Part shown: positions 1 to 64,000 of the stretch, piece by piece
Layout: every line of letters starts with the position of its first letter
How positions within the stretch are numbered: the first letter of the stretch is position 1
Assembly: GCA_026984045.1 (NCBI GenBank)
Contig: JALSSV010000067.1
Coordinates: forward strand, 1 to 64,000
DNA from: Chromatiales bacterium
GTDB taxonomy: Bacteria > Pseudomonadota > Gammaproteobacteria > UBA6429 > Thiohalophilaceae
DNA length: 64,000 bases
Direction of reading: 5' to 3'
Notes under the pieces: model-generated
What the model saw: the letters and a program-made list of their open reading frames with translations, nothing else
The model's database searches: none
What the model was told of the DNA's origin: nothing
Position numbers and translations under genes: made by a program

Positions 1-213
1 GGCGTTGCGGTCCTTGGCAAGGGCTAGCCATTCCCTGCGGACCGCGCCTTGATCCGGCGCATCAGGTTCGCTCTGAATGAGGCTTTGTTACCGTTGGGAT
101 TAGTATGTGCCGCAAACAGGCGGGCATTGTAACATGCCCGAACGGGGGCGGCGGCAGCGGAATCCGGGGCCAGGGTTGGAGCGTGGCGAGGCGAGTGCGC
201 TCTGCGGGGCGAA
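1..213. other. Left-edge region without a supported gene
   Basis: No complete gene is visible. A 7-bp inverted repeat (GCGGTCC at 7-13, GGACCGC at 39-45) could form a hairpin. On the minus strand a TACAAT hexamer near 129-134 looks like a -10 element reading toward the left edge. A minus-strand frame stays open from about position 87 to the edge but has no ATG, GTG or TTG start with a Shine-Dalgarno sequence, so it is not called. The start of a gene or a small RNA extending beyond the window is possible. Confidence 0.3.
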
Positions 214-374
214 CAGGCTGTTGAAAAACCGCGTTTTTCGGCAGCCTGTGTGCGATGCATGGATGCATCGCCATTTTCAATGACGCCGAGTCATTGAAAA
301 TGTGAGGGAACGGGAAACCGCGTTTTCCGTTCCCGCGTTGAAAAAGCCCATGGATGGGCTTTTTCAACAGCCTG
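214..374. repeat. Multi-hairpin palindromic element
   Basis: A perfect 15-bp terminal inverted repeat (214-228 and 360-374, CAGGCTGTTGAAAAA and its complement) encloses a series of further inverted repeats: 252-260/263-271, 272-283/291-302, 306-313/327-334 and 346-351/354-359. The stretch contains no plausible gene. This layout resembles a small non-autonomous palindromic element or a structured intergenic repeat. No transposase and no clear target-site duplication were seen. Confidence 0.7.
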
Positions 375-508
375 CCAAGCACAGCGGAACCGTCACCTTG
401 GCCACGTTTTGACGAGATACGCTATACTGATTTGTGTACGAAACCGGCGCCACAGCGTCACGAACCGCAACGGCGAAACTCTGCTGTCTCAACCTCGGTA
501 CTTCCACC

Positions 509-718
509 ATGGCCATCGACCAAAATCATCTACGATACCTGATGGAAAAGCTCGAGAGCCTGCCACCAGACCGAATTGCCGAGGTCGAAGACTTCATCGA
601 CTTTCTGAAAGCTCGAGAACAGGATCGCCAACTCGTACTGGCGAGCCGGAATCTTGCGCATCCCGTCTTCAAGAAAATCTGGGACAATCCGGATGACGCC
701 ATCTACGACGAACTTTGA
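509..718 (+). CDS. DUF2281-like antitoxin
   Basis: This 69-residue protein has the segment LPPDRIAEVEDFIDFLK typical of DUF2281 / VapB-like antitoxins and an acidic C-terminus (WDNPDDAIYDEL). It probably binds and neutralises the toxin encoded next and autoregulates the pair, as is usual in the family. The frame is open from 434, but the ATG at 509 starts the recognisable domain. The gene overlaps the toxin start by 26 bases, which supports co-translation. Confidence is good for the pair and moderate for the exact family. Confidence 0.75.
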   Translation: MAIDQNHLRYLMEKLESLPPDRIAEVEDFIDFLKAREQDRQLVLASRNLAHPVFKKIWDNPDDAIYDEL

Positions 719-1052
719 CCCCTTCGAAATCGTCCTTGTCCCTTTTCCTTTTACGGATCAGACCGGATCCAAGAAACGTCCCGCCGTCGTCATCAGCTCC
801 CGTGAATACCACCAGGAACGACCGGATCTCATCATCATGGCGATCACGTCACAGATTCACCACGCCATTTTTGGCGAAACGCCCGTTCACTACTGGCAAA
901 ACGCCGGTCTGCTCAAACCCTCCGTTGTCAAGCCGGTCATCACGACGATAGAAAAGCAGGTAACACGGGGAACCATCGGGCGCCTTCATCCGCAGGACAT
1001 CCACGCACTTCTGGCCAATCTTCATCGCGTTCTGAACATGGAGCCGAAGTAG
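693..1052 (+). CDS. MazF/PemK-family toxin endoribonuclease
   Basis: The 119-residue product contains the MazF/PemK fold signature: a strand with FEIVLVPFPFTDQTGSKKRPAVVIS, then a TSQI segment and a C-terminal helix. Characterised family members cleave mRNA when not bound by antitoxin. The ATG at 693 lies inside the antitoxin gene and is preferred over the upstream ATG at 654 because the fold begins just after it. The two genes form a typical type II toxin-antitoxin operon. RNA sequence specificity cannot be read from the sequence. Confidence 0.88.
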   Translation: MTPSTTNFDPFEIVLVPFPFTDQTGSKKRPAVVISSREYHQERPDLIIMAITSQIHHAIFGETPVHYWQNAGLLKPSVVKPVITTIEKQVTRGTIGRLHPQDIHALLANLHRVLNMEPK

Positions 1053-1121
1053 AACGGATTGAGCGAAGCGGGTTCTGTGAGGCGGTTCCCCGGATTCCGG
1101 CCCTGTGGGCCTGCATCCGGG

Positions 1122-1382
1122 CTACCGGGATTCGAGCGGAAAACGCCCCGGATTCTCGATGATTTCTTCCGTCAAATCGACATCCAGATCCGGCCAATAA
1201 AAATGGCCCGGTGAAACTTCTTCCACATTGAGGATTTTCCTTACCGGTTGGTCCTTGAACCAGGGAAAGTCATCGTATGACATGAAATGTTCCCTTCCAT
1301 GGGCCAGCAACCATACCCCAAACGCGGAAATGTTCGTGACTTCAATTTCGGAAGTGTTTTTGCCATGCGTTGCCAAGCTCAT
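1122..1382 (-). CDS. DUF2442 protein
   Basis: The 86-residue protein matches DUF2442: a GVWLLAHGREHFMSYDDFPWF segment, then ILNVEEV and a terminal WPDLDVDL...PGRFPL. The family is usually found next to DUF4160 proteins, as here, and the pair is suspected to be a toxin-antitoxin module. Its biochemical role is not established. The ATG at 1382 is preferred over an upstream TTG at 1397, and it lies within the 3' end of the DUF4160 gene (41-base overlap), so the two are co-translated. Confidence 0.75.
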   Translation of the reverse strand: MSLATHGKNTSEIEVTNISAFGVWLLAHGREHFMSYDDFPWFKDQPVRKILNVEEVSPGHFYWPDLDVDLTEEIIENPGRFPLESR

Positions 1383-1581
1383 CGTAATGATCCTCAATAA
1401 GCGATTCGATTTCCTTCAACTGTTTGCGAGTAAATCGATGATTCTTCGCAAGTTCAATCTCAGGCTCCAACCAGAACTTTGCCTCTCCCTCGCTTGAGAG
1501 AACATGAACGTGCATTCGTTCCTCTTCCCGGGAAAAGAAGAAAAATCGGTAACCCCGCTCCCTGAAAACGGTTGGACTCAT
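1342..1581 (-). CDS. DUF4160 protein
   Basis: This 79-residue protein has the DUF4160 hallmark: a YRFFFFSREEERMHVHV segment followed by AKFWLEPEIELA and a helical tail with a KQLKEIESLIEDH pattern. It is the upstream partner of the DUF2442 gene. The start was set at the ATG at 1581 (MSPTVF), where the domain begins; an ATG at 1590 is also possible. The arrangement suggests a small two-gene module, possibly toxin-antitoxin. Molecular function is unknown. Confidence 0.75.
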   Translation of the reverse strand: MSPTVFRERGYRFFFFSREEERMHVHVLSSEGEAKFWLEPEIELAKNHRFTRKQLKEIESLIEDHYDELGNAWQKHFRN

Positions 1582-1740
1582 CTCATTCATTCCACATGAC
1601 AAACAGCGGAGACCGTTGGCCTCATGCTCCGGCGTGATACAGCCCAAACCTCCGCAATCCAATACGGCTACGCAATTGCGCCATATCCGTACATTCTAGC
1701 ATGACCCCGGATTCCGGCCCGGCGGGCCTGCTCAGATGGG

Positions 1741-1818
1741 GCCGGGTGGCTGGTGGCGGGTAGCTGGGAAAAACGTGGCCAGCCGTTCCCCGCCACCCGC
1801 TACCCGCTACCCGCTACC
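1741..1818. repeat. GGGTAGC/GCTACCC palindromic repeat, copy 1
   Basis: The left arm (GGTGGCGGGTAGCTGGGAA) and right arm (TTCCCCGCCACCCGCTACC) are inverted around an unrelated loop of about 20 bases. It belongs to the same family as the elements at 3604-3684, 6301-6370 and 8901-8979. The right arm also supplies the last codons of the neighbouring YqaA gene. Confidence 0.7.
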
Positions 1819-2237
1819 ACCCACCCCCACAGCAGCACGCCGTAGCGGGCGGCCTTGCCGAGGGTGATGTAGATCAGGCTCTGCCACCAGGCGATGCGCA
1901 GCCAGCCGGCGGCGACGCACAGGGGATCGCCGATCACGGGGAGCCAGGAGAGCAGCAGGATCGGGCTGCCGCGGCGTTCCAGGCGGTCGATGGCGCGGCG
2001 GTGTGCCGGTTTCAGGAAAGACGCGGCCGGGGCCTTCCCGGCCAGCAGTCGGCCGAGGCCCCATGACGTCATGCCGCCGAGGGTGTTGCCAAGGGTGGCG
2101 ACGGCCAGCAACAGGAACGGGGAATGGCCGGCTTCGCGCGCCAGCCAGACGAGGCCGATCTCGGAGCCGCCGGGCAGGAGGGTGGAGGAAACGAAGGCAC
2201 TGGCAAAGAGCGCCCAGAGATCGGGGTTCGCAGGCAT
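1800..2237 (-). CDS. YqaA-family inner-membrane protein (DedA superfamily)
   Basis: The 145-residue, strongly hydrophobic protein has the YqaA/DedA-type pattern: an early SSTLLPGGSE motif, an LGNTLGGMTSWGLGR segment and a GDPLCVAAGWLR segment between membrane helices. DedA-superfamily proteins are linked to lipid scrambling and membrane homeostasis, but this subfamily is uncharacterised. The ATG at 2237 starts the conserved region; an in-frame ATG further upstream would add a non-conserved leader. The final residues (VVAGSG) are encoded by a dispersed repeat arm, so the natural C-terminus may have been replaced. Confidence 0.8.
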   Translation of the reverse strand: MPANPDLWALFASAFVSSTLLPGGSEIGLVWLAREAGHSPFLLLAVATLGNTLGGMTSWGLGRLLAGKAPAASFLKPAHRRAIDRLERRGSPILLLSWLPVIGDPLCVAAGWLRIAWWQSLIYITLGKAARYGVLLWGWVVAGSG

Positions 2238-2327
2238 TGAAAAACGATGAAAGATGAAAGGGACAAGATACAAGAAAAGAACACCGCCACTTGTATCTTT
2301 CCTCTTTCACCTTTTCTCTGCTTTTAA

Positions 2328-2355
2328 ATAAAAAACGGGGCCCGAAGGCCCCGTT
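2328..2355 (-). terminator. Rho-independent terminator of the porin gene
   Basis: A 9-bp stem (AACGGGGCC, 2334-2342, with its complement at 2347-2355) and a 4-base loop are followed on the minus strand by a T-rich run. It lies 26 bases past the porin stop codon. Confidence 0.9.
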
Positions 2356-2381
2356 CAAGTACAGCTTGAAGTTTCTTGTTG

Positions 2382-3461
2382 TTAGAAAGTGACGCGCAGA
2401 CCGGCAGAAACGACGCTCAGGTCGTTGTCGGCGTTCTTGCCATCGGTCTTGCGGTAACCGACGAAGGCGCGGGTCTTCTTGCTGAACTTGTGAATCACGC
2501 CAAGCGCATAGTAAGTGGCGTCTTCGGTACCAGACTTGACAGCACCAGCCGGATCATAATCGGCGCTACCGTACTGGGCGGCGAAGACGTTCTTGCCCAT
2601 CTTGAACTGGTAACCGACGAAGTAGATGGTGCCGTCGTTGTTGGAGCCTTCGGGATTGTCCATTTCGTACTGGGCCGAAATGGTGTGGGCGCCACCGAAC
2701 TTGATCTGGCCACCGACCTTGCTCACGCTGTCGGTCGTACCATTGTTGTTGGAGTCATAGCTGTTGTAGGCACCGAATACTTCCCAGTTCTTCTGACCGT
2801 ACTTGATGGCAGCAGAGTAATCGCCCATGTTGCCCGCGTTGCTGGTACCGTTGCCTTCGTCCAGACCGTAGTCGACCCAGAGGCTGAAGCCGCCCCACTT
2901 GTTCTTGTAGGAAACGGACTTGCTCCAGAAGGAGTTCTGACCGTAGGCGCCGCCCTTCATGCCGCCGCTCTTACGAGCTTCCATGTAGGTGGTGACGAAC
3001 GGGTCGTACTTCACGCCGCCGGTGTACTTGTAGGGAGTCTTGATGCGGCCGGCCTTGAACTCGCCCCAGCCGCCCTTCAGGCCCACCCAGCCTTCACGGG
3101 CGCCGTCGGCGATGTTGCCGTTAGGGGTGTCGATCTGCCATTCGAACTTGGCGATGGCCTTGAGGCCGCCACCGAGGTCTTCGGAGACCTTGAAGCCCAG
3201 ACGGCCGCGCTTGTTGTCCTTCATCTTGATGCCGGACTGGCCACTAGCGATGCCAGTACGAGAATCGGTCGGGATTGTAACGGTATCACCGTTGCTGTCA
3301 GTGTAAGTCGCGGACTTACCACCATTGTTCTCGCCGTAGCCATCGTTAGTCACGCTGGCGATTTCCACCTGGAACTGGCCGTACACCTTCACGCCGGCGT
3401 TGGCGGCCATCGGAGCGGCCAGGGCGACGCCCACGGCCATGGCAATCAGTTTCTTGTTCAT
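2382..3461 (-). CDS. Gram-negative porin (general diffusion type)
   Basis: The 359-residue precursor starts with a Sec signal peptide (MNKKLIAMAVGVALAAPMAANA) and continues into VKVYGQFQVEI, a typical first beta-strand. It ends in ...GLRVTF, with the terminal Phe required for outer-membrane insertion by BAM. Alternating hydrophobic strands run throughout, as in 16-strand trimeric porins of Gamma- and Betaproteobacteria. A strong AAGGAG Shine-Dalgarno lies just before the ATG and a terminator follows the gene, so it is monocistronic. Substrate preference cannot be inferred. Confidence 0.93.
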   Translation of the reverse strand: MNKKLIAMAVGVALAAPMAANAGVKVYGQFQVEIASVTNDGYGENNGGKSATYTDSNGDTVTIPTDSRTGIASGQSGIKMKDNKRGRLGFKVSEDLGGGLKAIAKFEWQIDTPNGNIADGAREGWVGLKGGWGEFKAGRIKTPYKYTGGVKYDPFVTTYMEARKSGGMKGGAYGQNSFWSKSVSYKNKWGGFSLWVDYGLDEGNGTSNAGNMGDYSAAIKYGQKNWEVFGAYNSYDSNNNGTTDSVSKVGGQIKFGGAHTISAQYEMDNPEGSNNDGTIYFVGYQFKMGKNVFAAQYGSADYDPAGAVKSGTEDATYYALGVIHKFSKKTRAFVGYRKTDGKNADNDLSVVSAGLRVTF

Positions 3462-3603
3462 GTGTTAACTCCTTGAATTGAGTTGTTGTCGAGTCGGGTC
3501 AGGTAAACTCGTTGGCTTTTATACCTACGAATCGGCAGGAGTGCAACAGTTTTTTGCAAAAAAAACCACAGGTCCGGATTGTGTTGCATTTATGCAACAT
3601 CAG

Positions 3604-3684
3604 GTTGCGGGTAGCGGGGGACGGGTAGCTGGGAACGACCGGCCCACGTTTTTCCCAGCTACCCGTCCCCTGCTACCCGCTACC
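3604..3684. repeat. GGGTAGC/GCTACCC palindromic repeat, copy 2
   Basis: A long inverted repeat: the left arm 3607-3635 and right arm 3651-3684 each hold two GGGTAGC-type units and are separated by a short loop. It lies between the porin and the DUF4143 ATPase gene. A second short inverted repeat (GGTGCGAT.../ATCGCACC, about 3693-3714) follows it. Confidence 0.8.
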
Positions 3685-3749
3685 GCCCCACGGTGCGATA
3701 CGCTGCGCTATCGCACCCTACGGGCCCTTACTCGTCACTCGGCCCTCGT

Positions 3750-5066
3750 TCAAGGCAGTTCCTGCAGATCGAGCAGCAGAACGAATTTCCACGCCGGCAG
3801 GATGTGGATCCGCCCTGCCGTGGTTTCGTGGATCGCCTCTTCTTCAGCTGTGACGATGATCCCCTGGGCATTGCCGGTTTCCGCCATGGCTTCTTCCAGT
3901 GCGGCGATTTCCCGTTGGCGGGTTTCTGCCTGGCCGAGCGACTCGCAGACCTGGATGAGGCGGTATGACCGTTTCGCGTCGCGGACGATGAAATCCACCT
4001 CCTTTCGCGTACGCGTCCGGTAATAGCGGATCGGGCCAAAATGCCGCCGCAGGGCCACGAAAATCAGGTTCTCGAGACGATGACCGGCATTGACCAGCAC
4101 ACCGGAGGCCACCGAGTCGATCAGGGCATGGTCGATACAGTAGATTTTTTTCGGGTTGGTGCGGGTCCGGGCCACGGAGGCATCGTGGATCGGGACGGTG
4201 AAAAGGAAATAGGCGTCTTCGAACCATTCCAGATAGTCGGCCACTGCCGATTTGGGTACGTGGTAACCGAGGCTCTTCAGATAGCCGGTCAGGCGGTTGA
4301 TGCTGTAGAGCGAGGCGGCATTGTCGATCAGCCAGTGCGCCAGCTCGGATACCGCCTGGGGATGTGCAATGTCGTGCCGTTCGATGAGGTCACGAAACAG
4401 GATGGCCTGCAGGTATTCCTGGTGAATGCGGATCCGCAGGCGACGATCCACCCCCAGCACTTCGGGGAACCCGCCCCGTTCCCGGTATTCCTCGAAGGCT
4501 TTCCGGATTTGCAGGCGCTCCCGGCTGGCGAGATGCACACCGTAGGACACGCCGCGGGCATCGAGGAACTCGGTGAACGAAAACGGAAACAGTTCCCAGG
4601 CCAGCGCCCGCCCCCGCATCTGGGTGGCGATTTCCCGGGACAACATCTGCGCCGAGGAGCCGGTGATGAACACTTCGCAGCGCTGGCTGCGCAGGAGGCG
4701 ATCCACGAACGCTTCCCAACCGGGTATGGCCTGGATTTCATCGAAGAAGACATGGAGCGTTTCCCGATCCTTTTTTTCCGGGTAGAGGCCGTAATAGGCT
4801 TCGAGGATCAGGTTCAGACCTTCGTGACGCAGCGGGTGGAGCCGGTCGTCGAAGAAATTCAGGTACAGCATGTTTTCGCGCGGGACACCCGCATCCTGCA
4901 GGTGGCGCATGCGCTGGAACAGGTAGGTGGACTTGCCGCAGCGACGCACACCGATACAGATCGTCGCCTTGCCCGGCAGGGTTTCGACCCGCAGGTGGCG
5001 GGGGATACCGGTGTCGAAATCCGTTTGCTGATGGTCGAGGATGATTTCCCTGAGAACGGCAAGCAT
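3750..5066 (-). CDS. AAA-family ATPase with C-terminal DUF4143 domain
   Basis: This 438-residue protein has an N-terminal AAA ATPase domain with Walker A GVRRCGKST (residues 39-47), a Walker B-like FFDEIQ segment near residue 105 and sensor-like ITGSSAQM. It ends in a DUF4143 domain resembling a PD-(D/E)XK-type fold (DFIVRDAKRSYRLIQVCESL). Such ATPases are widespread in bacteria and archaea, often in accessory DNA, and have no firm function. The gene stands alone between repeat-rich spacers. Confidence 0.88.
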   Translation of the reverse strand: MLAVLREIILDHQQTDFDTGIPRHLRVETLPGKATICIGVRRCGKSTYLFQRMRHLQDAGVPRENMLYLNFFDDRLHPLRHEGLNLILEAYYGLYPEKKDRETLHVFFDEIQAIPGWEAFVDRLLRSQRCEVFITGSSAQMLSREIATQMRGRALAWELFPFSFTEFLDARGVSYGVHLASRERLQIRKAFEEYRERGGFPEVLGVDRRLRIRIHQEYLQAILFRDLIERHDIAHPQAVSELAHWLIDNAASLYSINRLTGYLKSLGYHVPKSAVADYLEWFEDAYFLFTVPIHDASVARTRTNPKKIYCIDHALIDSVASGVLVNAGHRLENLIFVALRRHFGPIRYYRTRTRKEVDFIVRDAKRSYRLIQVCESLGQAETRQREIAALEEAMAETGNAQGIIVTAEEEAIHETTAGRIHILPAWKFVLLLDLQELP

Positions 5067-5138
5067 GAGAATAACCGGTAATTTATATTACCGGTTATTG
5101 TAGGATCTGGTAACAATTTTTTCCAGTTTTTCCACCGT

Positions 5139-5308
5139 CCCCCTCACCCTGTCCCTCGGCTCTGGCTCCTGCTTCGCCCTACCTCCCGCATCCCTGCGGT
5201 CGTCTCCCCGGAGGGGAGAGGGGACCCTTCGTTCGGACAGTTGTCTGGAAACCCCGTGGGTCGGTCATCACTGGTCGGCTCGGGCGCAGCGGAGCCGGCG
5301 AATTGGCC
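5139..5308. repeat. CCCTCACCCTGTCCC dispersed repeat, copy 1
   Basis: This copy has a C-rich leader, a TGCTTCGCCCTACCT segment, the inner palindrome CCCCGGAGGGGAG and a tail ending near CGGCTCGGGCGCAGCGGAG. It is closely similar to the copies at 5323-5469 and 7378-7824. There is no coding evidence, and the region from 5067 to 5509 otherwise holds no gene. Confidence 0.8.
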
Positions 5309-5322
5309 GGCTTCGTTCCGTT

Positions 5323-5469
5323 GCCCCCTCACCCCGTCCCTCGGCTCTGGCTCCTGCTTCGCCCTACTTCGGCAACCGTTCCAGACGTTGCTCTACCTCC
5401 GCCATCCCTGGCGTCGTCCCGCATCCCTGCGGTCGTCTCCCCGGAGGGGAGAGGGGACCCTTCGTTCGG
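5323..5469. repeat. CCCTCACCCTGTCCC dispersed repeat, copy 2
   Basis: This is a second direct copy immediately after the first. It includes an extra internal segment (GGCAACCGTTCCAGACGTTG) that is also found in the copy near 7650. It ends in CCCTTCGTTCGG just before the 3' end of the first MNT gene. Confidence 0.8.
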
Positions 5470-5509
5470 GTGCCATGCCGGATTCCGCTGCGCCTCATCC
5501 AGGCTATTT

Positions 5510-5842
5510 TTACTGGCCGACGGCGCCGGACGCCGGCGGGTTCCGCTCATAGAGGATCCGGCCTTCCCGTTCGATTCGCTCCCGCAGGCGGGGGTCGAGG
5601 TTTTCGTCGAGGGGGACGAGATCGACCAGATAGGGAATGGTGGATTCCTCGATCCGCGTTTGCATGGCCGCCAGCGTTTCGGGCGCAAGGTGTTCGCCCT
5701 CGACGGCCAGATCCACGTCGGAACCCGGGCGGGCATCGCCCCGGGCACGTGATCCGAACAGGATGATCCGCCGCACCCGCGGTTCGGCGGCCAGCAGTTC
5801 AACGAGCCGTTTCCGAAAGCGGGGTGCGAGAACCATGGTCAT
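5510..5842 (-). CDS. MNT-domain nucleotidyltransferase (MntA-like antitoxin), pair 1
   Basis: The 110-residue protein has the minimal nucleotidyltransferase signature GSRARGDARPGSDVD (residues 30-44) with both metal-binding Asp residues intact. In characterised HepT/MntA systems this protein inactivates the HEPN partner by transferring AMP units to a tyrosine. The start at 5842 overlaps the stop codon of the upstream HEPN gene by 4 bases (ATGA), so translation is coupled. An upstream in-frame start would extend into the HEPN gene and is less likely. Confidence 0.88.
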   Translation of the reverse strand: MTMVLAPRFRKRLVELLAAEPRVRRIILFGSRARGDARPGSDVDLAVEGEHLAPETLAAMQTRIEESTIPYLVDLVPLDENLDPRLRERIEREGRILYERNPPASGAVGQ

Positions 5843-6246
5843 GTCATGCGCCCCTGCAAGCGTTGCCGGACTTCGCCAAACACGGGGCAATAGTGTTCCC
5901 GAATGCGTTTTTCCGCCTCGCGGGCCAGGCGCTCCGTATAGGTATGGGCCAACACGTTGCGCTGACTCAGGGCTTCCAGCAGGGTTTCGGTGATGCGTTC
6001 ATCCAGCAAGCCGGCGGCCATGGCCTGGCGGATCGCTTCGCGCGGCGTGCGCGCCACAAGCCCCTCCCCTTCCAGCCAGGCCTTGAGGGTCTTCCAGGCC
6101 AGTTCCAGCGTGAATTCGAACATCTGGATCAGGCCCGCCCGTTCCAGTTCCGTGTATCGGCCCTGCGCGCAGGCCCGTTCGAGCTGTTCCAGGACGCGCG
6201 AAAAGTTGGCAAACCGGAGGGCCAGGCGATCGTCTTTCAGGTTCAT
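5839..6246 (-). CDS. HEPN-domain protein (HepT-like toxin), pair 1
   Basis: This 135-residue all-helical protein of the nucleotidyltransferase-substrate-binding (HI0074-like) HEPN group carries RNVLAHTY (residues 96-103), an exact RX4HXY motif. In known HepT toxins the Arg and His form the RNase site and the Tyr is the AMPylation target. It is co-transcribed with and precedes the MNT antitoxin. The ATG at 6246 opens the family's usual N-terminus; the longer upstream frame is a repeat shadow. Confidence 0.87.
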   Translation of the reverse strand: MNLKDDRLALRFANFSRVLEQLERACAQGRYTELERAGLIQMFEFTLELAWKTLKAWLEGEGLVARTPREAIRQAMAAGLLDERITETLLEALSQRNVLAHTYTERLAREAEKRIREHYCPVFGEVRQRLQGRMT

Positions 6247-6300
6247 GGCCCGAGTATAGCGGTTCGAGAACGCCATTCGTTTCCCGCTATGCCTGTTGCT

Positions 6301-6370
6301 GGGAGCGGGTAGCGGGTGGCTGGGAAAAAACAGGGGGCGGTCGTTCCCAGCTACCCGCCACCAGCCACCC
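6301..6370. repeat. GGGTAGC/GCTACCC palindromic repeat, copy 3
   Basis: The left arm 6301-6326 (GGGAGCGGGTAGCGGGTGGC...) and right arm 6344-6370 are inverted around a loop of about 17 bases. It lies directly upstream of HEPN/MNT pair 1. A CCCTTCGTTCGG-like fragment of the C-rich repeat family follows near 6430-6450. Confidence 0.75.
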
Positions 6371-6508
6371 GGCCCCGCCGGCGCCCCGCCGGGTCCGCTG
6401 CGCTTGACCCGGCCTACGGTTCCGGGAACAGGGGATCCTTCGTTCGGGCAGGAACCGTCTTTCAGGACTCCGCTGCATGTCATCCAGGCTGCTTTTACTC
6501 GGCCCTCG

Positions 6509-6892
6509 TCACTCGGCTTTGGCATCCTGCGTCGCTCTACCTCCTGCATCCATGCAGTCGTCGGCCCTTTCGTAGATCGGCATGCCCTCGGTCAGGATGT
6601 GTTCCCGCAGGTGGGGATTGGCGAGGGTTTCGACGTGTACCAGGTCGATGTTGAAGGCGATGGGCGAGGCCTCCAGATCCTGCCAGAGTGCAGCCAGTCG
6701 CGCTTCGGTCATGTCTGGCGCGAAGACGGCCAGATCGATGTCGGAACCCGGACGGTGGGTGCCCCGGGCGCGCGAGCCGTATAGCCGAACCTGGCGGATT
6801 TCGGGGTAGCGGGCGAAGATGGCGCGAAGGATCGCCAGCACGCCGGTGGACAAGCCGTGGACAGCGGTGTCGTCAGGGGCGGTCTTCACCAT
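6509..6892 (-). CDS. MNT-domain nucleotidyltransferase (MntA-like antitoxin), pair 2
   Basis: The 127-residue protein has the GSRARG...RPGSDID motif (residues 39-53) of minimal nucleotidyltransferases. The ATG at 6892 overlaps the end of the upstream HEPN gene by 7 bases, and the longer frame from 7045 lies entirely within that gene. The predicted role is to neutralise the paired HEPN toxin by AMPylation. It is only distantly similar to the first MNT protein, which argues against a recent tandem duplication. Confidence 0.87.
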   Translation of the reverse strand: MVKTAPDDTAVHGLSTGVLAILRAIFARYPEIRQVRLYGSRARGTHRPGSDIDLAVFAPDMTEARLAALWQDLEASPIAFNIDLVHVETLANPHLREHILTEGMPIYERADDCMDAGGRATQDAKAE

Positions 6893-7269
6893 TGCCGGGC
6901 CTTGCGGTCGAGTGCCTGGAACAGGGGCAGGCCATCCGCGCAAATGAAGCGGTACACCTTGCGTGCCGTGGCTTCGTCGTAGGTGTGGCTGGTGAGATTG
7001 CGCATGCGGTGCAGCTCGGTCCAGCGATTGCCGTCTTCCAGCCATTGCATGGCGACAGACTCGCGCAAGACCTGCGCCGGTCCGTTGGCCTGGATACCCT
7101 CTTCCCGCAGGCGATCCATCAGCATCTTCCAGGCCAGCTCGAACGTGAATTCGAATCGCTGGATGGTGGCGTCACGGAGAAAGGCGTCTTCCGGTTGCGC
7201 GCAGGCCTCCTCGAGCCGGGTGACGGCCCGGTGAAACTGTTCGATGCGCTGTTTGAGCCGTTCGTTCAT
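6886..7269 (-). CDS. HEPN-domain protein (HepT-like toxin), pair 2
   Basis: This 127-residue helical HEPN protein carries RNLTSHTY (residues 90-97), again the full RX4HXY motif. It shares the FEFTFELAWKML core with the HEPN protein of pair 1, showing common ancestry, but differs widely elsewhere. It precedes and overlaps its MNT partner. The expected activity, from the family, is RNA cleavage that is silenced by AMPylation of the motif tyrosine. Confidence 0.87.
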   Translation of the reverse strand: MNERLKQRIEQFHRAVTRLEEACAQPEDAFLRDATIQRFEFTFELAWKMLMDRLREEGIQANGPAQVLRESVAMQWLEDGNRWTELHRMRNLTSHTYDEATARKVYRFICADGLPLFQALDRKARQW

Positions 7270-7377
7270 GATGCCCTTGCCGGATACGGTTCACCGACGT
7301 ACCCGTTTCCTGAAAGTATACAGGGGATGGCCGAAGCGTGACGAGAACACGCCCGGAGCACCGGCTTTTCGCCCGCC

Positions 7378-7824
7378 ACCCCTCACCCTGTCCCCCGGCT
7401 CTGGCTCCTGCTTCGCCCTGCCTGCCCCCTCACCCTGTCCCCCGGCTCTGGCTCCTGCTTCGCCCTACCTGCCCCCTCACCCTGTCCCTCTCCCCGGAGG
7501 GGAGAGGGGACCCTTCGTTCGGACAGTTGCCTGGAAACCCCGTGGGTCGGTCATCACAGGTCGGCTCGGGCGCAGCGGAGATGACGAATTGGCCGGCTTC
7601 ACCCACCCCCTCACCCTGTCCCTCGGCTCCGGCTCCTGCTTCGCCCTACCTCGGCAACCGTTCCAGACGTTGCTCTACCTCCGCCATCCCTGGCGTCGTC
7701 CCGCATCCCTGCGGTCGTCTCCCCGGAGGGGAGAGGGGATCCTTCGTTCGGACAGTTGCCTGGAAACCCCGTGGGTCGGTCATCACAGGTCGGCTCGGGC
7801 GCGGCGGAGCCGGCGAATGGCCGG
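7378..7824. repeat. CCCTCACCCTGTCCC dispersed repeat array
   Basis: At least three head-to-tail copies, some truncated, of the C-rich repeat seen at 5139-5469 fill most of the spacer 7270-7845. The two longer copies include the same CCCCGGAGGGGAG palindrome and the tail through GGAAACCCCGTGGGTCGGTC. No gene is supported in this spacer. Confidence 0.8.
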
Positions 7825-7845
7825 GTCAGATCCCCATGGGGGGCT

Positions 7846-8781
7846 TCACGGGCCCGGCCGGTAACCGAAATGCTCCGCAAACCGCTCGAAGAATTCGTCC
7901 ATGTCGAAGCGGTGGTTCTGGGTGCCGTGCTGCTCGATCTTGATGGCGCCCATCAGGGCGGCGATGCGGCCGGTGGTCTCCCAGTCCAGGTCCCGGAGCA
8001 GGCCGTAGAGCAGGCCGGCGCGGTAGGCGTCGCCGCAGCCGGTGGGATCGGCGATGGCCCGGGCTTCGGCCACGGGCACGTCGAGGCGCCGTTGCTGGGT
8101 GTAGATGTGCGAGCCTCTGGCGCCGCGGGTGACGATCAGGGCCTCCACCCGCTCGGCGATCTCGTGGGGCGAGAGGCCGGTGCGATCCTCGAGCATCTGC
8201 GCCTCGTAGTCGTTGACCGCCACCCAGGTGGCCTTGTCGATGAAGTCCAGCAGTTCGGTGCCGTCGAACATGGGCAGGCCCTGACCCGGATCGAAGATGA
8301 AGGGGATCCCCGCCTCGGCGAACTGCTCGGCATGCTGCAGCATGCCGTCGCGCCCGTCGGGCGCCACGATGCCGAGCTTCACGCCCTCGGCGTCGGTCAC
8401 CCGGTTCTCGTGGGAGAGGTTCATGGCGCCAGGATGAAAGGCGGTGATCTGGTTGTCGTCCTCGTCGGTGGTGATGAAGGCCTGGGCGGTGTAGGTCTCC
8501 ACTTCCTTCACGTAGCGCCGATCGATGCCGCACTGGTCCATCCACTCGGCATAGGGGCCGAAGTCCTTGCCCACGGTGCCCATGGGCAGGGGTTCCTCGC
8601 CCAGCAGCTTGAGGTTGTAGGCGATGTTGCCGGCACAGCCGCCGAACTCCCGGCGCATGTCGGGCACCAGGAAGGAGACGTTCAGGATGTGCACCTGGTC
8701 GGGCAGGATGTGGTTCCTGAACTTGTCGTGAAACACCATGATGGTGTCGTAGGCGAAGGAACCGCAAATCAGGGCAGACAT
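7846..8781 (-). CDS. PfkB-family carbohydrate kinase (adenosine kinase-like)
   Basis: This is a 311-residue ribokinase-fold enzyme. The N-terminal GGCAGNIAYNL segment (residues 47-57) is the PfkB substrate-binding signature. The C-terminal DPTGCGDAYRAG (245-256) holds the anion hole and catalytic Asp251. The overall pattern is closest to bacterial proteins annotated as adenosine kinases. The true substrate (adenosine, ribose or another sugar) cannot be decided here. It stands alone between repeat regions, on the same strand as its neighbours. Confidence 0.88.
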   Translation of the reverse strand: MSALICGSFAYDTIMVFHDKFRNHILPDQVHILNVSFLVPDMRREFGGCAGNIAYNLKLLGEEPLPMGTVGKDFGPYAEWMDQCGIDRRYVKEVETYTAQAFITTDEDDNQITAFHPGAMNLSHENRVTDAEGVKLGIVAPDGRDGMLQHAEQFAEAGIPFIFDPGQGLPMFDGTELLDFIDKATWVAVNDYEAQMLEDRTGLSPHEIAERVEALIVTRGARGSHIYTQQRRLDVPVAEARAIADPTGCGDAYRAGLLYGLLRDLDWETTGRIAALMGAIKIEQHGTQNHRFDMDEFFERFAEHFGYRPGP

Positions 8782-8870
8782 GGCGTGACCTCTTGGTTTT
8801 CGTTTTTATGCCGCTGCGACATGAATCATTCCGTGGGTCGGGCTTTCGGCCGACCTGCGCCGGATATTCC

Positions 8871-9009
8871 CGTAGGAGCGGCGCCCTCGCCGCGATGGGC
8901 GGTAGCGGGTTGCGGGTAGCTGGTGGCTGGGAAAACCAAACGCCTTTCCCAGCTACCCGTCCCCAGCCACCAGCCACCGCATTATCGCGGCGAGGGCGCC
9001 GCTCCTACG
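8871..9009. repeat. Nested inverted repeats: REPIN-like pair around a GGGTAGC palindrome
   Basis: A perfect 26-bp inverted repeat (8871-8896 and 8984-9009, beginning CGTAGGAGCGGCGCC) flanks a second inverted repeat (about 8901-8931 and 8945-8979) of the GGGTAGC/GCTACCC family. Both families occur separately elsewhere in the window, so one seems to have arisen inside the other. The element separates the PfkB kinase gene from dgkA. Confidence 0.85.
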
Positions 9010-9028
9010 GCGGTGGTCTCCGTGGCGC

Positions 9029-9400
9029 CTAGCCGAGCCGCTGCCAGGCGATCAGGGTCCAGATCACCAGCACGTTGAGCAAACTCACGAACACCGCCGC
9101 CGAGCCCATGTCCTTGGCGCGGCCGGAGAGTTCGTGCCGTTCGTCGCCGAAGCGATCCACCACGGCTTCCACGGCCGAGTTGAGCAGCTCGACGATCAGC
9201 ACCAGCAGCAGGCTGCCGATCAGCAGGCTGCGCTCCACCGCGCCCTGCCCCAGCCAGAAGGCGGCGGGCAGCAGCACCAGGCACAGGGCCAGTTCCTGGC
9301 GGAAGGCCGACTCGTGGCGCAAGGCGGCCTGCAGTCCCTTGAGCGAGTAGCCGGTGGCATTGAGGATGCGGGTCAGGCCGGTGGCGCCGGGTTTGCCCAT
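9029..9400 (-). CDS. dgkA: Diacylglycerol kinase
   Basis: The 123-residue integral membrane protein has the DgkA arrangement: an amphipathic N-terminus (RILNATGYSLKGLQAALRHE), then three transmembrane helices and the catalytic-region motif ELLNSAVEAVVDR. It phosphorylates diacylglycerol released by membrane-derived glycan synthesis back to phosphatidic acid. The ATG at 9400 follows an AAGGA Shine-Dalgarno, and the frame extended to 9484 adds a non-homologous leader. Length matches the E. coli enzyme. Confidence 0.95.
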   Translation of the reverse strand: MGKPGATGLTRILNATGYSLKGLQAALRHESAFRQELALCLVLLPAAFWLGQGAVERSLLIGSLLLVLIVELLNSAVEAVVDRFGDERHELSGRAKDMGSAAVFVSLLNVLVIWTLIAWQRLG

Positions 9401-9430
9401 GATGATCCGTCCTTGTAACGATGGTGACCG

Positions 9431-9482
9431 GGTTGACTCAAGATTGTCTTGATGCAAATTGTTGCAGGAAATCGAGTCAACC
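9431..9482. repeat. Inverted repeat between gcvPB and dgkA
   Basis: GGTTGACTC (9431-9439) and its complement (9474-9482) could form a 9-bp stem with a 34-base loop. It lies just past the gcvPB stop and upstream of dgkA. It could be an operator or a weak RNA structure; no T-run marks it as a terminator. Confidence 0.4.
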
Positions 9483-9502
9483 AATTTGAGACGCCTGATA
9501 GC

Positions 9503-10963
9503 TTACCCCGTCTCGCCACCTTCCGACCACACCAGGTCGAGCTGCCTGGCCGCCTTCACGTCGTCGAGGCGGCGCACCGGCAACGTCCAGGGCGCGCCCT
9601 TGAGCTTGTCGGGCTCGCGCTGCGCTTCCTCGCGCAGGGTGGCCATGATCTCGACGAAGCGATCCAGGGTGGCCTTGTCCTCGGTCTCGGTGGGCTCGAT
9701 GAGCAGGCATTCGGGCACCAGCAGGGGAAAATAGGTGGTGGGGGCGTGCACGCCGTAGTCGAGCATGCGCTTGGCGAAGTCCATGGCGGTGGTGCCCCAC
9801 GCTTTCGCCTCGCGGCGCAGGGTGATGATGAACTCGTGGGTGGCGCGCCGCGCGGGATAGGCCGCCTCGAAACCGGCCTCCACCAGTTTCTTCTCCAGGT
9901 AGTTGGCGTTGAGGGTGGCGAAGTCGGCCACCCGCTGCATGCCCTCGCGGCCCAGCAGGCGGGCATAGACGTAGGCCCGCAGCAGGATGCCGGCATTGCC
10001 CATGAAGGTGGACAGGGGGCCGATGCTCTGCGGCCGGTCCCGTTCCGTGAGCAGTCGGTACTCGCCGTCTTCCTCGGCCACCGTCGGCACCGGCAGGAAG
10101 GGCGCGAGCCGCTCGCTCACGCCCACCGGCCCGGCCCCCGGCCCGCCGCCGCCGTGGGGGGTGGAGAAGGTCTTGTGCAGGTTCATGTGGATGACGTCGA
10201 AGCCCATGTCGCCGGGGCGCACCTTGCCAAGGATGGCGTTGAGGTTGGCGCCGTCGTAGTAGAGCAGGCCCCCGGCCTCGTGCACGATGCGGGCGATTTG
10301 TTCGATGTGACGCTCGAACACGCCGAGGGTGGAGGGATTGGTGAGCATGATCCCGGCGGTCTGCGGCCCCACGGCGGCACGCAGGGCCGCCAGATCCACG
10401 TCGCCCTGATCGTCGGTGGGGATCTCCTTCACCTTGTAGTTGCACATCACGGCGCTGGCCGGGTTGGTGCCATGGGCCGCGTCGGGCACCAGGATTTCGC
10501 TGCGCGCCGTGTCGCCCCGGGATGCGTGATAGGCGCGGATCATGGCCACGCCGGCGAACTCGCCCTGGGCCCCGGCCATCGGCGCCAGCGACACCGCCGC
10601 CATGCCCGTGACCTCGCGCAGGATCTCCTGCAACTCGAACATGCAGGCCAGAAAGCCCTGGCTCAGGCGCGGCGGACTGGCCGGATGCCGATTGAGGAAC
10701 CCCGGCAGCATGGCCAGATCGTTGCAGCCCCGCGGGTTGTACTTCATGGTGCAGGAACCCAGCGGGTAGAAATGGGTGTCGATGGAAAAGTTCTGCTGCG
10801 ACAGGCGCGTGTAGTGCCGCACCGCCTGCAGCTCCGACACCTCGGGCAGGCCGGGCTTCGCCTCGCGGCGCAGGGATTCGGGAATGTCGTACAGATCGTC
10901 GTCCTGCGCGGGAAGCTGCGCCGCGTTGACGCGTTCGGGGCGGGCGTGTTCAAAAATCAGCAT
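9503..10963 (-). CDS. gcvPB: Glycine dehydrogenase (decarboxylating) subunit 2
   Basis: This 486-residue PLP enzyme is the C-terminal half of the split P protein. It contains [10 protein letters not shown] and the PLP-lysine segment [19 protein letters not shown] (Lys264). With GcvPA it decarboxylates glycine and passes the aminomethyl group to lipoyl-GcvH. The start at 10963 (MLIFEH) follows an AGGAAG sequence; the upstream in-frame codon at 10990 adds unrelated residues. It is separated from gcvPA by tpx and a repeat, which is unusual because the two subunit genes are normally adjacent. Confidence 0.96.
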
Positions 10964-10992
10964 AAGTCTTCTTCCTGGGCATTGCTGCAAAT

Positions 10993-11138
10993 GACGCAGA
11001 GGACGCAGAGACGCAGAGTTCGCAGAGGGAAGCCGTGCGGCCCATGCCCTTTCAGGGATCGCGTCTCAACCTGCAGCGATCCTGCATGTCACACCTTCTC
11101 GGCGCCCTCTGCGTCTCTGCGCTCTCTGCGTTTCTTTC
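10993..11138. repeat. ACGCAGAG-type inverted repeat
   Basis: The left arm (ACGCAGAGGACGCAGAGAC...) and right arm (CTCTGCGTCTCTGCG...) are inverted, with about 80 bases between them. It fills the 184-base spacer between tpx and gcvPB inside the operon. Similar GCGTCTCTGCG elements are common intergenic repeats in many Proteobacteria. Confidence 0.7.
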
Positions 11139-11147
11139 CAGTGAAGT

Positions 11148-11648
11148 TCAATCCAGCGCCTTGAGGGCGGCTTCGTAGTCGGGTTCGTCGGCGATTTCGG
11201 GGACGAGCTGGGTGTAAATCACCTGGTCGTTTTCGTCCAGCACCACCACGGCGCGGGCGGTGATGCCGGCCAGGGGGCCGTCCTGGATGAGCACGCCGTA
11301 GTCCTTGGCGAAGTTCCTGTCGCGCATCATGGACAGGGGCACCACGTGGTCGAGGCTTTCGGCGGTGACGAAGCGGTTCTGGGCGAAGGGCAGATCGGCC
11401 GAGACGATCAGGAACACCGTGTCGCTGCGCCGGGCCGCGGCTTCGTTGAACTTGCGGGTGGAGATGGCGCAGGTGGGGGTGTCGAGGCTCGGCACGATGT
11501 TGAGCAGTTTCTTCCTGCCGGCGAAATCGGCCAGGCTCACGTCGGCCAGTTCGGTGTTGGTGAGCCTGAACTCGGGGGCGGTGCTGCCCACGGCCGGCAG
11601 GTCGCCGTTGGTGTGGATTTCGTTGCCTTGCAGGGTGATGGTGGCCAT
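11148..11648 (-). CDS. tpx: Thiol peroxidase (Tpx), lacking the resolving cysteine
   Basis: This 166-residue atypical 2-Cys peroxiredoxin-family protein has the catalytic PSLDTPTC motif (Cys60), the SADLPFAQ segment and the [14 protein letters not shown] strand. E. coli Tpx carries the resolving Cys in RFC; here the codon is GTC and the residue is Val94, and Cys60 is the only cysteine. It should reduce peroxides but must use a 1-Cys cycle or an external thiol. It sits between gcvPA and gcvPB on the same strand, probably in the same transcript. Confidence 0.94.
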
Positions 11649-11725
11649 GGCGTTATCTCCTTTGTGCGGTTGCGGGTGGCGGGGGCCGAGTGGCCGGGAA
11701 CCCCCCTGGTTTGTTCCTTATCCGT

Positions 11726-13105
11726 TCAGGCGGTCTGTCGCGCTGTGGCGGCCGCGGCGAGGCGCCGCAGGCGGTCGGCGAACAGGGCGATGTCGGCCTC
11801 GGTTTTGGTTTCGGTGGCGCACAGCAGCAGGCTGTTGCCCAGCTCCGGGTAGTCGGCCTCCAGGGGCACGCCGGCGACGATGCCTTCGGCGGCCAGGGCA
11901 TCGCGAATTTCTTCCACGGGACGCTCGAGGCGGAACACGGCTTCGTGGAAGAAGGGCGCATCGAACCACTTCTGCACGCCGTCGATCCCGTCCAGGGCGG
12001 CGATCAGGCGGCGGGTGTTGGCGTGGCTTGAGGCCGCCACCCGGCGCAGGCCCTCGGGGCCCATCAGGGCCAGGTAGATGGTGGCCGCGGTGACCAGGAG
12101 GCCCTGGTTGGTGCAGATGTTGGAGGTGGCCTTGGAGCGGCGGATGTGCTGTTCCCGGGCCTGCAGGGTCAGGGTATAGCCGGTCTTGCCGTCGAGATCG
12201 GTGGTGCGGCCGATCAGCCGCCCCGGCATCTGGCGCACGAACTTCTCGCGGCAGCAGAGGAAACCGAAATACGGCCCGCCCGAGGAGAGCGGCACGCCCA
12301 GCGGCTGACCGTCGCCGCAGACGATGTCGGCGCCCGTCTCGCCCCATTCGCCCGGCGGCCGCAGGATGGCCAGGGCAGTGGGATTGACCACCGCGATCAC
12401 CAGCGCGCCGTGAGCGTGGGCCCAGTCGGTGAGGGTGTCCACGTCTTCCAGGGCGCCGAAGTAGTTGGGCAGGGGGATCACCACCGCGGTCACGTCGCCG
12501 GGCTCGGCCGGCAGGGCGGCGGCATCCACGATGCCGTGTTCGGGATCGTAAGGCAGTTCCTCGAGCACGATGCCCTGCTGGTGCACGAGGCTGTGCACCA
12601 CCCGGCGATAGGCCGGATGCACGCTGCGCGGCACCAGGATGCGCTTGCTCTTCGACTTGCGGTTGGCCCGCACCGCCATCAGCACCGACTCGGCCAGCGC
12701 CGTGGCGCCGTCGTAGAGGGAGGCGTTGGAGACTTCCATGCCGGTGAGGCGGGCCATCATGGTCTGGTATTCGTAGAGCAGTTGCAGGGTGCCCTGGCTG
12801 GCCTCGGCCTGGTAGGGGGTGTAGGCCGAGTAATACTCGCCGCGGGTGGCGATCTCCCACACGGCGGCAGGGATGTGGTGCTCGTAGGCGCCCGCCCCGG
12901 CAAAACACAGGCTGCGCTCGTCGGCCGCCGCGCGCTCGCGCATCAGGCGGCCGACGTCCATCTCGTTCAGCCCCGCCGGCACGCCCTCGAGCCCGCCGGC
13001 GCGCAGGCCGGCCGGGATTTCGTCGAACAGATCCTCGATGGCATCGACGCCGATGGCCTCGAGCATCTGGCGAACTTCGTCTTCGGTATGGGGGATGAAG
13101 GGCAT
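11726..13105 (-). CDS. gcvPA: Glycine dehydrogenase (decarboxylating) subunit 1
   Basis: The 459-residue N-terminal half of the split P protein begins [20 protein letters not shown] and has [34 protein letters not shown] and [11 protein letters not shown], all typical of GcvPA. It forms the heterodimeric glycine decarboxylase with GcvPB. The gene lies 41 bases after gcvH and 77 bases before tpx, behind the glycine riboswitch. An AAGG precedes the ATG at a suitable distance. Confidence 0.97.
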
Positions 13106-13146
13106 GGTGTGACCTTGAATTACGTTTGAATCATTCCGGGGGGTTC

Positions 13147-13542
13147 CTATTCGCCTTCCTCGCTGATCCGTTCCTGATAGGCGTCGGCGTCCATCAGGGC
13201 GTCGTAGTCTTCCGGATCCATGGGCTTGACGCGGAAGATCCAGCCTTCGCCGTAGGGGTCCTGGTTGATCAGCTCCGGGGTGTCGGTGAGCTTGGTGTTG
13301 ATGGCGGCGATCTCGCCGGTGACCGGGGCATAGACGTCGGAGGCGGCCTTGACCGACTCCACCACCGCCACGTCGTCACCGGCGGCACATTCCTCGCCCT
13401 CTTCCGGCAGCTCCACGAAGACGATGTCGCCCAGAAGGTGCTGGGCGTGATCGGTGATGCCCACGGTCAGGGTGCCGTCCTCTTCCAGGCGGATCCATTC
13501 GTGGGTTTCGGTGTAGCGCAGTTCCTGGGGGATGTTGCTCAT
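13147..13542 (-). CDS. gcvH: Glycine cleavage system H protein
   Basis: This is a 131-residue lipoyl-carrier protein. The attachment motif is VESVKAAS with Lys65, and [12 protein letters not shown] is the family N-terminus. It shuttles the aminomethyl intermediate from the P protein to GcvT and then to dihydrolipoamide dehydrogenase. It sits 40 bases after gcvT, and lipA, which makes the lipoyl group, is two genes upstream in the same operon. Confidence 0.97.
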
Positions 13543-13582
13543 TTTGCCTGTCCTCGGGATTCGTGTTCGTTGTTCTCGGGTT

Positions 13583-14665
13583 TCAGATCAATGCCTTGCC
13601 GTGGCGCACGAAGGGCGGCTTCACCACCTTCGCCTTGAGGGGCCTGCCGCGCACTTCCACCTCGACCGCCTCGCCGGTCTCGGCGGGCACCCGGGCCAGG
13701 GCGATGGCCCGCCCCAGGGTGGGCGAGAAGGAGCCGGAGGTGATCTCCCCGGCCGGCTCGCCGGCGACCCGCACGATCTGATGATTGCGCAGAACGCCGC
13801 GATCTTCCAGCACCAGGCCCACCAGTTTGCGTTTCACGCCTTCCGCCTTCTGCCGCTCGAGCGCGGCGCGGCCGATGAAATCCCGCTCGGCGGGCGCGAA
13901 GGCCACGGTCCAGGCCAGCCCCGATTCCAGGGGCGTGACCGTCTCGTCCATGTCGGCGCCATAGAGATTCATGCCGGCCTCCAGGCGTAGGGTGTCGCGG
14001 GCGCCGAGGCCGCAGGGAGCCACGCCCGCCGCCTGCAGCCTGCGCCAGAATGCCACGGCCTCGGCCGCCGGCAGCATGATTTCGTAGCCGTCCTCGCCGG
14101 TGTAGCCGGTGCGGGCCACGGCCAGATCGCCGATTTCCGCCATGAAGAAGGGCTCGAGGGCGCCAGCGACGGCTGCCGCCTCGTCGCCCAGGGCGGCGTG
14201 GGCCTTCTCCCGCGCCATGGGGCCCTGCACGGCGATCATGGCCAGATCGTCGCGCACCTGCAGATCCACGTCGGTGCCTTCCGCCTTGCGGCGCATCCAG
14301 GCCAGATCCTTGTCGGTGGTGGCGGCGTTGATCACCATGCGGTAGCGATCGTCCCCCAGCCGGTAGACGATGAGATCGTCGATCACCCCGCCTTCCTCGT
14401 TGAGCATGCAGGAATAGAGGGCCTTGCCGGGCCGGGCCAGCTTGGCCACGTCGTTGGCCAGCAGGCGGCGCAGCCAGTCCCGCGCCTGCGGCCCGCGGAT
14501 GTCCACCACCGTCATGTGGGAGACGTCGAACATGCCGGCGTCGCGGCGCACCCGGTGATGCTCCTCGATCTGGGAGCCGTAGGCCAGCGGCATGTCCCAG
14601 CCGCCGAAATCCACCATCTTGGCGCCCAGGGCCACGTGTTCGTCGTGCAGGGGAGTGTGTTTCAT
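13583..14665 (-). CDS. gcvT: Aminomethyltransferase (glycine cleavage T protein)
   Basis: This 360-residue folate-dependent enzyme begins [20 protein letters not shown] and contains [15 protein letters not shown] and the C-terminal RRKLVGLVL-like and [19 protein letters not shown] motifs. It transfers the methylene group from H protein to tetrahydrofolate and releases ammonia. The ATG at 14665 overlaps the lipA stop by 4 bases (ATGA). The longer frame that extends through lipA is a shadow. Confidence 0.97.
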
Positions 14666-15597
14666 CGCGCATCGCCTCGCGGTTGGGATTCTTCGGCATG
14701 GTAGGAGGAGCGCACCATCGGCCCGGCCTTCACCCAGGTGAAGCCCATTTCGCGGGCCGCTTCGGCCAGGCCCTCGAACTCGGCCGGGGCCAGGTAGCGG
14801 CGCACCGGCAGGTGATGGCGGCTCGGGCGCAGGTACTGGCCCAGGGCCAGCCGCTGCACGCCGGCGGCGCGCAGATCGGCCAGCACCGCCAGCACCGCCT
14901 CGCGGCGCTCGCCCAGCCCCAGCATCAGCGCCGACTTGGCCTCCACCCCCGGCAGCGCGGCGACCCGGGCCAGTAGATCGAGGGAGCGTTCGTAGTCGGA
15001 CCCCTTGCGCACGGTGCGGTACAGCTCGGGAACCGTTTCCACGTTGTGGCCCCAGACCAGTTGCACCTCGCGCCCCGGCGCAGGCACCTGCTGCAGACGC
15101 TCGTAGATGATGGCCACCGCCTCGGGCTGGCGGCGGTGGAAGTCGGGGGTGAGCAGTTCGATGCCGATGCCGGGTTGCCGCCGGCGCAGGGCGGCCACGG
15201 TCTCGGCGAAGATGCCGGCGCCGCCATCGGGCAGATCGTCGCGGTTCACCGAGGTGAGCACCACGTAGTCGAGCCCCATGCGCGCCACCGCCTCGGCCAC
15301 CCGCTGCGGCTCGTCCGTGTCCACCGTGCCGGGCCGTCCGGTCTTCACCGCGCAGAAGCCGCAGGCCCGGGTGCAGGTGTCGCCCAGCAGCATGAAGGTG
15401 GCGGTGCCGGCGCTCCAGCACTCGCCCCGGTTGGGACAGCGGGCTTCCTCGCAGACCGTGTGCAGGCGCTGGCCGTGCACGGTGCGGGCGGTGTCTGCAT
15501 ACACCGGGCTGTCGGCCAGCGGCTGGCGGATCCAGGCCGGCATGCGACTCACGTTGGGCTCGCGGGAATGGTCGAAGACCGGAATCACCTTGTTCAT
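14662..15597 (-). CDS. lipA: Lipoyl synthase
   Basis: This 311-residue radical SAM enzyme carries the auxiliary-cluster cysteines Cys49, Cys54 and Cys60 and the radical SAM CX3CX2C motif CTRACGFC (Cys75, 79, 82). It also has the conserved C-terminal RSSYHAEE. It inserts two sulfur atoms into octanoyl groups on H protein and 2-oxoacid dehydrogenases. The gene is the first in the gcv operon, directly downstream of the glycine riboswitch and coupled to gcvT. The ATG at 15597 marks the true start; the longer frame runs through the riboswitch. Confidence 0.95.
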
Positions 15598-15622
15598 GGG
15601 CGCCTCGCGCGGTTCGGCAACG

Positions 15623-15668
15623 AAAAAGGGGCGACGCCAGCGCACGCAGGTTCGCTGGCGTCGCCCCT
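15623..15668 (-). terminator. Riboswitch-controlled terminator
   Basis: A perfect 16-bp stem (15627-15642 with 15653-15668; AGGGGCGACGCCAGCG and complement) is followed on the minus strand by TTTTTCG. It sits between the second glycine aptamer and lipA, the position expected for the expression platform of a transcriptional glycine riboswitch. Confidence 0.92.
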
Positions 15669-15825
15669 CTGTCCGGTCACCTGAGAGCTTGGCCCCTTCG
15701 GCGGACCGGCCGGCGGCCGGTCTCTCTCCAGAGTCGACATGCTCCCCGCGGTCCTTTTGCCTGAGCGATTCCGGGCGGTTGCGCCTTCGGCGGCCGTCCG
15801 ACGGACGGCGCTCTCCCACGGGGCC
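15664..15825 (-). promoter_or_regulatory. Tandem glycine riboswitch
   Basis: Two consecutive glycine aptamers are recognisable on the minus strand. The first holds GGGAGAGCGCCG, CGCCGAAGGCGCAACCGCCC and CAGGCAAAAGGACCGC. The second holds CTCTGGAGAGAGACCGGC, CCGCCGAAGGGGCCAAGC and CTCTCAGGTGACCGGACAGAG. Glycine binding normally turns on glycine-cleavage genes. The downstream terminator suggests that high glycine permits read-through into lipA-gcvTH-gcvPA-tpx-gcvPB. Confidence 0.95.
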
Positions 15826-15841
15826 TGTGGTCGAGCCGCCA

Positions 15842-15869
15842 AGGATACCGGCACCGGCGGGAAAAACAA
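15842..15869 (-). promoter_or_regulatory. Candidate promoter of the glycine-cleavage operon
   Basis: On the minus strand TTGTTT (15864-15869) and TATCCT (15842-15847) are separated by 16 bases and lie directly upstream of the first aptamer, so transcription would start at the riboswitch. The rest of the spacer, 15870-16060, shows no feature. Confidence 0.5.
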
Positions 15870-16060
15870 GCCTCGGCGGGGGTTGACACGGCCATGCCGG
15901 TGCGTTGCGGCGCGAACGCATCCTGCGGTCTGCCAATGTATTCTCCCCCAATTGGTGTCCCGAATTCACGACGATTCGTTTGTGGCATGCTCAAAGCCCA
16001 AGGGCGTGCGGGATGCAGAGTCAAGAATTCGTAAAGGACTCGGGAATTCGGAACGGCGAC

Positions 16061-17302
<1,242 letters not shown>

Positions 17303-17358
17303 GGTTGACGGTCAGAGCAAGGTATCACGGTTCCCTTCGTCCGCGTTCGTTGCCGTCC

Positions 17359-18534
17359 CTATCCTCCCAACGCCCGGCGCACGATCAGGTTCTTCACCGG
17401 GCCGAGGCGGTCGGTGAGGGTGAGGCCGGTGTTGCGCAGCCAGGCGAGCAGGGGCTGGTCGTTGCTGAACAGTTCCTTGAAGCCGTCCATGGCCAGGAGC
17501 ATGGGCCGGTTCTCGCTGCGCCGTTCCCGTTCGTAGCGGCGCAGCAGGGTTTCGCCGCCGGGGTCGCGGCGCCGGCGGCGGGCCTCGCCGAGCAGGCGGG
17601 CGAGGCTGCGCACGTCGGCCAGGCCCAGGTTCACGCCCTGCCCCGCCAGCGGATGGATGGTGTGGGCGGCGTCGCCGGCCAGGGCCAGGCGGGTGTCGGC
17701 ATAGCGGCGGGTCTCGAAGAAACGCAGCGGGAAGGCGGCGCGGGGGCCGACGTTCTCGATGGGGCCGAGGGTGGCTTCGAAGGCCGCCTCCAGCTCGCGG
17801 GCGAAGCGTTCCTCCTCCATCGCCAGCAGCCGTTCGGCCTGCTCGGGCGAGGTGGACCAGACGATGGAGCAATACCCTTCGGTGAGCGGCAGGAAGGCCA
17901 GGGGGCCGGTGGGCAGGAAGCGCTGCCAGGCGGTCTCGCGGTGGTGCTCGCGGGGCCGGACCACGGTGACCACGGCGGTCTGATCGTAGTCCCAGCCGGT
18001 GACCGGGATGCCGGCGGCCTGGCGCACCCAGGAGCGCCCGCCGTCGGTACCGATGATCAGGCGGCCGGTGAGTTCGGTGCCGTCGTCGAGAGTCAGCGCC
18101 GCGCCCTCGTCCTCGCGCTGCAGGCGGACGGGCCGCGCGGGCCAGAAGGGCGTGATGTCGGGCTGCCGGGCCACCTGCGCATGCAGGCCCTTGACGATCA
18201 CCCGGTTCTCGACGATGTGGCCCATGTCGGGCTCGCCCACGTCGGCGCTGTCGAAGTGCACCCGGCCCGTGCCGCCGGCGTCCCAGACCACCATCTCCCG
18301 GTAGGGGCTGACGCGCTCGGCGCACATGGCCTGCCAGGCGCCCAGTTCCTCGAACAGGTTCTGGGAGGCGCGGGTCAGGGCCGAGACGCGGATGTCGTAA
18401 CCCTCTTCCGGCCATTCGAGCTGCGGGGCGCGGGCGTCCACCAGCGCCACCCGCCAGCCTTGGCGGGCCAGGGCGAGGGCCTGGGCGGCGCCGACCATGC
18501 CGGCGCCCACCACGATGATGTCGAAGCCCTTCAC
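17359..18534 (-). CDS. UbiH/UbiI/UbiF-family FAD monooxygenase
   Basis: This 391-residue flavoprotein has an N-terminal dinucleotide motif (IIVVGAGMVGAA), a second FAD motif LALAGDAAHTIHPLAGQGVNLGLADV and a conserved DG segment (IGTDGGRSWVR). Such enzymes hydroxylate the ubiquinone ring. Its place after ubiH matches ubiI (visC) of E. coli, but the ring position cannot be assigned. It starts at GTG 18534, overlapping the ubiH stop by 4 bases (GTGA). Confidence 0.9.
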   Translation of the reverse strand: MKGFDIIVVGAGMVGAAQALALARQGWRVALVDARAPQLEWPEEGYDIRVSALTRASQNLFEELGAWQAMCAERVSPYREMVVWDAGGTGRVHFDSADVGEPDMGHIVENRVIVKGLHAQVARQPDITPFWPARPVRLQREDEGAALTLDDGTELTGRLIIGTDGGRSWVRQAAGIPVTGWDYDQTAVVTVVRPREHHRETAWQRFLPTGPLAFLPLTEGYCSIVWSTSPEQAERLLAMEEERFARELEAAFEATLGPIENVGPRAAFPLRFFETRRYADTRLALAGDAAHTIHPLAGQGVNLGLADVRSLARLLGEARRRRRDPGGETLLRRYERERRSENRPMLLAMDGFKELFSNDQPLLAWLRNTGLTLTDRLGPVKNLIVRRALGG

Positions 18535-19775
18535 AGCGGCAGCCCCCGGGCCAGGCGCGGCAGCTTGCCGCCGAAGCCCATGGCCTGGCGCGCCAGCAGG
18601 CGCTTGAGGGGCGGCACCGTGTCGAGCACGGTGAGGCCGATGTTGCGGGCCAGGGCCAGAGGCGGCAGTTCGTTGGAGAAGACCCGCACCAGGGCATCGG
18701 TGAACAGGGCGGTGGTGAGCTGGTCGCGCCGCCGCCAGCGGGCGTAGTCGCGCAACAGGCCGAGCTCGCCGGGGTCGCGTCCGGCGCGCACCCCGTCCAC
18801 CACCACCTGGGCCAGGGTGGCCACGTCGCGCAGGCCCAGGTTGAAGCCCTGGCCGGCCACCGGATGCAGGGTGTGGGCGGCGTTGCCGATCACCGCCAGG
18901 CGCGGGCGCACGTGTTCGCGGCTCTGCATCCAGCCCAGCGGATAGGCGTGGCGCCGGCCCGCCTGCAGGAAGCGGCCGGCCCGCTCGCCGAAGCGTTGCT
19001 GCAGGCGGGCGAGGAAGGCGGCTTCGTCGAGGGCCAGGATTTCCTCGCGCCGGGTGTCGGGCACGGTCCACACCAGGGCGAACATCCGATCCCCGCCGTC
19101 CGGGTCGCGGGCCGGCAGCAGGGCCATGGGGCCTTCGGCGGTGAAGCGTTCGTAGGCCACGTTGGCATGGGGACGATCCACCGCCACGTTGGCGATGATG
19201 GCATGCTGGCCGTAACCCAGGCGGAAGCTGCCGATGCCGAGGCGCTGGCGGATGGGCGAGTTGCCGCCGTCGGCGGCCACCAGCAGGCGGCCGGTGATCT
19301 CGCGCCCGCCGTCGTCGGTGTCGAGGCGCAGGTGGGCGCGCAGCGGTTCGAGGCGCACGTCGGCCACCCGGGCGGGGCAGAGAAAGTCCACGTTGGCCTG
19401 GGCCTGCAGGGCGGCGTGGAGCACGCCGCCGGGGGAGCGGATCTCGGTCACGTAGCCGAGGGCGTCGAGGCCCTCGTCGCGCCGATCCAGATGGCTGGAG
19501 CCGAGATGGCCGCGATCGGAGACGTGGATGCGGTGGATGGGCGTCACCCCCGCCGCCTCGATGGCCGGCCACAGGCCCAGGGTATCGAGGATCCGCCGCG
19601 AGCCGTGCCCCAGGGCCAGGGTGCGGGCGTCGAAACCGGCGTGCGCCGGAGCCTGGAAGGGCGTGGCCTCCACCACCGCCAGTTTCAGGGGCGCATCGCG
19701 CAGGGCGCAGGCCAGGCTGGCACCCACCATGCCGCCGCCGGCGATGATCAGATCGTAGTCGGCCGGCGCACTCAT
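18531..19775 (-). CDS. ubiH: Ubiquinone biosynthesis hydroxylase UbiH
   Basis: This 414-residue FAD-dependent monooxygenase carries LIIAGGGMVGASLA at the N-terminus, VAADGGNSPIR mid-protein and AVIGNAAHTLHPVAGQGFNLGLRDV. Position and sequence fit UbiH, which hydroxylates 2-octaprenyl-6-methoxyphenol at C4 in aerobic ubiquinone synthesis. The ATG at 19775 overlaps the pepP stop (ATGA). It belongs to a ygfB-pepP-ubiH-ubiI operon conserved in Gammaproteobacteria. Confidence 0.94.
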   Translation of the reverse strand: MSAPADYDLIIAGGGMVGASLACALRDAPLKLAVVEATPFQAPAHAGFDARTLALGHGSRRILDTLGLWPAIEAAGVTPIHRIHVSDRGHLGSSHLDRRDEGLDALGYVTEIRSPGGVLHAALQAQANVDFLCPARVADVRLEPLRAHLRLDTDDGGREITGRLLVAADGGNSPIRQRLGIGSFRLGYGQHAIIANVAVDRPHANVAYERFTAEGPMALLPARDPDGGDRMFALVWTVPDTRREEILALDEAAFLARLQQRFGERAGRFLQAGRRHAYPLGWMQSREHVRPRLAVIGNAAHTLHPVAGQGFNLGLRDVATLAQVVVDGVRAGRDPGELGLLRDYARWRRRDQLTTALFTDALVRVFSNELPPLALARNIGLTVLDTVPPLKRLLARQAMGFGGKLPRLARGLPL

Positions 19776-21079
19776 CCCGCCATCACCGCTTCGATGTCGG
19801 CCGGGGCCTTGGGTGCGCCTTCGGTGAGCACCTCGCAGCCGTCCTTCGTCACCAGCACGTCGTCCTCGATGCGGATCCCGGTGTTCCAGAACTTCTTCGG
19901 CACTTTGGGATCGCCGCCGGCCACGTACAGGCCCGGCTCGATGGTCAGCACCATGCCCGGCTCCAGCACCCGCCATTCGTCGTCCACCTTGTAGTCGCCC
20001 ACGTCGTGCACGTCCATGCCCAGCCAGTGGCCGGTGCGGTGCATGTAGAAGCGGCGGTACTTCTCCTTCTCGATGAGCGTCTTCACTGCGCCCTTGAGCA
20101 GGCCCAGCTTCACCATGCCCTCGGTGAGCACCCGCACCGCCGCATCGTGGGGATCGTTCCAGTGATTGCCGGGCTTCACCGCCTCGATGGCCGCCTGCTG
20201 GGCCTCGAGCACCAGATCGTAGAGGCTGCGCTGGGCGCGGCTGAACTTGCCGCTGACCGGAAAGGTGCGGGAGATGTCGGCGGCGTAATAGTCGTATTCG
20301 GCGCCGGCGTCGATGAGCAGCAGATCGCCCTTGCGCAGGGTGTCGCGGTTGGTCACGTAGTGCAGCACGCAGGCATTGGCGCCGCCGCCGACGATGGACT
20401 CGTAGGCCGGCCCCGCCGCCCCTTCGCGCTGGAACACGTAGTTCAGCTCGGCGGCGATCTGGTATTCCTTCAGCCCCGGGCGGCAGGCCTGCATGGCGCG
20501 GATGTGGGCCTGGATGGAGATGTCTGCCGCCTTGCGCATGGCCTTGAGTTCGGCGGCGCTCTTGAACAGGCGCATCTCGTGCAGGTGATGATCCAGCGAG
20601 ATGAACTCGCCGGGGGTGTGTATCCCCGCGCGGGCCAGCTTGCGCAGGCGGTTCACCCAGCCGATCACCCGCTGGTCGAAATCGGGATGGGCGCCCATGG
20701 TGTGAAACACCCGGGTCTTGTCTTCCAGCAGGCCGGGCAGGATGTCGTCGATGTCGTCGATGGGGAAGGAATCGTCGGCGCCGTACTCCGCCACCGCGCC
20801 TTCCTGGCCGGCCCGCTTGCCGTGCCAGATCTCCATCTTCTCGTCCTTCTCGCGGCAGAACAGGATGTACTCGCCGTGGGCCCGCCCCGGCACCAGCACC
20901 ATCACCGCCTCGGGCTCGGGAAAGCCGGTGAGATAGTAGAAATCGGAGTCCTGGCGGTAGGGATACTCCACGTCGCGGTTGCGATAGCGCACCGGCGCCG
21001 CGGGCAGGATGGCCACCGACTGCTCGCCCATCAGGTCCATCAGATGACGGCGCCGGCGCTGGAATTCCTTCTGGGTCAT
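19772..21079 (-). CDS. pepP: Xaa-Pro aminopeptidase
   Basis: This 435-residue pita-bread metallopeptidase shows the family metal ligands in DAGAEYDYYAADISRTFP, HRTGHWLGMDVHDVG, TIEPGLYV and GIRIEDDVLVT. It removes N-terminal residues preceding proline. The ATG at 21079 (MTQKEFQRRR) gives the usual length; the in-frame start 15 codons upstream is poorly supported. It is translationally coupled to ubiH and follows ygfB by 54 bases. Confidence 0.95.
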   Translation of the reverse strand: MTQKEFQRRRRHLMDLMGEQSVAILPAAPVRYRNRDVEYPYRQDSDFYYLTGFPEPEAVMVLVPGRAHGEYILFCREKDEKMEIWHGKRAGQEGAVAEYGADDSFPIDDIDDILPGLLEDKTRVFHTMGAHPDFDQRVIGWVNRLRKLARAGIHTPGEFISLDHHLHEMRLFKSAAELKAMRKAADISIQAHIRAMQACRPGLKEYQIAAELNYVFQREGAAGPAYESIVGGGANACVLHYVTNRDTLRKGDLLLIDAGAEYDYYAADISRTFPVSGKFSRAQRSLYDLVLEAQQAAIEAVKPGNHWNDPHDAAVRVLTEGMVKLGLLKGAVKTLIEKEKYRRFYMHRTGHWLGMDVHDVGDYKVDDEWRVLEPGMVLTIEPGLYVAGGDPKVPKKFWNTGIRIEDDVLVTKDGCEVLTEGAPKAPADIEAVMAG

Positions 21080-21133
21080 CTGCGCATTATGCCAGAAACG
21101 GTAGCGAGGGAAGTTCTCAACCACCCGCCACCG

Positions 21134-21700
21134 TCAATGCACCGTGGGGGTCGCATTGTCCCCACCCTGCGTTTCCCGTTTCGCCTGGAGTTCCTCGCGG
21201 AACAGTTGCACCGCCACCCGCAGGTATTCCACCAGCTCCATGAAGGCGTTCTCGTCCGCTTCCTCGTCGTCGAGGGCGTAACTCTCGGCAGCGGCGATCT
21301 TGCCCAGGTCCTCGGCGATGCCCGGCAGTTCGCCGAGCAGCCCGCTGCGATCGGTCAGGCCCAGGCGGTCCAGGCCCAGCAGGAAGCCCTGCGCCCAGTG
21401 GGCCAGCGCCTCCACCCGGCTCTCCAGGCGAGCCTCGTCGCTCGGCAACAACGGCTGGAAGTCGAACTGCCCGCCCTCGAACATGGCCCGGGTTGCCACC
21501 CAGACCTCGTGCAGGCGTTCGCGGGCCGGGCCCGCCGGGTCGCCGCCCAGGATCCGCCGCCAGGCATCGGCCTCGGGCAACCGGGGCTCAACGCAGAGCA
21601 TGCCGCACAACTGGCCGTGCAGCTCGGCCGCGTCCAGATCGGGGTTCAGGCCCCGCAGGGCATCGTTGAGGACATCGTAATCGGGCAAGACGGCAGACAT
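21134..21700 (-). CDS. ygfB: UPF0149 family protein (YgfB)
   Basis: This 188-residue protein has the UPF0149 pattern LHGQLCGMLC near residue 30, LAHWAQGFLLGL and a C-terminal DEEADENAFMELVEYLRVAVQ. The family is helical and its role is unsettled; in Pseudomonas, YgfB has been linked to regulation of antibiotic-tolerance genes. It is the first gene of the pepP-ubiH operon and is divergent from the zapA operon. Confidence 0.92.
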   Translation of the reverse strand: MSAVLPDYDVLNDALRGLNPDLDAAELHGQLCGMLCVEPRLPEADAWRRILGGDPAGPARERLHEVWVATRAMFEGGQFDFQPLLPSDEARLESRVEALAHWAQGFLLGLDRLGLTDRSGLLGELPGIAEDLGKIAAAESYALDDEEADENAFMELVEYLRVAVQLFREELQAKRETQGGDNATPTVH

Positions 21701-21857
21701 GGCGGTTTCCGGTGAAAACAGGGCTTCACAGGATACGGCAAGGCGCCCGAATCATGCCAACCGTTGACCCCCTGTGCCGCGCACTCTATATTGGTAAACC
21801 GGTCACCGCCCCGGCGGGCGTTGGCCCGTTATCGCAAGGATCGCAAAGATTTTTGAC

Positions 21858-21863
21858 TATAAT
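21858..21863 (+). promoter_or_regulatory. Candidate -10 element of the zapA operon
   Basis: A perfect TATAAT lies 40 bases before the first gene of the zapB-like/zapA operon. No good -35 hexamer is seen at the standard distance. A TG two bases upstream gives it some extended -10 character. Confidence 0.4.
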
Positions 21864-21903
21864 CATTGACTTGAAAGGCAGCGACGAGGACGCGAACGCC
21901 CGG

Positions 21904-22110
21904 ATGGATGAACTGGATCTCAAGAAACTCGAAACGCGGGTCGATGAACTGATCGATGCCGTCGAGCGCCTGCAGCAGGAGAACAAGTCCCTGCGCGACA
22001 ATCACAACAGCCTGCTGGCCGAGCGCAACCAGCTCATCGAGAAGACCGAACAGGCCCGCACGCGGGTCGAAGCCATGATCCAGCGACTGAAGGCATTGGA
22101 AAATGAGTGA
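21904..22110 (+). CDS. Small coiled-coil protein, TIGR02449 family (ZapB-like)
   Basis: This 68-residue protein is predicted to be a single coiled coil: MDELDLKKLETRVDELIDAVERLQQENKSLRD... with regular heptads. It matches the small TIGR02449 / ZapB-like proteins that precede zapA in many Gammaproteobacteria. A role in Z-ring organisation is inferred from context. It overlaps zapA by 8 bases. The ATG at 21904 was chosen because the upstream extension of the open frame crosses the promoter region. Confidence 0.85.
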   Translation: MDELDLKKLETRVDELIDAVERLQQENKSLRDNHNSLLAERNQLIEKTEQARTRVEAMIQRLKALENE

Positions 22111-22429
22111 TTCCCGGGACAGCCAGGCCGTCGCCATCACCATCCTCGACAAGGAATACCTGATCGCCTGCCCCGAGGACGAAAAGCACGACCTGATGCG
22201 CTCGGCCGACTATCTGGATCGCAAGATGCGCGAGATCCGCGACGGCGGCAAGATCATCGGCACCGAACGGATTGCGGTCATGGCCGCCCTGAACATCGCC
22301 CACGAACTGCTGTCAGACCAGAAAGCCGAGAGCAACGGCAAACTCGATCCGGCCATCGGCCAGCGGATCCGCAGCCTGCAGAACCGCATCGAGGAAGCCC
22401 TGTATCGCTCCCGGCAACTGGAGATATGA
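22103..22429 (+). CDS. zapA: Cell division protein ZapA
   Basis: This 108-residue protein has the ZapA N-terminal fold (VAITILDKEYLIACPEDEKHDL) followed by a dimerising helix (TERIAVMAALNIAHELL) and a C-terminal coiled coil. It cross-links FtsZ protofilaments at midcell. It is the second gene of the operon and is followed immediately by 6S RNA, the arrangement known from E. coli and relatives. Confidence 0.94.
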   Translation: MSDSRDSQAVAITILDKEYLIACPEDEKHDLMRSADYLDRKMREIRDGGKIIGTERIAVMAALNIAHELLSDQKAESNGKLDPAIGQRIRSLQNRIEEALYRSRQLEI

Positions 22430-22493
22430 AGCCGGGACGAAGACGAGGAACCGAAACATGCAACCGAAAACGCCTTTCCTCGGCCCTCGCCAT

Positions 22494-22699
22494 GCGTCCT
22501 CCGCCCCCGAGTTTATGGGCCACCCTGCGGTATGCGTTAGCCGATCGGGATATTCTTGAGCCGTAATCTGAATCCCCGGGAGCCGATTCCCGGCACCGTG
22601 TGCATGTCCGCTGGTCCGGAAAGCCTGACGTGCCGCTTGACGCTCCCACTTGAACCTCTGGTTCAAGACGAAGATCGCGACGGTACCGGCGGGGAGGCC
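22494..22699 (+). ncRNA. ssrS: 6S RNA
   Basis: The zapA-ygfA spacer contains a GGGCCACCC...GCCGATCGGGATATTC 5' region and the conserved 3' hairpin TTGAACCTCTGGTTCAAG (22651-22666). Complementary ends (CCTCC near 22498-22502, GGAGG near 22693-22697) would close the rod. 6S RNA binds sigma70 RNA polymerase in stationary phase. Ends were set by analogy with E. coli ssrS and are approximate by a few bases. Confidence 0.88.
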
Positions 22700-22709
22700 C
22701 ACCCTGTTC

Positions 22710-23303
22710 ATGACCCGTGACCAGCTCCGCCGGGAAATCCGGCAACGCCGGCAACGGCTCGACGCCCACGCGCGTCATCACCGCTCCCTGGCCCTGTGCG
22801 CCCACCTGGCCGAGGAACCCCGGTTTCGACGCGCCCGGCGCATCGCCTTCTACCTGCCCAACGACGGCGAACCGGATCTGCGCCCCCTGATGGCCCTGGC
22901 CTGGGAACAGGACAAGGCCTGTTTCCTGCCCGTGGTGGGCGCCCGCCACAGCCGCCGCCTGTGGTTCCTGCCCTGGACACCGGACACGCCGCTCGTTCCC
23001 AACCGCTTCGGCATCCCCGAACCCCTGCATCAGCGGGGCGAACGGCGCTTCAAGCCCCACAGCCTGGATCTGATCCTGATGCCGCTGGTGGCCTTCGACG
23101 CCCACGGCCACCGCCTGGGCATGGGCGGCGGCTATTACGACACCACCCTCGCCTTCCTGCGCTACCGCCACCACTGGCTGCGCCCGGCCCGGATCGGCAC
23201 CGCCTTCGCCTGCCAGGAAGTGGATCGGCTGCCCGCCGAAGCCTGGGACGTGCCGCTGGACGCCATCGCCACCGAAGATGGCGTGCGCCAATTCCGGCGC
23301 TGA
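22710..23303 (+). CDS. ygfA: 5-formyltetrahydrofolate cyclo-ligase
   Basis: This 197-residue enzyme begins MTRDQLRREIRQRRQ and has the MPLVAFDAHGHRLGMGGGYYDTTLA signature of the family's nucleotide and folate site. It converts 5-formyl-THF to 5,10-methenyl-THF in an ATP-dependent step, linking to the one-carbon pool fed by the glycine cleavage system nearby. The ATG at 22710 is used; the extended frame from 22650 overlaps the 6S RNA. Confidence 0.93.
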   Translation: MTRDQLRREIRQRRQRLDAHARHHRSLALCAHLAEEPRFRRARRIAFYLPNDGEPDLRPLMALAWEQDKACFLPVVGARHSRRLWFLPWTPDTPLVPNRFGIPEPLHQRGERRFKPHSLDLILMPLVAFDAHGHRLGMGGGYYDTTLAFLRYRHHWLRPARIGTAFACQEVDRLPAEAWDVPLDAIATEDGVRQFRR

Positions 23304-23346
23304 TCCGCTATACTCGCCCGCGTTTTCCGCTGCCGGAGGAACCCGC

Positions 23347-23817
23347 GTGCAATACTGGCTGATGAAATCCGAACCCGACGTCTATGGCATCGACGACCTG
23401 GCCGCCCAGCCCGATCAGACCGACCACTGGGATGGCGTGCGCAACTACCAGGCCCGCAACATGATGCGCGACCAGATGAAAAAGGGCGACAAGGTCTTCT
23501 TCTACCATTCCAACTGCAAGGAACCCGCCATCGTCGGCATCGCCGAAATCGCCCGCGAGGGCTATCCCGACTTCACCGCCTGGGACCCCGAAGCCAAATA
23601 CTTCGATCCCAAGTCCGACCCCGACAATCCCCGCTGGTACATGGTGGATCTGCGTTTCAAGCGCAAGCTCAAGCGCCCCGTCACCCTGCGCGAGATGAAA
23701 AACCACCCGGAACTGGCCGACATGCCCCTGCTGCGCAAGGGCAACCGCCTGTCGGTGATGCCCGTGAGCAAGGCGGAATGGGATTTCATCCTGCAACTGG
23801 AGAAAACCCCTGTCTGA
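23347..23817 (+). CDS. EVE domain-containing protein
   Basis: This 156-residue protein opens YWLMKSEPDVYGIDDL and includes WDGVRNYQARNMMRDQMKKGD and GIAEIAREGYPD, the signature of EVE-domain proteins. The fold is related to PUA and YTH domains and is thought to bind modified bases in DNA or RNA. The GTG at 23347 with an upstream GGAGGA is preferred over the ATG at 23278, which lies inside ygfA. The ygfA-EVE pairing is common in Gammaproteobacteria. Confidence 0.9.
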   Translation: MQYWLMKSEPDVYGIDDLAAQPDQTDHWDGVRNYQARNMMRDQMKKGDKVFFYHSNCKEPAIVGIAEIAREGYPDFTAWDPEAKYFDPKSDPDNPRWYMVDLRFKRKLKRPVTLREMKNHPELADMPLLRKGNRLSVMPVSKAEWDFILQLEKTPV

Positions 23818-23831
23818 CAGACAAAACGGTT

Positions 23832-23890
23832 ATCGCGGCGAGGGCGCCGCTCCTACGGATCCCTGTAGGAGCGGCGCCCCCGCCGCGACA
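23832..23890. repeat. REPIN-like GTAGGAGCGGCGC inverted pair
   Basis: The left arm (23832-23856) and right arm (23865-23889) are inverted copies of ATCGCGGCGAGGGCGCCGC.../...GCGGCGCC. It follows the EVE gene and could act as an mRNA stabiliser or terminator. The rest of 23891-24173 is relatively AT-rich and holds the leader of the next gene, with a TATACT at 24130-24135 as a possible -10. Confidence 0.8.
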
Positions 23891-24173
23891 CCCACCAAGC
23901 GATTCTCTCACCCTCATGCAGGCGCGGCGCAAGCCGCGATACCCTCTTCAAGTTTTCCCCGCCTGAACCGATAAACAACCCGCCGCTTGCTGTATTGAAG
24001 ACCGTTTTCATGCGATCAAAACGGCATGAAAGCCACCACGCAACACACGCCCCACAACAAACCTGATGGGAAACAAACAGTAAGCTGCAAAAATTCATTC
24101 ACCTTACTAGCATTTTTTTTCCACTTGTCTATACTCTGACAAACTCAGTGCTCAACTCGGAGGGTTGTAATCC

Positions 24174-24527
24174 ATGGCAACGAAGAAGAAAGCCAAAAAG
24201 AAGGCGGCCAAGAAGAAGGTAGCCGTACGCAAGAAGGCCGCGAAGAAGAAAGTGACCAAGAAGAAGGTCGTTCGCAAGGCGAAGAAAAAGGCCGCCAAGA
24301 AGAAAGTAGCGAAGAAGAAGGTCGCCAAGCGCAAGGCCAAGAAGAAAGCAGCGAAGAAGAAAGCCAAGAAGAAAACCGCCAAGAAGAAAACGGCGAAGAA
24401 AAAGGCCAAGAAGAAAACGGCCAGGAAAAAGGTAGCGAAGAAAAAGACCGCCAAGAAGAAGGTCGCCAAGAAAAAGGCCAAGAAGAAAGCCACCAGGAAG
24501 AAGGCTGCCCGGCGCAAGAAGCGCTGA
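24174..24527 (+). CDS. Lys/Ala-rich histone H1-like DNA-binding protein
   Basis: This 117-residue protein is made almost wholly of KKKA, KKKV and KKKT repeats with a few Arg, and has no globular domain. It resembles histone H1 C-terminal-tail proteins of bacteria (AlgP/HctB type), which bind DNA non-specifically and can compact or regulate it. It has a GGAGGG Shine-Dalgarno, an AT-rich promoter region and its own terminator. The target and physiological role are unknown; copy number of such repeats often varies between strains. Confidence 0.88.
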   Translation: MATKKKAKKKAAKKKVAVRKKAAKKKVTKKKVVRKAKKKAAKKKVAKKKVAKRKAKKKAAKKKAKKKTAKKKTAKKKAKKKTARKKVAKKKTAKKKVAKKKAKKKATRKKAARRKKR

Positions 24528-24547
24528 TCCGGCCTTCCCGTGAACGA

Positions 24548-24573
24548 AGGGCCTGCATTGCAGGCCCTTTTTT
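24548..24573 (+). terminator. Rho-independent terminator of the H1-like gene
   Basis: AGGGCCTGC (24548-24556), loop ATT, the complementary arm at 24560-24568, then a run of T residues. It lies 20 bases past the stop codon. Confidence 0.93.
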
Positions 24574-24614
24574 CATGGCAACCGTTCTACCACAAAAGTT
24601 ATAAACCCGTGGTC

Positions 24615-24888
24615 AAATCGCGGCGAGGCGCCGCTCCTACACGATTGCACCAAACCCCTGTAGGAGCGGCGCCCCCGCCGCGACCACATAACCTCAAAAC
24701 AACCGCCGCCATTCCCTGAACCCACCCCTGCAGGAGCGGCGCAAGCCGCGAAACTGCAAGCTCGAACACGCTACCCTGCAAATCGCGGCGAGGCGCCGCT
24801 CCTACACGTCTGCACCAAGCCCGCTGTAGGGGCGCCGCGCCCACACACATGCCACGCCCCCCGTAGGCGCGGCGCCCCCGCCGCGACC
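24615..24888. repeat. Cluster of REPIN-like GTAGGAGCGGCGC units
   Basis: Six units fill the spacer between the H1-like gene and ilvA: inverted pairs at 24616-24640/24659-24684 and 24781-24805/24825-24841, plus single units near 24729-24750 and 24861-24887. They differ by a few bases, so the cluster is an accumulation of REP singlets. No gene is seen here. Confidence 0.85.
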
Positions 24889-24891
24889 GTA

Positions 24892-26415
<1,524 letters not shown>

Positions 26416-26458
26416 GATCCCGGGGATTCCTGCGGCGGTGGATGAGGGCGAAGGATAC

Positions 26459-26486
26459 CTAATATAATGGGTGCTTCACCAGTCAA
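26459..26486 (-). promoter_or_regulatory. Candidate ilvA promoter
   Basis: On the minus strand TTGACT (26481-26486) and TATTAG (26459-26464) are separated by 16 bases, 44 bases before the ilvA ATG. On the plus strand the same stretch contains TATAAT (26463-26468), a possible -10 for rpiA without a clear -35. Confidence 0.4.
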
Positions 26487-26534
26487 CCAACGCGGGCCAG
26501 GGAAAGGCGCCGCCAGCGTGCAGGAGAATCACTC

Positions 26535-27194
26535 ATGAACCAGGACGAAATGAAGCAGGCCGTCGCCCGGGCCGCCATCGACTACGTGGTGCCCGGCACC
26601 ATCATCGGTGTGGGCACCGGCTCCACCGCCAACTATTTCATCGACGAGCTGGCGAAGATCAAGGGCCGAATCGAGGGCACCGTGGCGAGTTCCGTGGCCA
26701 CCGCCGAGCGCCTGAAGGGGCACGGCATCCCCGTGCTAGATCTCAACTCGGTGGACAGCCTCTCCGTCTATATCGACGGCGCCGACGAGTCCAACCGCAG
26801 CCTGCACCTGATCAAGGGCGGCGGCGGTGCGCTTACCCGCGAGAAGATCGTCGCTGCCGTGGCCGAAAAATTCGTCTGCATCGCCGACGAAACCAAGCTG
26901 GTGGACTGGCTCGGCCGCTTCCCCCTGCCCATCGAGGTGATCCCCATGGCCCGCAGCTACGTGGCCCGGGAAATCGTCAAGCTCGGCGGCGAGCCGGTGC
27001 TGCGCGAAGGCTTCACCACCGACAACGGCAACGTGATCCTCGACGTGCACAACTGGGAGATCATGGAACCGGTCAAGCTGGAACAGCAGCTCAACAACAT
27101 CGTCGGCGTGGTCACCAACGGGATCTTCGCCATGCGCCCTGCCGACGTGCTGCTGCTGGGCACCCAGGAAGGGGTGAAGACGCTGACGGCCTGA
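26535..27194 (+). CDS. rpiA: Ribose-5-phosphate isomerase A
   Basis: This 219-residue enzyme carries the family motifs [13 protein letters not shown] (phosphate loop), YIDGADESN with the catalytic Asp, [11 protein letters not shown] and DNGNVILD. It interconverts ribose-5-phosphate and ribulose-5-phosphate. It is transcribed divergently from ilvA. An AGGAGAA sequence lies before the ATG. Confidence 0.96.
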
Positions 27195-27209
27195 ACCACT
27201 CGCCACTCG

Positions 27210-27258
27210 CCCCTCACCCTGTCCCTCTCCCCCTCGGGGAGAGGGAGCCCTTCGTCCA
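27210..27258. repeat. CCCTCACCCTGTCCC repeat, short copy
   Basis: A short copy of the C-rich family (CCCCTCACCCTGTCCCTCTC, then CCCCTCGGGGAGAGGG and CCCTTCGTCC). It lies just after rpiA. Its palindrome could also work as a weak terminator. Confidence 0.65.
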
Positions 27259-27309
27259 GGCATTCACGCACCAATGCAATGGCCACTGCCTTACTGCTAA
27301 AATCGGCCC

Positions 27310-27510
27310 ATGTCCCGCGCGCTCATCATCATCGGCATCGTTCTCGTCGTGCTCGGCCTGCTGTGGCCGTGGCTGAGCCGTTTCGGCCTGTTCCGCCTGC
27401 CGGGGAACATCGTGATCGAGCGGGACAATTTCCGCTTTTACTTTCCCATCACCAGCATGCTGCTGATCAGCGCGGTGCTGAGTCTGATTCTGTGGCTGTT
27501 CCGGCGCTGA
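27310..27510 (+). CDS. DUF2905 small membrane protein
   Basis: This 66-residue protein has two hydrophobic helices (LIIIGIVLVVLGLLWPWL and PITSMLLISAVLSLILWL) joined by GNIVIERDNFRFYFP, the DUF2905 signature. It is an inner-membrane protein of unknown function that is widespread in Proteobacteria. It stands alone between repeats. Confidence 0.87.
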   Translation: MSRALIIIGIVLVVLGLLWPWLSRFGLFRLPGNIVIERDNFRFYFPITSMLLISAVLSLILWLFRR

Positions 27511-27518
27511 GCGAAAAC

Positions 27519-27584
27519 ATCGCGGCGAGGGCGCCGCTCCTACGGGGCTTGTCGAATCCGTAGGAGCGGGGCCCTCGCCGCGAT
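27519..27584. repeat. REPIN-like GTAGGAGCGGCGC inverted pair
   Basis: Arms at 27519-27543 and 27559-27584 are inverted. It follows the DUF2905 gene. A separate GGCCGC/GCGGCC hairpin flanked by A- and T-runs lies at about 27597-27622 and could terminate transcription from the plus strand. Confidence 0.8.
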
Positions 27585-27713
27585 TCCAATCCGAGAAAAA
27601 AGGCCGCTTGCGCGGCCTTTTCAATGGCATCTTCCGATGCCCGTCCTTCACCCTCGTCCCTGAACTTGTTGTTTCCCTGGAGGCGTTCCATCAACCTCGA
27701 AACCGGTTTCCCA

Positions 27714-27738
27714 AAAAGAGCCCCGGCCGAAGCCGGGG
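27714..27738 (-). terminator. Terminator of the DsrE-porin operon
   Basis: A 7-bp GC stem (27721-27727 with 27732-27738), 4-base loop CGAA and, on the minus strand, a following T5 run. It lies 22 bases past the porin stop codon. Confidence 0.9.
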
Positions 27739-27760
27739 TGACCACAGGGAGAAAACCTGA

Positions 27761-29104
27761 TCAGAAGATGTGCGTCAACTGCACCGCCAGGCGATTCCCG
27801 ATGCCATCGAGCTGGGCATTGGGCCCGGCGCCAGAACCGTAATTCACGGCGGTCACGTCACGCAGTGCATAATTGACCGTGAGACGGCTCTTGCGGTTGA
27901 AGTGGTACTGGAATCCCAACGTCGTGGTCTTCCACTTGGTCTCGAAGGGATCATCGATCAGCCGACGCATTTCGTCATAGCGCAGATCCAGCTCCCAGCT
28001 CGTTCCGGGAATGTACCAACCCAGATCGAGATACCAGCCATCGGCCTTGCCATCCTCACCGTTCCCGGGCGGAACACTGGGATTCATGTCGAACGTTGGC
28101 GAGTGCGGGCCAACGAAGATCATCCCTTCGGCCTTGTTGTATTCTCCGGAAATCCGATACGGCTTCTTCAGATACTTGAAGCCGATGCCGTAACGTTTGC
28201 GATCGTGCTCGGTAGGGTTGTACGTCGAGTCATTGGTGTTGTCGAGCAACCGCTTGCCGGTCTGACTCCAGACGTAGGCCTTGACCCCCGGGCGGAACGG
28301 CCCGCCTTTCGGCGAGAACACGTATTCCGTGGAAAGATAGAGATAGGTGTCCTTGTTGTTGTCATTGTCCGTGTAGTTCAGGCCATTGCCATTGCCCACC
28401 ATGACGGAGTAACTGTGCTCCCACTTTCCGACCTTGAAGGTATCGAACACCTGGATGCCCGTATCCCGTGCGGCGGAGACGGATTTGTCGAACTGGGTCA
28501 GGCCGCCATTGGACTGATCCACCGGCAGCGTCTGTGCCCCCACATTTGCTGTATAGCGTTGGTTCGGCGTCCGCTCGATGAGCTGCTGACCGGCGTAGGA
28601 AGTGAAATTGATGTAATCGAAGATCGCGATCCCCTGATACACCTCTTCCGACATGGGCGTTTTGAATTGCCCCATGCGAATCCGGGCACCCTTGATGTGA
28701 TTCAGGGTGATGCTCGCATCCGTGATCTTGGCGAACGAACCTCCGGGTTGCGTGATGCCGTTGTTGCCGAATTCGACCAGGAAGAAGTAATTGACCTTCG
28801 GATCCAGCGGGAAACCCGTCCCACGGACACCGACGCGGGCCCGGAAAACATTGAAGCTTTCCTGGGTCGTCAAATCCGGCCCGATCAGTTTCGGTGGAAT
28901 GTAACCGCCACTGGCATTGGGATCCGAATAGTCCTTCTGATATTGAGCCTGAATGAATCCCCAGACCTTGGCCCGCGGCGCGGCACCGGCCGGTTCCGTC
29001 CCCTGCAAGAACAGCCAGTTGGCCGCCTGGGCCTGACCGGCGATCCCTCCCATCACTGCCGCGGTGGTGGCGGCAAGCAGTGTTTTCTTGAAAGTGGTTT
29101 TCAT
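27761..29104 (-). CDS. Outer-membrane porin (OprO/OprP-like)
   Basis: This 447-residue precursor has a signal peptide ending ...GIAGQAQA and the features of phosphate-selective-type porins: KVWGFIQAQYQ, FRARVGVRGT, FGNNGITQPGGS, MGQFKTPMSEEVYQG and a final strand LAVQLTHIF ending in Phe. The substrate is unknown. It lies 62 bases downstream of the secreted DsrE-like gene with no terminator between, so the two are likely co-transcribed from the ECF-type promoter at 29701-29728. The ATG at 29104 starts the signal peptide. Confidence 0.85.
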   Translation of the reverse strand: MKTTFKKTLLAATTAAVMGGIAGQAQAANWLFLQGTEPAGAAPRAKVWGFIQAQYQKDYSDPNASGGYIPPKLIGPDLTTQESFNVFRARVGVRGTGFPLDPKVNYFFLVEFGNNGITQPGGSFAKITDASITLNHIKGARIRMGQFKTPMSEEVYQGIAIFDYINFTSYAGQQLIERTPNQRYTANVGAQTLPVDQSNGGLTQFDKSVSAARDTGIQVFDTFKVGKWEHSYSVMVGNGNGLNYTDNDNNKDTYLYLSTEYVFSPKGGPFRPGVKAYVWSQTGKRLLDNTNDSTYNPTEHDRKRYGIGFKYLKKPYRISGEYNKAEGMIFVGPHSPTFDMNPSVPPGNGEDGKADGWYLDLGWYIPGTSWELDLRYDEMRRLIDDPFETKWKTTTLGFQYHFNRKSRLTVNYALRDVTAVNYGSGAGPNAQLDGIGNRLAVQLTHIF

Positions 29105-29166
29105 TGTTCTGAAACTCCCCATGTTGTTTCTTCAACGATCCGGACAGGTGATTTCCGGACTCCTGC

Positions 29167-29610
29167 TTACGGCTTGATCAGCTTGTAACCCTTGTCCAAC
29201 AGCTCGACGATGCGAACCACCCCGGCGGAGACGGGTACCGCGTTCGGGTTGAGGGCCGGCGGGTGGCCGAGCTTCTTGCCCATGTTGCGAATCGTGTTCT
29301 TGCAGGCGGAAAAGCGCACGCCGTTGTCCACCAGGCTCTTGATGCGGCCCTTGTTGGCGTTCTCCTTGAACAGCAGGCGCAGGCCGGGGCCGAAGGCCAC
29401 GATTTCGATCTTGACGCGATCGGGGCCATAGTACTTGAGCACGTTGTTGGCCACGTTCAGCACCAGGGTCTGCTTGAAGGGGTTCGGGTCGCTGATCTGC
29501 AGGACGATCTTCTGCTCGGCGAATTCACCGCCGGCAGCCGATGCCGTCATGCTGCCCAGGGACAGACCCAGCATCAGCAGAACGGCAAGCCATCGGTATG
29601 CCATTTTCAT
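29167..29610 (-). CDS. Secreted DsrE/DsrF-like protein
   Basis: This 147-residue protein has a cleavable signal peptide (residues 1-26, ...TASAAGG) followed by a DsrE-like domain: KIVLQISD, VKIEIVAFGPGLRLL, NGVRFSACKNTIRNM with single Cys103, and a VVRIVELLDKGYKLI tail. DsrE-family proteins in the cytoplasm carry sulfur on a cysteine; the periplasmic variants are uncharacterised. The domain is homologous to the periplasmic half of the anti-sigma factor encoded divergently. GGAGGAATAC precedes the ATG at 29610. Confidence 0.85.
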   Translation of the reverse strand: MKMAYRWLAVLLMLGLSLGSMTASAAGGEFAEQKIVLQISDPNPFKQTLVLNVANNVLKYYGPDRVKIEIVAFGPGLRLLFKENANKGRIKSLVDNGVRFSACKNTIRNMGKKLGHPPALNPNAVPVSAGVVRIVELLDKGYKLIKP

Positions 29611-29700
29611 GTATTCCTCCACGTATGCGGTTTCGATGATTCAGATGTTGTTATGGGATACACCCTTCGGCACGGGGCCTCTGTGGCGCATTCATGTTGG

Positions 29701-29728
29701 AAGACGGCAAGGCTTCAAAAATTATTCC
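29701..29728 (-). promoter_or_regulatory. ECF-type promoter for the DsrE-porin operon
   Basis: On the minus strand GGAATA (29723-29728) and CGTCTT (29701-29706) are separated by exactly 16 bases. The same arrangement stands before the ECF sigma gene on the other strand. This fits an ECF -35/-10 pair. The leader to the DsrE start codon would be about 85 bases. Confidence 0.7.
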
Positions 29729-29821
29729 GGCTCCGGCAAAAAACTTTTCAGCGTCTCTCACTTAAAATCATTCTTTTCTAATATAAGAAAACACTGAAGT
29801 AATAACATGCAATCCCGACAG

Positions 29822-29849
29822 GGAATACTTTGAAACCCTGCCTCGTCTG
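29822..29849 (+). promoter_or_regulatory. ECF-type promoter for the sigma/anti-sigma operon
   Basis: GGAATA (29822-29827) and CGTCTG (29844-29849) are separated by 16 bases, about 35 bases before the sigma factor start codon. It matches the divergent motif at 29701-29728, which suggests autoregulation by the sigma factor. Confidence 0.7.
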
Positions 29850-29884
29850 CCGGTATAGTTGACGGTGTCTTTCGCCATTGCTGG

Positions 29885-30445
29885 ATGTTCGCCATGACAC
29901 CGTTTGCCTTGTTGCAGAAACGCCGCGCCTTCAAACAACGTATCGAGGCGTTTCGGCCACGCCTGTTCCGCCTGGCCTGCTCCTGGTGCCACAATCCGGA
30001 TCTGGCCGACGATCTGGTGCAGGAGGCCCTGCTCAAGGCACTGAAGAACGCCCAGCAGCTCAAGAACCCGGAGGCCTTCGAGAGCTGGCTGTTTTCCATC
30101 CTCAACAACTGCTGGCGGGATCACTTCCGCCGCCGGCGCGAAATCGAGGACATCGACAACGTCGTGCTCATTGAAGAGATGACTCCCTCCCACTACGCCG
30201 AACAGCAGAACATCGTCGACAAGGTGCGCAGTGCCGTGGCCACCCTGCCCGCCGGCCAGTGCCAGGTGCTGACCCTCGTCGATCTGGAAGGCTTGAGTTA
30301 TCTCGAAGTGGCCGAGGTGCTGGACATTCCCATCGGCACGGTCATGAGTCGCCTGTGCCGGGCGCGCAAGGCCCTCGCCGGCAAACTCATGGAATTCCAG
30401 CCCGAACAGGTTCAACCGAAGACCCGGTTGCGGAGAGTGAAATGA
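29885..30445 (+). CDS. ECF-family RNA polymerase sigma factor
   Basis: This 186-residue protein has sigma region 2 (FRLACSWCHNPDLADDLVQEALLKAL, then FESWLFSILNNCWRDHFRR for -10 recognition) and region 4 (LPAGQCQVLTLVDLEGLSYLEVAEVLDIPIGTVMSRLCRARKAL). There is no sigma region 3, which defines the ECF class. The ATG at 29885 is used; the ATG at 29894 is equally possible. The stop overlaps the anti-sigma ATG (ATGA), so the two are made together. The likely targets are its own promoter and the divergent DsrE-porin operon. Confidence 0.93.
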   Translation: MFAMTPFALLQKRRAFKQRIEAFRPRLFRLACSWCHNPDLADDLVQEALLKALKNAQQLKNPEAFESWLFSILNNCWRDHFRRRREIEDIDNVVLIEEMTPSHYAEQQNIVDKVRSAVATLPAGQCQVLTLVDLEGLSYLEVAEVLDIPIGTVMSRLCRARKALAGKLMEFQPEQVQPKTRLRRVK

Positions 30446-31167
30446 AAGAACGTTTTTCCGACGAACACCTGAACGCCTATCTCGACGGCGAACTGGACAA
30501 CGCCGAACGGCTGCACCTGATGGACGCCCTGCGTTCCGATCCCGCGCTGGCCAGCCGCGTCTGCCAGCTTCAGAAAGTCAAGGAGATGGTCCAACTGGCC
30601 TATCCGCTGCACGCCGAGACCGGCACCAACCCCAACTCCCGCCGCCGTGAACGGCGTTGGCTCAGTCCGGCGCTCGCCGCCTCGGTGCTGTTTCTGCTGG
30701 GGCTGGCCGGCGGCTGGTTCGCCAACCTGCAATATCATTCCACGCCCAGCCTGCTGGAGATTGCCAAGACCAGTCGCCTGGACACCCGCCACGCTGGCAA
30801 ACCCTGGCGGCTCATGCTGCACGTGAACAGCGCAGATACGCACCGCTATCAGGTCATGCTCTCGGAAACGGAGGAGCTGCTGCGCACGGCCCGCGCCGAA
30901 GGCCGGCCGATCCAGGTCGAAATCGTCACCAACGGCCCCGGTCTGAAGCTCCTGAGCGATCACGATGATCCGGTCACCCGCAAACTTCAGACCCTTGCCC
31001 ACCAATACGACAACCTCGAACTGCGTGCCTGCGAACGCGCCCTGCGCCGTTACCGCGCCCGCGAAGGCAAGGATCTGCGCCTCATCCCCGAAGCCGGCAC
31101 CGTCCGCTCGGCCATGCACGAGGTGATCAAACGCCAGCAGGAAGGCTGGGCGTATATCAATATCTGA
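30442..31167 (+). CDS. Transmembrane anti-sigma factor with periplasmic DsrE-like domain
   Basis: This 241-residue protein starts with a short anti-sigma-type cytoplasmic domain (FSDEHLNAYLDGELDNAER, residues 5-23; no HXXXCXXC zinc motif). One membrane helix follows (about 75-93) and then a periplasmic domain (121-241) homologous to the secreted DsrE-like protein: IQVEIVTNGPGLKLL matches VKIEIVAFGPGLRLL, LELRACERALRRY matches VRFSACKNTIRNM, and both end in a similar helix. Each keeps one cysteine at the matching place (Cys197 here). The domain is likely the sensor. A GGAGAG precedes the coupled ATG. Confidence 0.82.
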   Translation: MKERFSDEHLNAYLDGELDNAERLHLMDALRSDPALASRVCQLQKVKEMVQLAYPLHAETGTNPNSRRRERRWLSPALAASVLFLLGLAGGWFANLQYHSTPSLLEIAKTSRLDTRHAGKPWRLMLHVNSADTHRYQVMLSETEELLRTARAEGRPIQVEIVTNGPGLKLLSDHDDPVTRKLQTLAHQYDNLELRACERALRRYRAREGKDLRLIPEAGTVRSAMHEVIKRQQEGWAYINI

Positions 31168-31315
31168 ATATGTGGAGTTCCCCGTTGACGGGATGGGGGG
31201 ACGGTGACCACCGACGCCTGATCCCCTCCCCCTCCGATCCCCAGGCCGCGGCGTTGCACGAGCATCGCTCACGCAACACCCACCCTCGTCCCTGGCGTGT
31301 GGCTACACCGAGCGA

Positions 31316-32503
31316 CTAACCCGGCCGGCCATCCACCCGCGGGCGCATCAGGATCGGGGTGTAGTAGTGCAGGAAGACGAGAAACGCCAGGATCCACAGC
31401 CCGCCGGCAGCCATCACCTCACGCACGTAGGTTTCGGGCAGAAACAGGGGGAAGAACACCCTCACCATGGCGGCAGCGAAGAGGAAGTAATAGCTCCAGA
31501 CCATGCCCTTTGGCAATTTCATGGGCCGACCGGTATGGCCGATGGCCACGCGCGACATCATGCCCAGGGTGATTCCGCCCAGCCCGCCCACGGTGAAGGC
31601 GTGCAGGGCGATGAAGCCGGAGATCCAGCCCCGTTCGGCCAGCGCCAGCAGCCCCAGGCCGAGCACCAGCCAGGCATAGCCGAAGATCAGCACCCAGACC
31701 AGCGGTTCGCGCCACATGAGCCGGTGATACCAGCCGAAAACGCGCACCGCATGCACGCCGAAGGCCAGCAGGGCCGCCCAGAAGGTCAGCGCATCGGGCA
31801 GGAACAGGTGACTGACGGCGGCGGCCACGATGACCCACGGCGACAGCCACTCGACGAGCGGCCAGCGGCGGGTGGTCAGGCCCTGCACGCCGCGCTCGGC
31901 AAAGAAGGGGATCACCCGTCCGCCCATCAGCACGATGATCAGCATCACCAGCCAGAGCATGCCATAGAGCCCGTACCAGGCGGTATCGGCGGTGATGCCC
32001 AGCATCTCCAGATGCACCAGCAGGTTGGCCAGCATCATCAAGAGGGGGAGCACGGCGAAGATCAGGTTGCTCGTCTGCCGGCGCCGAAGCACCCGCACCC
32101 CCACCACCCAGGCCAGGGCCGGCAGCAGGGCCAGATCCACCACGGCAATGAGCCAGCCGGGCACATCCGGCCCGGCCAGGGGCAGCAGGCGACCGAGGAT
32201 CCACAGCAGCGCCAGCAGGCCGAGCGGGCCGCCGCTGGGGGTGGGAATGTCGGTCCAGTTGCGCACGGCGGTGAGCAGGAAACCGCTGATCACCGCCACG
32301 GTGTAGCCAAACAGCATCTCGTGGGCGTGCCAGAAAGTGCCGGCATAGTAGGCCTGCAGTTGGGCCGGGGCGCTCACGTAGCCCAGCCAGATGGCCAGTA
32401 GCCCCACGGCACCGAGGCCAGCGAGCAGGAAGAAAGGGCGAAAACCCAGCGCCAGCAGGGCGGTGCCGGTCGGATTCGGGCGACGGGGTTCCTCGATCTG
32501 CAT
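31316..32503 (-). CDS. NnrS family membrane protein
   Basis: This 395-residue protein with about 12 membrane helices contains GFRPFFLLAG, FWHAHEMLFGYTVAVISGFLLTAVRNWT and HAFTVGGLGGITLGMMSRVAIGHTGR, the hallmarks of NnrS. NnrS is a haem-copper membrane protein associated with nitric oxide stress and denitrification. The start at 32503 follows AAAGGAGCC. It is the only NO-linked gene in the window, lying about 7 kb before the NapA-like cluster. The spacer 31168-31315 shows no feature. Confidence 0.92.
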   Translation of the reverse strand: MQIEEPRRPNPTGTALLALGFRPFFLLAGLGAVGLLAIWLGYVSAPAQLQAYYAGTFWHAHEMLFGYTVAVISGFLLTAVRNWTDIPTPSGGPLGLLALLWILGRLLPLAGPDVPGWLIAVVDLALLPALAWVVGVRVLRRRQTSNLIFAVLPLLMMLANLLVHLEMLGITADTAWYGLYGMLWLVMLIIVLMGGRVIPFFAERGVQGLTTRRWPLVEWLSPWVIVAAAVSHLFLPDALTFWAALLAFGVHAVRVFGWYHRLMWREPLVWVLIFGYAWLVLGLGLLALAERGWISGFIALHAFTVGGLGGITLGMMSRVAIGHTGRPMKLPKGMVWSYYFLFAAAMVRVFFPLFLPETYVREVMAAGGLWILAFLVFLHYYTPILMRPRVDGRPG

Positions 32504-32590
32504 GCAGCGGCTCCTTTGTTGAGAACGGGATCCTAATCCAAACGCCATGCAGTGTATTTACCCCGCAGTGGATAACCCTGATCCCGATCC

Positions 32591-32620
32591 TTGACAAGCC
32601 GTGTCCGGCCAAGGCTCAAT
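32591..32620 (+). promoter_or_regulatory. Candidate nitroreductase promoter
   Basis: A perfect TTGACA -35 (32591-32596) is followed after 18 bases by a weak -10 (CTCAAT, 32615-32620), 45 bases before the nitroreductase start codon. Confidence 0.4.
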
Positions 32621-32665
32621 TCCCGCACACCCAGCCTGTATTTCATTCCGACGAAAGGAGCCACC

Positions 32666-33277
32666 ATGCCCGATCTGAGCGTTCACGAAGCCATCGAAAC
32701 CCGCCGCAGCATCAAGGGCTTCGACCCCGAATTCGTCATGCCCGAGGCGGAGGTGAAAACCCTGCTCGAACACGCCATCCTCTCGCCCACCGCCTTCAAC
32801 CTGCAGCACTGGCGGTTCCTGCGGGTCACCGACGGGGAACTGCGCCGGGCCATCCGCGAGGTGGCCGGCGATCAGCCGCAGGTGACCGATGCCTCCCTGC
32901 TGCTGGTGCTGTGCTTCGATCGGCTGGCCTGGGAAAAGGATCCGGCCCGCTACTGGCGCAATGCCCCGCGGGAGGTGCAGGAATACGTGGTGCCGGTCAT
33001 CGATCAATACTATCGCGGCCGTGAGCAGGTGCAGCGCGACGAGGGCATGCGCTCCTGCGGCATCGCGGCCATGAACCTGATGCTCATGGCGCGGGAACTG
33101 GGCTACGACGCCTGTCCCATGGACGGCTTCGACTTCGAGGCGGTGGCCCGGCTCATCCACCTGCCCGACGATCACGAAATCTGCATGATGCTGGCCATCG
33201 GCCGCAAGGTGAAAGAACCCTGGCCCCGCAGCGGCCAGCTTCCCCTCGAGGAAGTGGTGTTCGAGAACCGGTTCTGA
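32666..33277 (+). CDS. Nitroreductase family protein
   Basis: This 203-residue FMN enzyme begins VHEAIETRRSIKGFDPEFVMPE and has the family's FMN-contact regions SPTAFNLQHWRFLRV and GIAAMNLMLMARELGYDACPMDGFD. It probably reduces nitro compounds or quinones with NAD(P)H. The ATG at 32666 follows GAAAGGAG. It is divergent from nnrS and precedes the c-di-GMP riboswitch. Confidence 0.9.
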   Translation: MPDLSVHEAIETRRSIKGFDPEFVMPEAEVKTLLEHAILSPTAFNLQHWRFLRVTDGELRRAIREVAGDQPQVTDASLLLVLCFDRLAWEKDPARYWRNAPREVQEYVVPVIDQYYRGREQVQRDEGMRSCGIAAMNLMLMARELGYDACPMDGFDFEAVARLIHLPDDHEICMMLAIGRKVKEPWPRSGQLPLEEVVFENRF

Positions 33278-33369
33278 TCACCCAAACTGTGACGGAGTTG
33301 ACAAAAGAAAACTGGCGTTCGCGGCAATCCCGGCCGATAGTCATAGGCAGATAGCCGTCTCTTCACGGT

Positions 33370-33455
33370 CATCCAAGGGCAAACCCGCCGCAAGGCGGGG
33401 ACGCAAAACCACCGGTCCAGGGGCTTCGTCCCCGGGACAGCGGGGTTGCCGGATG
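33370..33455 (+). promoter_or_regulatory. Cyclic di-GMP-I (GEMM-I) riboswitch
   Basis: The sequence closely fits the GEMM-I consensus: AGGGCAAACC, a GNRA-like loop (CGCAAG), GGGGACGCAAAACCACCGG and GGACAGCGGGGTTGCCGG. A closing P1 stem CATCC/GGATG joins 33370-33374 with 33451-33455. It lies 58 bases upstream of the DUF1631 gene. No clear intrinsic terminator follows, so control of ribosome access is likely: a CTTCCGCTTCCC stretch could pair with the GGGAAG Shine-Dalgarno. Confidence 0.93.
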
Positions 33456-33513
33456 CACTTTCCTTCCGCTTCCCCGCCCGTCCCCCGGTCTGCACGCAAC
33501 GGGAAGTTCGCAC

Positions 33514-35946
33514 ATGAGCGCAAGCAAGATCGTCTCCTTCCAGTCCGGCATCGAGAGCCGGGTGCGGCAGCGCAAGCTGCTCGAGAACTGCCGCGATCTC
33601 ACCCTGCGCCAGACGCAGGCCATGCTCCAGCGCATGCTGGACACCGCCGACGACGCCCTGTTCGCCATGGCCGACAAGGCCGAGACCAATGCCGAGCAGA
33701 CCCTGTACTTCGATTCCATGCGCATCGTGCGCCTCCACCGCCAGGACATCGAACGGCGCTTCCGGCAGTGCCTGCAGGAGCACTTCGACCGCTTTCGCGA
33801 TGGCGACACCGAGGCCGAACCGCCCACCGTCGAGCTGTCGCTGGAAAACCTCTCCCTGGTGGAGGAACACGATCTGGAGGAATCCCTGGCCATCACCAAC
33901 CTGGTGATGAAGATCCGCAATCAGTACGGCCAGGCCATCCACGCCATCGAACAGCGCCTGGGCGCCATCGCGCCCGAGCGCCGCATCGACGACGACACCA
34001 ATCCCCTGGGCCCCAAGGCCATCTGCCAGGCCTTCAGTGACGCGACCCGGGATCTGGAGACCGAACTCAAGATCAAGCTGATCATCTACAAGCTCTTCGA
34101 CCGCCAGCTCTGCCAGGACATCGGCGCACTGTTCGACGCCATCAACGACACCTTCATCGAAGCCGGGGTGCTGCCCACCATCAAGGCCAGCATCCGGCGC
34201 ACGCCGGCCTCGCCAGCCGGTTCGACGACCTCCCCCCTGGCCGACACGGATGTGGCCGCCTTTTCCGACGAGGCCGGGCAGGACGGCGATCTCCTCGCCA
34301 CCTTGCACCAGCTCCTGACCCGGCAGCGCAGCGCCGTGGCGCCCGGCATGGGCACCCACGCGGTGGGCGCCGTGACCCCGGCCGCGCCCCTGGCCACCCC
34401 GGATGCCCTGGCGGCCCTGACTGCCCTGCAACAGCAACCCGCGGCCCTGCCCGGCGGTGGAGAGCTGGCACCGGGCGAAGCGATCCGCCTGGCGATGGGC
34501 AGCCAGCTCGGCGTGGCGGAGGGTCAAGCGGTGGCCCTGCACGGCGCCGACAACGACATGATCGACGTCGTGGCCATGATGTTCGAGTACATCCTCGACG
34601 ATCCCAACCTGCCCGACGCGGCCCGCGCCCTGATCGGGCGCCTGCAGATCCCCATGATCAAGGTGGCCATCCTCGACAAGGCCTTCCTGGCCAGCCGCGG
34701 CCATCCGGCCCGCAAGCTGCTCAACGCCCTGGCCGAGGCCGGCCTGGGTCTCGATGACGAACCGGCCGACGACAACCGGCTGCTGGAGACCATGTCCGGC
34801 ATCGTCGAGCGGGTGCTGGAAGACTTCACCGACGACATGACCCTGTTCGCCGAGCTGCTGGCGGAACTGGAGACCTTCCTCGAACAGCGTTGCGCCGAGG
34901 AAGAAGCCCGCCAGGCCGAGACCCGCCGTGAGCGGGAGATGCGCGAGCAGCAGGAACTGGCCCGCAGCTGGGTGCGCGAAACCCTCAAGGAAGCCCTCGA
35001 AGGCAAGGAACTGCCGAAGGAAGTGCTCAGGATCATCATGGGCCCGTGGCATGCGGTCATGACCCACACCTACCTCGAGCAGGGCGAGGACAGTGCCCTG
35101 TGGAAGAACCAGCGCCGCTTCATCGACGTGCTGGTGTGGTCGGTAGAGCCCAAGCAGCTCAAGGTGGATCGCGAACGTCTGGGCGGCATCATTCGCCACC
35201 TGACCGCCTCCCTGCGCGAGGGCCTGCAGAGCATCGACTACCCGCCCGAGAAGATCGAGCGGATCTTCGCCGCCCTGGAACCCTATCACCACGCCAGTCT
35301 CTACGGCCTGAGCGTGGCCGGCGACGCCGAACCGCTGCAAGCGCCGGTGGAGCCCGAACAGAGCGGCTTCTTCCTGTTCGACACCACGGAAGCGAGTCCT
35401 CTCGACTCCGCTGACGAGGTGGATCACGAAGCCGAAACCCTGCCCGACATGGCGCAGACCGAAGTGGAATCGGCCATCGCCTCCATGGAAGAACAAATGG
35501 CCACCCTCGAACAGCTCGAAGCCATCCTCGACGCCCCCCTGGCCGCCGACGGCGTGGACGTGGCCGAAGACGAGGAGCTGGACGCCTTCGACCGCGAGAT
35601 CATCGAGGACATCGTGCTCGCCGGCTGGGATGCCCGCGATCACGAAACGCCCGATGACTATCCCGACGACGAGTACCTGGAGATGGCCCGCCACCTGGAA
35701 GCCGGCAAGTGGGTGGAATTCACCGACGACGACGGCAACCGGATCCGCGCCAAGCTGGCCTGGAAGAGCGATCTGCTGGGCGAGTACACCTTCACCAACT
35801 GGAAATTCGACGTGGTGGCCGACAAGACCCTGCAGGGTTTCGCCGCCGATCTGCGCCGCGGCACCGCACGCATCATCGACGAAGCCCCGGTCCTCGACCG
35901 GGCCCTGTCTGCCGTGATGCAAGGCCTGAGCCGCAAGTCGGCCTGA
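33514..35946 (+). CDS. DUF1631 family protein under c-di-GMP riboswitch control
   Basis: This 810-residue, mainly helical cytoplasmic protein matches DUF1631 across its length: LENCRDLTLRQTQAMLQRMLD near the N-terminus and LVMKIRNQYGQAIHAIEQRL near residue 130. The C-terminal region is GKWVEFTDDDGNRIRAKLAW...YTFTNWKFD (about 730-775), which resembles the PilZ-like ending of this family but lacks a clear RXXXR motif. Biochemical role is unknown. It is single, with the c-di-GMP-I aptamer in its leader and a terminator after it. Confidence 0.87.
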   Translation: MSASKIVSFQSGIESRVRQRKLLENCRDLTLRQTQAMLQRMLDTADDALFAMADKAETNAEQTLYFDSMRIVRLHRQDIERRFRQCLQEHFDRFRDGDTEAEPPTVELSLENLSLVEEHDLEESLAITNLVMKIRNQYGQAIHAIEQRLGAIAPERRIDDDTNPLGPKAICQAFSDATRDLETELKIKLIIYKLFDRQLCQDIGALFDAINDTFIEAGVLPTIKASIRRTPASPAGSTTSPLADTDVAAFSDEAGQDGDLLATLHQLLTRQRSAVAPGMGTHAVGAVTPAAPLATPDALAALTALQQQPAALPGGGELAPGEAIRLAMGSQLGVAEGQAVALHGADNDMIDVVAMMFEYILDDPNLPDAARALIGRLQIPMIKVAILDKAFLASRGHPARKLLNALAEAGLGLDDEPADDNRLLETMSGIVERVLEDFTDDMTLFAELLAELETFLEQRCAEEEARQAETRREREMREQQELARSWVRETLKEALEGKELPKEVLRIIMGPWHAVMTHTYLEQGEDSALWKNQRRFIDVLVWSVEPKQLKVDRERLGGIIRHLTASLREGLQSIDYPPEKIERIFAALEPYHHASLYGLSVAGDAEPLQAPVEPEQSGFFLFDTTEASPLDSADEVDHEAETLPDMAQTEVESAIASMEEQMATLEQLEAILDAPLAADGVDVAEDEELDAFDREIIEDIVLAGWDARDHETPDDYPDDEYLEMARHLEAGKWVEFTDDDGNRIRAKLAWKSDLLGEYTFTNWKFDVVADKTLQGFAADLRRGTARIIDEAPVLDRALSAVMQGLSRKSA

Positions 35947-35998
35947 ACCGGGTTCCTCCCCCGCGACACGGACGTCGCACCTCTTGCCTCTGTCTCTC

Positions 35999-36022
35999 GC
36001 CGCCTGCAGGCGGCATTTTTTT
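35999..36022 (+). terminator. Terminator of the DUF1631 gene
   Basis: GCCGCCTGCAGGCGGC (35999-36014) forms a hairpin and is followed by A and seven T residues. It lies 53 bases past the stop codon. Confidence 0.92.
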
Positions 36023-36080
36023 GTCCTGCCGCCACACACCGCTCCGGTATAATGCGACCCACCCCGAATCCGGAGCCGCC

Positions 36081-36500
36081 ATGAAAACCGCCCTCACCTG
36101 CTGCCTGCTGCTGGGGTTCGCCCTGCCGGCCTTCGCCGGACGGCTGCCCATCGTCCTGCTCGAACATCTCGACCACGAGGTGCTGGCCCTGTCCATCGAG
36201 GAAGCGGAACTGGCCAGCCTGCCCGACTGGCAACCCGGCCAGGGTCCGGTGCCCCTGGGCATCGACCAGGTGGTCGAAAAGGTCCGTGCCTGGGCCCTGC
36301 GCCTGCACCCCGACTACGATGACGTCCGCTTCCTGGAAATCCTCCTCAAGCCCATCGAATCGCCCCGCTACGGCACTCGCTGGCACTATCTGGTCATCAT
36401 CCAGGGCCGCAAGGACGGCCAGAACCTGCCTCGCAAACACTTTCTGGCCGTGCTGTTCGACGGCAAGATCATCCATGGCGTGATCGAGCCCAGGGTCTGA
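36081..36500 (+). CDS. Secreted hypothetical protein
   Basis: This 139-residue protein has a clear signal peptide (MKTALTCCLLLGFALPAFAG) and a mature region with no recognised domain: LEHLDHEVLALSIEEAELASL, then RWHYLVIIQGRKDGQNLPRKHFLAVLFDGKIIHGV. The pattern suggests a small alpha/beta periplasmic protein. GGAGCC precedes the ATG. No functional partner is visible. Confidence 0.7.
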   Translation: MKTALTCCLLLGFALPAFAGRLPIVLLEHLDHEVLALSIEEAELASLPDWQPGQGPVPLGIDQVVEKVRAWALRLHPDYDDVRFLEILLKPIESPRYGTRWHYLVIIQGRKDGQNLPRKHFLAVLFDGKIIHGVIEPRV

Positions 36501-36564
36501 CCTGCTCAAAAGTGTGAACCGCCACGCAAATCCGCGAATCCGTCGCCCTGTCAAGATCGGCGGG

Positions 36565-36578
36565 TTGATCTGGATCAG
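36565..36578 (+). promoter_or_regulatory. FNR/ANR-like box upstream of the cytochrome c peroxidase
   Basis: TTGATCTGGATCAG matches the FNR consensus TTGAT-N4-ATCAA with one mismatch, 101 bases before the peroxidase ATG. E. coli ccp (yhjA) and several other di-haem peroxidases are FNR-activated, so oxygen-limited induction is plausible. Confidence 0.6.
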
Positions 36579-36679
36579 TTTTTCTTCGCACCTCCCGCGA
36601 GCGCTTTTCCCATAATTCTCCACCCCGGCCGTATCACTGCAGCCGGGAAAAACCGAATACCGAATCGTGGAGAAAGATC

Positions 36680-37840
36680 ATGTTGCGGAAAACCTCCTGG
36701 CTTCTTCTCGTCAGTACACTGTCCCTCTCCGCCTGCGGGGGCGGTGGCGGTGATGCCTCGACCGGTGGGGGCACGACCACCGGCACCACGGTGACCATCG
36801 AGGGAGTGGGCCAACGGCTGTTCGAGGATACGAATCTCTCTGCCAACGGCAACCAGGCCTGCGCCACCTGTCACGACAGCACGCACGGCTTCACCGATCC
36901 GACGGTGACCGTGGACAGCCCGGTCTCCGAAGGTTCCATCCCGGGTGAGTTCGGTGATCGCAATGCCCCCACCGCCGCCTATGCGAAGTTCACCCCCGCC
37001 TTTAGACCTGCGTGTTCGGATGCCAATTTCACCGATGTGCCCTGCGGCGGCCAGTTCCTCGACGGACGTCGCGACACCCTGGCCGCCCAGGCCGGCGATC
37101 CCTTCCTGAACCCCGTGGAAATGGCCAATACCGACAAGGCAGACGTGGTGAACAAGGTACGCAACGCCACCTACGCCGACGAGTTCCGGCAGGTCTTCGG
37201 CGACAACATCTTCAATGACACCAACCTCGCCTACCAGAAGATCACCGAGGCCATCGCGGCCTATGAGAGCACGAATGAGTTTGCGCCCTTCGATTCGAAA
37301 TTCGATTGCTATTTGCAGGATCCCACCAGCTATCCGCTCAACACTTTGGAACAACAGGGATTCGACCTCTTCACCGGACAGGCCAATTGCAGCAAGTGCC
37401 ATACCATCCCCACAAACGGCGATCCCGTGCTGTTCACCAACCACATGTATTTCAACATCGGCGTGCCGCAGAACCCGAATCACCCCATGGGCACCGGTTT
37501 TGTCGACCATGGCCTGATGAATCACACGAGTGACAGCGCGCACGACGGCCTGTTCAAGACACCGACACTGCGCAACGTGGCGTTGACGGCGCCGTATATG
37601 CACAATGGTACGTTTGCCACGCTTGAGGATGTGGTCAAATTCTATCTGCTCGATTTGAAGGCCGGCGAACCGGATGTGGATCCTTCTCGCCCTGGCGATC
37701 AACCACCGGAAGTGGACAACAACATCTCACCGGAAGTGGAAGGCCGGGGTTTCCTGGCACAGGATCCTGCGAACATCACGGCCCTCGTCGCCTTCATGCA
37801 GACACTCACGGATGGGAGCGGCAAGGGGATTTGTTTCTGA
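36680..37840 (+). CDS. Di-haem cytochrome c peroxidase (MauG/CcpA family)
   Basis: This 386-residue protein has a lipoprotein-type signal (LSLSACGGGGG, lipobox Cys19) and two CXXCH haem sites: CATCH (residues 61-65) and CSKCH (237-241). The segments FRPACSD...GQFLDGRRDTL and FKTPTLRNVALTAPYMHNG are typical of bacterial cytochrome c peroxidases. It would reduce hydrogen peroxide in the periplasm using cytochrome c electrons. It is monocistronic, with an FNR-like site upstream and REPIN units downstream. Confidence 0.92.
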   Translation: MLRKTSWLLLVSTLSLSACGGGGGDASTGGGTTTGTTVTIEGVGQRLFEDTNLSANGNQACATCHDSTHGFTDPTVTVDSPVSEGSIPGEFGDRNAPTAAYAKFTPAFRPACSDANFTDVPCGGQFLDGRRDTLAAQAGDPFLNPVEMANTDKADVVNKVRNATYADEFRQVFGDNIFNDTNLAYQKITEAIAAYESTNEFAPFDSKFDCYLQDPTSYPLNTLEQQGFDLFTGQANCSKCHTIPTNGDPVLFTNHMYFNIGVPQNPNHPMGTGFVDHGLMNHTSDSAHDGLFKTPTLRNVALTAPYMHNGTFATLEDVVKFYLLDLKAGEPDVDPSRPGDQPPEVDNNISPEVEGRGFLAQDPANITALVAFMQTLTDGSGKGICF

Positions 37841-37849
37841 CAACGGTGA

Positions 37850-37912
37850 ATCGCGGCTTGCGCCGCTCCTACAGGCTTCGAGTCCACCTGTAGGAGCGGC
37901 GCAAGCCGCGAT
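37850..37912. repeat. REPIN-like GTAGGAGCGGCGC inverted pair
   Basis: Arms at 37850-37872 and 37890-37912 (ATCGCGGCTTGCGCC... and its complement) form a 23-bp perfect inverted repeat with a 17-base loop. It follows the peroxidase gene and may stabilise its transcript. Confidence 0.85.
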
Positions 37913-37996
37913 AAATGAGGCCGAGGAACAAGCCCAGGCGGCGAGGTTGATCGAAGGCCGAGGAGCGTTTGCGCCTTGATCCTCGTGTCCAGGTTG

Positions 37997-38062
37997 TCGC
38001 GGCGAGGGCGCCGCTCCTACCGACCCCGTCCCTGTCTGCAGGAGCGGCGCCTCGCCGCGACC
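37997..38062. repeat. REPIN-like GTAGGAGCGGCGC inverted pair, second copy
   Basis: Arms at 37997-38020 and 38038-38062 are inverted with small mismatches. It lies between the peroxidase and the minus-strand hypothetical gene, 85 bases from the previous pair. Confidence 0.8.
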
Positions 38063-38069
38063 GCCAGCC

Positions 38070-38462
38070 CTATTCGTGGATCCCGAACTCCCCGCTCCAC
38101 CGGCCCTGGCGGTAATCGAGCCGCAGCCAGCGGGGTACGAAGGCTTCCGGGCGGGTGATGGGGAAGTCGGTCAGGGGGGGTTCCTCTCCCTCGTAGTCGG
38201 TGCCGCAGGTGCGGGTCATCACCGGGCGGAAGTGTACCCAGAGCTTGTCGCCCCAGGGCACGCCTTCGCCATGCAGGGGGGCGTCGTGGAAGCGCACCCT
38301 GAACCGGATCAGACAGCTGAAATACAGCTCCATCTCCACATAGAGCGGGGTCTCGCGGGCATCCAGGGCATCACAGGCGGCGCGGGTCAGGTGCAGGCGC
38401 ACGGGGCGTCCGGCGATTTCCACCACGGGCTGTTCCTGGTCGGCGGGAATGGTGGCAAGCAT
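38070..38462 (-). CDS. Conserved hypothetical protein
   Basis: This 130-residue soluble protein is not recognised. It contains VEIAGRPVRLHLTRAACDAL, YVEMELYFSCLIRFRVRFHDA and KLWVHFRPVMTRTCGTDYEG; the pattern suggests a mostly beta structure. The ATG at 38462 follows GAGGAGAG and is preferred over an ATG seven codons upstream. It is transcribed away from the peroxiredoxin gene. Function unknown. Confidence 0.65.
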   Translation of the reverse strand: MLATIPADQEQPVVEIAGRPVRLHLTRAACDALDARETPLYVEMELYFSCLIRFRVRFHDAPLHGEGVPWGDKLWVHFRPVMTRTCGTDYEGEEPPLTDFPITRPEAFVPRWLRLDYRQGRWSGEFGIHE

Positions 38463-38584
38463 GGCCTCTCTCCTCATGGTCACGGACCGCGTTGCGGTCG
38501 TGGGGCCAGCCTGCTTCTTGCGGCAGGTCTGGCATGAATTGTCTCAAGTGTAGCCTCCTGCAGGCGTGACGGGCAAAGCCATCA

Positions 38585-38621
38585 ATAGCTTGTGACAATT
38601 ATAAATATTGTAATGATTTAT
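38585..38621 (+). promoter_or_regulatory. OxyR-like operator of the peroxiredoxin gene
   Basis: Four tetranucleotides ATAG, CAAT, ATTG and TTAT are separated by exactly 7 bases each, the spacing of an OxyR ATAG-N7-CTAT-N7-ATAG-N7-CTAT site. The centre is palindromic (ACAAT...ATTGT). It abuts a candidate promoter with TTGGAT (38621-38626) and CATACT (38645-38650), 18 bases apart, placing the site where OxyR activates. Confidence 0.55.
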
Positions 38622-38689
38622 TGGATAAATCGTCGCCGCTCCCCCATACTTGCTCCATCGCCACATCAACCACCGAGAGGTAAACCATC

Positions 38690-39433
38690 ATGCTGGAAAA
38701 TCGCGAAGGACAGAACGTTCCCAATGTCACCTTCCACACCCGCCAGAACGGCGAATGGGTGGACGTGACCACCGACGACATCTTCAAGGGCAAGACCGTG
38801 GTGCTGTTCGCCCTGCCGGGGGCCTTCACCCCCACCTGCTCATCGAGCCACCTGCCCCGCTACAACGAGCTGGCGCCGGTGTTCCGGGAGAACGGGGTGG
38901 ACGACATCGTCTGCCTGTCGGTCAACGACACCTTCGTCATGAACGCCTGGGCGAAGGATCAGGAAGCCGAGCACATCACCATGCTCCCCGACGGCAACGG
39001 CGAGTTCACCGAAGGCATGGGGATGCTGGTGGACAAGTCCGACCTCGGCTTCGGCAAGCGTTCCTGGCGCTATTCGATGCTGGTGAAGGACGGCGTGATC
39101 GAGAAGATGTTCATCGAGCCCCATGTACCCGGCGATCCCTTCGAGGTCTCGGATGCCGACACCATGCTCAATTACATCAATCCGAACGCGAAGGTGCCGG
39201 AACCGGTGACCCTCTTCACCATTCCCGGCTGCCCCTACTGCGCCAGGGCCAAGACACTGCTGGCCGAGCACGGCCTGCGCTACGAGGAGGTGACGCTCGA
39301 CAAGCGGGTCAACTCCCGGGTGCTGCGGGCCGTGACCGGGGCCGACACCGTGCCCCAGGTGTTCATCGGCGGCAAGCACATCGGCGGTGCCGATGATCTG
39401 GAAGCCTGGTTCAAGCAGCAGGACGCCGCCTGA
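38690..39433 (+). CDS. Peroxiredoxin-glutaredoxin hybrid
   Basis: This 247-residue fusion has an N-terminal Prx5-type peroxiredoxin domain ([20 protein letters not shown], peroxidatic Cys50) and a C-terminal glutaredoxin domain ([14 protein letters not shown], Cys181 and Cys184; [13 protein letters not shown]). Family members reduce hydrogen and alkyl peroxides with glutathione as electron donor. An OxyR-like site lies upstream. It has its own terminator and is convergent with the Nap-like cluster. Confidence 0.95.
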
Positions 39434-39457
39434 GTCCGCGCAAGGGAAAGAGGTGAT

Positions 39458-39490
39458 GAAGACGGGGCCCCAGCGGCCCCGTCTTCCTTT
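39458..39490. terminator. Bidirectional terminator between prx-grx and napF
   Basis: A 12-bp stem (GAAGACGGGGCC, 39458-39469, with 39475-39486) is followed by a T-rich run on the plus strand. It separates two convergent genes and probably serves the plus-strand gene best. Confidence 0.85.
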
Positions 39491-39502
39491 TGGCAAGTGG
39501 GT

Positions 39503-40126
39503 TCATTCCCCTTCCCCCTCGGCGCCGGCCGCCTGCAGAGACTGGATGCGCACGGCCCGGGGTTCGAGAATGCAGGCCTCCCGGCACAGGCTGCAGCCGG
39601 TGCAATGCCCAGGATCGATCCGCGGGCGCTCCTGATCCCAGACCATGGCTCCCGGCACCGGACAGGCGTCACGACAGGCGCCGCATTCCGGGCCGCTCCA
39701 GGGCAGGCAGGCCCGGGTATCGATTTGTGCTATCGCCAGCCGTGGCAATACCGGCTCCGCACCCTCCCCCGCATCCTCACCGACATCGCCGGCCAACGGC
39801 CGGGCCAGCGCTCCCGTTTCGCAGGCGGCCACACAGGGCCAGTCGGCACACAGGTGACAGCCCCGGGTGAGCAGATCCAGGGCCGGTGTACCGGCGACCT
39901 GCACGCCCAAACGTGCCGCCAGGGGAAAGACGACCTGATGGGGGCAGGCGCTGATGCATTCGCCACAGCGGGTGCAGGCCAGCAGAAATTCCAGCTCGGG
40001 GAGGGCAAAGGGTGGCCGGATCCAGCGGCCGGCCTGGCGCGCCACCCGGGCATCGGCCCGCTTCACCACCTGCTCACCGCCCTTGCGCAGGACCTGCCGG
40101 AAGAAGCCGCGCCGGTCCATCTTCAC
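39503..40126 (-). CDS. napF: NapF-like ferredoxin-type protein
   Basis: This 207-residue iron-sulfur protein has CTRCGECISACPH, CGACRDACPVPG and CTGCSLCREAC cluster motifs plus CHLCADWPC, matching NapF with up to four 4Fe-4S clusters. NapF is a cytoplasmic protein that helps assemble or supply electrons for NapA. The GTG at 40126 overlaps the upstream stop by 4 bases; the ATG at 40120 is an alternative start. It is the last gene of the cluster. Confidence 0.87.
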   Translation of the reverse strand: MKMDRRGFFRQVLRKGGEQVVKRADARVARQAGRWIRPPFALPELEFLLACTRCGECISACPHQVVFPLAARLGVQVAGTPALDLLTRGCHLCADWPCVAACETGALARPLAGDVGEDAGEGAEPVLPRLAIAQIDTRACLPWSGPECGACRDACPVPGAMVWDQERPRIDPGHCTGCSLCREACILEPRAVRIQSLQAAGAEGEGE

Positions 40127-41700
40127 ATCCGCATGATCATGGGCTGCATCAGCAGCCAGAGGTTGAACAGGGTGACAGCGGTGATGAACGCCAGCACCGG
40201 CAATCGGGCCAGACGGCCGGGATCCGCCGCTCCCGCCAGTTGGATCAGGCGGCTTTGCAAAATCCGGGTGGCCAGCCAGAAACCGAATATCAGCAGGCCG
40301 GCCTGCAAGGCGAACAGCACCTCCTGATGCACCAGCGGCCGCAGGTGCCGCAACTGCATCTCTGCCTCACTGAGCGGCAGAGTCCCGATCCCCAGCGGGT
40401 TGAGAAAGACACTGCCGGCCCCCCAGGCTTCACGCACCAAATGGTTGATGTTGTGCGCCAGGTGATAGCTGAAGGCCAGGGGCAGGCCGGCGAAGGCCAG
40501 GCTGGCGAAGGCCCGGTCAAAACGAACCGCTCGGGGCAGCAGGCGCCGGGTCAGATAGACGGCACCGGCGAACAGCGCCCCCGGCACCAGCAGGCTCACC
40601 CCCATGCCGATGCTGAAACTCCACAGCAGTTGCCCCGAATCACCGATCAGCCGGCCCAGTTCCCGCATCCAGCGTTCCCAGCCGGGCAACATGCTCAGGC
40701 CATGCAGACTGGTCAGCGCAACCAGCCCGATGATGAACCAGCCCGCGTCCCAACGGGGACGCGCGGTTTCCATGGCCTCTTGACCCACGGGCCGGGTTTG
40801 CCAGGCGACGTTGTGGGTGGGACAGGACAGGGCGCAGGCACCACAGGAGGTGCAGAAGGTGTTTTCCTGCAGTCGGCCCATGACCAGATGCGTCGGACAG
40901 GGTTCGACGCTGGCGGTGCCGTGATAGCACTCCAGGCTTCGACAATTCGCGCAGATGGTCGAATCGATGGGCCGCAGGGCCACGGGCGACAGTTCCGAAT
41001 AGACGCCGATGGTCCGCCCCACCGGGCAGAAATGGCGGCAAAAGGCCTTGCGTTCGAAGACCGCCAGCGAAAGGGTCGCCAGCACCACGATCACCAGCGC
41101 CAGGAGCGCCGTCAGATACGGGCTGGTGGTGATCCCCAGCCCCAGTTCCAGCCAGGTCAGCCCCACGAACATCCCCCAGGCCGGCCATACGTTGCGCAGC
41201 ATCCGCGGCACCCGCAACTGCAGTGAAGCCGTCTCGCTGCCCCGCCCCCAGAGACGCCGGCGCACCAGCCAGGTGGCGATGGCGTCCCACGGACAGATGG
41301 CGCACCAGGCGGAACCGACGAAATAGATCGAGATAATCAAACCGGTCCACCACAAGGACCAGGTAAGCACCGTGGCGAGGTTGCGTGCCGGCAAGGGCGT
41401 TCCGAACAGGCCGGCATGGATGACCAGCAGGAACAACGCCGCGCTCAGGATGCGCAGCCCCAACAACAGCCAGGGGACGCTGACCAGGCGCCGCAACCAG
41501 GATCCGACGATCGGCCAGGCCGCCAGACTCAGGCCGTTCCCCGTGCGAAGAGGGGGGCCGGTTCGCCAGAGAGTCCAGCCAATGCCGACGACGACAGCCG
41601 CCAACACCAGTTCCACCCAGAAGGCCGGCAGCCCCGGATGGGCCATGATGCCCGGTGCCTGGCAGGTCAGTTGCGAGAGGACCCCCGCCGCTCTCGCCAT
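40123..41700 (-). CDS. Membrane polyferredoxin, NapH/CcoG-like
   Basis: This 525-residue protein has about 10 membrane helices and the CXXXCP motifs found in NapH/NosR/CcoG-type proteins (AWCAICPWDA and AFCRHFCPVGR). Two 4Fe-4S ferredoxin motifs also occur (CANCRSLECYHG...CP and CTSCGACALSCP). It is longer than canonical NapH and has an extra C-terminal membrane domain. It could pass electrons between the quinone pool and periplasmic or cytoplasmic carriers. It lies 3 bases after the preceding gene and overlaps napF. Confidence 0.8.
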   Translation of the reverse strand: MARAAGVLSQLTCQAPGIMAHPGLPAFWVELVLAAVVVGIGWTLWRTGPPLRTGNGLSLAAWPIVGSWLRRLVSVPWLLLGLRILSAALFLLVIHAGLFGTPLPARNLATVLTWSLWWTGLIISIYFVGSAWCAICPWDAIATWLVRRRLWGRGSETASLQLRVPRMLRNVWPAWGMFVGLTWLELGLGITTSPYLTALLALVIVVLATLSLAVFERKAFCRHFCPVGRTIGVYSELSPVALRPIDSTICANCRSLECYHGTASVEPCPTHLVMGRLQENTFCTSCGACALSCPTHNVAWQTRPVGQEAMETARPRWDAGWFIIGLVALTSLHGLSMLPGWERWMRELGRLIGDSGQLLWSFSIGMGVSLLVPGALFAGAVYLTRRLLPRAVRFDRAFASLAFAGLPLAFSYHLAHNINHLVREAWGAGSVFLNPLGIGTLPLSEAEMQLRHLRPLVHQEVLFALQAGLLIFGFWLATRILQSRLIQLAGAADPGRLARLPVLAFITAVTLFNLWLLMQPMIMRM

Positions 41701-41703
41701 GGT

Positions 41704-42285
41704 TCAGGCCCCCTTGCCGGCATGGTAGTCACGGGTCTTGAGCCGCGCCAGACGCTTGCGCTGCAGCAGATTGATGCCCACCAGGATGATCACCAGGGCG
41801 CCGATGGTGATGCCGATGGGCCCCACGGAAGAGACCTGGCCGATCTGCAGTGGGAAGTCGATGGAATAGGGTTCCCCGTTGGCAGTGAACTCGGCCGTAA
41901 TGATGTATTTGCCCGGTTCCCTGAACACGAAGCCCTGGCGATAGACATTGTCCACCGGTTCCTGCTGGCCAATGACTTCTTCCTCGGTGGCGAACCAGCT
42001 GTCGTCCCGGACCTTGAAGGTGACCGGGCGGGTCAGGGGTTCGTCGTTGTCCAGGCGGGTGGCGTAGAGATTGATCCGCCCGGGTTCGTTGGGCCGGGGG
42101 AAGGCCGGGAACACCATGTAGGTGACGAAATAATCCCCGATCTGGGTTTCCACCTGCATGCTCGGCGGGGTGTTGGAATCCTCGTTGAGGCTGTAGGCCG
42201 GTCTGCCGAGCACATGGTGTGCCGAGGCGGCAAGCGGCAGCAGCATGCCTGCCATGACGAACACCAGGCTACGCAGGATGCTCAT
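41704..42285 (-). CDS. Membrane-anchored periplasmic protein in the Nap-like cluster
   Basis: This 193-residue protein has an N-terminal signal (SILRSLVFVMAGMLLPLAASA), a periplasmic beta-rich domain and a C-terminal membrane helix (GPIGITIGALVIILVGINLL) with a short basic tail. The extracytoplasmic part has Ig-like/YtkA-like features (PGKYIITAEFTANGEPYSIDFPL). No catalytic motif is seen. Its place among Nap-type genes suggests an accessory or assembly role. The ATG at 42285 gives the best signal peptide. Confidence 0.7.
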   Translation of the reverse strand: MSILRSLVFVMAGMLLPLAASAHHVLGRPAYSLNEDSNTPPSMQVETQIGDYFVTYMVFPAFPRPNEPGRINLYATRLDNDEPLTRPVTFKVRDDSWFATEEEVIGQQEPVDNVYRQGFVFREPGKYIITAEFTANGEPYSIDFPLQIGQVSSVGPIGITIGALVIILVGINLLQRKRLARLKTRDYHAGKGA

Positions 42286-42309
42286 GCTCCGACACACTCC
42301 CATTGACAT

Positions 42310-42924
42310 TCAGATCCGGTGGCGCGTGACCGTGCCTTCCGACCGATCCACGATGCGGATGGGCAGGCTGGGATGGGGGCAGACCTCGACACACAGACCA
42401 CAACCGACACAGCCCTGTTGCACCACGGGCCGATACTGGTTCCACATCTTGAAGCGGATGGCCCGTTCGCCCAGCGGGCAGATGCCCACGCAGGCGCCGC
42501 AGATGCCGCGATCCACCCAGGGATAACAGGCCAGCCGATCGATCTGGGCGATACCCATATCGACCCGTTCCCGCGGCGTTTCGGTGAGTGCCTCGGTAGG
42601 GCAGACCTGCATACATTTTCCACACAGGATACACCCCTTGTACTCGGGATTGATGTAGGGCGTATTGACCACCTCGCCCCCTTCCCGTTCATGGAACAGG
42701 ATGCAATTCGGCGGGCAGACTTCACTGCACAGACCACAGCCGATGCAGGCGGCGCTAAAGTCCGCGGCATCCTTGAGCGCGCCGGGCAAGGGGCGATGGC
42801 GTCTTTCCTCTGGAGCACGGGCCGGCTCGGGCGACAACAACTGCGCCAGGCCATAAGGCACACTGGCGCCAAGCAACAGGCTCACGCCGGTGGCTGCCTG
42901 CCTGAGAAACCGGCGCCGGCTCAT
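42310..42924 (-). CDS. napG: NapG-like iron-sulfur protein, copy 1
   Basis: This 204-residue protein has a Tat-type N-terminus (SRRRFLRQAATGVSLLLGA) and four 4Fe-4S motifs: CIGCGLCSEVCPP, CILCGKCMQVCP, CGACVGICPLG and CVGCGLCVEVCPH. NapG works with NapH to take electrons from quinol for NapA. The ATG at 42924 overlaps the napH stop (ATGA), supporting a NapGH complex. The longer upstream frame lies in napH. Confidence 0.9.
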   Translation of the reverse strand: MSRRRFLRQAATGVSLLLGASVPYGLAQLLSPEPARAPEERRHRPLPGALKDAADFSAACIGCGLCSEVCPPNCILFHEREGGEVVNTPYINPEYKGCILCGKCMQVCPTEALTETPRERVDMGIAQIDRLACYPWVDRGICGACVGICPLGERAIRFKMWNQYRPVVQQGCVGCGLCVEVCPHPSLPIRIVDRSEGTVTRHRI

Positions 42925-43922
42925 GACCGGCCCTCGCCGGCATGCTGTTTGCGGTACTGGCGGCCGAGATGTCCCGGCCCCTGATCGGGCTGATCGGTGA
43001 AACGCACCCGGAAGGTCATGGCGTCGGTGGGACAGACGGCGATGCAGGCGCTGCAGTTGTTGCACTCCTGGCCGAAACCGTCTCGCAAAGGATCGAGACC
43101 GAATTCACACACCGCATTGCATTTGGCGCAGTCGTTGCAATTCTCCACGATCCGCTGGATGCGGAACAGGCGGTAACGGCCAAGCAGGGAATAGAGTGCG
43201 CCGCCCGGACACAGGTATCGGCAGAAACCCCGGCGCGCCACCAGCAAATCGAACAGCAGGGTGCCAACGAAGAACACCGCACCGGCACCGAAGCCGCCCA
43301 GAGCCACGGCGTAATAGATTTCCCGGCCGATGATGGCAGGCGGATAGATGGCGGCCACCAGCACCGCGCCAGTTGCCGCCGACAGCACCAGCCCCAGGGC
43401 CAGCACCACGTATTTGAGCCGCCGATCGAGATGGCGATGGCCGGTGCGCACACCCAGTTTCTGCAACCACACGGCCAGGTTGCTGTTCAGTTCATACAGG
43501 AACGTGGCCGGACAGATCCAGCCACAATAGAACCGACCGAGCAGCAGGGTGGCCAGTATCGGGATCAACGCGGTCAACAGAAAGGGGCCGAAGACCTTCA
43601 GTGATGCGGCCATCTGGCCGGCGGCCGCCAGGGGATCGCTGAGCTTGAAGCCCCAGAAGGTTCCCGACCAGGTATTGCCCTTGATGGCATCCAGATCCTC
43701 GGCCGGATCGTCGGTCAGGGGTTCGGTCAGCGTTTGCATGAGATCGTAGAAACGCTGTTCGGACGGCGCCAGGAGATCGTAGGCATGGGCTGAAACGTAG
43801 TTCTGGTAGACGTGCACGTAGGGCAGGATCACCAGCATGGCGAACACCGTGCTCAGCACCAGCCATCGCAGCTTGTTGAGATGGCGCCAGAGAAAAAACG
43901 GTTTGCGATTCGATGACGACAT
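42921..43922 (-). CDS. napH: NapH-like quinol-oxidising membrane protein
   Basis: This 333-residue protein has four or five membrane helices, the twin motifs FYCGWICPATF and GFCRYLCPGGA (CXXXCP type) and two C-terminal 4Fe-4S motifs (CNDCAKCNAVCEFG, CNNCSACIAVCP). It matches NapH, which forms a quinol dehydrogenase with NapG. It is flanked by a NapG-like gene on each side, with no gap to the upstream one. Confidence 0.92.
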   Translation of the reverse strand: MSSSNRKPFFLWRHLNKLRWLVLSTVFAMLVILPYVHVYQNYVSAHAYDLLAPSEQRFYDLMQTLTEPLTDDPAEDLDAIKGNTWSGTFWGFKLSDPLAAAGQMAASLKVFGPFLLTALIPILATLLLGRFYCGWICPATFLYELNSNLAVWLQKLGVRTGHRHLDRRLKYVVLALGLVLSAATGAVLVAAIYPPAIIGREIYYAVALGGFGAGAVFFVGTLLFDLLVARRGFCRYLCPGGALYSLLGRYRLFRIQRIVENCNDCAKCNAVCEFGLDPLRDGFGQECNNCSACIAVCPTDAMTFRVRFTDQPDQGPGHLGRQYRKQHAGEGRS

Positions 43923-44486
43923 TCAGGAATAGTCCGGGATGATGCGAATGGCTTGTGGCATCTGGATACAGGCCCGTTCGCAAAGGCCGCAACCCACGCA
44001 CTTGTCGGTGACGTGCGGCTGCTCCAGCATGCCCACATAGAGGGCCACGTCCGGCAACGGACAGGCCCGGTAACAGACCCCGCAGGTCTGCCCCTGGTAG
44101 GAAAGACACAACCGGGTATCCACGTGGGCCCGCCCCATCCTGACCCCGGCCATGATGGCCTCGGCCGTGCGTTCGATGGGCGCGATGGCGCCGGTGGGAC
44201 ACACCTGGCCGCATTTCATGCACAGGATGCAGCCCTTGTCCCGCGGGATGATGTAGGGGGTATCCAGCGAGGCCAGGCCGTTTTCGCCATGAAAATAACT
44301 GATGCAGCGATTGGGGCAGATTTCCCCGCATTGCCCGCAACGAATGCAGCGGGCGAGGAACTCCGGTTCGCGCCGCGAACCCGGCGGCCGCAGATACCGC
44401 AGGCGGGGTGTCGCGGCCGCCCCGGCAGGGGCGGCCGCCAGCGTGCTGGCCGCCGCGATCAGTTGCATGAAGGTTCTGCGTTGCAT
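43923..44486 (-). CDS. NapG-like iron-sulfur protein, copy 2
   Basis: This 187-residue secreted or Tat-exported protein (MQRRTFMQLIAAASTLAAAPAGA) has the four-cluster arrangement CIRCGQCGEICPN, CILCMKCGQVCP, CGVCYRACPLP and CVGCGLCERACI. It is clearly related to NapG copy 1 but divergent. It lies between napA and napH. A second NapG in the same operon is unusual and may give the pathway an alternative electron entry. The ATG at 44486 is chosen; the longer frame extends toward napA. Confidence 0.88.
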   Translation of the reverse strand: MQRRTFMQLIAAASTLAAAPAGAAATPRLRYLRPPGSRREPEFLARCIRCGQCGEICPNRCISYFHGENGLASLDTPYIIPRDKGCILCMKCGQVCPTGAIAPIERTAEAIMAGVRMGRAHVDTRLCLSYQGQTCGVCYRACPLPDVALYVGMLEQPHVTDKCVGCGLCERACIQMPQAIRIIPDYS

Positions 44487-44643
44487 GGTTTCCGTGTTCT
44501 GGGGAAACCGGCCTTCACCGGCTTCGCGTGCAGATGACCTGCCAATCCTACCCCGAAAGCCGGCACGCGAACCACCGCGGTACGCGGACCGGCGACGCTC
44601 ACCGGGGCGAAGTCCCTGGCCACCGGCGGCTTCGCCGAGCGGC

Positions 44644-47337
44644 TCAGATCTTCTCGATCCGGGCTGCCGACTTCTTGAAGTCCACCTGACCGGAGACCGG
44701 ATCCCAGACCCGGTTGGTGACCCGATTGGCCAGCCACTTGTTCTTCTCGGGCACGGCGCTGTCGGCCACCGACAGGTTCCAGGGCCCGAACATGTAGCCA
44801 CGGGGCACATTGTTGCGGGCCGGCTTGATCAGGCTGTGGGTGCCCACCTGCGCCCGGGCCTCGACCGAACCACGACGGGTGACGATGCGCACCTTGTCGC
44901 CGTCCTTGATGCCCAGGTCCCTGGCGTCCTCCGGGTGGATCTCCACATACATCTCGGGCACCAGCCGTCGCGTCGTGGGGCTGCGGATCGTCTTGGCGGT
45001 ATGGAAGTGCTCGTACACCACGCCGAGGCCGAACCAGTAGGGATACTTGTCCTTGGGCACCTTCGACCAGTGCCGACCGCGGTATTCCTCATCCGGCAGG
45101 TCGGGCGTCAGGCCCTTGTCGCGCGCCAGCTTGATGAGGTCCATGTGATCGATGGTGTACAGGCCCTTCTTGACCCCGAACTCCATCAGCTTGCGGGTGA
45201 TCTCCTTGCGATCCGAGTAGTCCTGGTGACAGAGCTTCATGTGCACCTTGCCGTCCTTGGTGCGGAAGTAGCCATAGGGACGGTTCTTCCACTCCCCTTC
45301 CTGCATCATGTAGCGGCGCTTGGCCCCGCCATTCTTGGCGATTTCATAGGTCGGAGCGGGCCACTGGATGCCGCGCAGTTCGACCAGCTGCTGATAGGGC
45401 GAAATCTTGTCGAGCTTCTCCCGATCGAGGATGCCGGTCAGATCGGTATCGGTTCCCGCCGAGGCCCGGCAAATGTCGCGGAACACTTCTTCCGTGTCGA
45501 TGAAACCGTTCTTGTCCCGCTTCCAGGGGAAGATCTTTTCACCATCCATGCCGAGCAGTTTGGCGATCTCGCGGCCCTTGTCCACCACCATGTCCAGGTC
45601 GGGCTTGCAGCCCTTGGGCGGCAGGGCCGCCTGCTGCAGGATGTTGATGCGCCGTTCCGAACTGATGTACGTGCCATTGACCTCCCCCCAGGTGGCGGCC
45701 GGGAAAATCACATCGGCGTACAGGTTGTTGGGAGCATGCCGGTAGATCTCCTGGACCACGTTGAAGGTCTTGCTCAGCGCCGGCCGGATCAGGTTTTCCT
45801 GGTCCGGCAGGTCGATGTGGGTGGCATAGACCAGGAACATGGCCTTCACATCACCCTTGAGTGCCCGCTCCATCATGCCCACGGCCATTCCCGGGTTGGA
45901 GGAATGCAGGGCATTCTTCAGGTTGGCCTCGGGCACCCGCCAGTGCCTGGCCATGTGCTTGAGGTGCTTGAGGTTGGACAAGGGCTCGTTGAAGGGCAGC
46001 CGCCCGGTGAGCCCCCCGGTGAAGCGCTCGCCCATGGCGTTGGGCTGGCCGGTCATGGAGAAGGGACCGCACCCGGGCTTGGCCACGTTGCCCGTCAGCG
46101 TCAGCAGATTGACGATGGAAATCGTGTTGTGCTGACCGTGGATGTGCTGGTTGTAGCCGATCCCCCACATGATGATCACGCCACCGTAGCCCTTGCCGCT
46201 GTGCTTGCCCTTGCTGCGCGCGAGACGCTTGCGGGTGGCATCGGCGAACATGGCGGCGACCCGGCGAATCAGTTCCGGCGGCACGTCGCCTCCCATGCGG
46301 TCCTGCACCTGCTCGGGGCTGTAATGGGCCAGCACGCCATCGACGTATTCCTTCCAGCCGGTGGTATGCTTCTTCATGAATTCCCAGTCGATGACATCCT
46401 TGTGTTCCTTGAGGAGCACATGGGCGATGGAATTCAGGAAGCTGATGTCGCCATTGAGGGTCGGCACGTGCACGGTGTTCTTGGGGTTGATGTCCTCATA
46501 GCCCATCACCGTGCCGGTGCGGCGCGGATCCACCACCACGGTGGGGATGTCGTTCTTCTTCTTGTGGTCGGCCGCGCGCCAGAAGATGATCGGATGGGAC
46601 TCGCGGGCGTTGTGCCCGAAGTGCATGATCATGTCGCACAGCTCGATGTCCTCGTAGGCCAGCGGCGGCGTATCCGAGCCGAGGGTGGCGAAATAGCCGG
46701 TCACGGCCGAAGTCATGCACATGCGGGCATTGGCTTCGATGGTATTGGATCCGAGCACCCCCTTCATGAACAGGTTCTCGAGATACTGCCCTTCCATGGT
46801 CAACTGCCCGGAGCCATAGAGGCCAATGGAATTGCCGCCATATTTCTTGGCAAAGTGGACAATCTTGTGGGCCACCATCTCGGAGGCCTGTTTGTAGGGG
46901 ACCCGAACGAAATGCTTTTCGTCAAAGGTGCCCTTGGTCTTGGTTACATATTCCAGGTTGCCGTGGCCGGGCTTGTTCCACTCTTCCCACACGTCCTTGC
47001 GCACATAGGCATCGCCCTCCAGGCGATCCACGTAGATGGGTTCGGCTGCCGTGAGGCCCTTGATGCACTGCAGGCCCCGGTTGGTGGGATGCTCCTTGTC
47101 GGGCCGCATGGAGACGATCTTGCCGTTCTCCACCTGGATGACGGTGCCGCAACCCACGCCACAGTAGGGGCACTGGGCGAGCGCGGTTGTGCGGTTTGCC
47201 GAGGGCGACTCTTCGGTCAGGGGCGCGGCTTCCAGCTCGGGATTGGCCCCGACCATGAGACTGGCGCCGGCGGCCGAACCGGTGATGAACGCACTGCCCT
47301 TGAGAAAGTTGCGGCGGCTGATCTTGAATCGTTTCAT
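44644..47337 (-). CDS. NapA-like periplasmic molybdopterin oxidoreductase
   Basis: This 897-residue protein begins with a twin-arginine signal (KISRRNFLKGSAFITGSAAG). The 4Fe-4S cysteines are Cys56, Cys59, Cys63 and Cys91. A cysteine in ANARMCMTSAV (Cys207) should ligate molybdenum as in NapA. LYGSGQLTMEGQYL and VVVDPRRTGT are typical bis-MGD motifs. The best match is periplasmic nitrate reductase, but napB and napD are absent here and the sequence departs from classical NapA, so another substrate is possible. It is co-transcribed with the di-haem cytochrome upstream (13-base gap). Confidence 0.82.
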   Translation of the reverse strand: MKRFKISRRNFLKGSAFITGSAAGASLMVGANPELEAAPLTEESPSANRTTALAQCPYCGVGCGTVIQVENGKIVSMRPDKEHPTNRGLQCIKGLTAAEPIYVDRLEGDAYVRKDVWEEWNKPGHGNLEYVTKTKGTFDEKHFVRVPYKQASEMVAHKIVHFAKKYGGNSIGLYGSGQLTMEGQYLENLFMKGVLGSNTIEANARMCMTSAVTGYFATLGSDTPPLAYEDIELCDMIMHFGHNARESHPIIFWRAADHKKKNDIPTVVVDPRRTGTVMGYEDINPKNTVHVPTLNGDISFLNSIAHVLLKEHKDVIDWEFMKKHTTGWKEYVDGVLAHYSPEQVQDRMGGDVPPELIRRVAAMFADATRKRLARSKGKHSGKGYGGVIIMWGIGYNQHIHGQHNTISIVNLLTLTGNVAKPGCGPFSMTGQPNAMGERFTGGLTGRLPFNEPLSNLKHLKHMARHWRVPEANLKNALHSSNPGMAVGMMERALKGDVKAMFLVYATHIDLPDQENLIRPALSKTFNVVQEIYRHAPNNLYADVIFPAATWGEVNGTYISSERRINILQQAALPPKGCKPDLDMVVDKGREIAKLLGMDGEKIFPWKRDKNGFIDTEEVFRDICRASAGTDTDLTGILDREKLDKISPYQQLVELRGIQWPAPTYEIAKNGGAKRRYMMQEGEWKNRPYGYFRTKDGKVHMKLCHQDYSDRKEITRKLMEFGVKKGLYTIDHMDLIKLARDKGLTPDLPDEEYRGRHWSKVPKDKYPYWFGLGVVYEHFHTAKTIRSPTTRRLVPEMYVEIHPEDARDLGIKDGDKVRIVTRRGSVEARAQVGTHSLIKPARNNVPRGYMFGPWNLSVADSAVPEKNKWLANRVTNRVWDPVSGQVDFKKSAARIEKI

Positions 47338-47350
47338 GGGATTCTCCTGA

Positions 47351-48010
47351 TTACTGTTTCTTCGGCAGGGTGCGCATGTAGACGATGATGTCGTCGATTT
47401 CCTGATCCGACAGGTTGGCCAGGCCATCGGGCCCGGAAAATCCGCGCATGCGGGTATTCGAACGGCCGTGCTTGATGGTCTCGCGGATGAACCCGTCGGA
47501 GGCCTTGTTCAGGAAACCGGGCTTGCCAATGGCCGTACCGGTTCCACCGGCCTCGTAACCGTCTCCGTGCTTGCCGTGACAGGTGGCACAGATGTCCTCG
47601 AACCAGGTCTTGCCGAGGCGCGGATCGCCGTGGGCAGCAGGCTCGGCGTCCACTTCGGCGGAACGGTTGGGCACCTTGCTCAGGGAGCGCAGATAGGCCA
47701 CGATGGCCTTGATCTTCTTGCGCCCCAGGTGTGCCCAGGGCGGCATGCCGGTCCCCACCCGCCCGTCCCGGATGGTGCTTTCCAGGAACTTGTCCGAGGC
47801 GATGCTCAACAGCTCCGGATTGCTCAGGGACGGGGCGAAGCCGGGTTTGCCAATGGCGTCGGGCTGGTGACAGACCACGCAATTCTGGTTGAACAGGCGC
47901 CGTCCTTCTTCGATTTGCTGCTTGTTCGCGGCGTGTGCCGTCAGCGACAGCAGACTCGCTGCCATGACTGCGCCAGTGAGCACCGCGCGTTTCTTCTTGA
48001 TGCCTGGCAT
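47351..48010 (-). CDS. Secreted di-haem cytochrome c
   Basis: This 219-residue precursor has a signal peptide ending ...SLTAHA and two class I haem domains: CVVCH (residues 44-48) and CATCH (141-145), each with a downstream Met-containing segment (GTGMPPW and RMRGFSG). It resembles cytochrome c4-type two-domain carriers. It precedes the NapA-like gene by 13 bases and is the likely electron donor, taking the place of NapB. AAAGGGGG precedes the ATG at 48010. Confidence 0.88.
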   Translation of the reverse strand: MPGIKKKRAVLTGAVMAASLLSLTAHAANKQQIEEGRRLFNQNCVVCHQPDAIGKPGFAPSLSNPELLSIASDKFLESTIRDGRVGTGMPPWAHLGRKKIKAIVAYLRSLSKVPNRSAEVDAEPAAHGDPRLGKTWFEDICATCHGKHGDGYEAGGTGTAIGKPGFLNKASDGFIRETIKHGRSNTRMRGFSGPDGLANLSDQEIDDIIVYMRTLPKKQ

Positions 48011-48262
48011 GGGACCCCCTTTAATCGTGTCGTGCCAAAAGAAACCCTGTCGCCAGCTGCCGGCATCCTCGTGCGAGCCTCGCCGGGCCCGGTGGAGGAT
48101 TGGGCTGACTCCACGCACGGTGGACTATCGGATTGCGGGAACCGGCCAGCGACGTCATCGCGTTGCATACGACTTTGCGATTTGGCCAGACACCGGCATT
48201 TACTGCCAGGTCTGACGCGCAACGCGCGACCACAACCTTACGAAATACAGGTTAAGTCACCT

Positions 48263-48276
48263 TTGACGCAGGTCAA
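48263..48276 (-). promoter_or_regulatory. FNR/DNR-like site upstream of the Nap-like operon
   Basis: TTGACGCAGGTCAA is a palindrome of the FNR/DNR type (TTGAY-N4-RTCAA). It lies in the 375-base spacer between the pentaheme gene and the di-haem cytochrome gene, 253 bases before the latter's ATG. The spacer is otherwise AT-rich near 48290-48350 and has no gene. Anaerobic or NO-responsive control is plausible. Confidence 0.5.
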
Positions 48277-48385
48277 GAAAAATCTTGTCAGTTTTGCCAC
48301 AGCCATTTTGTTTTTTGATGAAAGAATCATATTTTTTTATTGAAATACCCGGTTCACAGCACCGGATCTCCGCCATGCGCGAAAC

Positions 48386-49051
48386 TCAGTCCCAGGTGTC
48401 TTCCGGATCGGGCCGGGCCATGTCTTCGTGACATTCATAACAGGGTCGGCCTTCCTTCTCGAACCGGTCATGTTCCTGCTCGAGAAAGGCTTCGGGCAGG
48501 TGGTGGGCGATTCCCTTGTGGCAATCGATGCAGGTCTGGCCCGAGGCCTCTGCCTGTTCATGACGCTGGCGCGCTGCGCGTCGCTGATCGGTCAGTGCCA
48601 TGGCCTGCTCATCATGGCAGTTCCGGCATTCCCGGGAATCCGTGGCTTTCATGGTCTGCCAGACCTTCTCGGCCAGTGCCAGACGCCTGGCCTGGAACTT
48701 CTCGGGCGTATCGATGCTGCCGATCAACTTGTGGTACAGCTCGTTGGTGGCCTCGATCTTGCGCAATACCATGGGGCCCCAGCGCCGCGGCACGTGGCAG
48801 TCCGGGCACGCGGCACGCACCCCGCTGCGATTGCGGAAATGGCGGGACTTGCGGTATTCGGGATAGATGTTGTCGCGCATCTCGTGACAACTCACGCAGA
48901 ATGTCAGGGAATTGGTGGCTTCCAGCGCGGTATTGAAGCCGCCCCACAACACGACCCCGGCCAGCATCATCACGACCGCCGCGCAGGGCGCGACACCGCG
49001 CAGCCGACAACGCCGGCGCAGCCCCTGTGCCTTCTTTTCCGGTGCATGCAT
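48386..49051 (-). CDS. Pentaheme NapC/NirT-family cytochrome c
   Basis: This 221-residue membrane-anchored cytochrome has one N-terminal helix (about 20-40) and five CXXCH sites: CVSCH (52-56), CPDCH (82-86), CRNCH (142-146), CIDCH (174-178) and CYECH (204-208). Classical NapC/NrfH has four; the fifth lies at the C-terminus. It would oxidise quinol and pass electrons to periplasmic reductases. It sits upstream of the Nap-like operon on the same strand but beyond a 375-base spacer. Confidence 0.9.
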   Translation of the reverse strand: MHAPEKKAQGLRRRCRLRGVAPCAAVVMMLAGVVLWGGFNTALEATNSLTFCVSCHEMRDNIYPEYRKSRHFRNRSGVRAACPDCHVPRRWGPMVLRKIEATNELYHKLIGSIDTPEKFQARRLALAEKVWQTMKATDSRECRNCHDEQAMALTDQRRAARQRHEQAEASGQTCIDCHKGIAHHLPEAFLEQEHDRFEKEGRPCYECHEDMARPDPEDTWD

Positions 49052-49189
49052 GACCTCTCCCGCAACAACACAGCCCGACGGCCATTATACAAATTCCTCG
49101 ACAAATGGTGCGGGATTGGCGGGCGGCACGAGGCGCGTATGCGCCTGACCCCGGCCTGTCGACCGGGACGGCGATTTTCGACTTCCCCC

Positions 49190-49231
49190 AAAAACCAACA
49201 CCCGCCCGGTTGCCCGGACGGGTGTTGCGGA
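49190..49231 (-). terminator. Terminator of the cold-shock gene
   Basis: On the minus strand, ACACCCGTCCG and CGGGCGGGTGT form a long stem with a short loop and are followed by GGTTTTTGGG. It lies 22 bases past the csp stop codon. Confidence 0.88.
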
Positions 49232-49252
49232 AGGACGATTCCCGATGCGGAA

Positions 49253-49456
49253 TCAGACAGGCTGCACGGTCGTCGCCTGCATGCCCTTGGGGCCCTTTTC
49301 GGCCTCGTAGGTAACCGCCTGGCCTTCGTTCAGGGTCTTGTAACCGCTGGTCTGGATCGCCGAGTAGTGCACGAAGACGTCTTCGCTGCCATCCTCCGGT
49401 GCGATGAAACCGAACCCCTTTGAGTTGTTGAACCACTTGACTGTGCCGTTGAGCAT
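49253..49456 (-). CDS. Cold-shock domain protein
   Basis: This 67-residue CspA-type protein begins [23 protein letters not shown] and includes the RNA-binding motifs KGFGFI and VFVHYSAI. Such proteins bind single-stranded RNA or DNA and act as RNA chaperones. The ATG at 49456 is preceded by GGAG. The long 5' leader (about 120 bases) is a usual trait of temperature-regulated csp mRNAs. The longer frame to 49621 has no homology. Confidence 0.95.
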
Positions 49457-49585
49457 CTCTCCGCCCTCTTGACTTGTGTTGTTTTGACGAACGCTGTTGT
49501 TACTGCTTTTCAGTCGGGGAAGTTGCACAGGGAATCCAGCTGGAACCGCTTGAACTTGCCACTGCTTGAAAAACAATACCGTCTG

Positions 49586-49613
49586 AGTATAGCCAAACTC
49601 CGTGGCGAATAAA
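49586..49613 (-). promoter_or_regulatory. Candidate csp promoter
   Basis: On the minus strand TATACT (49586-49591) is a good -10, with a weak TTTATT (49608-49613) 16 bases upstream. It would give a leader of about 120 bases. The remaining spacer to thiC (49614-49738) shows no gene. Confidence 0.4.
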
Positions 49614-49738
49614 GGTCTCACCGCCGTTTGTCACGTTTTTGGCAGGAATGACATTAGAAGACGGTGATTTGCTGATGAAGGAGGAAAGAGGCTCGCCTCC
49701 CCGCGGCTCGGTCCTCAGCCCGACCCGCGGGGGCCGGT

Positions 49739-51779
<2,041 letters not shown>

Positions 51780-51860
51780 CTGGATGGCTCGGGCATTTGC
51801 AAGCAGGGCGCGTTCTTCGTACCCTCTCGGGGCCCCGAAAACCAGACGAAGGAGCCGGAA

Positions 51861-52517
51861 ATGCCCAATCTCGCCCAGGCCCGTCATCTCATGGTGGAAC
51901 AGCAGATCCGCCCCTGGGAGGTGCTGGATCAGAAGGTGCTGGACCTGCTCGAGGCCCTGCCCCGCGAAGACTTCGTGCCCCCCGAGTGGCGCAACCTGGC
52001 CTACGTGGACGACTTCATTCCGCTGCCGGGCGGCGAGGTGATGCTGCCGCCAAAGCTGGAAGCGCGGCTGCTGCAGGCGCTCGACGTGCAGGACACCGAC
52101 ACGGCCCTGGAAGTGGGCACCGGCAGCGGCTACTTCACGGCCCTGCTGGCCCGCCTGGCCCGGCACGTGTACAGCGTGGAAATCGACCCGGCACTGTCGG
52201 CCTCGGCCGGCGAGAAACTGCAGGCACACGGCATCCGCAACGTGACCCTGGAAGTGGGCGATGCGGCCCGGGGCTGGGACCGTCATGCCCCCTATGACGT
52301 AATCGCCATCACCGGCTCGCTGCCGGTGTTGCCGGACGCTTTCCGGCAACAGCTGAGCCCCGGCGGGCGGCTGGTCGCCATCGTCGGCGAGGCGCCGGTG
52401 ATGGAAGCGATCCGGGTGCGCCGGGTGGGGGAAAACGAGTGGAGCGAGGAATCCCTGTTCGAGACGGTCGTCCCGCCACTGAAAAATGCCCCACGACCCG
52501 AGCGTTTTCCCTTGTAG
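51861..52517 (+). CDS. pcm: Protein-L-isoaspartate O-methyltransferase family protein
   Basis: This 218-residue SAM-dependent methyltransferase has motif I LEVGTGSGYFTALLARL and the PCMT pattern EDFVPPEWRNLAYVDDFIPLPGG. It methylates isoaspartyl residues in damaged proteins, or is a close paralogue used in another role. GGAGCC precedes the ATG at 51861. It lies upstream of tolC, an arrangement seen in related bacteria. Confidence 0.88.
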   Translation: MPNLAQARHLMVEQQIRPWEVLDQKVLDLLEALPREDFVPPEWRNLAYVDDFIPLPGGEVMLPPKLEARLLQALDVQDTDTALEVGTGSGYFTALLARLARHVYSVEIDPALSASAGEKLQAHGIRNVTLEVGDAARGWDRHAPYDVIAITGSLPVLPDAFRQQLSPGGRLVAIVGEAPVMEAIRVRRVGENEWSEESLFETVVPPLKNAPRPERFPL

Positions 52518-52658
52518 CCCACCGCCGCGGCAGCCATGTGGCTTGAAAAGCCGCACGGCACCACCCATTTTCATGGCCTGTCACGGTCAGGCGGGTAGGC
52601 TATTAGGCTATAATGACCCGCCTTCCGCTCCCGCCCCATTCGCACACAGGAAACCGCC

Positions 52659-53987
52659 ATGCGCAAGATTCTGCTTTCCCTCCTCCTCGGGCTGGCGACG
52701 AGTCTGCCGGCTGCCGCGGAAAACCTGCTCGACATCTACCGGCTCGCCCAGCAGAACGATCCGGTGTTTCGCGCCGCCGAACAGGAATTCTTCGCCACGC
52801 GGGAAGCGCTCAACCAGAGCCGGGCCCTGTTTCTGCCGGTGCTCAACCTGTCCGGCAAGTATGAGCGGATCAACCAGGACTACAGCACCATCGGCAAGCA
52901 GAGCTACAACAGCAAGGGCTATACCCTGAGCCTGCAGCAGGCCATTTTCCACAATGACTACTTCGCCCAGTACCGGCAGGCGGATCTGCAGGTGGCCCAG
53001 GCCTCGGCCCGCTTCAACAGCGCCGCCCAGGATCTCATCGTGCGGGTGGCCGACGCCTACTTCCAGGTGCTGGCCGCACTCGACAACCTGCGCTTCGTGC
53101 AGGCCGAGAAAAAGGCCATCGCCGAGCAGCTCAATCAGACCAAGCAGCGCTTCAAGGTGGGCCTGACCGCCATTACCGACGTGCATGAGGCCCAGTCGCG
53201 CTATGACCAGTCCGTGGCCCAGGAGATCCAGGCGAAAAACCTGGTGGCCACCTCGCGCGAGAACCTGCGGGAACTCATCGGCGACTATCCCCGCTCCCTG
53301 GCGGCCCTGGCGGTGGAAGTGCCGCTGCAGCCGCCGGAGCCGAACAACGTGGAGGAATGGGTGAAGACCGCCGAACAGCGCAGCCTGGCCCTGATCGTGG
53401 CCGAGAAGGCCCGTGAGATTGCCCGGGCGGAGATCGATCGGCGCAAGTCCGGCCACTATCCCACCCTCGATCTCACCGCCAGCGCCGGTTCCTCGAGTAC
53501 CGACGGGGGCGCCTTCGTCAGCTTCACCGGCCGCACCGTGGACGATGCCCGCATCGGCCTGCAGCTCAACCTGCCTCTCTATCAGGGCGGCACGGTGGTG
53601 TCCCGGACCCGGCAGGCCGAATACCAGTTCGCCCAGGCCAAGGAGGAATACATCCGCCAGAAGCGGCTCACCGAAAAAAGCACCCGCACGGCCTACCTGA
53701 ACGTGATTTCCAACATCAGCACCGTCAAGGCCTTCAAGCAGGCCCTCAAGTCGGCGCGCACGGCGCTCAAGGCCACCGAGGCCGGCTACGAGGTGGGCAC
53801 CCGCAACGCCGTGGAAGTGCTCAACTCCCGGCGTGAAGTGTTCCGCGCCGAACGGGACTACGCCAAGTCCCGCTACAACTACATCGTGCAGGCCCTGCGC
53901 CTGCGCCAGGCCGCCGGCATCCTTACCGAAGCCGATCTGGTGGCCATCAACGAGTGGCTGCAGACCCTGGCCGACCTGGACAAATGA
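52659..53987 (+). CDS. tolC: TolC-family outer-membrane efflux protein
   Basis: This 442-residue precursor (signal ...LPAAAENLLDIYRLA) has the duplicated TolC architecture with long helices: VADAYFQVLAALDNLRFVQAEK and TRTAYLNVISNISTVKAFKQAL, and beta-barrel strands around NLSGKYERI. It forms the trimeric exit duct for tripartite efflux pumps and type I secretion. It overlaps the next gene by 4 bases (ATGA). Confidence 0.95.
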   Translation: MRKILLSLLLGLATSLPAAAENLLDIYRLAQQNDPVFRAAEQEFFATREALNQSRALFLPVLNLSGKYERINQDYSTIGKQSYNSKGYTLSLQQAIFHNDYFAQYRQADLQVAQASARFNSAAQDLIVRVADAYFQVLAALDNLRFVQAEKKAIAEQLNQTKQRFKVGLTAITDVHEAQSRYDQSVAQEIQAKNLVATSRENLRELIGDYPRSLAALAVEVPLQPPEPNNVEEWVKTAEQRSLALIVAEKAREIARAEIDRRKSGHYPTLDLTASAGSSSTDGGAFVSFTGRTVDDARIGLQLNLPLYQGGTVVSRTRQAEYQFAQAKEEYIRQKRLTEKSTRTAYLNVISNISTVKAFKQALKSARTALKATEAGYEVGTRNAVEVLNSRREVFRAERDYAKSRYNYIVQALRLRQAAGILTEADLVAINEWLQTLADLDK

Positions 53988-54529
53988 ACGCGCCCCTCTG
54001 CGAGGCCGGCCACAGCCAGCTGGTGATCATCGACATCCAGGAAAAGCTCGCGGCGGCCATGAAGGCGTCGGTGCGCGAGCAGACCGTGCGCCATGCGGGC
54101 ATCCTGGCCGAGGCCGCCGTGCGTCTGGGCATTCCGGTGCTGCGCACCGAACAGTATCCCCGCGGCCTGGGGCCCACCGTGCCGGCCCTGCAGGACGCCG
54201 GCGGCCTCGTGGAGAAGACCTGCTTCTCCTGTTTCGCCGCCGGCGGCTTTCCCCGCGCCCTCGACAGCGCCCGCCGGCAGATCGTGCTGGCCGGCATGGA
54301 AACCCACGTGTGCGTGCTGCAAACCGCCCTGGAGATGCACCAGGCCGGCTATCAGGTGTTCGTGGTGGAAGACGCCGTCTGTTCCCGCCACAAGCGCCAC
54401 CACCGCAATGCCCTGGCCCGCCTGCGCCAGGCCGGCGTGGTGGTGAGCAACGTGGAATCGGTGCTGTTCGAATGGCTGCGCGACGCCGCCCATCCGGCCT
54501 TCAAGGCCATCTCCCGCCTGATTCGCTGA
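53984..54529 (+). CDS. Isochorismatase-like hydrolase
   Basis: This 181-residue cysteine hydrolase has the family triad: Asp17 in VIIDIQEK, Lys78 in LVEKTCFSCF and Cys110 in GMETHVCVLQTAL. Related proteins (YcaC type) hydrolyse small amides or act on isochorismate-like compounds. The exact substrate is unknown. It is translationally coupled to tolC, which suggests co-expression rather than a shared reaction. Confidence 0.9.
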   Translation: MNAPLCEAGHSQLVIIDIQEKLAAAMKASVREQTVRHAGILAEAAVRLGIPVLRTEQYPRGLGPTVPALQDAGGLVEKTCFSCFAAGGFPRALDSARRQIVLAGMETHVCVLQTALEMHQAGYQVFVVEDAVCSRHKRHHRNALARLRQAGVVVSNVESVLFEWLRDAAHPAFKAISRLIR

Positions 54530-54562
54530 TCCGGATCGACACATCCGTTATTCTCCCTGCTC

Positions 54563-56758
54563 ATGGAAACGAATACCGCCGACCGTTTCCGGCCCCGTGA
54601 CTACCTCGCACCCCGCTACTGGCCCACCTGGCTGGGCCTGGGCCTGCTGCGTCTCGTTATCCTCCTGCCCGACCCGGCCCTGCGCGGCCTGAGCCGCGGT
54701 CTCGGCCGTCTCGGCGTTCACCTGATGCCCGAACGGCGCCGGATCACCCGCACCAACATCGACCGGGTATTTCCCGAACTGGACAAGGCCGCCCGCCGGC
54801 GCCTGGTGCGGGAAAGCTTCGCCTCGGCCGTACAGGCCGTGTTCGAGTCGGCCATCGCCTGGTGGGCGCCGGATGCCCGCTTGCAGGGCCGTTACGTGCT
54901 GGAAGGCAAGCAGGAACTGGAACGCGCCCTGGAAGGCGGCAAGGGCGCGATCCTCCTCGGCGGCCACTACACCACCCTGGAGATCTCCGGTCGCCTGCTG
55001 GGCCACGAGGTGCCCAACGTCTGGCCCACCTACAAGCGGGCCCACAACCCGCTGGTGGAGGCGCTGATGCGGGTCGCGCGCAGCCGCAACAATGCCGGCC
55101 TGATCGAAAGCAGCGACTTTCGCGGCATCCTTCGCCGCCTGAAGCAGAATGACGTGATCTGGTTCGCCCCGGATCAGGATTTCGGCGCCGATCGCTGCGT
55201 ATTCGCCCCCTTCATGGGGATCCCGGCAGTGACCCTGACGGCCACCGCCCGTCTGGCCCGACTCTCGGGCGCGCCGGTGCTGCCCTACTATTCCCGGCGT
55301 GAGCCCGACGGCACCTGGCGCCTGCGGATCGGCCCGCCGCTGGCCGACTTCCCCAGCGGCGACGAGTTGGCCGACGCCACCGCCGTCAACCGCGCCATCG
55401 AGATCGGTGTGCGCGAGGCGCCCGGTCAATACCTCTGGGGCCACCGGCGCTTCCGCACCCGGCCCCGGGGCGAGCCGCAGTTCTATCGCGCCCGGCGGGA
55501 TCGCAACCTGCGCCGCTACAGCCGCGCCCTGGCCCTGTTGTCGCTGCCGGCCATCGGCCACACCCTGTGGACAGCCTGGCGGGAGGGCGGCCCCCGTTAT
55601 GCCCGGGAGCGGCTGGGCCTGGGCCCCTGGCCCGCCGGGCCGTTCGATCACTGGTTCCACGCCGCCTCGGTGGGCGAGGTGAATGCCGTGGCGCCCCTGA
55701 TCGAGCGCCTGCGGGAACGCTGGCCCCAGGCCCGCATCCTGCTCACGGTCAACACCCCCAGCGGCCTGCGTACCGCCGAAGGCCGTTTCCACGAGGCCAT
55801 CGCCACCGCCTACCTGCCCATCGACTGGCTGTTCGCCGCGCGCCGCTTCCTGAATCGGATCCATCCTCGCAACAGCCTGGTGGTGGAGACGGAACTGTGG
55901 CCGAACCTCTATCTCGAGGCCCATTACCGGGGAACGCCGGTCACCCTGATCAATGCCCGACTGTCGCCACGCTCCACGAATGCTCCGATCTGGGTGCAGC
56001 GCATCCTCGGCCGTACTCTGGAGTCGGTACACACGATTCTGGCCCGCTCCGACGAGGATGCCGAACGCTATCGCCAACTCGCCTTTCCCGGTGAACACCT
56101 CGACGTGATCGGCAACCTCAAGTTTGCCCAATCGGCAACGGCATCGAGAACGCCGTTCGAGGCTGGCCGCCCCTACGTGCTCGCCGCCTCCACCCGCCCC
56201 GGTGAGGAACGCCGACTGGCCCGGCTTTGGCAACGCCTTGACAAGACGCTGCTGATCATCGTCCCCCGGCATCCCAGACGTCTGAAGGCGATTCTCGATG
56301 ATCTGGCAGATACCGGCCTGCCAGTGGCCGTGCGCAGCCGCGGCGAACCGATCACGGCTGAAACCCGAATCTATGTGGCCGACACCTTCGGCGAGCTGCC
56401 GGCCTTCATCGCCGGCAGCCGCTTCGTGATCATGGGTGGCTCCCTGGAACCCTTCGGCGGCCAGAACCTGCTCGAAGCGGCCCGTGCAGGCAAGGCCGTG
56501 ATCCTCGGCCCGCACATGGACAACTTTGCCGACGAGGCCCGCCTGTTTCTGGAACACAACGCCGCCCGCCAGGTGCAAGACGACGCCGAACTGGACGCGG
56601 CGATTCGGGAACTGCTGGCCGATCCGGATCTGGCCGCGGAAATGGGCCGGAACGGCCAGGCCCTGATGACGGAACTGGCCGACATGGCCGACCGCTACCT
56701 GGACCGTCTGGAGGCCCGATTGCCCACGTTCAGGCCGGAGCGGACGGAAACGGCTTGA
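54563..56758 (+). CDS. Fusion of LpxL-type lipid A acyltransferase and WaaA Kdo transferase
   Basis: This 731-residue protein joins two enzymes. Residues 1 to about 310 form an LpxL/HtrB-like acyltransferase (GGHYTTLE with the HX4E motif at His135, FAPDQDFGADRCVFAPFMG). Residues from about 320 to 731 form WaaA/KdtA: FHAASVGEVNAV with the catalytic Glu, then SLVVETELWPNLY, LINARLSPRS and MGGSLEPFGGQN. WaaA adds Kdo to lipid IVA and LpxL acylates the Kdo-bearing product, so the fusion holds sequential steps. There is one uninterrupted frame and no internal stop. Confidence 0.9.
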   Translation: METNTADRFRPRDYLAPRYWPTWLGLGLLRLVILLPDPALRGLSRGLGRLGVHLMPERRRITRTNIDRVFPELDKAARRRLVRESFASAVQAVFESAIAWWAPDARLQGRYVLEGKQELERALEGGKGAILLGGHYTTLEISGRLLGHEVPNVWPTYKRAHNPLVEALMRVARSRNNAGLIESSDFRGILRRLKQNDVIWFAPDQDFGADRCVFAPFMGIPAVTLTATARLARLSGAPVLPYYSRREPDGTWRLRIGPPLADFPSGDELADATAVNRAIEIGVREAPGQYLWGHRRFRTRPRGEPQFYRARRDRNLRRYSRALALLSLPAIGHTLWTAWREGGPRYARERLGLGPWPAGPFDHWFHAASVGEVNAVAPLIERLRERWPQARILLTVNTPSGLRTAEGRFHEAIATAYLPIDWLFAARRFLNRIHPRNSLVVETELWPNLYLEAHYRGTPVTLINARLSPRSTNAPIWVQRILGRTLESVHTILARSDEDAERYRQLAFPGEHLDVIGNLKFAQSATASRTPFEAGRPYVLAASTRPGEERRLARLWQRLDKTLLIIVPRHPRRLKAILDDLADTGLPVAVRSRGEPITAETRIYVADTFGELPAFIAGSRFVIMGGSLEPFGGQNLLEAARAGKAVILGPHMDNFADEARLFLEHNAARQVQDDAELDAAIRELLADPDLAAEMGRNGQALMTELADMADRYLDRLEARLPTFRPERTETA

Positions 56759-56849
56759 AGCGCACGAAAATTTCGGCCGACGATCCCCCCCGGGCAACCT
56801 ATCCGACGACATACCAACCACGGGAAAAGTCACCACACCGAATCGAAGG

Positions 56850-56895
56850 GTGCCCCTCTCCCCTTCGGGGAGAGGGTCAGGGTGAGGGGTGAAGG
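56850..56895. repeat. CCCTCACCCTGTCCC repeat, short inverted copy
   Basis: GCCCCTCTCCCCTTCGGGGA... and AGGGTCAGGGTGAGGGG form a copy of the C-rich family in reverse orientation, followed by the simple repeat GTGAAGGGTGAAGGGTGAGGG. It fills the convergent spacer between the LpxL-WaaA fusion and kdkA. Confidence 0.65.
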
Positions 56896-56940
56896 GTGAA
56901 GGGTGAGGGAGCTGACGGGCAAGGCCCCACCTCCCCAACC

Positions 56941-57666
56941 TCAGACCAGCCCCGCCGATCGATACCCATCGAGCAGCCGCTGCCAGTCGCTCTGTGCGAA
57001 ATGGAACTCGGGAAGCTTGCCCGCCAGCTTGTCCAGGGAACGGCGCAGGCGTGCGAGGTTCGCCTGCTGCCAGCGCCTTGCCGGGCGCCGCAGTCGGCCG
57101 CGGTCGAAATCGATGAGATGAAATCGTCCCCCCCGATCCAGCAGGACGTTGTTGGCATTGAGATCGGCATGGAACACGCCGTGAGCGTGGAATCGCAGCA
57201 ACAGGGCCCCCAGCGCGATCCAGTACCCTTCCGCCAGCGGCTCCCGGGTCAGCAGTTCGGCCAGGGTGGTCGCCTCGGGGATGCGCAGGGTCATCAGATC
57301 CGCCGTATAGAACAGGCCCGCCCGCACCACCCGCGCCGCCGCCGGCTGCGGCACCGGCAGCCCCATCTCGCGCAGTCGCGCCAGCAGCTGCCATTCGGCA
57401 AAGGCGCGGCTGCGACGTGCGCCCAGCCACAGGTACCTGTCCTCGGAAACACGGGCCACGAACCCGCCCCGCCGGTAATGGCGCAGCACATAGTCCCGTC
57501 CCGCATGCTGCACGAAGAAGGTGGTTCCGCGTCCCTCGGCAAAACCGATGATGGCGCTGCGCGCCGCCCAGTCCCCGGCATCGAACACCAGCTCCTGCGG
57601 ATTTCCAATCAGCGCCTCATCATATAGGATGTAGCGATTGCCTTGCCTGAATTCCCTGACACCCAA
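56941..57666 (-). CDS. kdkA: 3-deoxy-D-manno-octulosonic acid kinase
   Basis: This 241-residue kinase has the KdkA pattern: EGRGTTFFVQ near the N-terminus, HYRRGGFVARVSEDRYLW, catalytic HADLNANNVLLD and the metal-binding Asp in LIDFDRGRL. It phosphorylates Kdo in lipopolysaccharide, as in Haemophilus, where a single Kdo is used. No ATG fits; a TTG at 57666 (LGVREFRQGNRY) aligns with the known N-terminus of Haemophilus KdkA. It overlaps the divergent heptosyltransferase start by 24 bases. Confidence 0.85.
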   Translation of the reverse strand: MGVREFRQGNRYILYDEALIGNPQELVFDAGDWAARSAIIGFAEGRGTTFFVQHAGRDYVLRHYRRGGFVARVSEDRYLWLGARRSRAFAEWQLLARLREMGLPVPQPAAARVVRAGLFYTADLMTLRIPEATTLAELLTREPLAEGYWIALGALLLRFHAHGVFHADLNANNVLLDRGGRFHLIDFDRGRLRRPARRWQQANLARLRRSLDKLAGKLPEFHFAQSDWQRLLDGYRSAGLV

Positions 57667-58776
57667 TTGAAACCCCTGCCCCTGAAAAATCCGCCCGAGT
57701 CGGTCTGCCTGCTGCGCCTGTCGGCCATTGGCGATGTCTGCCATGCCGTGCCGGTGATCCGGACCCTGCAGAAAGCCTGGCCGGAAACCCGCCTGACCTG
57801 GATCGTCGGCAAGACGGAATACGATCTGGTGGGGGATATCCCCGGCGTCGAGTTTATCATCTTCGACAAAGCGGCGGGCTGGCGCGCCTGGCGCGACCTG
57901 CGCCGGGTTCTGCGTGACCGGCACTTCGACGTGCTCCTGCACATGCAGATGTCCCTGCGCGCCTCACTGGCCAGCCTGGCGATCCCGGCCGACATCCGTC
58001 TCGGTTTCGACCGGGAACGCGCCAACGATCTGCAATGGCTGTTCACCAATGCCCGGATTCCGCATGTGCCCCGGCAGCACGTACTGGAGAGCTTTCTGGA
58101 ATTCCCTCGCGCCCTCGGCATCGACGAAACCGTGCTGGAATGGAACATTCCCATCCCCGAAGGCGCCCGGCAAAAAGCCCGGGAACTGGCCCCGACCGGC
58201 CCCTACGTCATCATCAGCCCCTGCTCCGCCCACGCCTACCGCAACTGGACCCCCGAAGGCTACGCCGCCGTGGCCGATTACCTGTGGGAGAAATGGCAAC
58301 TCCCTGTCCTGCTCACCGGCGGCCCCTCGACCACCGAACGGCGGATGGCCCAGGCCATCCTCGCCCGCTCTCGCCATCGTCCCCGAGATCTCACCGGCCA
58401 TACCGATCTCAAGACCCTGCTTGCCCTGCTGGCCGGTGCCCGTCTGCTCATTTCGCCTGACTCCGGCCCAGCCCACATGGCCACCACCGTCGGGACACCG
58501 GTCGTTGGCCTCTACGCCGCGACCAATCCGGAGCGGGCCCGCCCGTACTGCTCGCCCGAGCTGGTGGTCAACGGCTATCCGGATGCCGTACGGCAGTTCC
58601 TGGGCAAGGACAATATGATTGTGCCCTGGGGTACCCGAATCCGTCAGCCGGCTGCGATGTCCCTGATTCGGGTTCCGGACGTGCTTTCGATCGTCGAAAA
58701 AGCGATGGGATCACCACAAAACATGTCGAATCCGGTATCATTGCGGCATTCTCTCGACACGGATCCCCGGACATGA
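57643..58776 (+). CDS. Glycosyltransferase family 9 (heptosyltransferase-like)
   Basis: This 377-residue GT-B enzyme has the GT9 N-terminus VCLLRLSAIGDVCHAVPVIRTLQ and a donor site CSAHAYRNWTPEGYAAVADYL...LISPDSGPAHMATTVGTPVVGLYAATNPERARPY in separate segments. It probably adds heptose to the LPS inner core. The called start is TTG at 57643; later start codons are possible. It overlaps the kdkA start region and is coupled to the next gene by a 4-base overlap. Confidence 0.9.
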   Translation: MPEFPDTQLKPLPLKNPPESVCLLRLSAIGDVCHAVPVIRTLQKAWPETRLTWIVGKTEYDLVGDIPGVEFIIFDKAAGWRAWRDLRRVLRDRHFDVLLHMQMSLRASLASLAIPADIRLGFDRERANDLQWLFTNARIPHVPRQHVLESFLEFPRALGIDETVLEWNIPIPEGARQKARELAPTGPYVIISPCSAHAYRNWTPEGYAAVADYLWEKWQLPVLLTGGPSTTERRMAQAILARSRHRPRDLTGHTDLKTLLALLAGARLLISPDSGPAHMATTVGTPVVGLYAATNPERARPYCSPELVVNGYPDAVRQFLGKDNMIVPWGTRIRQPAAMSLIRVPDVLSIVEKAMGSPQNMSNPVSLRHSLDTDPRT

Positions 58777-59813
58777 AGCTGTGGTGGGATGCGCATGTGT
58801 GGCTGCACCGCCACGCAGAGCGGGTCTTTGCGGAAATCGACTTTGAACAGGTTCGAAACATCGGCGTCATCAAACACGCCGGGTTCGGCGATACACTCCT
58901 GACCAGACCTTTTCTGCTACTGCTTCGCGAACATTTCCCGAACGCCCGGATCACATACAGTATCAAGACCAACCAACAGCAAGGGGTCCCTCGCGACCTC
59001 GTCGATAACATCCATGTCATGCCGAGTTCCCGCAAGCGGCGCAACTGGGCAACAGCCATGAAGGCCTACCGGACCTTTGGCCCCCAGGACATCATTTTTG
59101 ATTTGACTGCCAGTACGCCCTCTTTTCTTCTGACCCGGCTCACTCCGGCAAAGATCAAGGTCGGTTTCCAGCACCGAAATGTCCACAAATGGATCTACCA
59201 TGTCGCCATACCCCGTTCCGTCTACCATTTCGAGGCAGAAACCTATCTGGAGCAATTACACCCTTTTGGCATCCCTTACAAACTGCCGCTGGATTTCAGA
59301 ATGCCAACAGAAACGAGCATAGATGAGGATGCCCCCATAGCCCATTTTACCGGGGCGGCCACTGAATACAAATGCTGGCCTGTCGAATTTTTTGCAAAAC
59401 TGATCAGCATGATTGCCGATCGTTATCCTGACAAACAACAAGTCATCATCGCCGGGCTACAGACGTGGGAGAAAGAACGCGCCAGGAAAATCCATGCCGA
59501 AGTCAAATCGGCCGGGATGATATCCCTTGTCGATGATCCCGAGCACACCGAGACCATGATCCGTAAGGCGTCCATCCTGATTTCCAACGATACCGGCGTT
59601 CGGCACCTTGCCATCGCCCATGCAACACCAACCATCGGGATCTTCTTTGCCACACTCCCCTTCCGTTACTGGCCACGATGGGGCCACCACGAAGTCGTAT
59701 TTCGCAAGAATGGGGCCCCTCCCTCACCGGAATCTGTTTTCGACACGTTGGAACTTCTGTTGGATGACATTACGGCATCAGGCGTTGCAAAAACAAGAGA
59801 GGTATTTGCATGA
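58773..59813 (+). CDS. Glycosyltransferase family 9 protein
   Basis: This 346-residue GT9-like protein has [23 protein letters not shown] at the N-terminus and [31 protein letters not shown] at the C-terminal donor site. It is divergent from the heptosyltransferase before it, and its base composition is visibly more AT-rich. It overlaps both neighbours by 4 bases, so it is well settled in the operon. The sugar and acceptor are unknown. Confidence 0.85.
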
Positions 59814-61156
59814 AAGTCGTCGTCGTTGGAACCGGCTATGTGGGCCTGGTCACGGGCACCTGCTTTGCCGAACGGGGCAGTCACGTGGTCTGTGTGGACA
59901 TCGATCAGGCCAAGATCGATGCCCTCCACCAGGGCGTGATTCCCATCTACGAGCCGGGGCTCGAGGAGATGGTCAAGGCCAACGTGGCCGAAGGGCGGCT
60001 CGACTTCACCACCTCCTTGGCCGAAGCCCTGCCGGGGGCCGACTTCGCGTTCATCGCCGTGGGCACCCCGCCCGGCGAGGACGGTTCGGCCGATCTGCAA
60101 TACGTGCTGGGTGTGGCCCGGGAGATCGGCCAGCACATGAGTGATTATCTTGTCGTCGTCGACAAGTCCACCGTGCCGGTGGGCACCGCCGACAAGGTGC
60201 GGGCCGTGGTGCAGGAAGCGCTTGACAGGCGGGGCGAGAAAATCGACTTCGACGTGGTGAGCAATCCCGAGTTCCTCAAGGAAGGCGACGCCATCGACGA
60301 CTTCATGCGGCCGGATCGGGTGGTAATCGGCACCGACAGCGAGCGGGCTGCCGAACTGATGCGCAAGCTCTATCATCCCTTCATGCGCAACCACGAAAAC
60401 ACCCTGATCATGGGCATCCGCGATGCCGAGATGACCAAGTACGCCGCCAACGCCATGCTGGCCACCAAAATCTCCTTCATGAACGAGATCGCCGGCCTCT
60501 GCGAACGACTGGGCGTGGACGTGGAGAACGTCCGCCTCGGCATCGGCTCCGACTCCCGAATCGGCTATTCCTTCATCTACCCGGGCTGCGGCTACGGCGG
60601 CTCCTGCTTCCCCAAGGACGTCAAGGCCCTGATCCAGATGGCCAACGAGATCGACTTCGACGCCCAGGTGTTGCGGGCCGTGGAAGCGCGCAACGAACGA
60701 CAGAAACACCGTCTGGCCGAGAAGATCCTCGAGCGCCTGGGCCCGGATCTGTCCGGACTGACCATCGGCCTCTGGGGCCTGGCCTTCAAGCCCGGTACCG
60801 ATGACATGCGCGAAGCCCCTTCGAAAGTCATCATGCGCGAACTCATCGCCGCCGGCGCCCGCGTCAGGGCCTACGATCCGGTCGCCCACGAGGTGGCACG
60901 GCGGGAACTGCCCCGGGACTGGTTTGACGACGGGCACCTCACGCTGGTGGAACACCAGTACGACGCGCTGGAGAATGTGGACGCCATGGCGCTCGTCACC
61001 GAATGGAAACCCTTCAATCACCCGGATTTCGCCCGGATGAAATCCGCCATGAAGTCCCCCCTCATCTTCGATGGACGCAATCAGTATGATCCGCAGGAGA
61101 TGCAGGCACTCGGTTTCGAGTATCACAGCATCGGACGCAAGGCCCCCACCACATGA
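59810..61156 (+). CDS. UDP-glucose 6-dehydrogenase
   Basis: This 448-residue enzyme has the NAD motif [26 protein letters not shown] and the catalytic [10 protein letters not shown] (Cys266). It oxidises UDP-glucose twice to UDP-glucuronate. It is translationally coupled to the next gene, whose product probably uses UDP-glucuronate directly. It overlaps the GT9 gene upstream by 4 bases. Confidence 0.96.
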
Positions 61157-62112
61157 AGAACTATCACCGCAAGCGCATTCTCGTCACCGGCGGGGCCGGC
61201 TTTCTCGGCTCCCATCTCTGCGAACGGCTGCTGAACGAAGGCAACGACGTCCTGTGCCTGGACAACTTCTTCACCGGCACCCGCGAGAACATCATCCACC
61301 TGATGGACAACCACCGCTTCGAGCTGATCCGGCACGACGTGGTCGAGCCCATCCTGCTGGAGGTGGACGAGATCTACAATCTCGCCTGCCCCGCCTCGCC
61401 CATCCACTACCAGTACAACCCCATCAAGACCACCAAGACCTCGGTGATGGGCGCCATCAACATGCTGGGGCTGGCCAGGCGCACCCGCGCCTGGATCATG
61501 CAGGCATCCACCTCGGAGGTCTACGGCGATCCCCAGGTGCATCCCCAACCGGAAAGCTACTGGGGCAACGTCAACCCCATCGGCCCCCGCTCGTGTTATG
61601 ACGAAGGCAAACGCTGCGCCGAAACCCTGTTCTTCGACTATCACCGGGAACACGGCATTCCCATCAAGGTGGCCCGGATCTTCAATACCTATGGTCCGCG
61701 CATGCACCCCGCTGACGGGCGCGTGGTGTCCAACTTCATCATCCAGGCGCTCAAGGGAGAAGACATCACGATCTATGGCGATGGTACCCAGACCCGCTCC
61801 TTTTGCTATGTGGACGAGATGGTCGATGCCTTCATCCGCCTGATGGGCTCGCCCGAGGATTTCACCGGCCCGGTCAATCTGGGCAATCCGGCCGAGTTCA
61901 CCATCCGGGAACTGGCCGAGAAGGTCATCGACATCACCGGCTCCGGTTCCCGACTGATCCGGAAACCCCTGCCGGCCGACGATCCCAAACAGCGCCAACC
62001 GGACATCCGGCTGGCCAGGGAAGCCCTGGGATGGGCGCCCAGGATAAAACTGGAAGAAGGCCTGAAGAAGACCATCGCCCATTTCGAGCAACTGCTGAGC
62101 GAATCCGCCTGA
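61153..62112 (+). CDS. UDP-glucuronate decarboxylase (UDP-xylose synthase type)
   Basis: This 319-residue extended SDR has [15 protein letters not shown] (NAD site) and the YXXXK catalytic pair (Tyr149 and Lys153 in CYDEGKR). [25 protein letters not shown] and [12 protein letters not shown] are hallmarks of UDP-xylose synthases. It converts UDP-glucuronate to UDP-xylose, which suggests xylose or a derived pentose in a surface glycan. Coupled to the dehydrogenase gene. Confidence 0.92.
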
Positions 62113-62151
62113 ACCGCCAGGCTGACGGCCGAGTGTGCCGCGCCGGCGACT

Positions 62152-63252
62152 TCATTGCCCGGCAAGCAGTTCGGTCAGGCGGGCGAAGTGTCCCTCCTCG
62201 GTGAACTGGCGATCCGCAAAGGCCTCTCCGGCCCGCGCCAGCCTGCGGCGAAAGCCCGGCTCCGTCACCAGCCGGCGCAGGCAGCGGGCCAGATCCTCCG
62301 CATCTTCCGAGGTGAATAGCAGCCCGGTCTTGCCATCTTCGATGATCTCCGGCACACCACCGGCATGGGAGCCGATTACGGCCACCCCGGCGCGCATCGC
62401 CTCGGCGAGCACCAGACCGAAGGTTTCCTCCTTCGTCGCAAGCACCACGGTATCGAAGCAGCCCATGATGTCCGGAGGATGGGGATGAAAACCGGCGAAA
62501 TGGATCCGTTCCGACAGCCCGCGCCGATCCACGCCCTCCTGCAATTCCTGCAGATACGCCTCGCTCATGGGCCGGCCGACGATTGCGAGGTGAATATCCA
62601 AGCCCTCCGCCAGTAACCGGGAAACCGCATCGATCAGCAAATGCTGCCCCTTGCCCGGCTCGATGCGCCCGAAAATGGCCACCGTGAAGGCGTCGGCAGG
62701 CACCCCTTGCCGACTCCGCCAGGCACGGCAATCCTCCTCCCGAGGCGGCTGCGGTTTGGGTACCCCGTAATACAGCGTGGTAATGCGCCCGGCCTCCAGG
62801 GGCAGAAACCGTCTGGCATCCGCTTCGAGGCGGCGGGTAATCGTGACGTAGGCATCGACCCGGCGATAGAGGAACCGGTGCCACAACCCGCGTCGGGGCC
62901 GGGTCAGCGCCATCTGGCGGGTGTAGACCAGGCGCAGGCTGCGCCTGGCCAGCAGCCTGGCGAAGACCGCGAGGGGCAAGTCCTTTCGCGCATGAAGATG
63001 GAGCACATCGATTGCCTCACGCCGAATCCAGCCGGCCAGCCGCCAGGCGGAAAGCAGCGGAAAATAGGTGCTGCGCGGCTGCAGGCGACGAACCGGAAGG
63101 CCGGCCTCCCGCAACCGTTCCTCCAGCAGGGTATCGCCGGCCACCACGGCCAGCCGCAAGGCGCCCTCCCTTTGATAGTGCCGGGCGACCTTGGCCGCAT
63201 AGAGTTCCAGCCCCCCAAAACCGGGTGAGGTGCACAATTCGAGCAATTTCAT
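62152..63252 (-). CDS. Glycosyltransferase family 4
   Basis: This 366-residue GT-B enzyme has an N-terminal GFGGLELYAAKVARHYQ and the donor-site segments FGRIEPGKGQHLLIDAV, ATKEETFGLVLAEAMRAGVAVIGS and GGVPEIIEDGKTGLLF. It is an inverse-strand gene between two plus-strand groups. The sugar donor is unknown. The ATG at 63252 (MKLLELCTSPGFGG) is used; the frame is open further upstream into the divergent gene region. Confidence 0.9.
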   Translation of the reverse strand: MKLLELCTSPGFGGLELYAAKVARHYQREGALRLAVVAGDTLLEERLREAGLPVRRLQPRSTYFPLLSAWRLAGWIRREAIDVLHLHARKDLPLAVFARLLARRSLRLVYTRQMALTRPRRGLWHRFLYRRVDAYVTITRRLEADARRFLPLEAGRITTLYYGVPKPQPPREEDCRAWRSRQGVPADAFTVAIFGRIEPGKGQHLLIDAVSRLLAEGLDIHLAIVGRPMSEAYLQELQEGVDRRGLSERIHFAGFHPHPPDIMGCFDTVVLATKEETFGLVLAEAMRAGVAVIGSHAGGVPEIIEDGKTGLLFTSEDAEDLARCLRRLVTEPGFRRRLARAGEAFADRQFTEEGHFARLTELLAGQ

Positions 63253-63313
63253 GGTTTCGGGATTTGGGCTATGATGGGTTTTTCCGAATTCCGTCTGCAA
63301 AACGATACCAGCG

Positions 63314-64000
63314 ATGTCCTCTTCCGCGTCCCCCGTCCGAGTCCTCGTCATCCGTGCGGGCGCCTTGGGTGACACCGTCTGTGCCACGAGCATCATCGAA
63401 CCCCTGCGTTATGAATTCGGCGAGGACGTGCACATCGAGTGGGTCGCCAAGGCCGGCATGGGCGATCTGTTCGCCGCAGATCCGCGCATCGCCCGAGTCC
63501 ATGAACTCCGGAACCGTCGATTGCCCCTGCCGTTCAACCGCGACAAGGCGACCATCGTCAAGGCCTCCCGCCACCATCCTTATGATTATGTCATAAACCT
63601 GGAACTCGGCCCATTGTTCAACGATCTGGTCCGCACCGTTTCCGCCAGACACCGGATCGGCATGCCCTATCACTATTTTGCCGAACCCCCGGAAGCCCAT
63701 GCGGTGGAGAACCTGAAGTTGATTTACCAGAGTTTTCTGGGCAGCCAGTCGCTGAATCGCTCATGGCCGGTTCTGCAAGGGCTCGAGGAAACCGCGCTGC
63801 GGAAACGTTTCAATTTACCCTCGGCCTGGCATGTATTCGTGCCTGCAAACAGTCATGTAGGCAAAAGGCATCATCTCAACCATCGAGCCTGGCCACTATC
63901 ACATTGGCAGAATCTCCTTGAGCTATGCGATGTGGCAGGTATCCACATCGTCATGGTTGGCGGGCCAGCGGATCGTAGCCTGCTCGATGCCCTTCGACCG
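63314..64000 (+). CDS. Glycosyltransferase family 9 (heptosyltransferase-like), partial
   Basis: The frame opens at the ATG at 63314 and stays open to the right edge (229 codons). The N-terminus VRVLVIRAGALGDTVCATSIIEPL is the GT9/heptosyltransferase signature, and near the edge VPANSHVGKRHHLNHRAWPLSHW followed by IHIVMVGGPADRSL starts the donor-binding domain. The C-terminus lies beyond the window. It diverges from the GT4 gene across 61 bases. Confidence 0.87.
   Translation, partial: MSSSASPVRVLVIRAGALGDTVCATSIIEPLRYEFGEDVHIEWVAKAGMGDLFAADPRIARVHELRNRRLPLPFNRDKATIVKASRHHPYDYVINLELGPLFNDLVRTVSARHRIGMPYHYFAEPPEAHAVENLKLIYQSFLGSQSLNRSWPVLQGLEETALRKRFNLPSAWHVFVPANSHVGKRHHLNHRAWPLSHWQNLLELCDVAGIHIVMVGGPADRSLLDALRP

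Follow-up and report, generated by a model that had tools for sequence, protein, structure and literature searches.

We analyzed the window, a stretch of 64,000 nucleotides from a Chromatiales bacterium, and identified a gene whose product is predicted to be an anti-sigma factor made up of a cytoplasmic anti-sigma domain, a membrane helix and a periplasmic DsrE domain. The gene lies directly behind that of an ECF sigma factor (Table 1). We interpret the pair as an ECF system that responds to sulfur, with the DsrE domain as its sensor, and that controls sulfur oxidation, and place the probability of this reading at roughly 0.6. The computed evidence comprises the fold, a conserved cysteine, a gene module, a motif shared within the module, a restriction to genomes with Sox or Dsr genes, and sox-linked promoters. 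To a wider proposal we give even odds, namely that this is an undescribed transmembrane sulfur-sensing pathway, widespread among sulfur-oxidizing gammaproteobacteria, in which a cysteine of a periplasmic sulfurtransferase fold would read sulfane sulfur or thiosulfate and the ECF regulon would include a paralogous secreted sulfur carrier, a porin and the sox operon.

Table 1. Features of the sigma/anti-sigma locus in the window
Feature	Position	Strand	Basis or remark
Outer-membrane porin	27761..29122	-	Porin_O_P (PF07396); directly behind the secreted DsrE gene in the same orientation; conserved partner
Secreted DsrE-like protein with signal peptide and invariant Cys103	29167..29610	-	Upstream end of the ORF also given as 29622
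Predicted ECF promoter GGAATA-N16-CGTC towards the DsrE-porin operon	29703..29728	-	PWM 23.1
Predicted ECF promoter GGAATA-N16-CGTC towards the sigma operon	29822..29847	+	PWM 23.5
ECF sigma factor, 186 aa	29885..30445	+	Sigma70_r2, Sigma70_r4_2; conserved directly before the fusion
Predicted anti-sigma factor with periplasmic DsrE domain, 241 aa	30442..31167	+	ATG overlaps the sigma stop codon (ATGA)
Putative cytoplasmic anti-sigma domain, residues 1-55, RseA-like	30442..30606	+	Model helices, weak RseA/MucA profiles, Asp15 conservation
Predicted single transmembrane helix, residues 74-98	30661..30735	+	Model helix and hydropathy; RRRERR before the helix, N-terminus inside
Predicted periplasmic DsrE domain, residues 121-241	30802..31164	+	PF02635, pLDDT about 95, Foldseek
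Cys197 codon; equivalent of active-site Cys78 in DsrE	31030..31032	+	Alignments

The predicted anti-sigma protein and its DsrE domain

A preliminary description of the locus had claimed that the periplasmic half of the anti-sigma factor is homologous to the secreted DsrE-like protein encoded next to it, and our comparisons bore this out. The two blocks on which the claim was based were both present, IQVEIVTNGPGLKLL in the fusion and VKIEIVAFGPGLRLL in its secreted neighbor. As single sequences the two proteins showed weak identity by BLASTP (21%, E = 9e-8). PF02635 (DsrE/DsrF-like) matched residues 145-240 of the fusion with 24.4 bits, above the curated family threshold of 22.7, and matched the secreted neighbor with 22.6 bits. 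Profile-profile comparison of fusion residues 118-240 with the secreted DsrE gave a probability of 99.6% (E 7.6e-25, 118 columns). Judged by these scores, the similarity is far beyond chance, and the profile-profile comparison together with the structure rules out a chance resemblance.

The AlphaFold model of the fusion, built from 42 homologues, had a mean pLDDT of 86 that rose to about 95 across residues 121-241, and its C-terminal half formed an alternating beta/alpha domain. A Foldseek search of the PDB with this model returned 1l1s (MTH1491) as the best match with a TM-score of 0.88 on the target, and other top matches were 2pd2 (0.83), 1jx7 (YchN, 0.72) and 2hy5_A (DsrE of DsrEFH, 0.63); the top group was made up of MTH1491, ST0148, DsrE of DsrEFH, Syntrophomonas DsrE and YchN. 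The secreted DsrE likewise found MTH1491 first (TM 0.92) and then ST0148. The structural check that the preliminary description had proposed, a comparison with DsrE and YchN folds, thus led to a confident assignment of the modelled C-terminal half to the DsrE fold.

The N-terminal half was modelled as helices 7-14, 20-32 and 34-53 (pLDDT about 95). It matched the RseA profile weakly (E 0.02), and the MucA profile likewise weakly; it reached 17.4 of 22.2 bits for zf-HC2, the anti-sigma NCBIfam models scored below cut-off, and the HxxxCxxC zinc motif was absent from this domain. Asp15, located within an LNAYLDGE motif, was kept in 41 of 42 fusions. When aligned by eye, this motif resembled that around Asp11 of E. 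coli RseA, a residue that is essential in that protein (PMC7406223). Helix 74-98 of the model fits a transmembrane segment after the RRRERR stretch.

The fusion protein contains two cysteines, Cys41 and Cys197. The latter had been proposed to be equivalent to Cys103 of the secreted protein, and the alignments agreed with this: the two residues were paired in the profile-profile alignment, they were invariant (42/42 fusions and 29/29 secreted DsrE proteins), and in a joint alignment both fell on Cys78 of the canonical DsrE of the same genome, which is encoded separately in the dsr cluster. The numbering of Cys103 holds from the Met start at 29610. In the class-wide fusions, all 28 examined had a cysteine 44-47 residues before the end of the ORF, within an equivalent motif. 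DsrE domains carry sulfur on a conserved cysteine, which in DsrE is Cys78 (PMC13047784, PMC6620896). Cys41 (30562-30564) lies in the putative cytoplasmic anti-sigma domain and was kept in 36/42 homologues; no zinc motif accompanies it.

Distribution and gene neighborhood

We searched for the fusion at full length, defined as a profile match that starts at or before position 13 and extends to position 243 or beyond. Full-length fusions were found in at least 26 of the 40 genomes of the window's family, frequently as two copies per genome. Even sampling of the class Gammaproteobacteria yielded them in 66 of 369 genomes, spread over 40 families; the conservation in related genomes by which the preliminary description had meant the fusion to be judged was therefore present. 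In a phylum sample, matches outside the class were present and none spanned the full length of the fusion. In a phylogenetic tree the 70 fusion DsrE domains formed one clade (support 0.93), indicating a single origin of the fusion within this data set, and the 45 secreted DsrE proteins formed a separate sister clade (0.97). The 66 genomes and the single clade rule out a one-off fusion or an assembly error.

The sigma gene encodes sigma-70 regions 2 and 4 only, and both Sigma70_r2 and Sigma70_r4_2 scored well above cut-off. From the ATGA overlap we infer that the sigma and fusion genes are co-transcribed, and the order of sigma followed by fusion was kept in nearly all loci. The secreted DsrE gene adjoined the pair in most loci, either divergent from it together with the porin gene or directly downstream, and several complete loci had the sigma and fusion genes without an adjacent DsrE gene. 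The flanking NnrS, IlvA, RpiA, ClcB-like and TlpA-like genes were common to some lineages only, and we therefore took them as context.

This arrangement bears on a different reading, in which the secreted DsrE would join the anti-sigma DsrE domain in a mixed oligomer and serve as co-inhibitor or ligand, in the manner of RseB on RseA. The anti-sigma DsrE domain would then be a docking platform, and a reaction of its cysteine with sulfur would not be required. Homo- and hetero-oligomers are known from the DsrE family, and the two proteins studied here are sister clades of one fold that are co-encoded in most loci. Against such partner sensing stand the complete loci that lack an adjacent DsrE gene, and the presence of Cys197 in 42/42 fusions despite a variable domain, which favors chemistry at this residue. 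We consider partner sensing unlikely.

Some loci differed in their neighbors. A secreted protein of unknown family stood beside the DsrE or sigma gene where the porin would otherwise be; its one fully read member has a TPR region, and a related gene in genome G010 carries the promoter motif described below (L076, L085, L086, L087; L144). In L072, L076 and L078 we noted, by eye, a phosphonate-binding-like sensor fused to GAF-GGDEF-EAL, located close to the sigma gene or immediately in front of it, and a PF12974 protein in genome G028 (L187) has the promoter motif. The window's genome encodes a second secreted DsrE-like protein away from any fusion (G000:C76, L088:493-918). In L287 and L288, a repeat encoding NRFVTVGRRDAAVEPTG (with variants) occurred at two places in the genome and is probably a dispersed repeat.

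Promoter motif and predicted targets

The pattern GGAATA-N15-17-CGTC was found in the family's 23 divergent regions towards sigma in 18 and towards DsrE in 17, while first-order Markov shuffles put the chance level for the whole set at 0.02 strand-hits. Of 28 class-wide sigma genes, 23 were preceded by a somewhat relaxed form, GGAAT-N15-18-CGTC, compared with 0.1 expected. Such an arrangement is characteristic of ECF systems that regulate themselves, and each copy of the motif would act as a promoter. A near-perfect motif (PWM 25.1) also stood before the gene of a 122-aa secreted protein of unknown family in two genomes (L338:3426-3791 and L339:3607-3972).

In the class sample the fusion was restricted to genomes with sulfur-oxidation genes. 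Either soxB or dsrA was present in all 66 fusion genomes (soxB in 65, dsrA in 52) as compared to 97 of the 303 genomes without the fusion (p = 4e-28), and at the family level soxB occurred in 39/40 fusion families versus 38/142 others (p = 5e-17). These p values are inflated by relatedness; the association is phylogenetically structured, and few families are mixed. We scanned for the fixed pattern GGAATAW-N15-CGTCT in 48 fusion genomes and in 80 soxB-positive genomes without the fusion. The motif lay within 10 kb of soxB in 13/48 of the former and 0/80 of the latter (p = 9e-7); the 13 include G194 and G304, where the site near soxB is the module's own promoter, and soxB positions were available for all of the 80 except G127 and G081. 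Most fusion genomes had no soxB motif.

Sox genes were identified with the NCBIfam SoxX, SoxY, SoxZ, SoxA and SoxB models. Upstream of the soxB start, the motif lay at a distance of 77-174 nt in G348, G300, G189 and G161, and G304 had a variant at 105 nt. Upstream of soxX, the distance was 38-308 nt in G205, G189, G161, G119, G275 and G121. In three genomes the module belongs to or adjoins the sox cluster: the sigma and fusion genes directly precede soxX in one orientation in G194 and G304, and the module flanks soxXYZAB in G205. The sox cluster of G205 has a further DsrE-like gene directly behind soxB (L327:8624-9064). In a follow-up with fresh soxB upstream regions, the regular expression matched 5/37 regions from genomes with the fusion and 0/43 from those without (p = 0.018), and PWM scores for this soxB set showed a non-significant trend (Mann-Whitney p = 0.066). 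In many of the sulfur-oxidizing gammaproteobacteria that carry it, the switch appears to turn on thiosulfate-oxidation genes.

Within the window's family the motif preceded soxX in three genomes (G002, G004, G027) and the gene of a YeeE-type sulfur transporter (PF04143) in two (G003, G005). Family-wide regulation of soxX and the YeeE transporter was rejected, since only genus g3 (G002-G005) and the soxX gene of G027 have the motif. In the window's own genome neither soxX nor the YeeE-type transporter gene had the motif and the scanned soxB region held no site before soxB, so that a direct sox link is unsupported for the window's own copy. Candidate sites in this genome were found before a secreted thioredoxin-like gene (G000:C13; L120, L164; PWM 11.1, conserved in G024) and a DUF302 gene (G000:C79; L130; PWM 14.8), both weak relative to the PWM score of 23 for the home sites.

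These two weak sites are among the evidence for a general thiol-stress sensor, in which Cys197 would respond to peroxide, hypochlorous acid, electrophiles or thiophilic metals, arsenite for example. One exposed cysteine could plausibly serve as a redox switch, Cys41 is also kept in most homologues (36/42), and arsenite alters the expression of DsrE-like genes of Thioalkalivibrio (PMC6620896). However, the near-perfect restriction to genomes with Sox or Dsr genes and the sox-linked promoters are unexpected for a general stress system, and we regard this explanation as improbable. The peroxide signal that the preliminary description had listed among its candidates found no specific support. Its suggestion that the DsrE domain is a sulfur sensor fared better, in that the genome association and the sox-linked promoters point to sulfur; the sensor role and the sulfur signal themselves are what we infer. 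It is very improbable that the DsrE domain is a membrane-tethered sulfur-transfer or structural module and that sigma control is unrelated to sulfur: the link between the DsrE domain and sigma release is a predicted one, but one ancient fusion in 40 families, within an autoregulated module with a sulfur-gene regulon, is hard to explain without signaling.

Proposed mechanism and relation to known systems

In the sulfur-sensing system that we propose, the cytoplasmic domain of the anti-sigma factor would hold the sigma factor, while the periplasmic DsrE domain, a sulfur-carrier fold with a single cysteine, would monitor sulfur, in reduced or sulfane form, on the outer side of the cytoplasmic membrane. 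The most likely route is binding of sulfur to Cys197, perhaps after it has been handed over by the co-regulated secreted DsrE. Sulfur loading would set the sigma factor free, with regulated proteolysis, known from other ECF systems, as the probable means. The sigma factor would then transcribe two operons of the module, its own and the divergent one for DsrE and porin, and in many lineages also the sox genes for thiosulfate oxidation. With a paralogous secreted carrier, a porin for small anions and, in many lineages, Sox enzymes as its output, the module would adjust supply to demand.

Parts of this design have known counterparts. In E. coli, RpoE and RseA(-RseB) combine an ECF sigma factor with a single-pass, non-zinc anti-sigma factor able to bind a periplasmic partner, a design that the putatively RseA-like fusion would share, but the periplasmic part of RseA is not a DsrE domain and its signal is envelope stress. 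The RsgI anti-sigma-I factors of Clostridium thermocellum (PMC12203970) resemble the fusion in being membrane anti-sigma factors with an outer domain of a kind also found in secreted proteins of the controlled pathway. This outer domain binds the substrate of the pathway, and the fusion would work in an analogous way. They differ in that SigI is not an ECF factor, the domains bind carbohydrates and are not a sulfur-carrier fold, and the hosts are Gram-positive. The canonical DsrEFH/TusBCD sulfurtransferases and MTH1491/YchN have the fold and active-site cysteine in common with the fusion. Canonical DsrE, however, is cytoplasmic and encoded in the dsr operon, whereas the fusion is predicted to be membrane-anchored (positive N-side) and periplasmic and is encoded outside any dsr operon.

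ECF control of sulfur oxidation has itself been described. The ECF26 factors SmRpoE4 and SnSigE control sulfite oxidases (PMC6527743), and sigma2/sigma7 of Arcobacter act on sox (PMC3445524); a DsrE sensor was reported for neither. How the anti-sigma factors sense sulfite is stated to be unknown (PMC6527743). The repressors SoxR and sHdrR with the transporter SoxT1B (PMC11582611) provide a precedent for regulation of sox by external sulfur, as proposed here, but these repressors are cytoplasmic and need a membrane transporter for the signal, whereas the DsrE fusion would sense in the periplasm.

The preliminary description had considered a DsrE fold as the sensor of an ECF pathway to be new, and in the open literature, the coverage of which is incomplete so that catalogued but unnoticed copies may exist, we likewise found no description of a DsrE-domain anti-sigma factor. 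What is new is the sensor domain, together with the conserved module and the sox regulon predicted for it; the pairing of an ECF sigma factor with a membrane anti-sigma factor and the ECF control of sulfur genes were known. Sensing of extracytoplasmic sulfur by sulfur oxidizers is stated to be poorly understood (PMC11582611). The module offers a concrete sensor candidate, in which an already known sulfur-carrier fold holds one invariant cysteine, and adds to it a defined putative promoter as well as predicted targets, among them soxB in several lineages. A membrane-bound brake that ends in a DsrE domain suggests a direct route for sensing sulfur outside the cell. If this is true, the fusion would give ECF pathways a sensor domain of a new kind and could serve as a compact part in sulfur biosensors.
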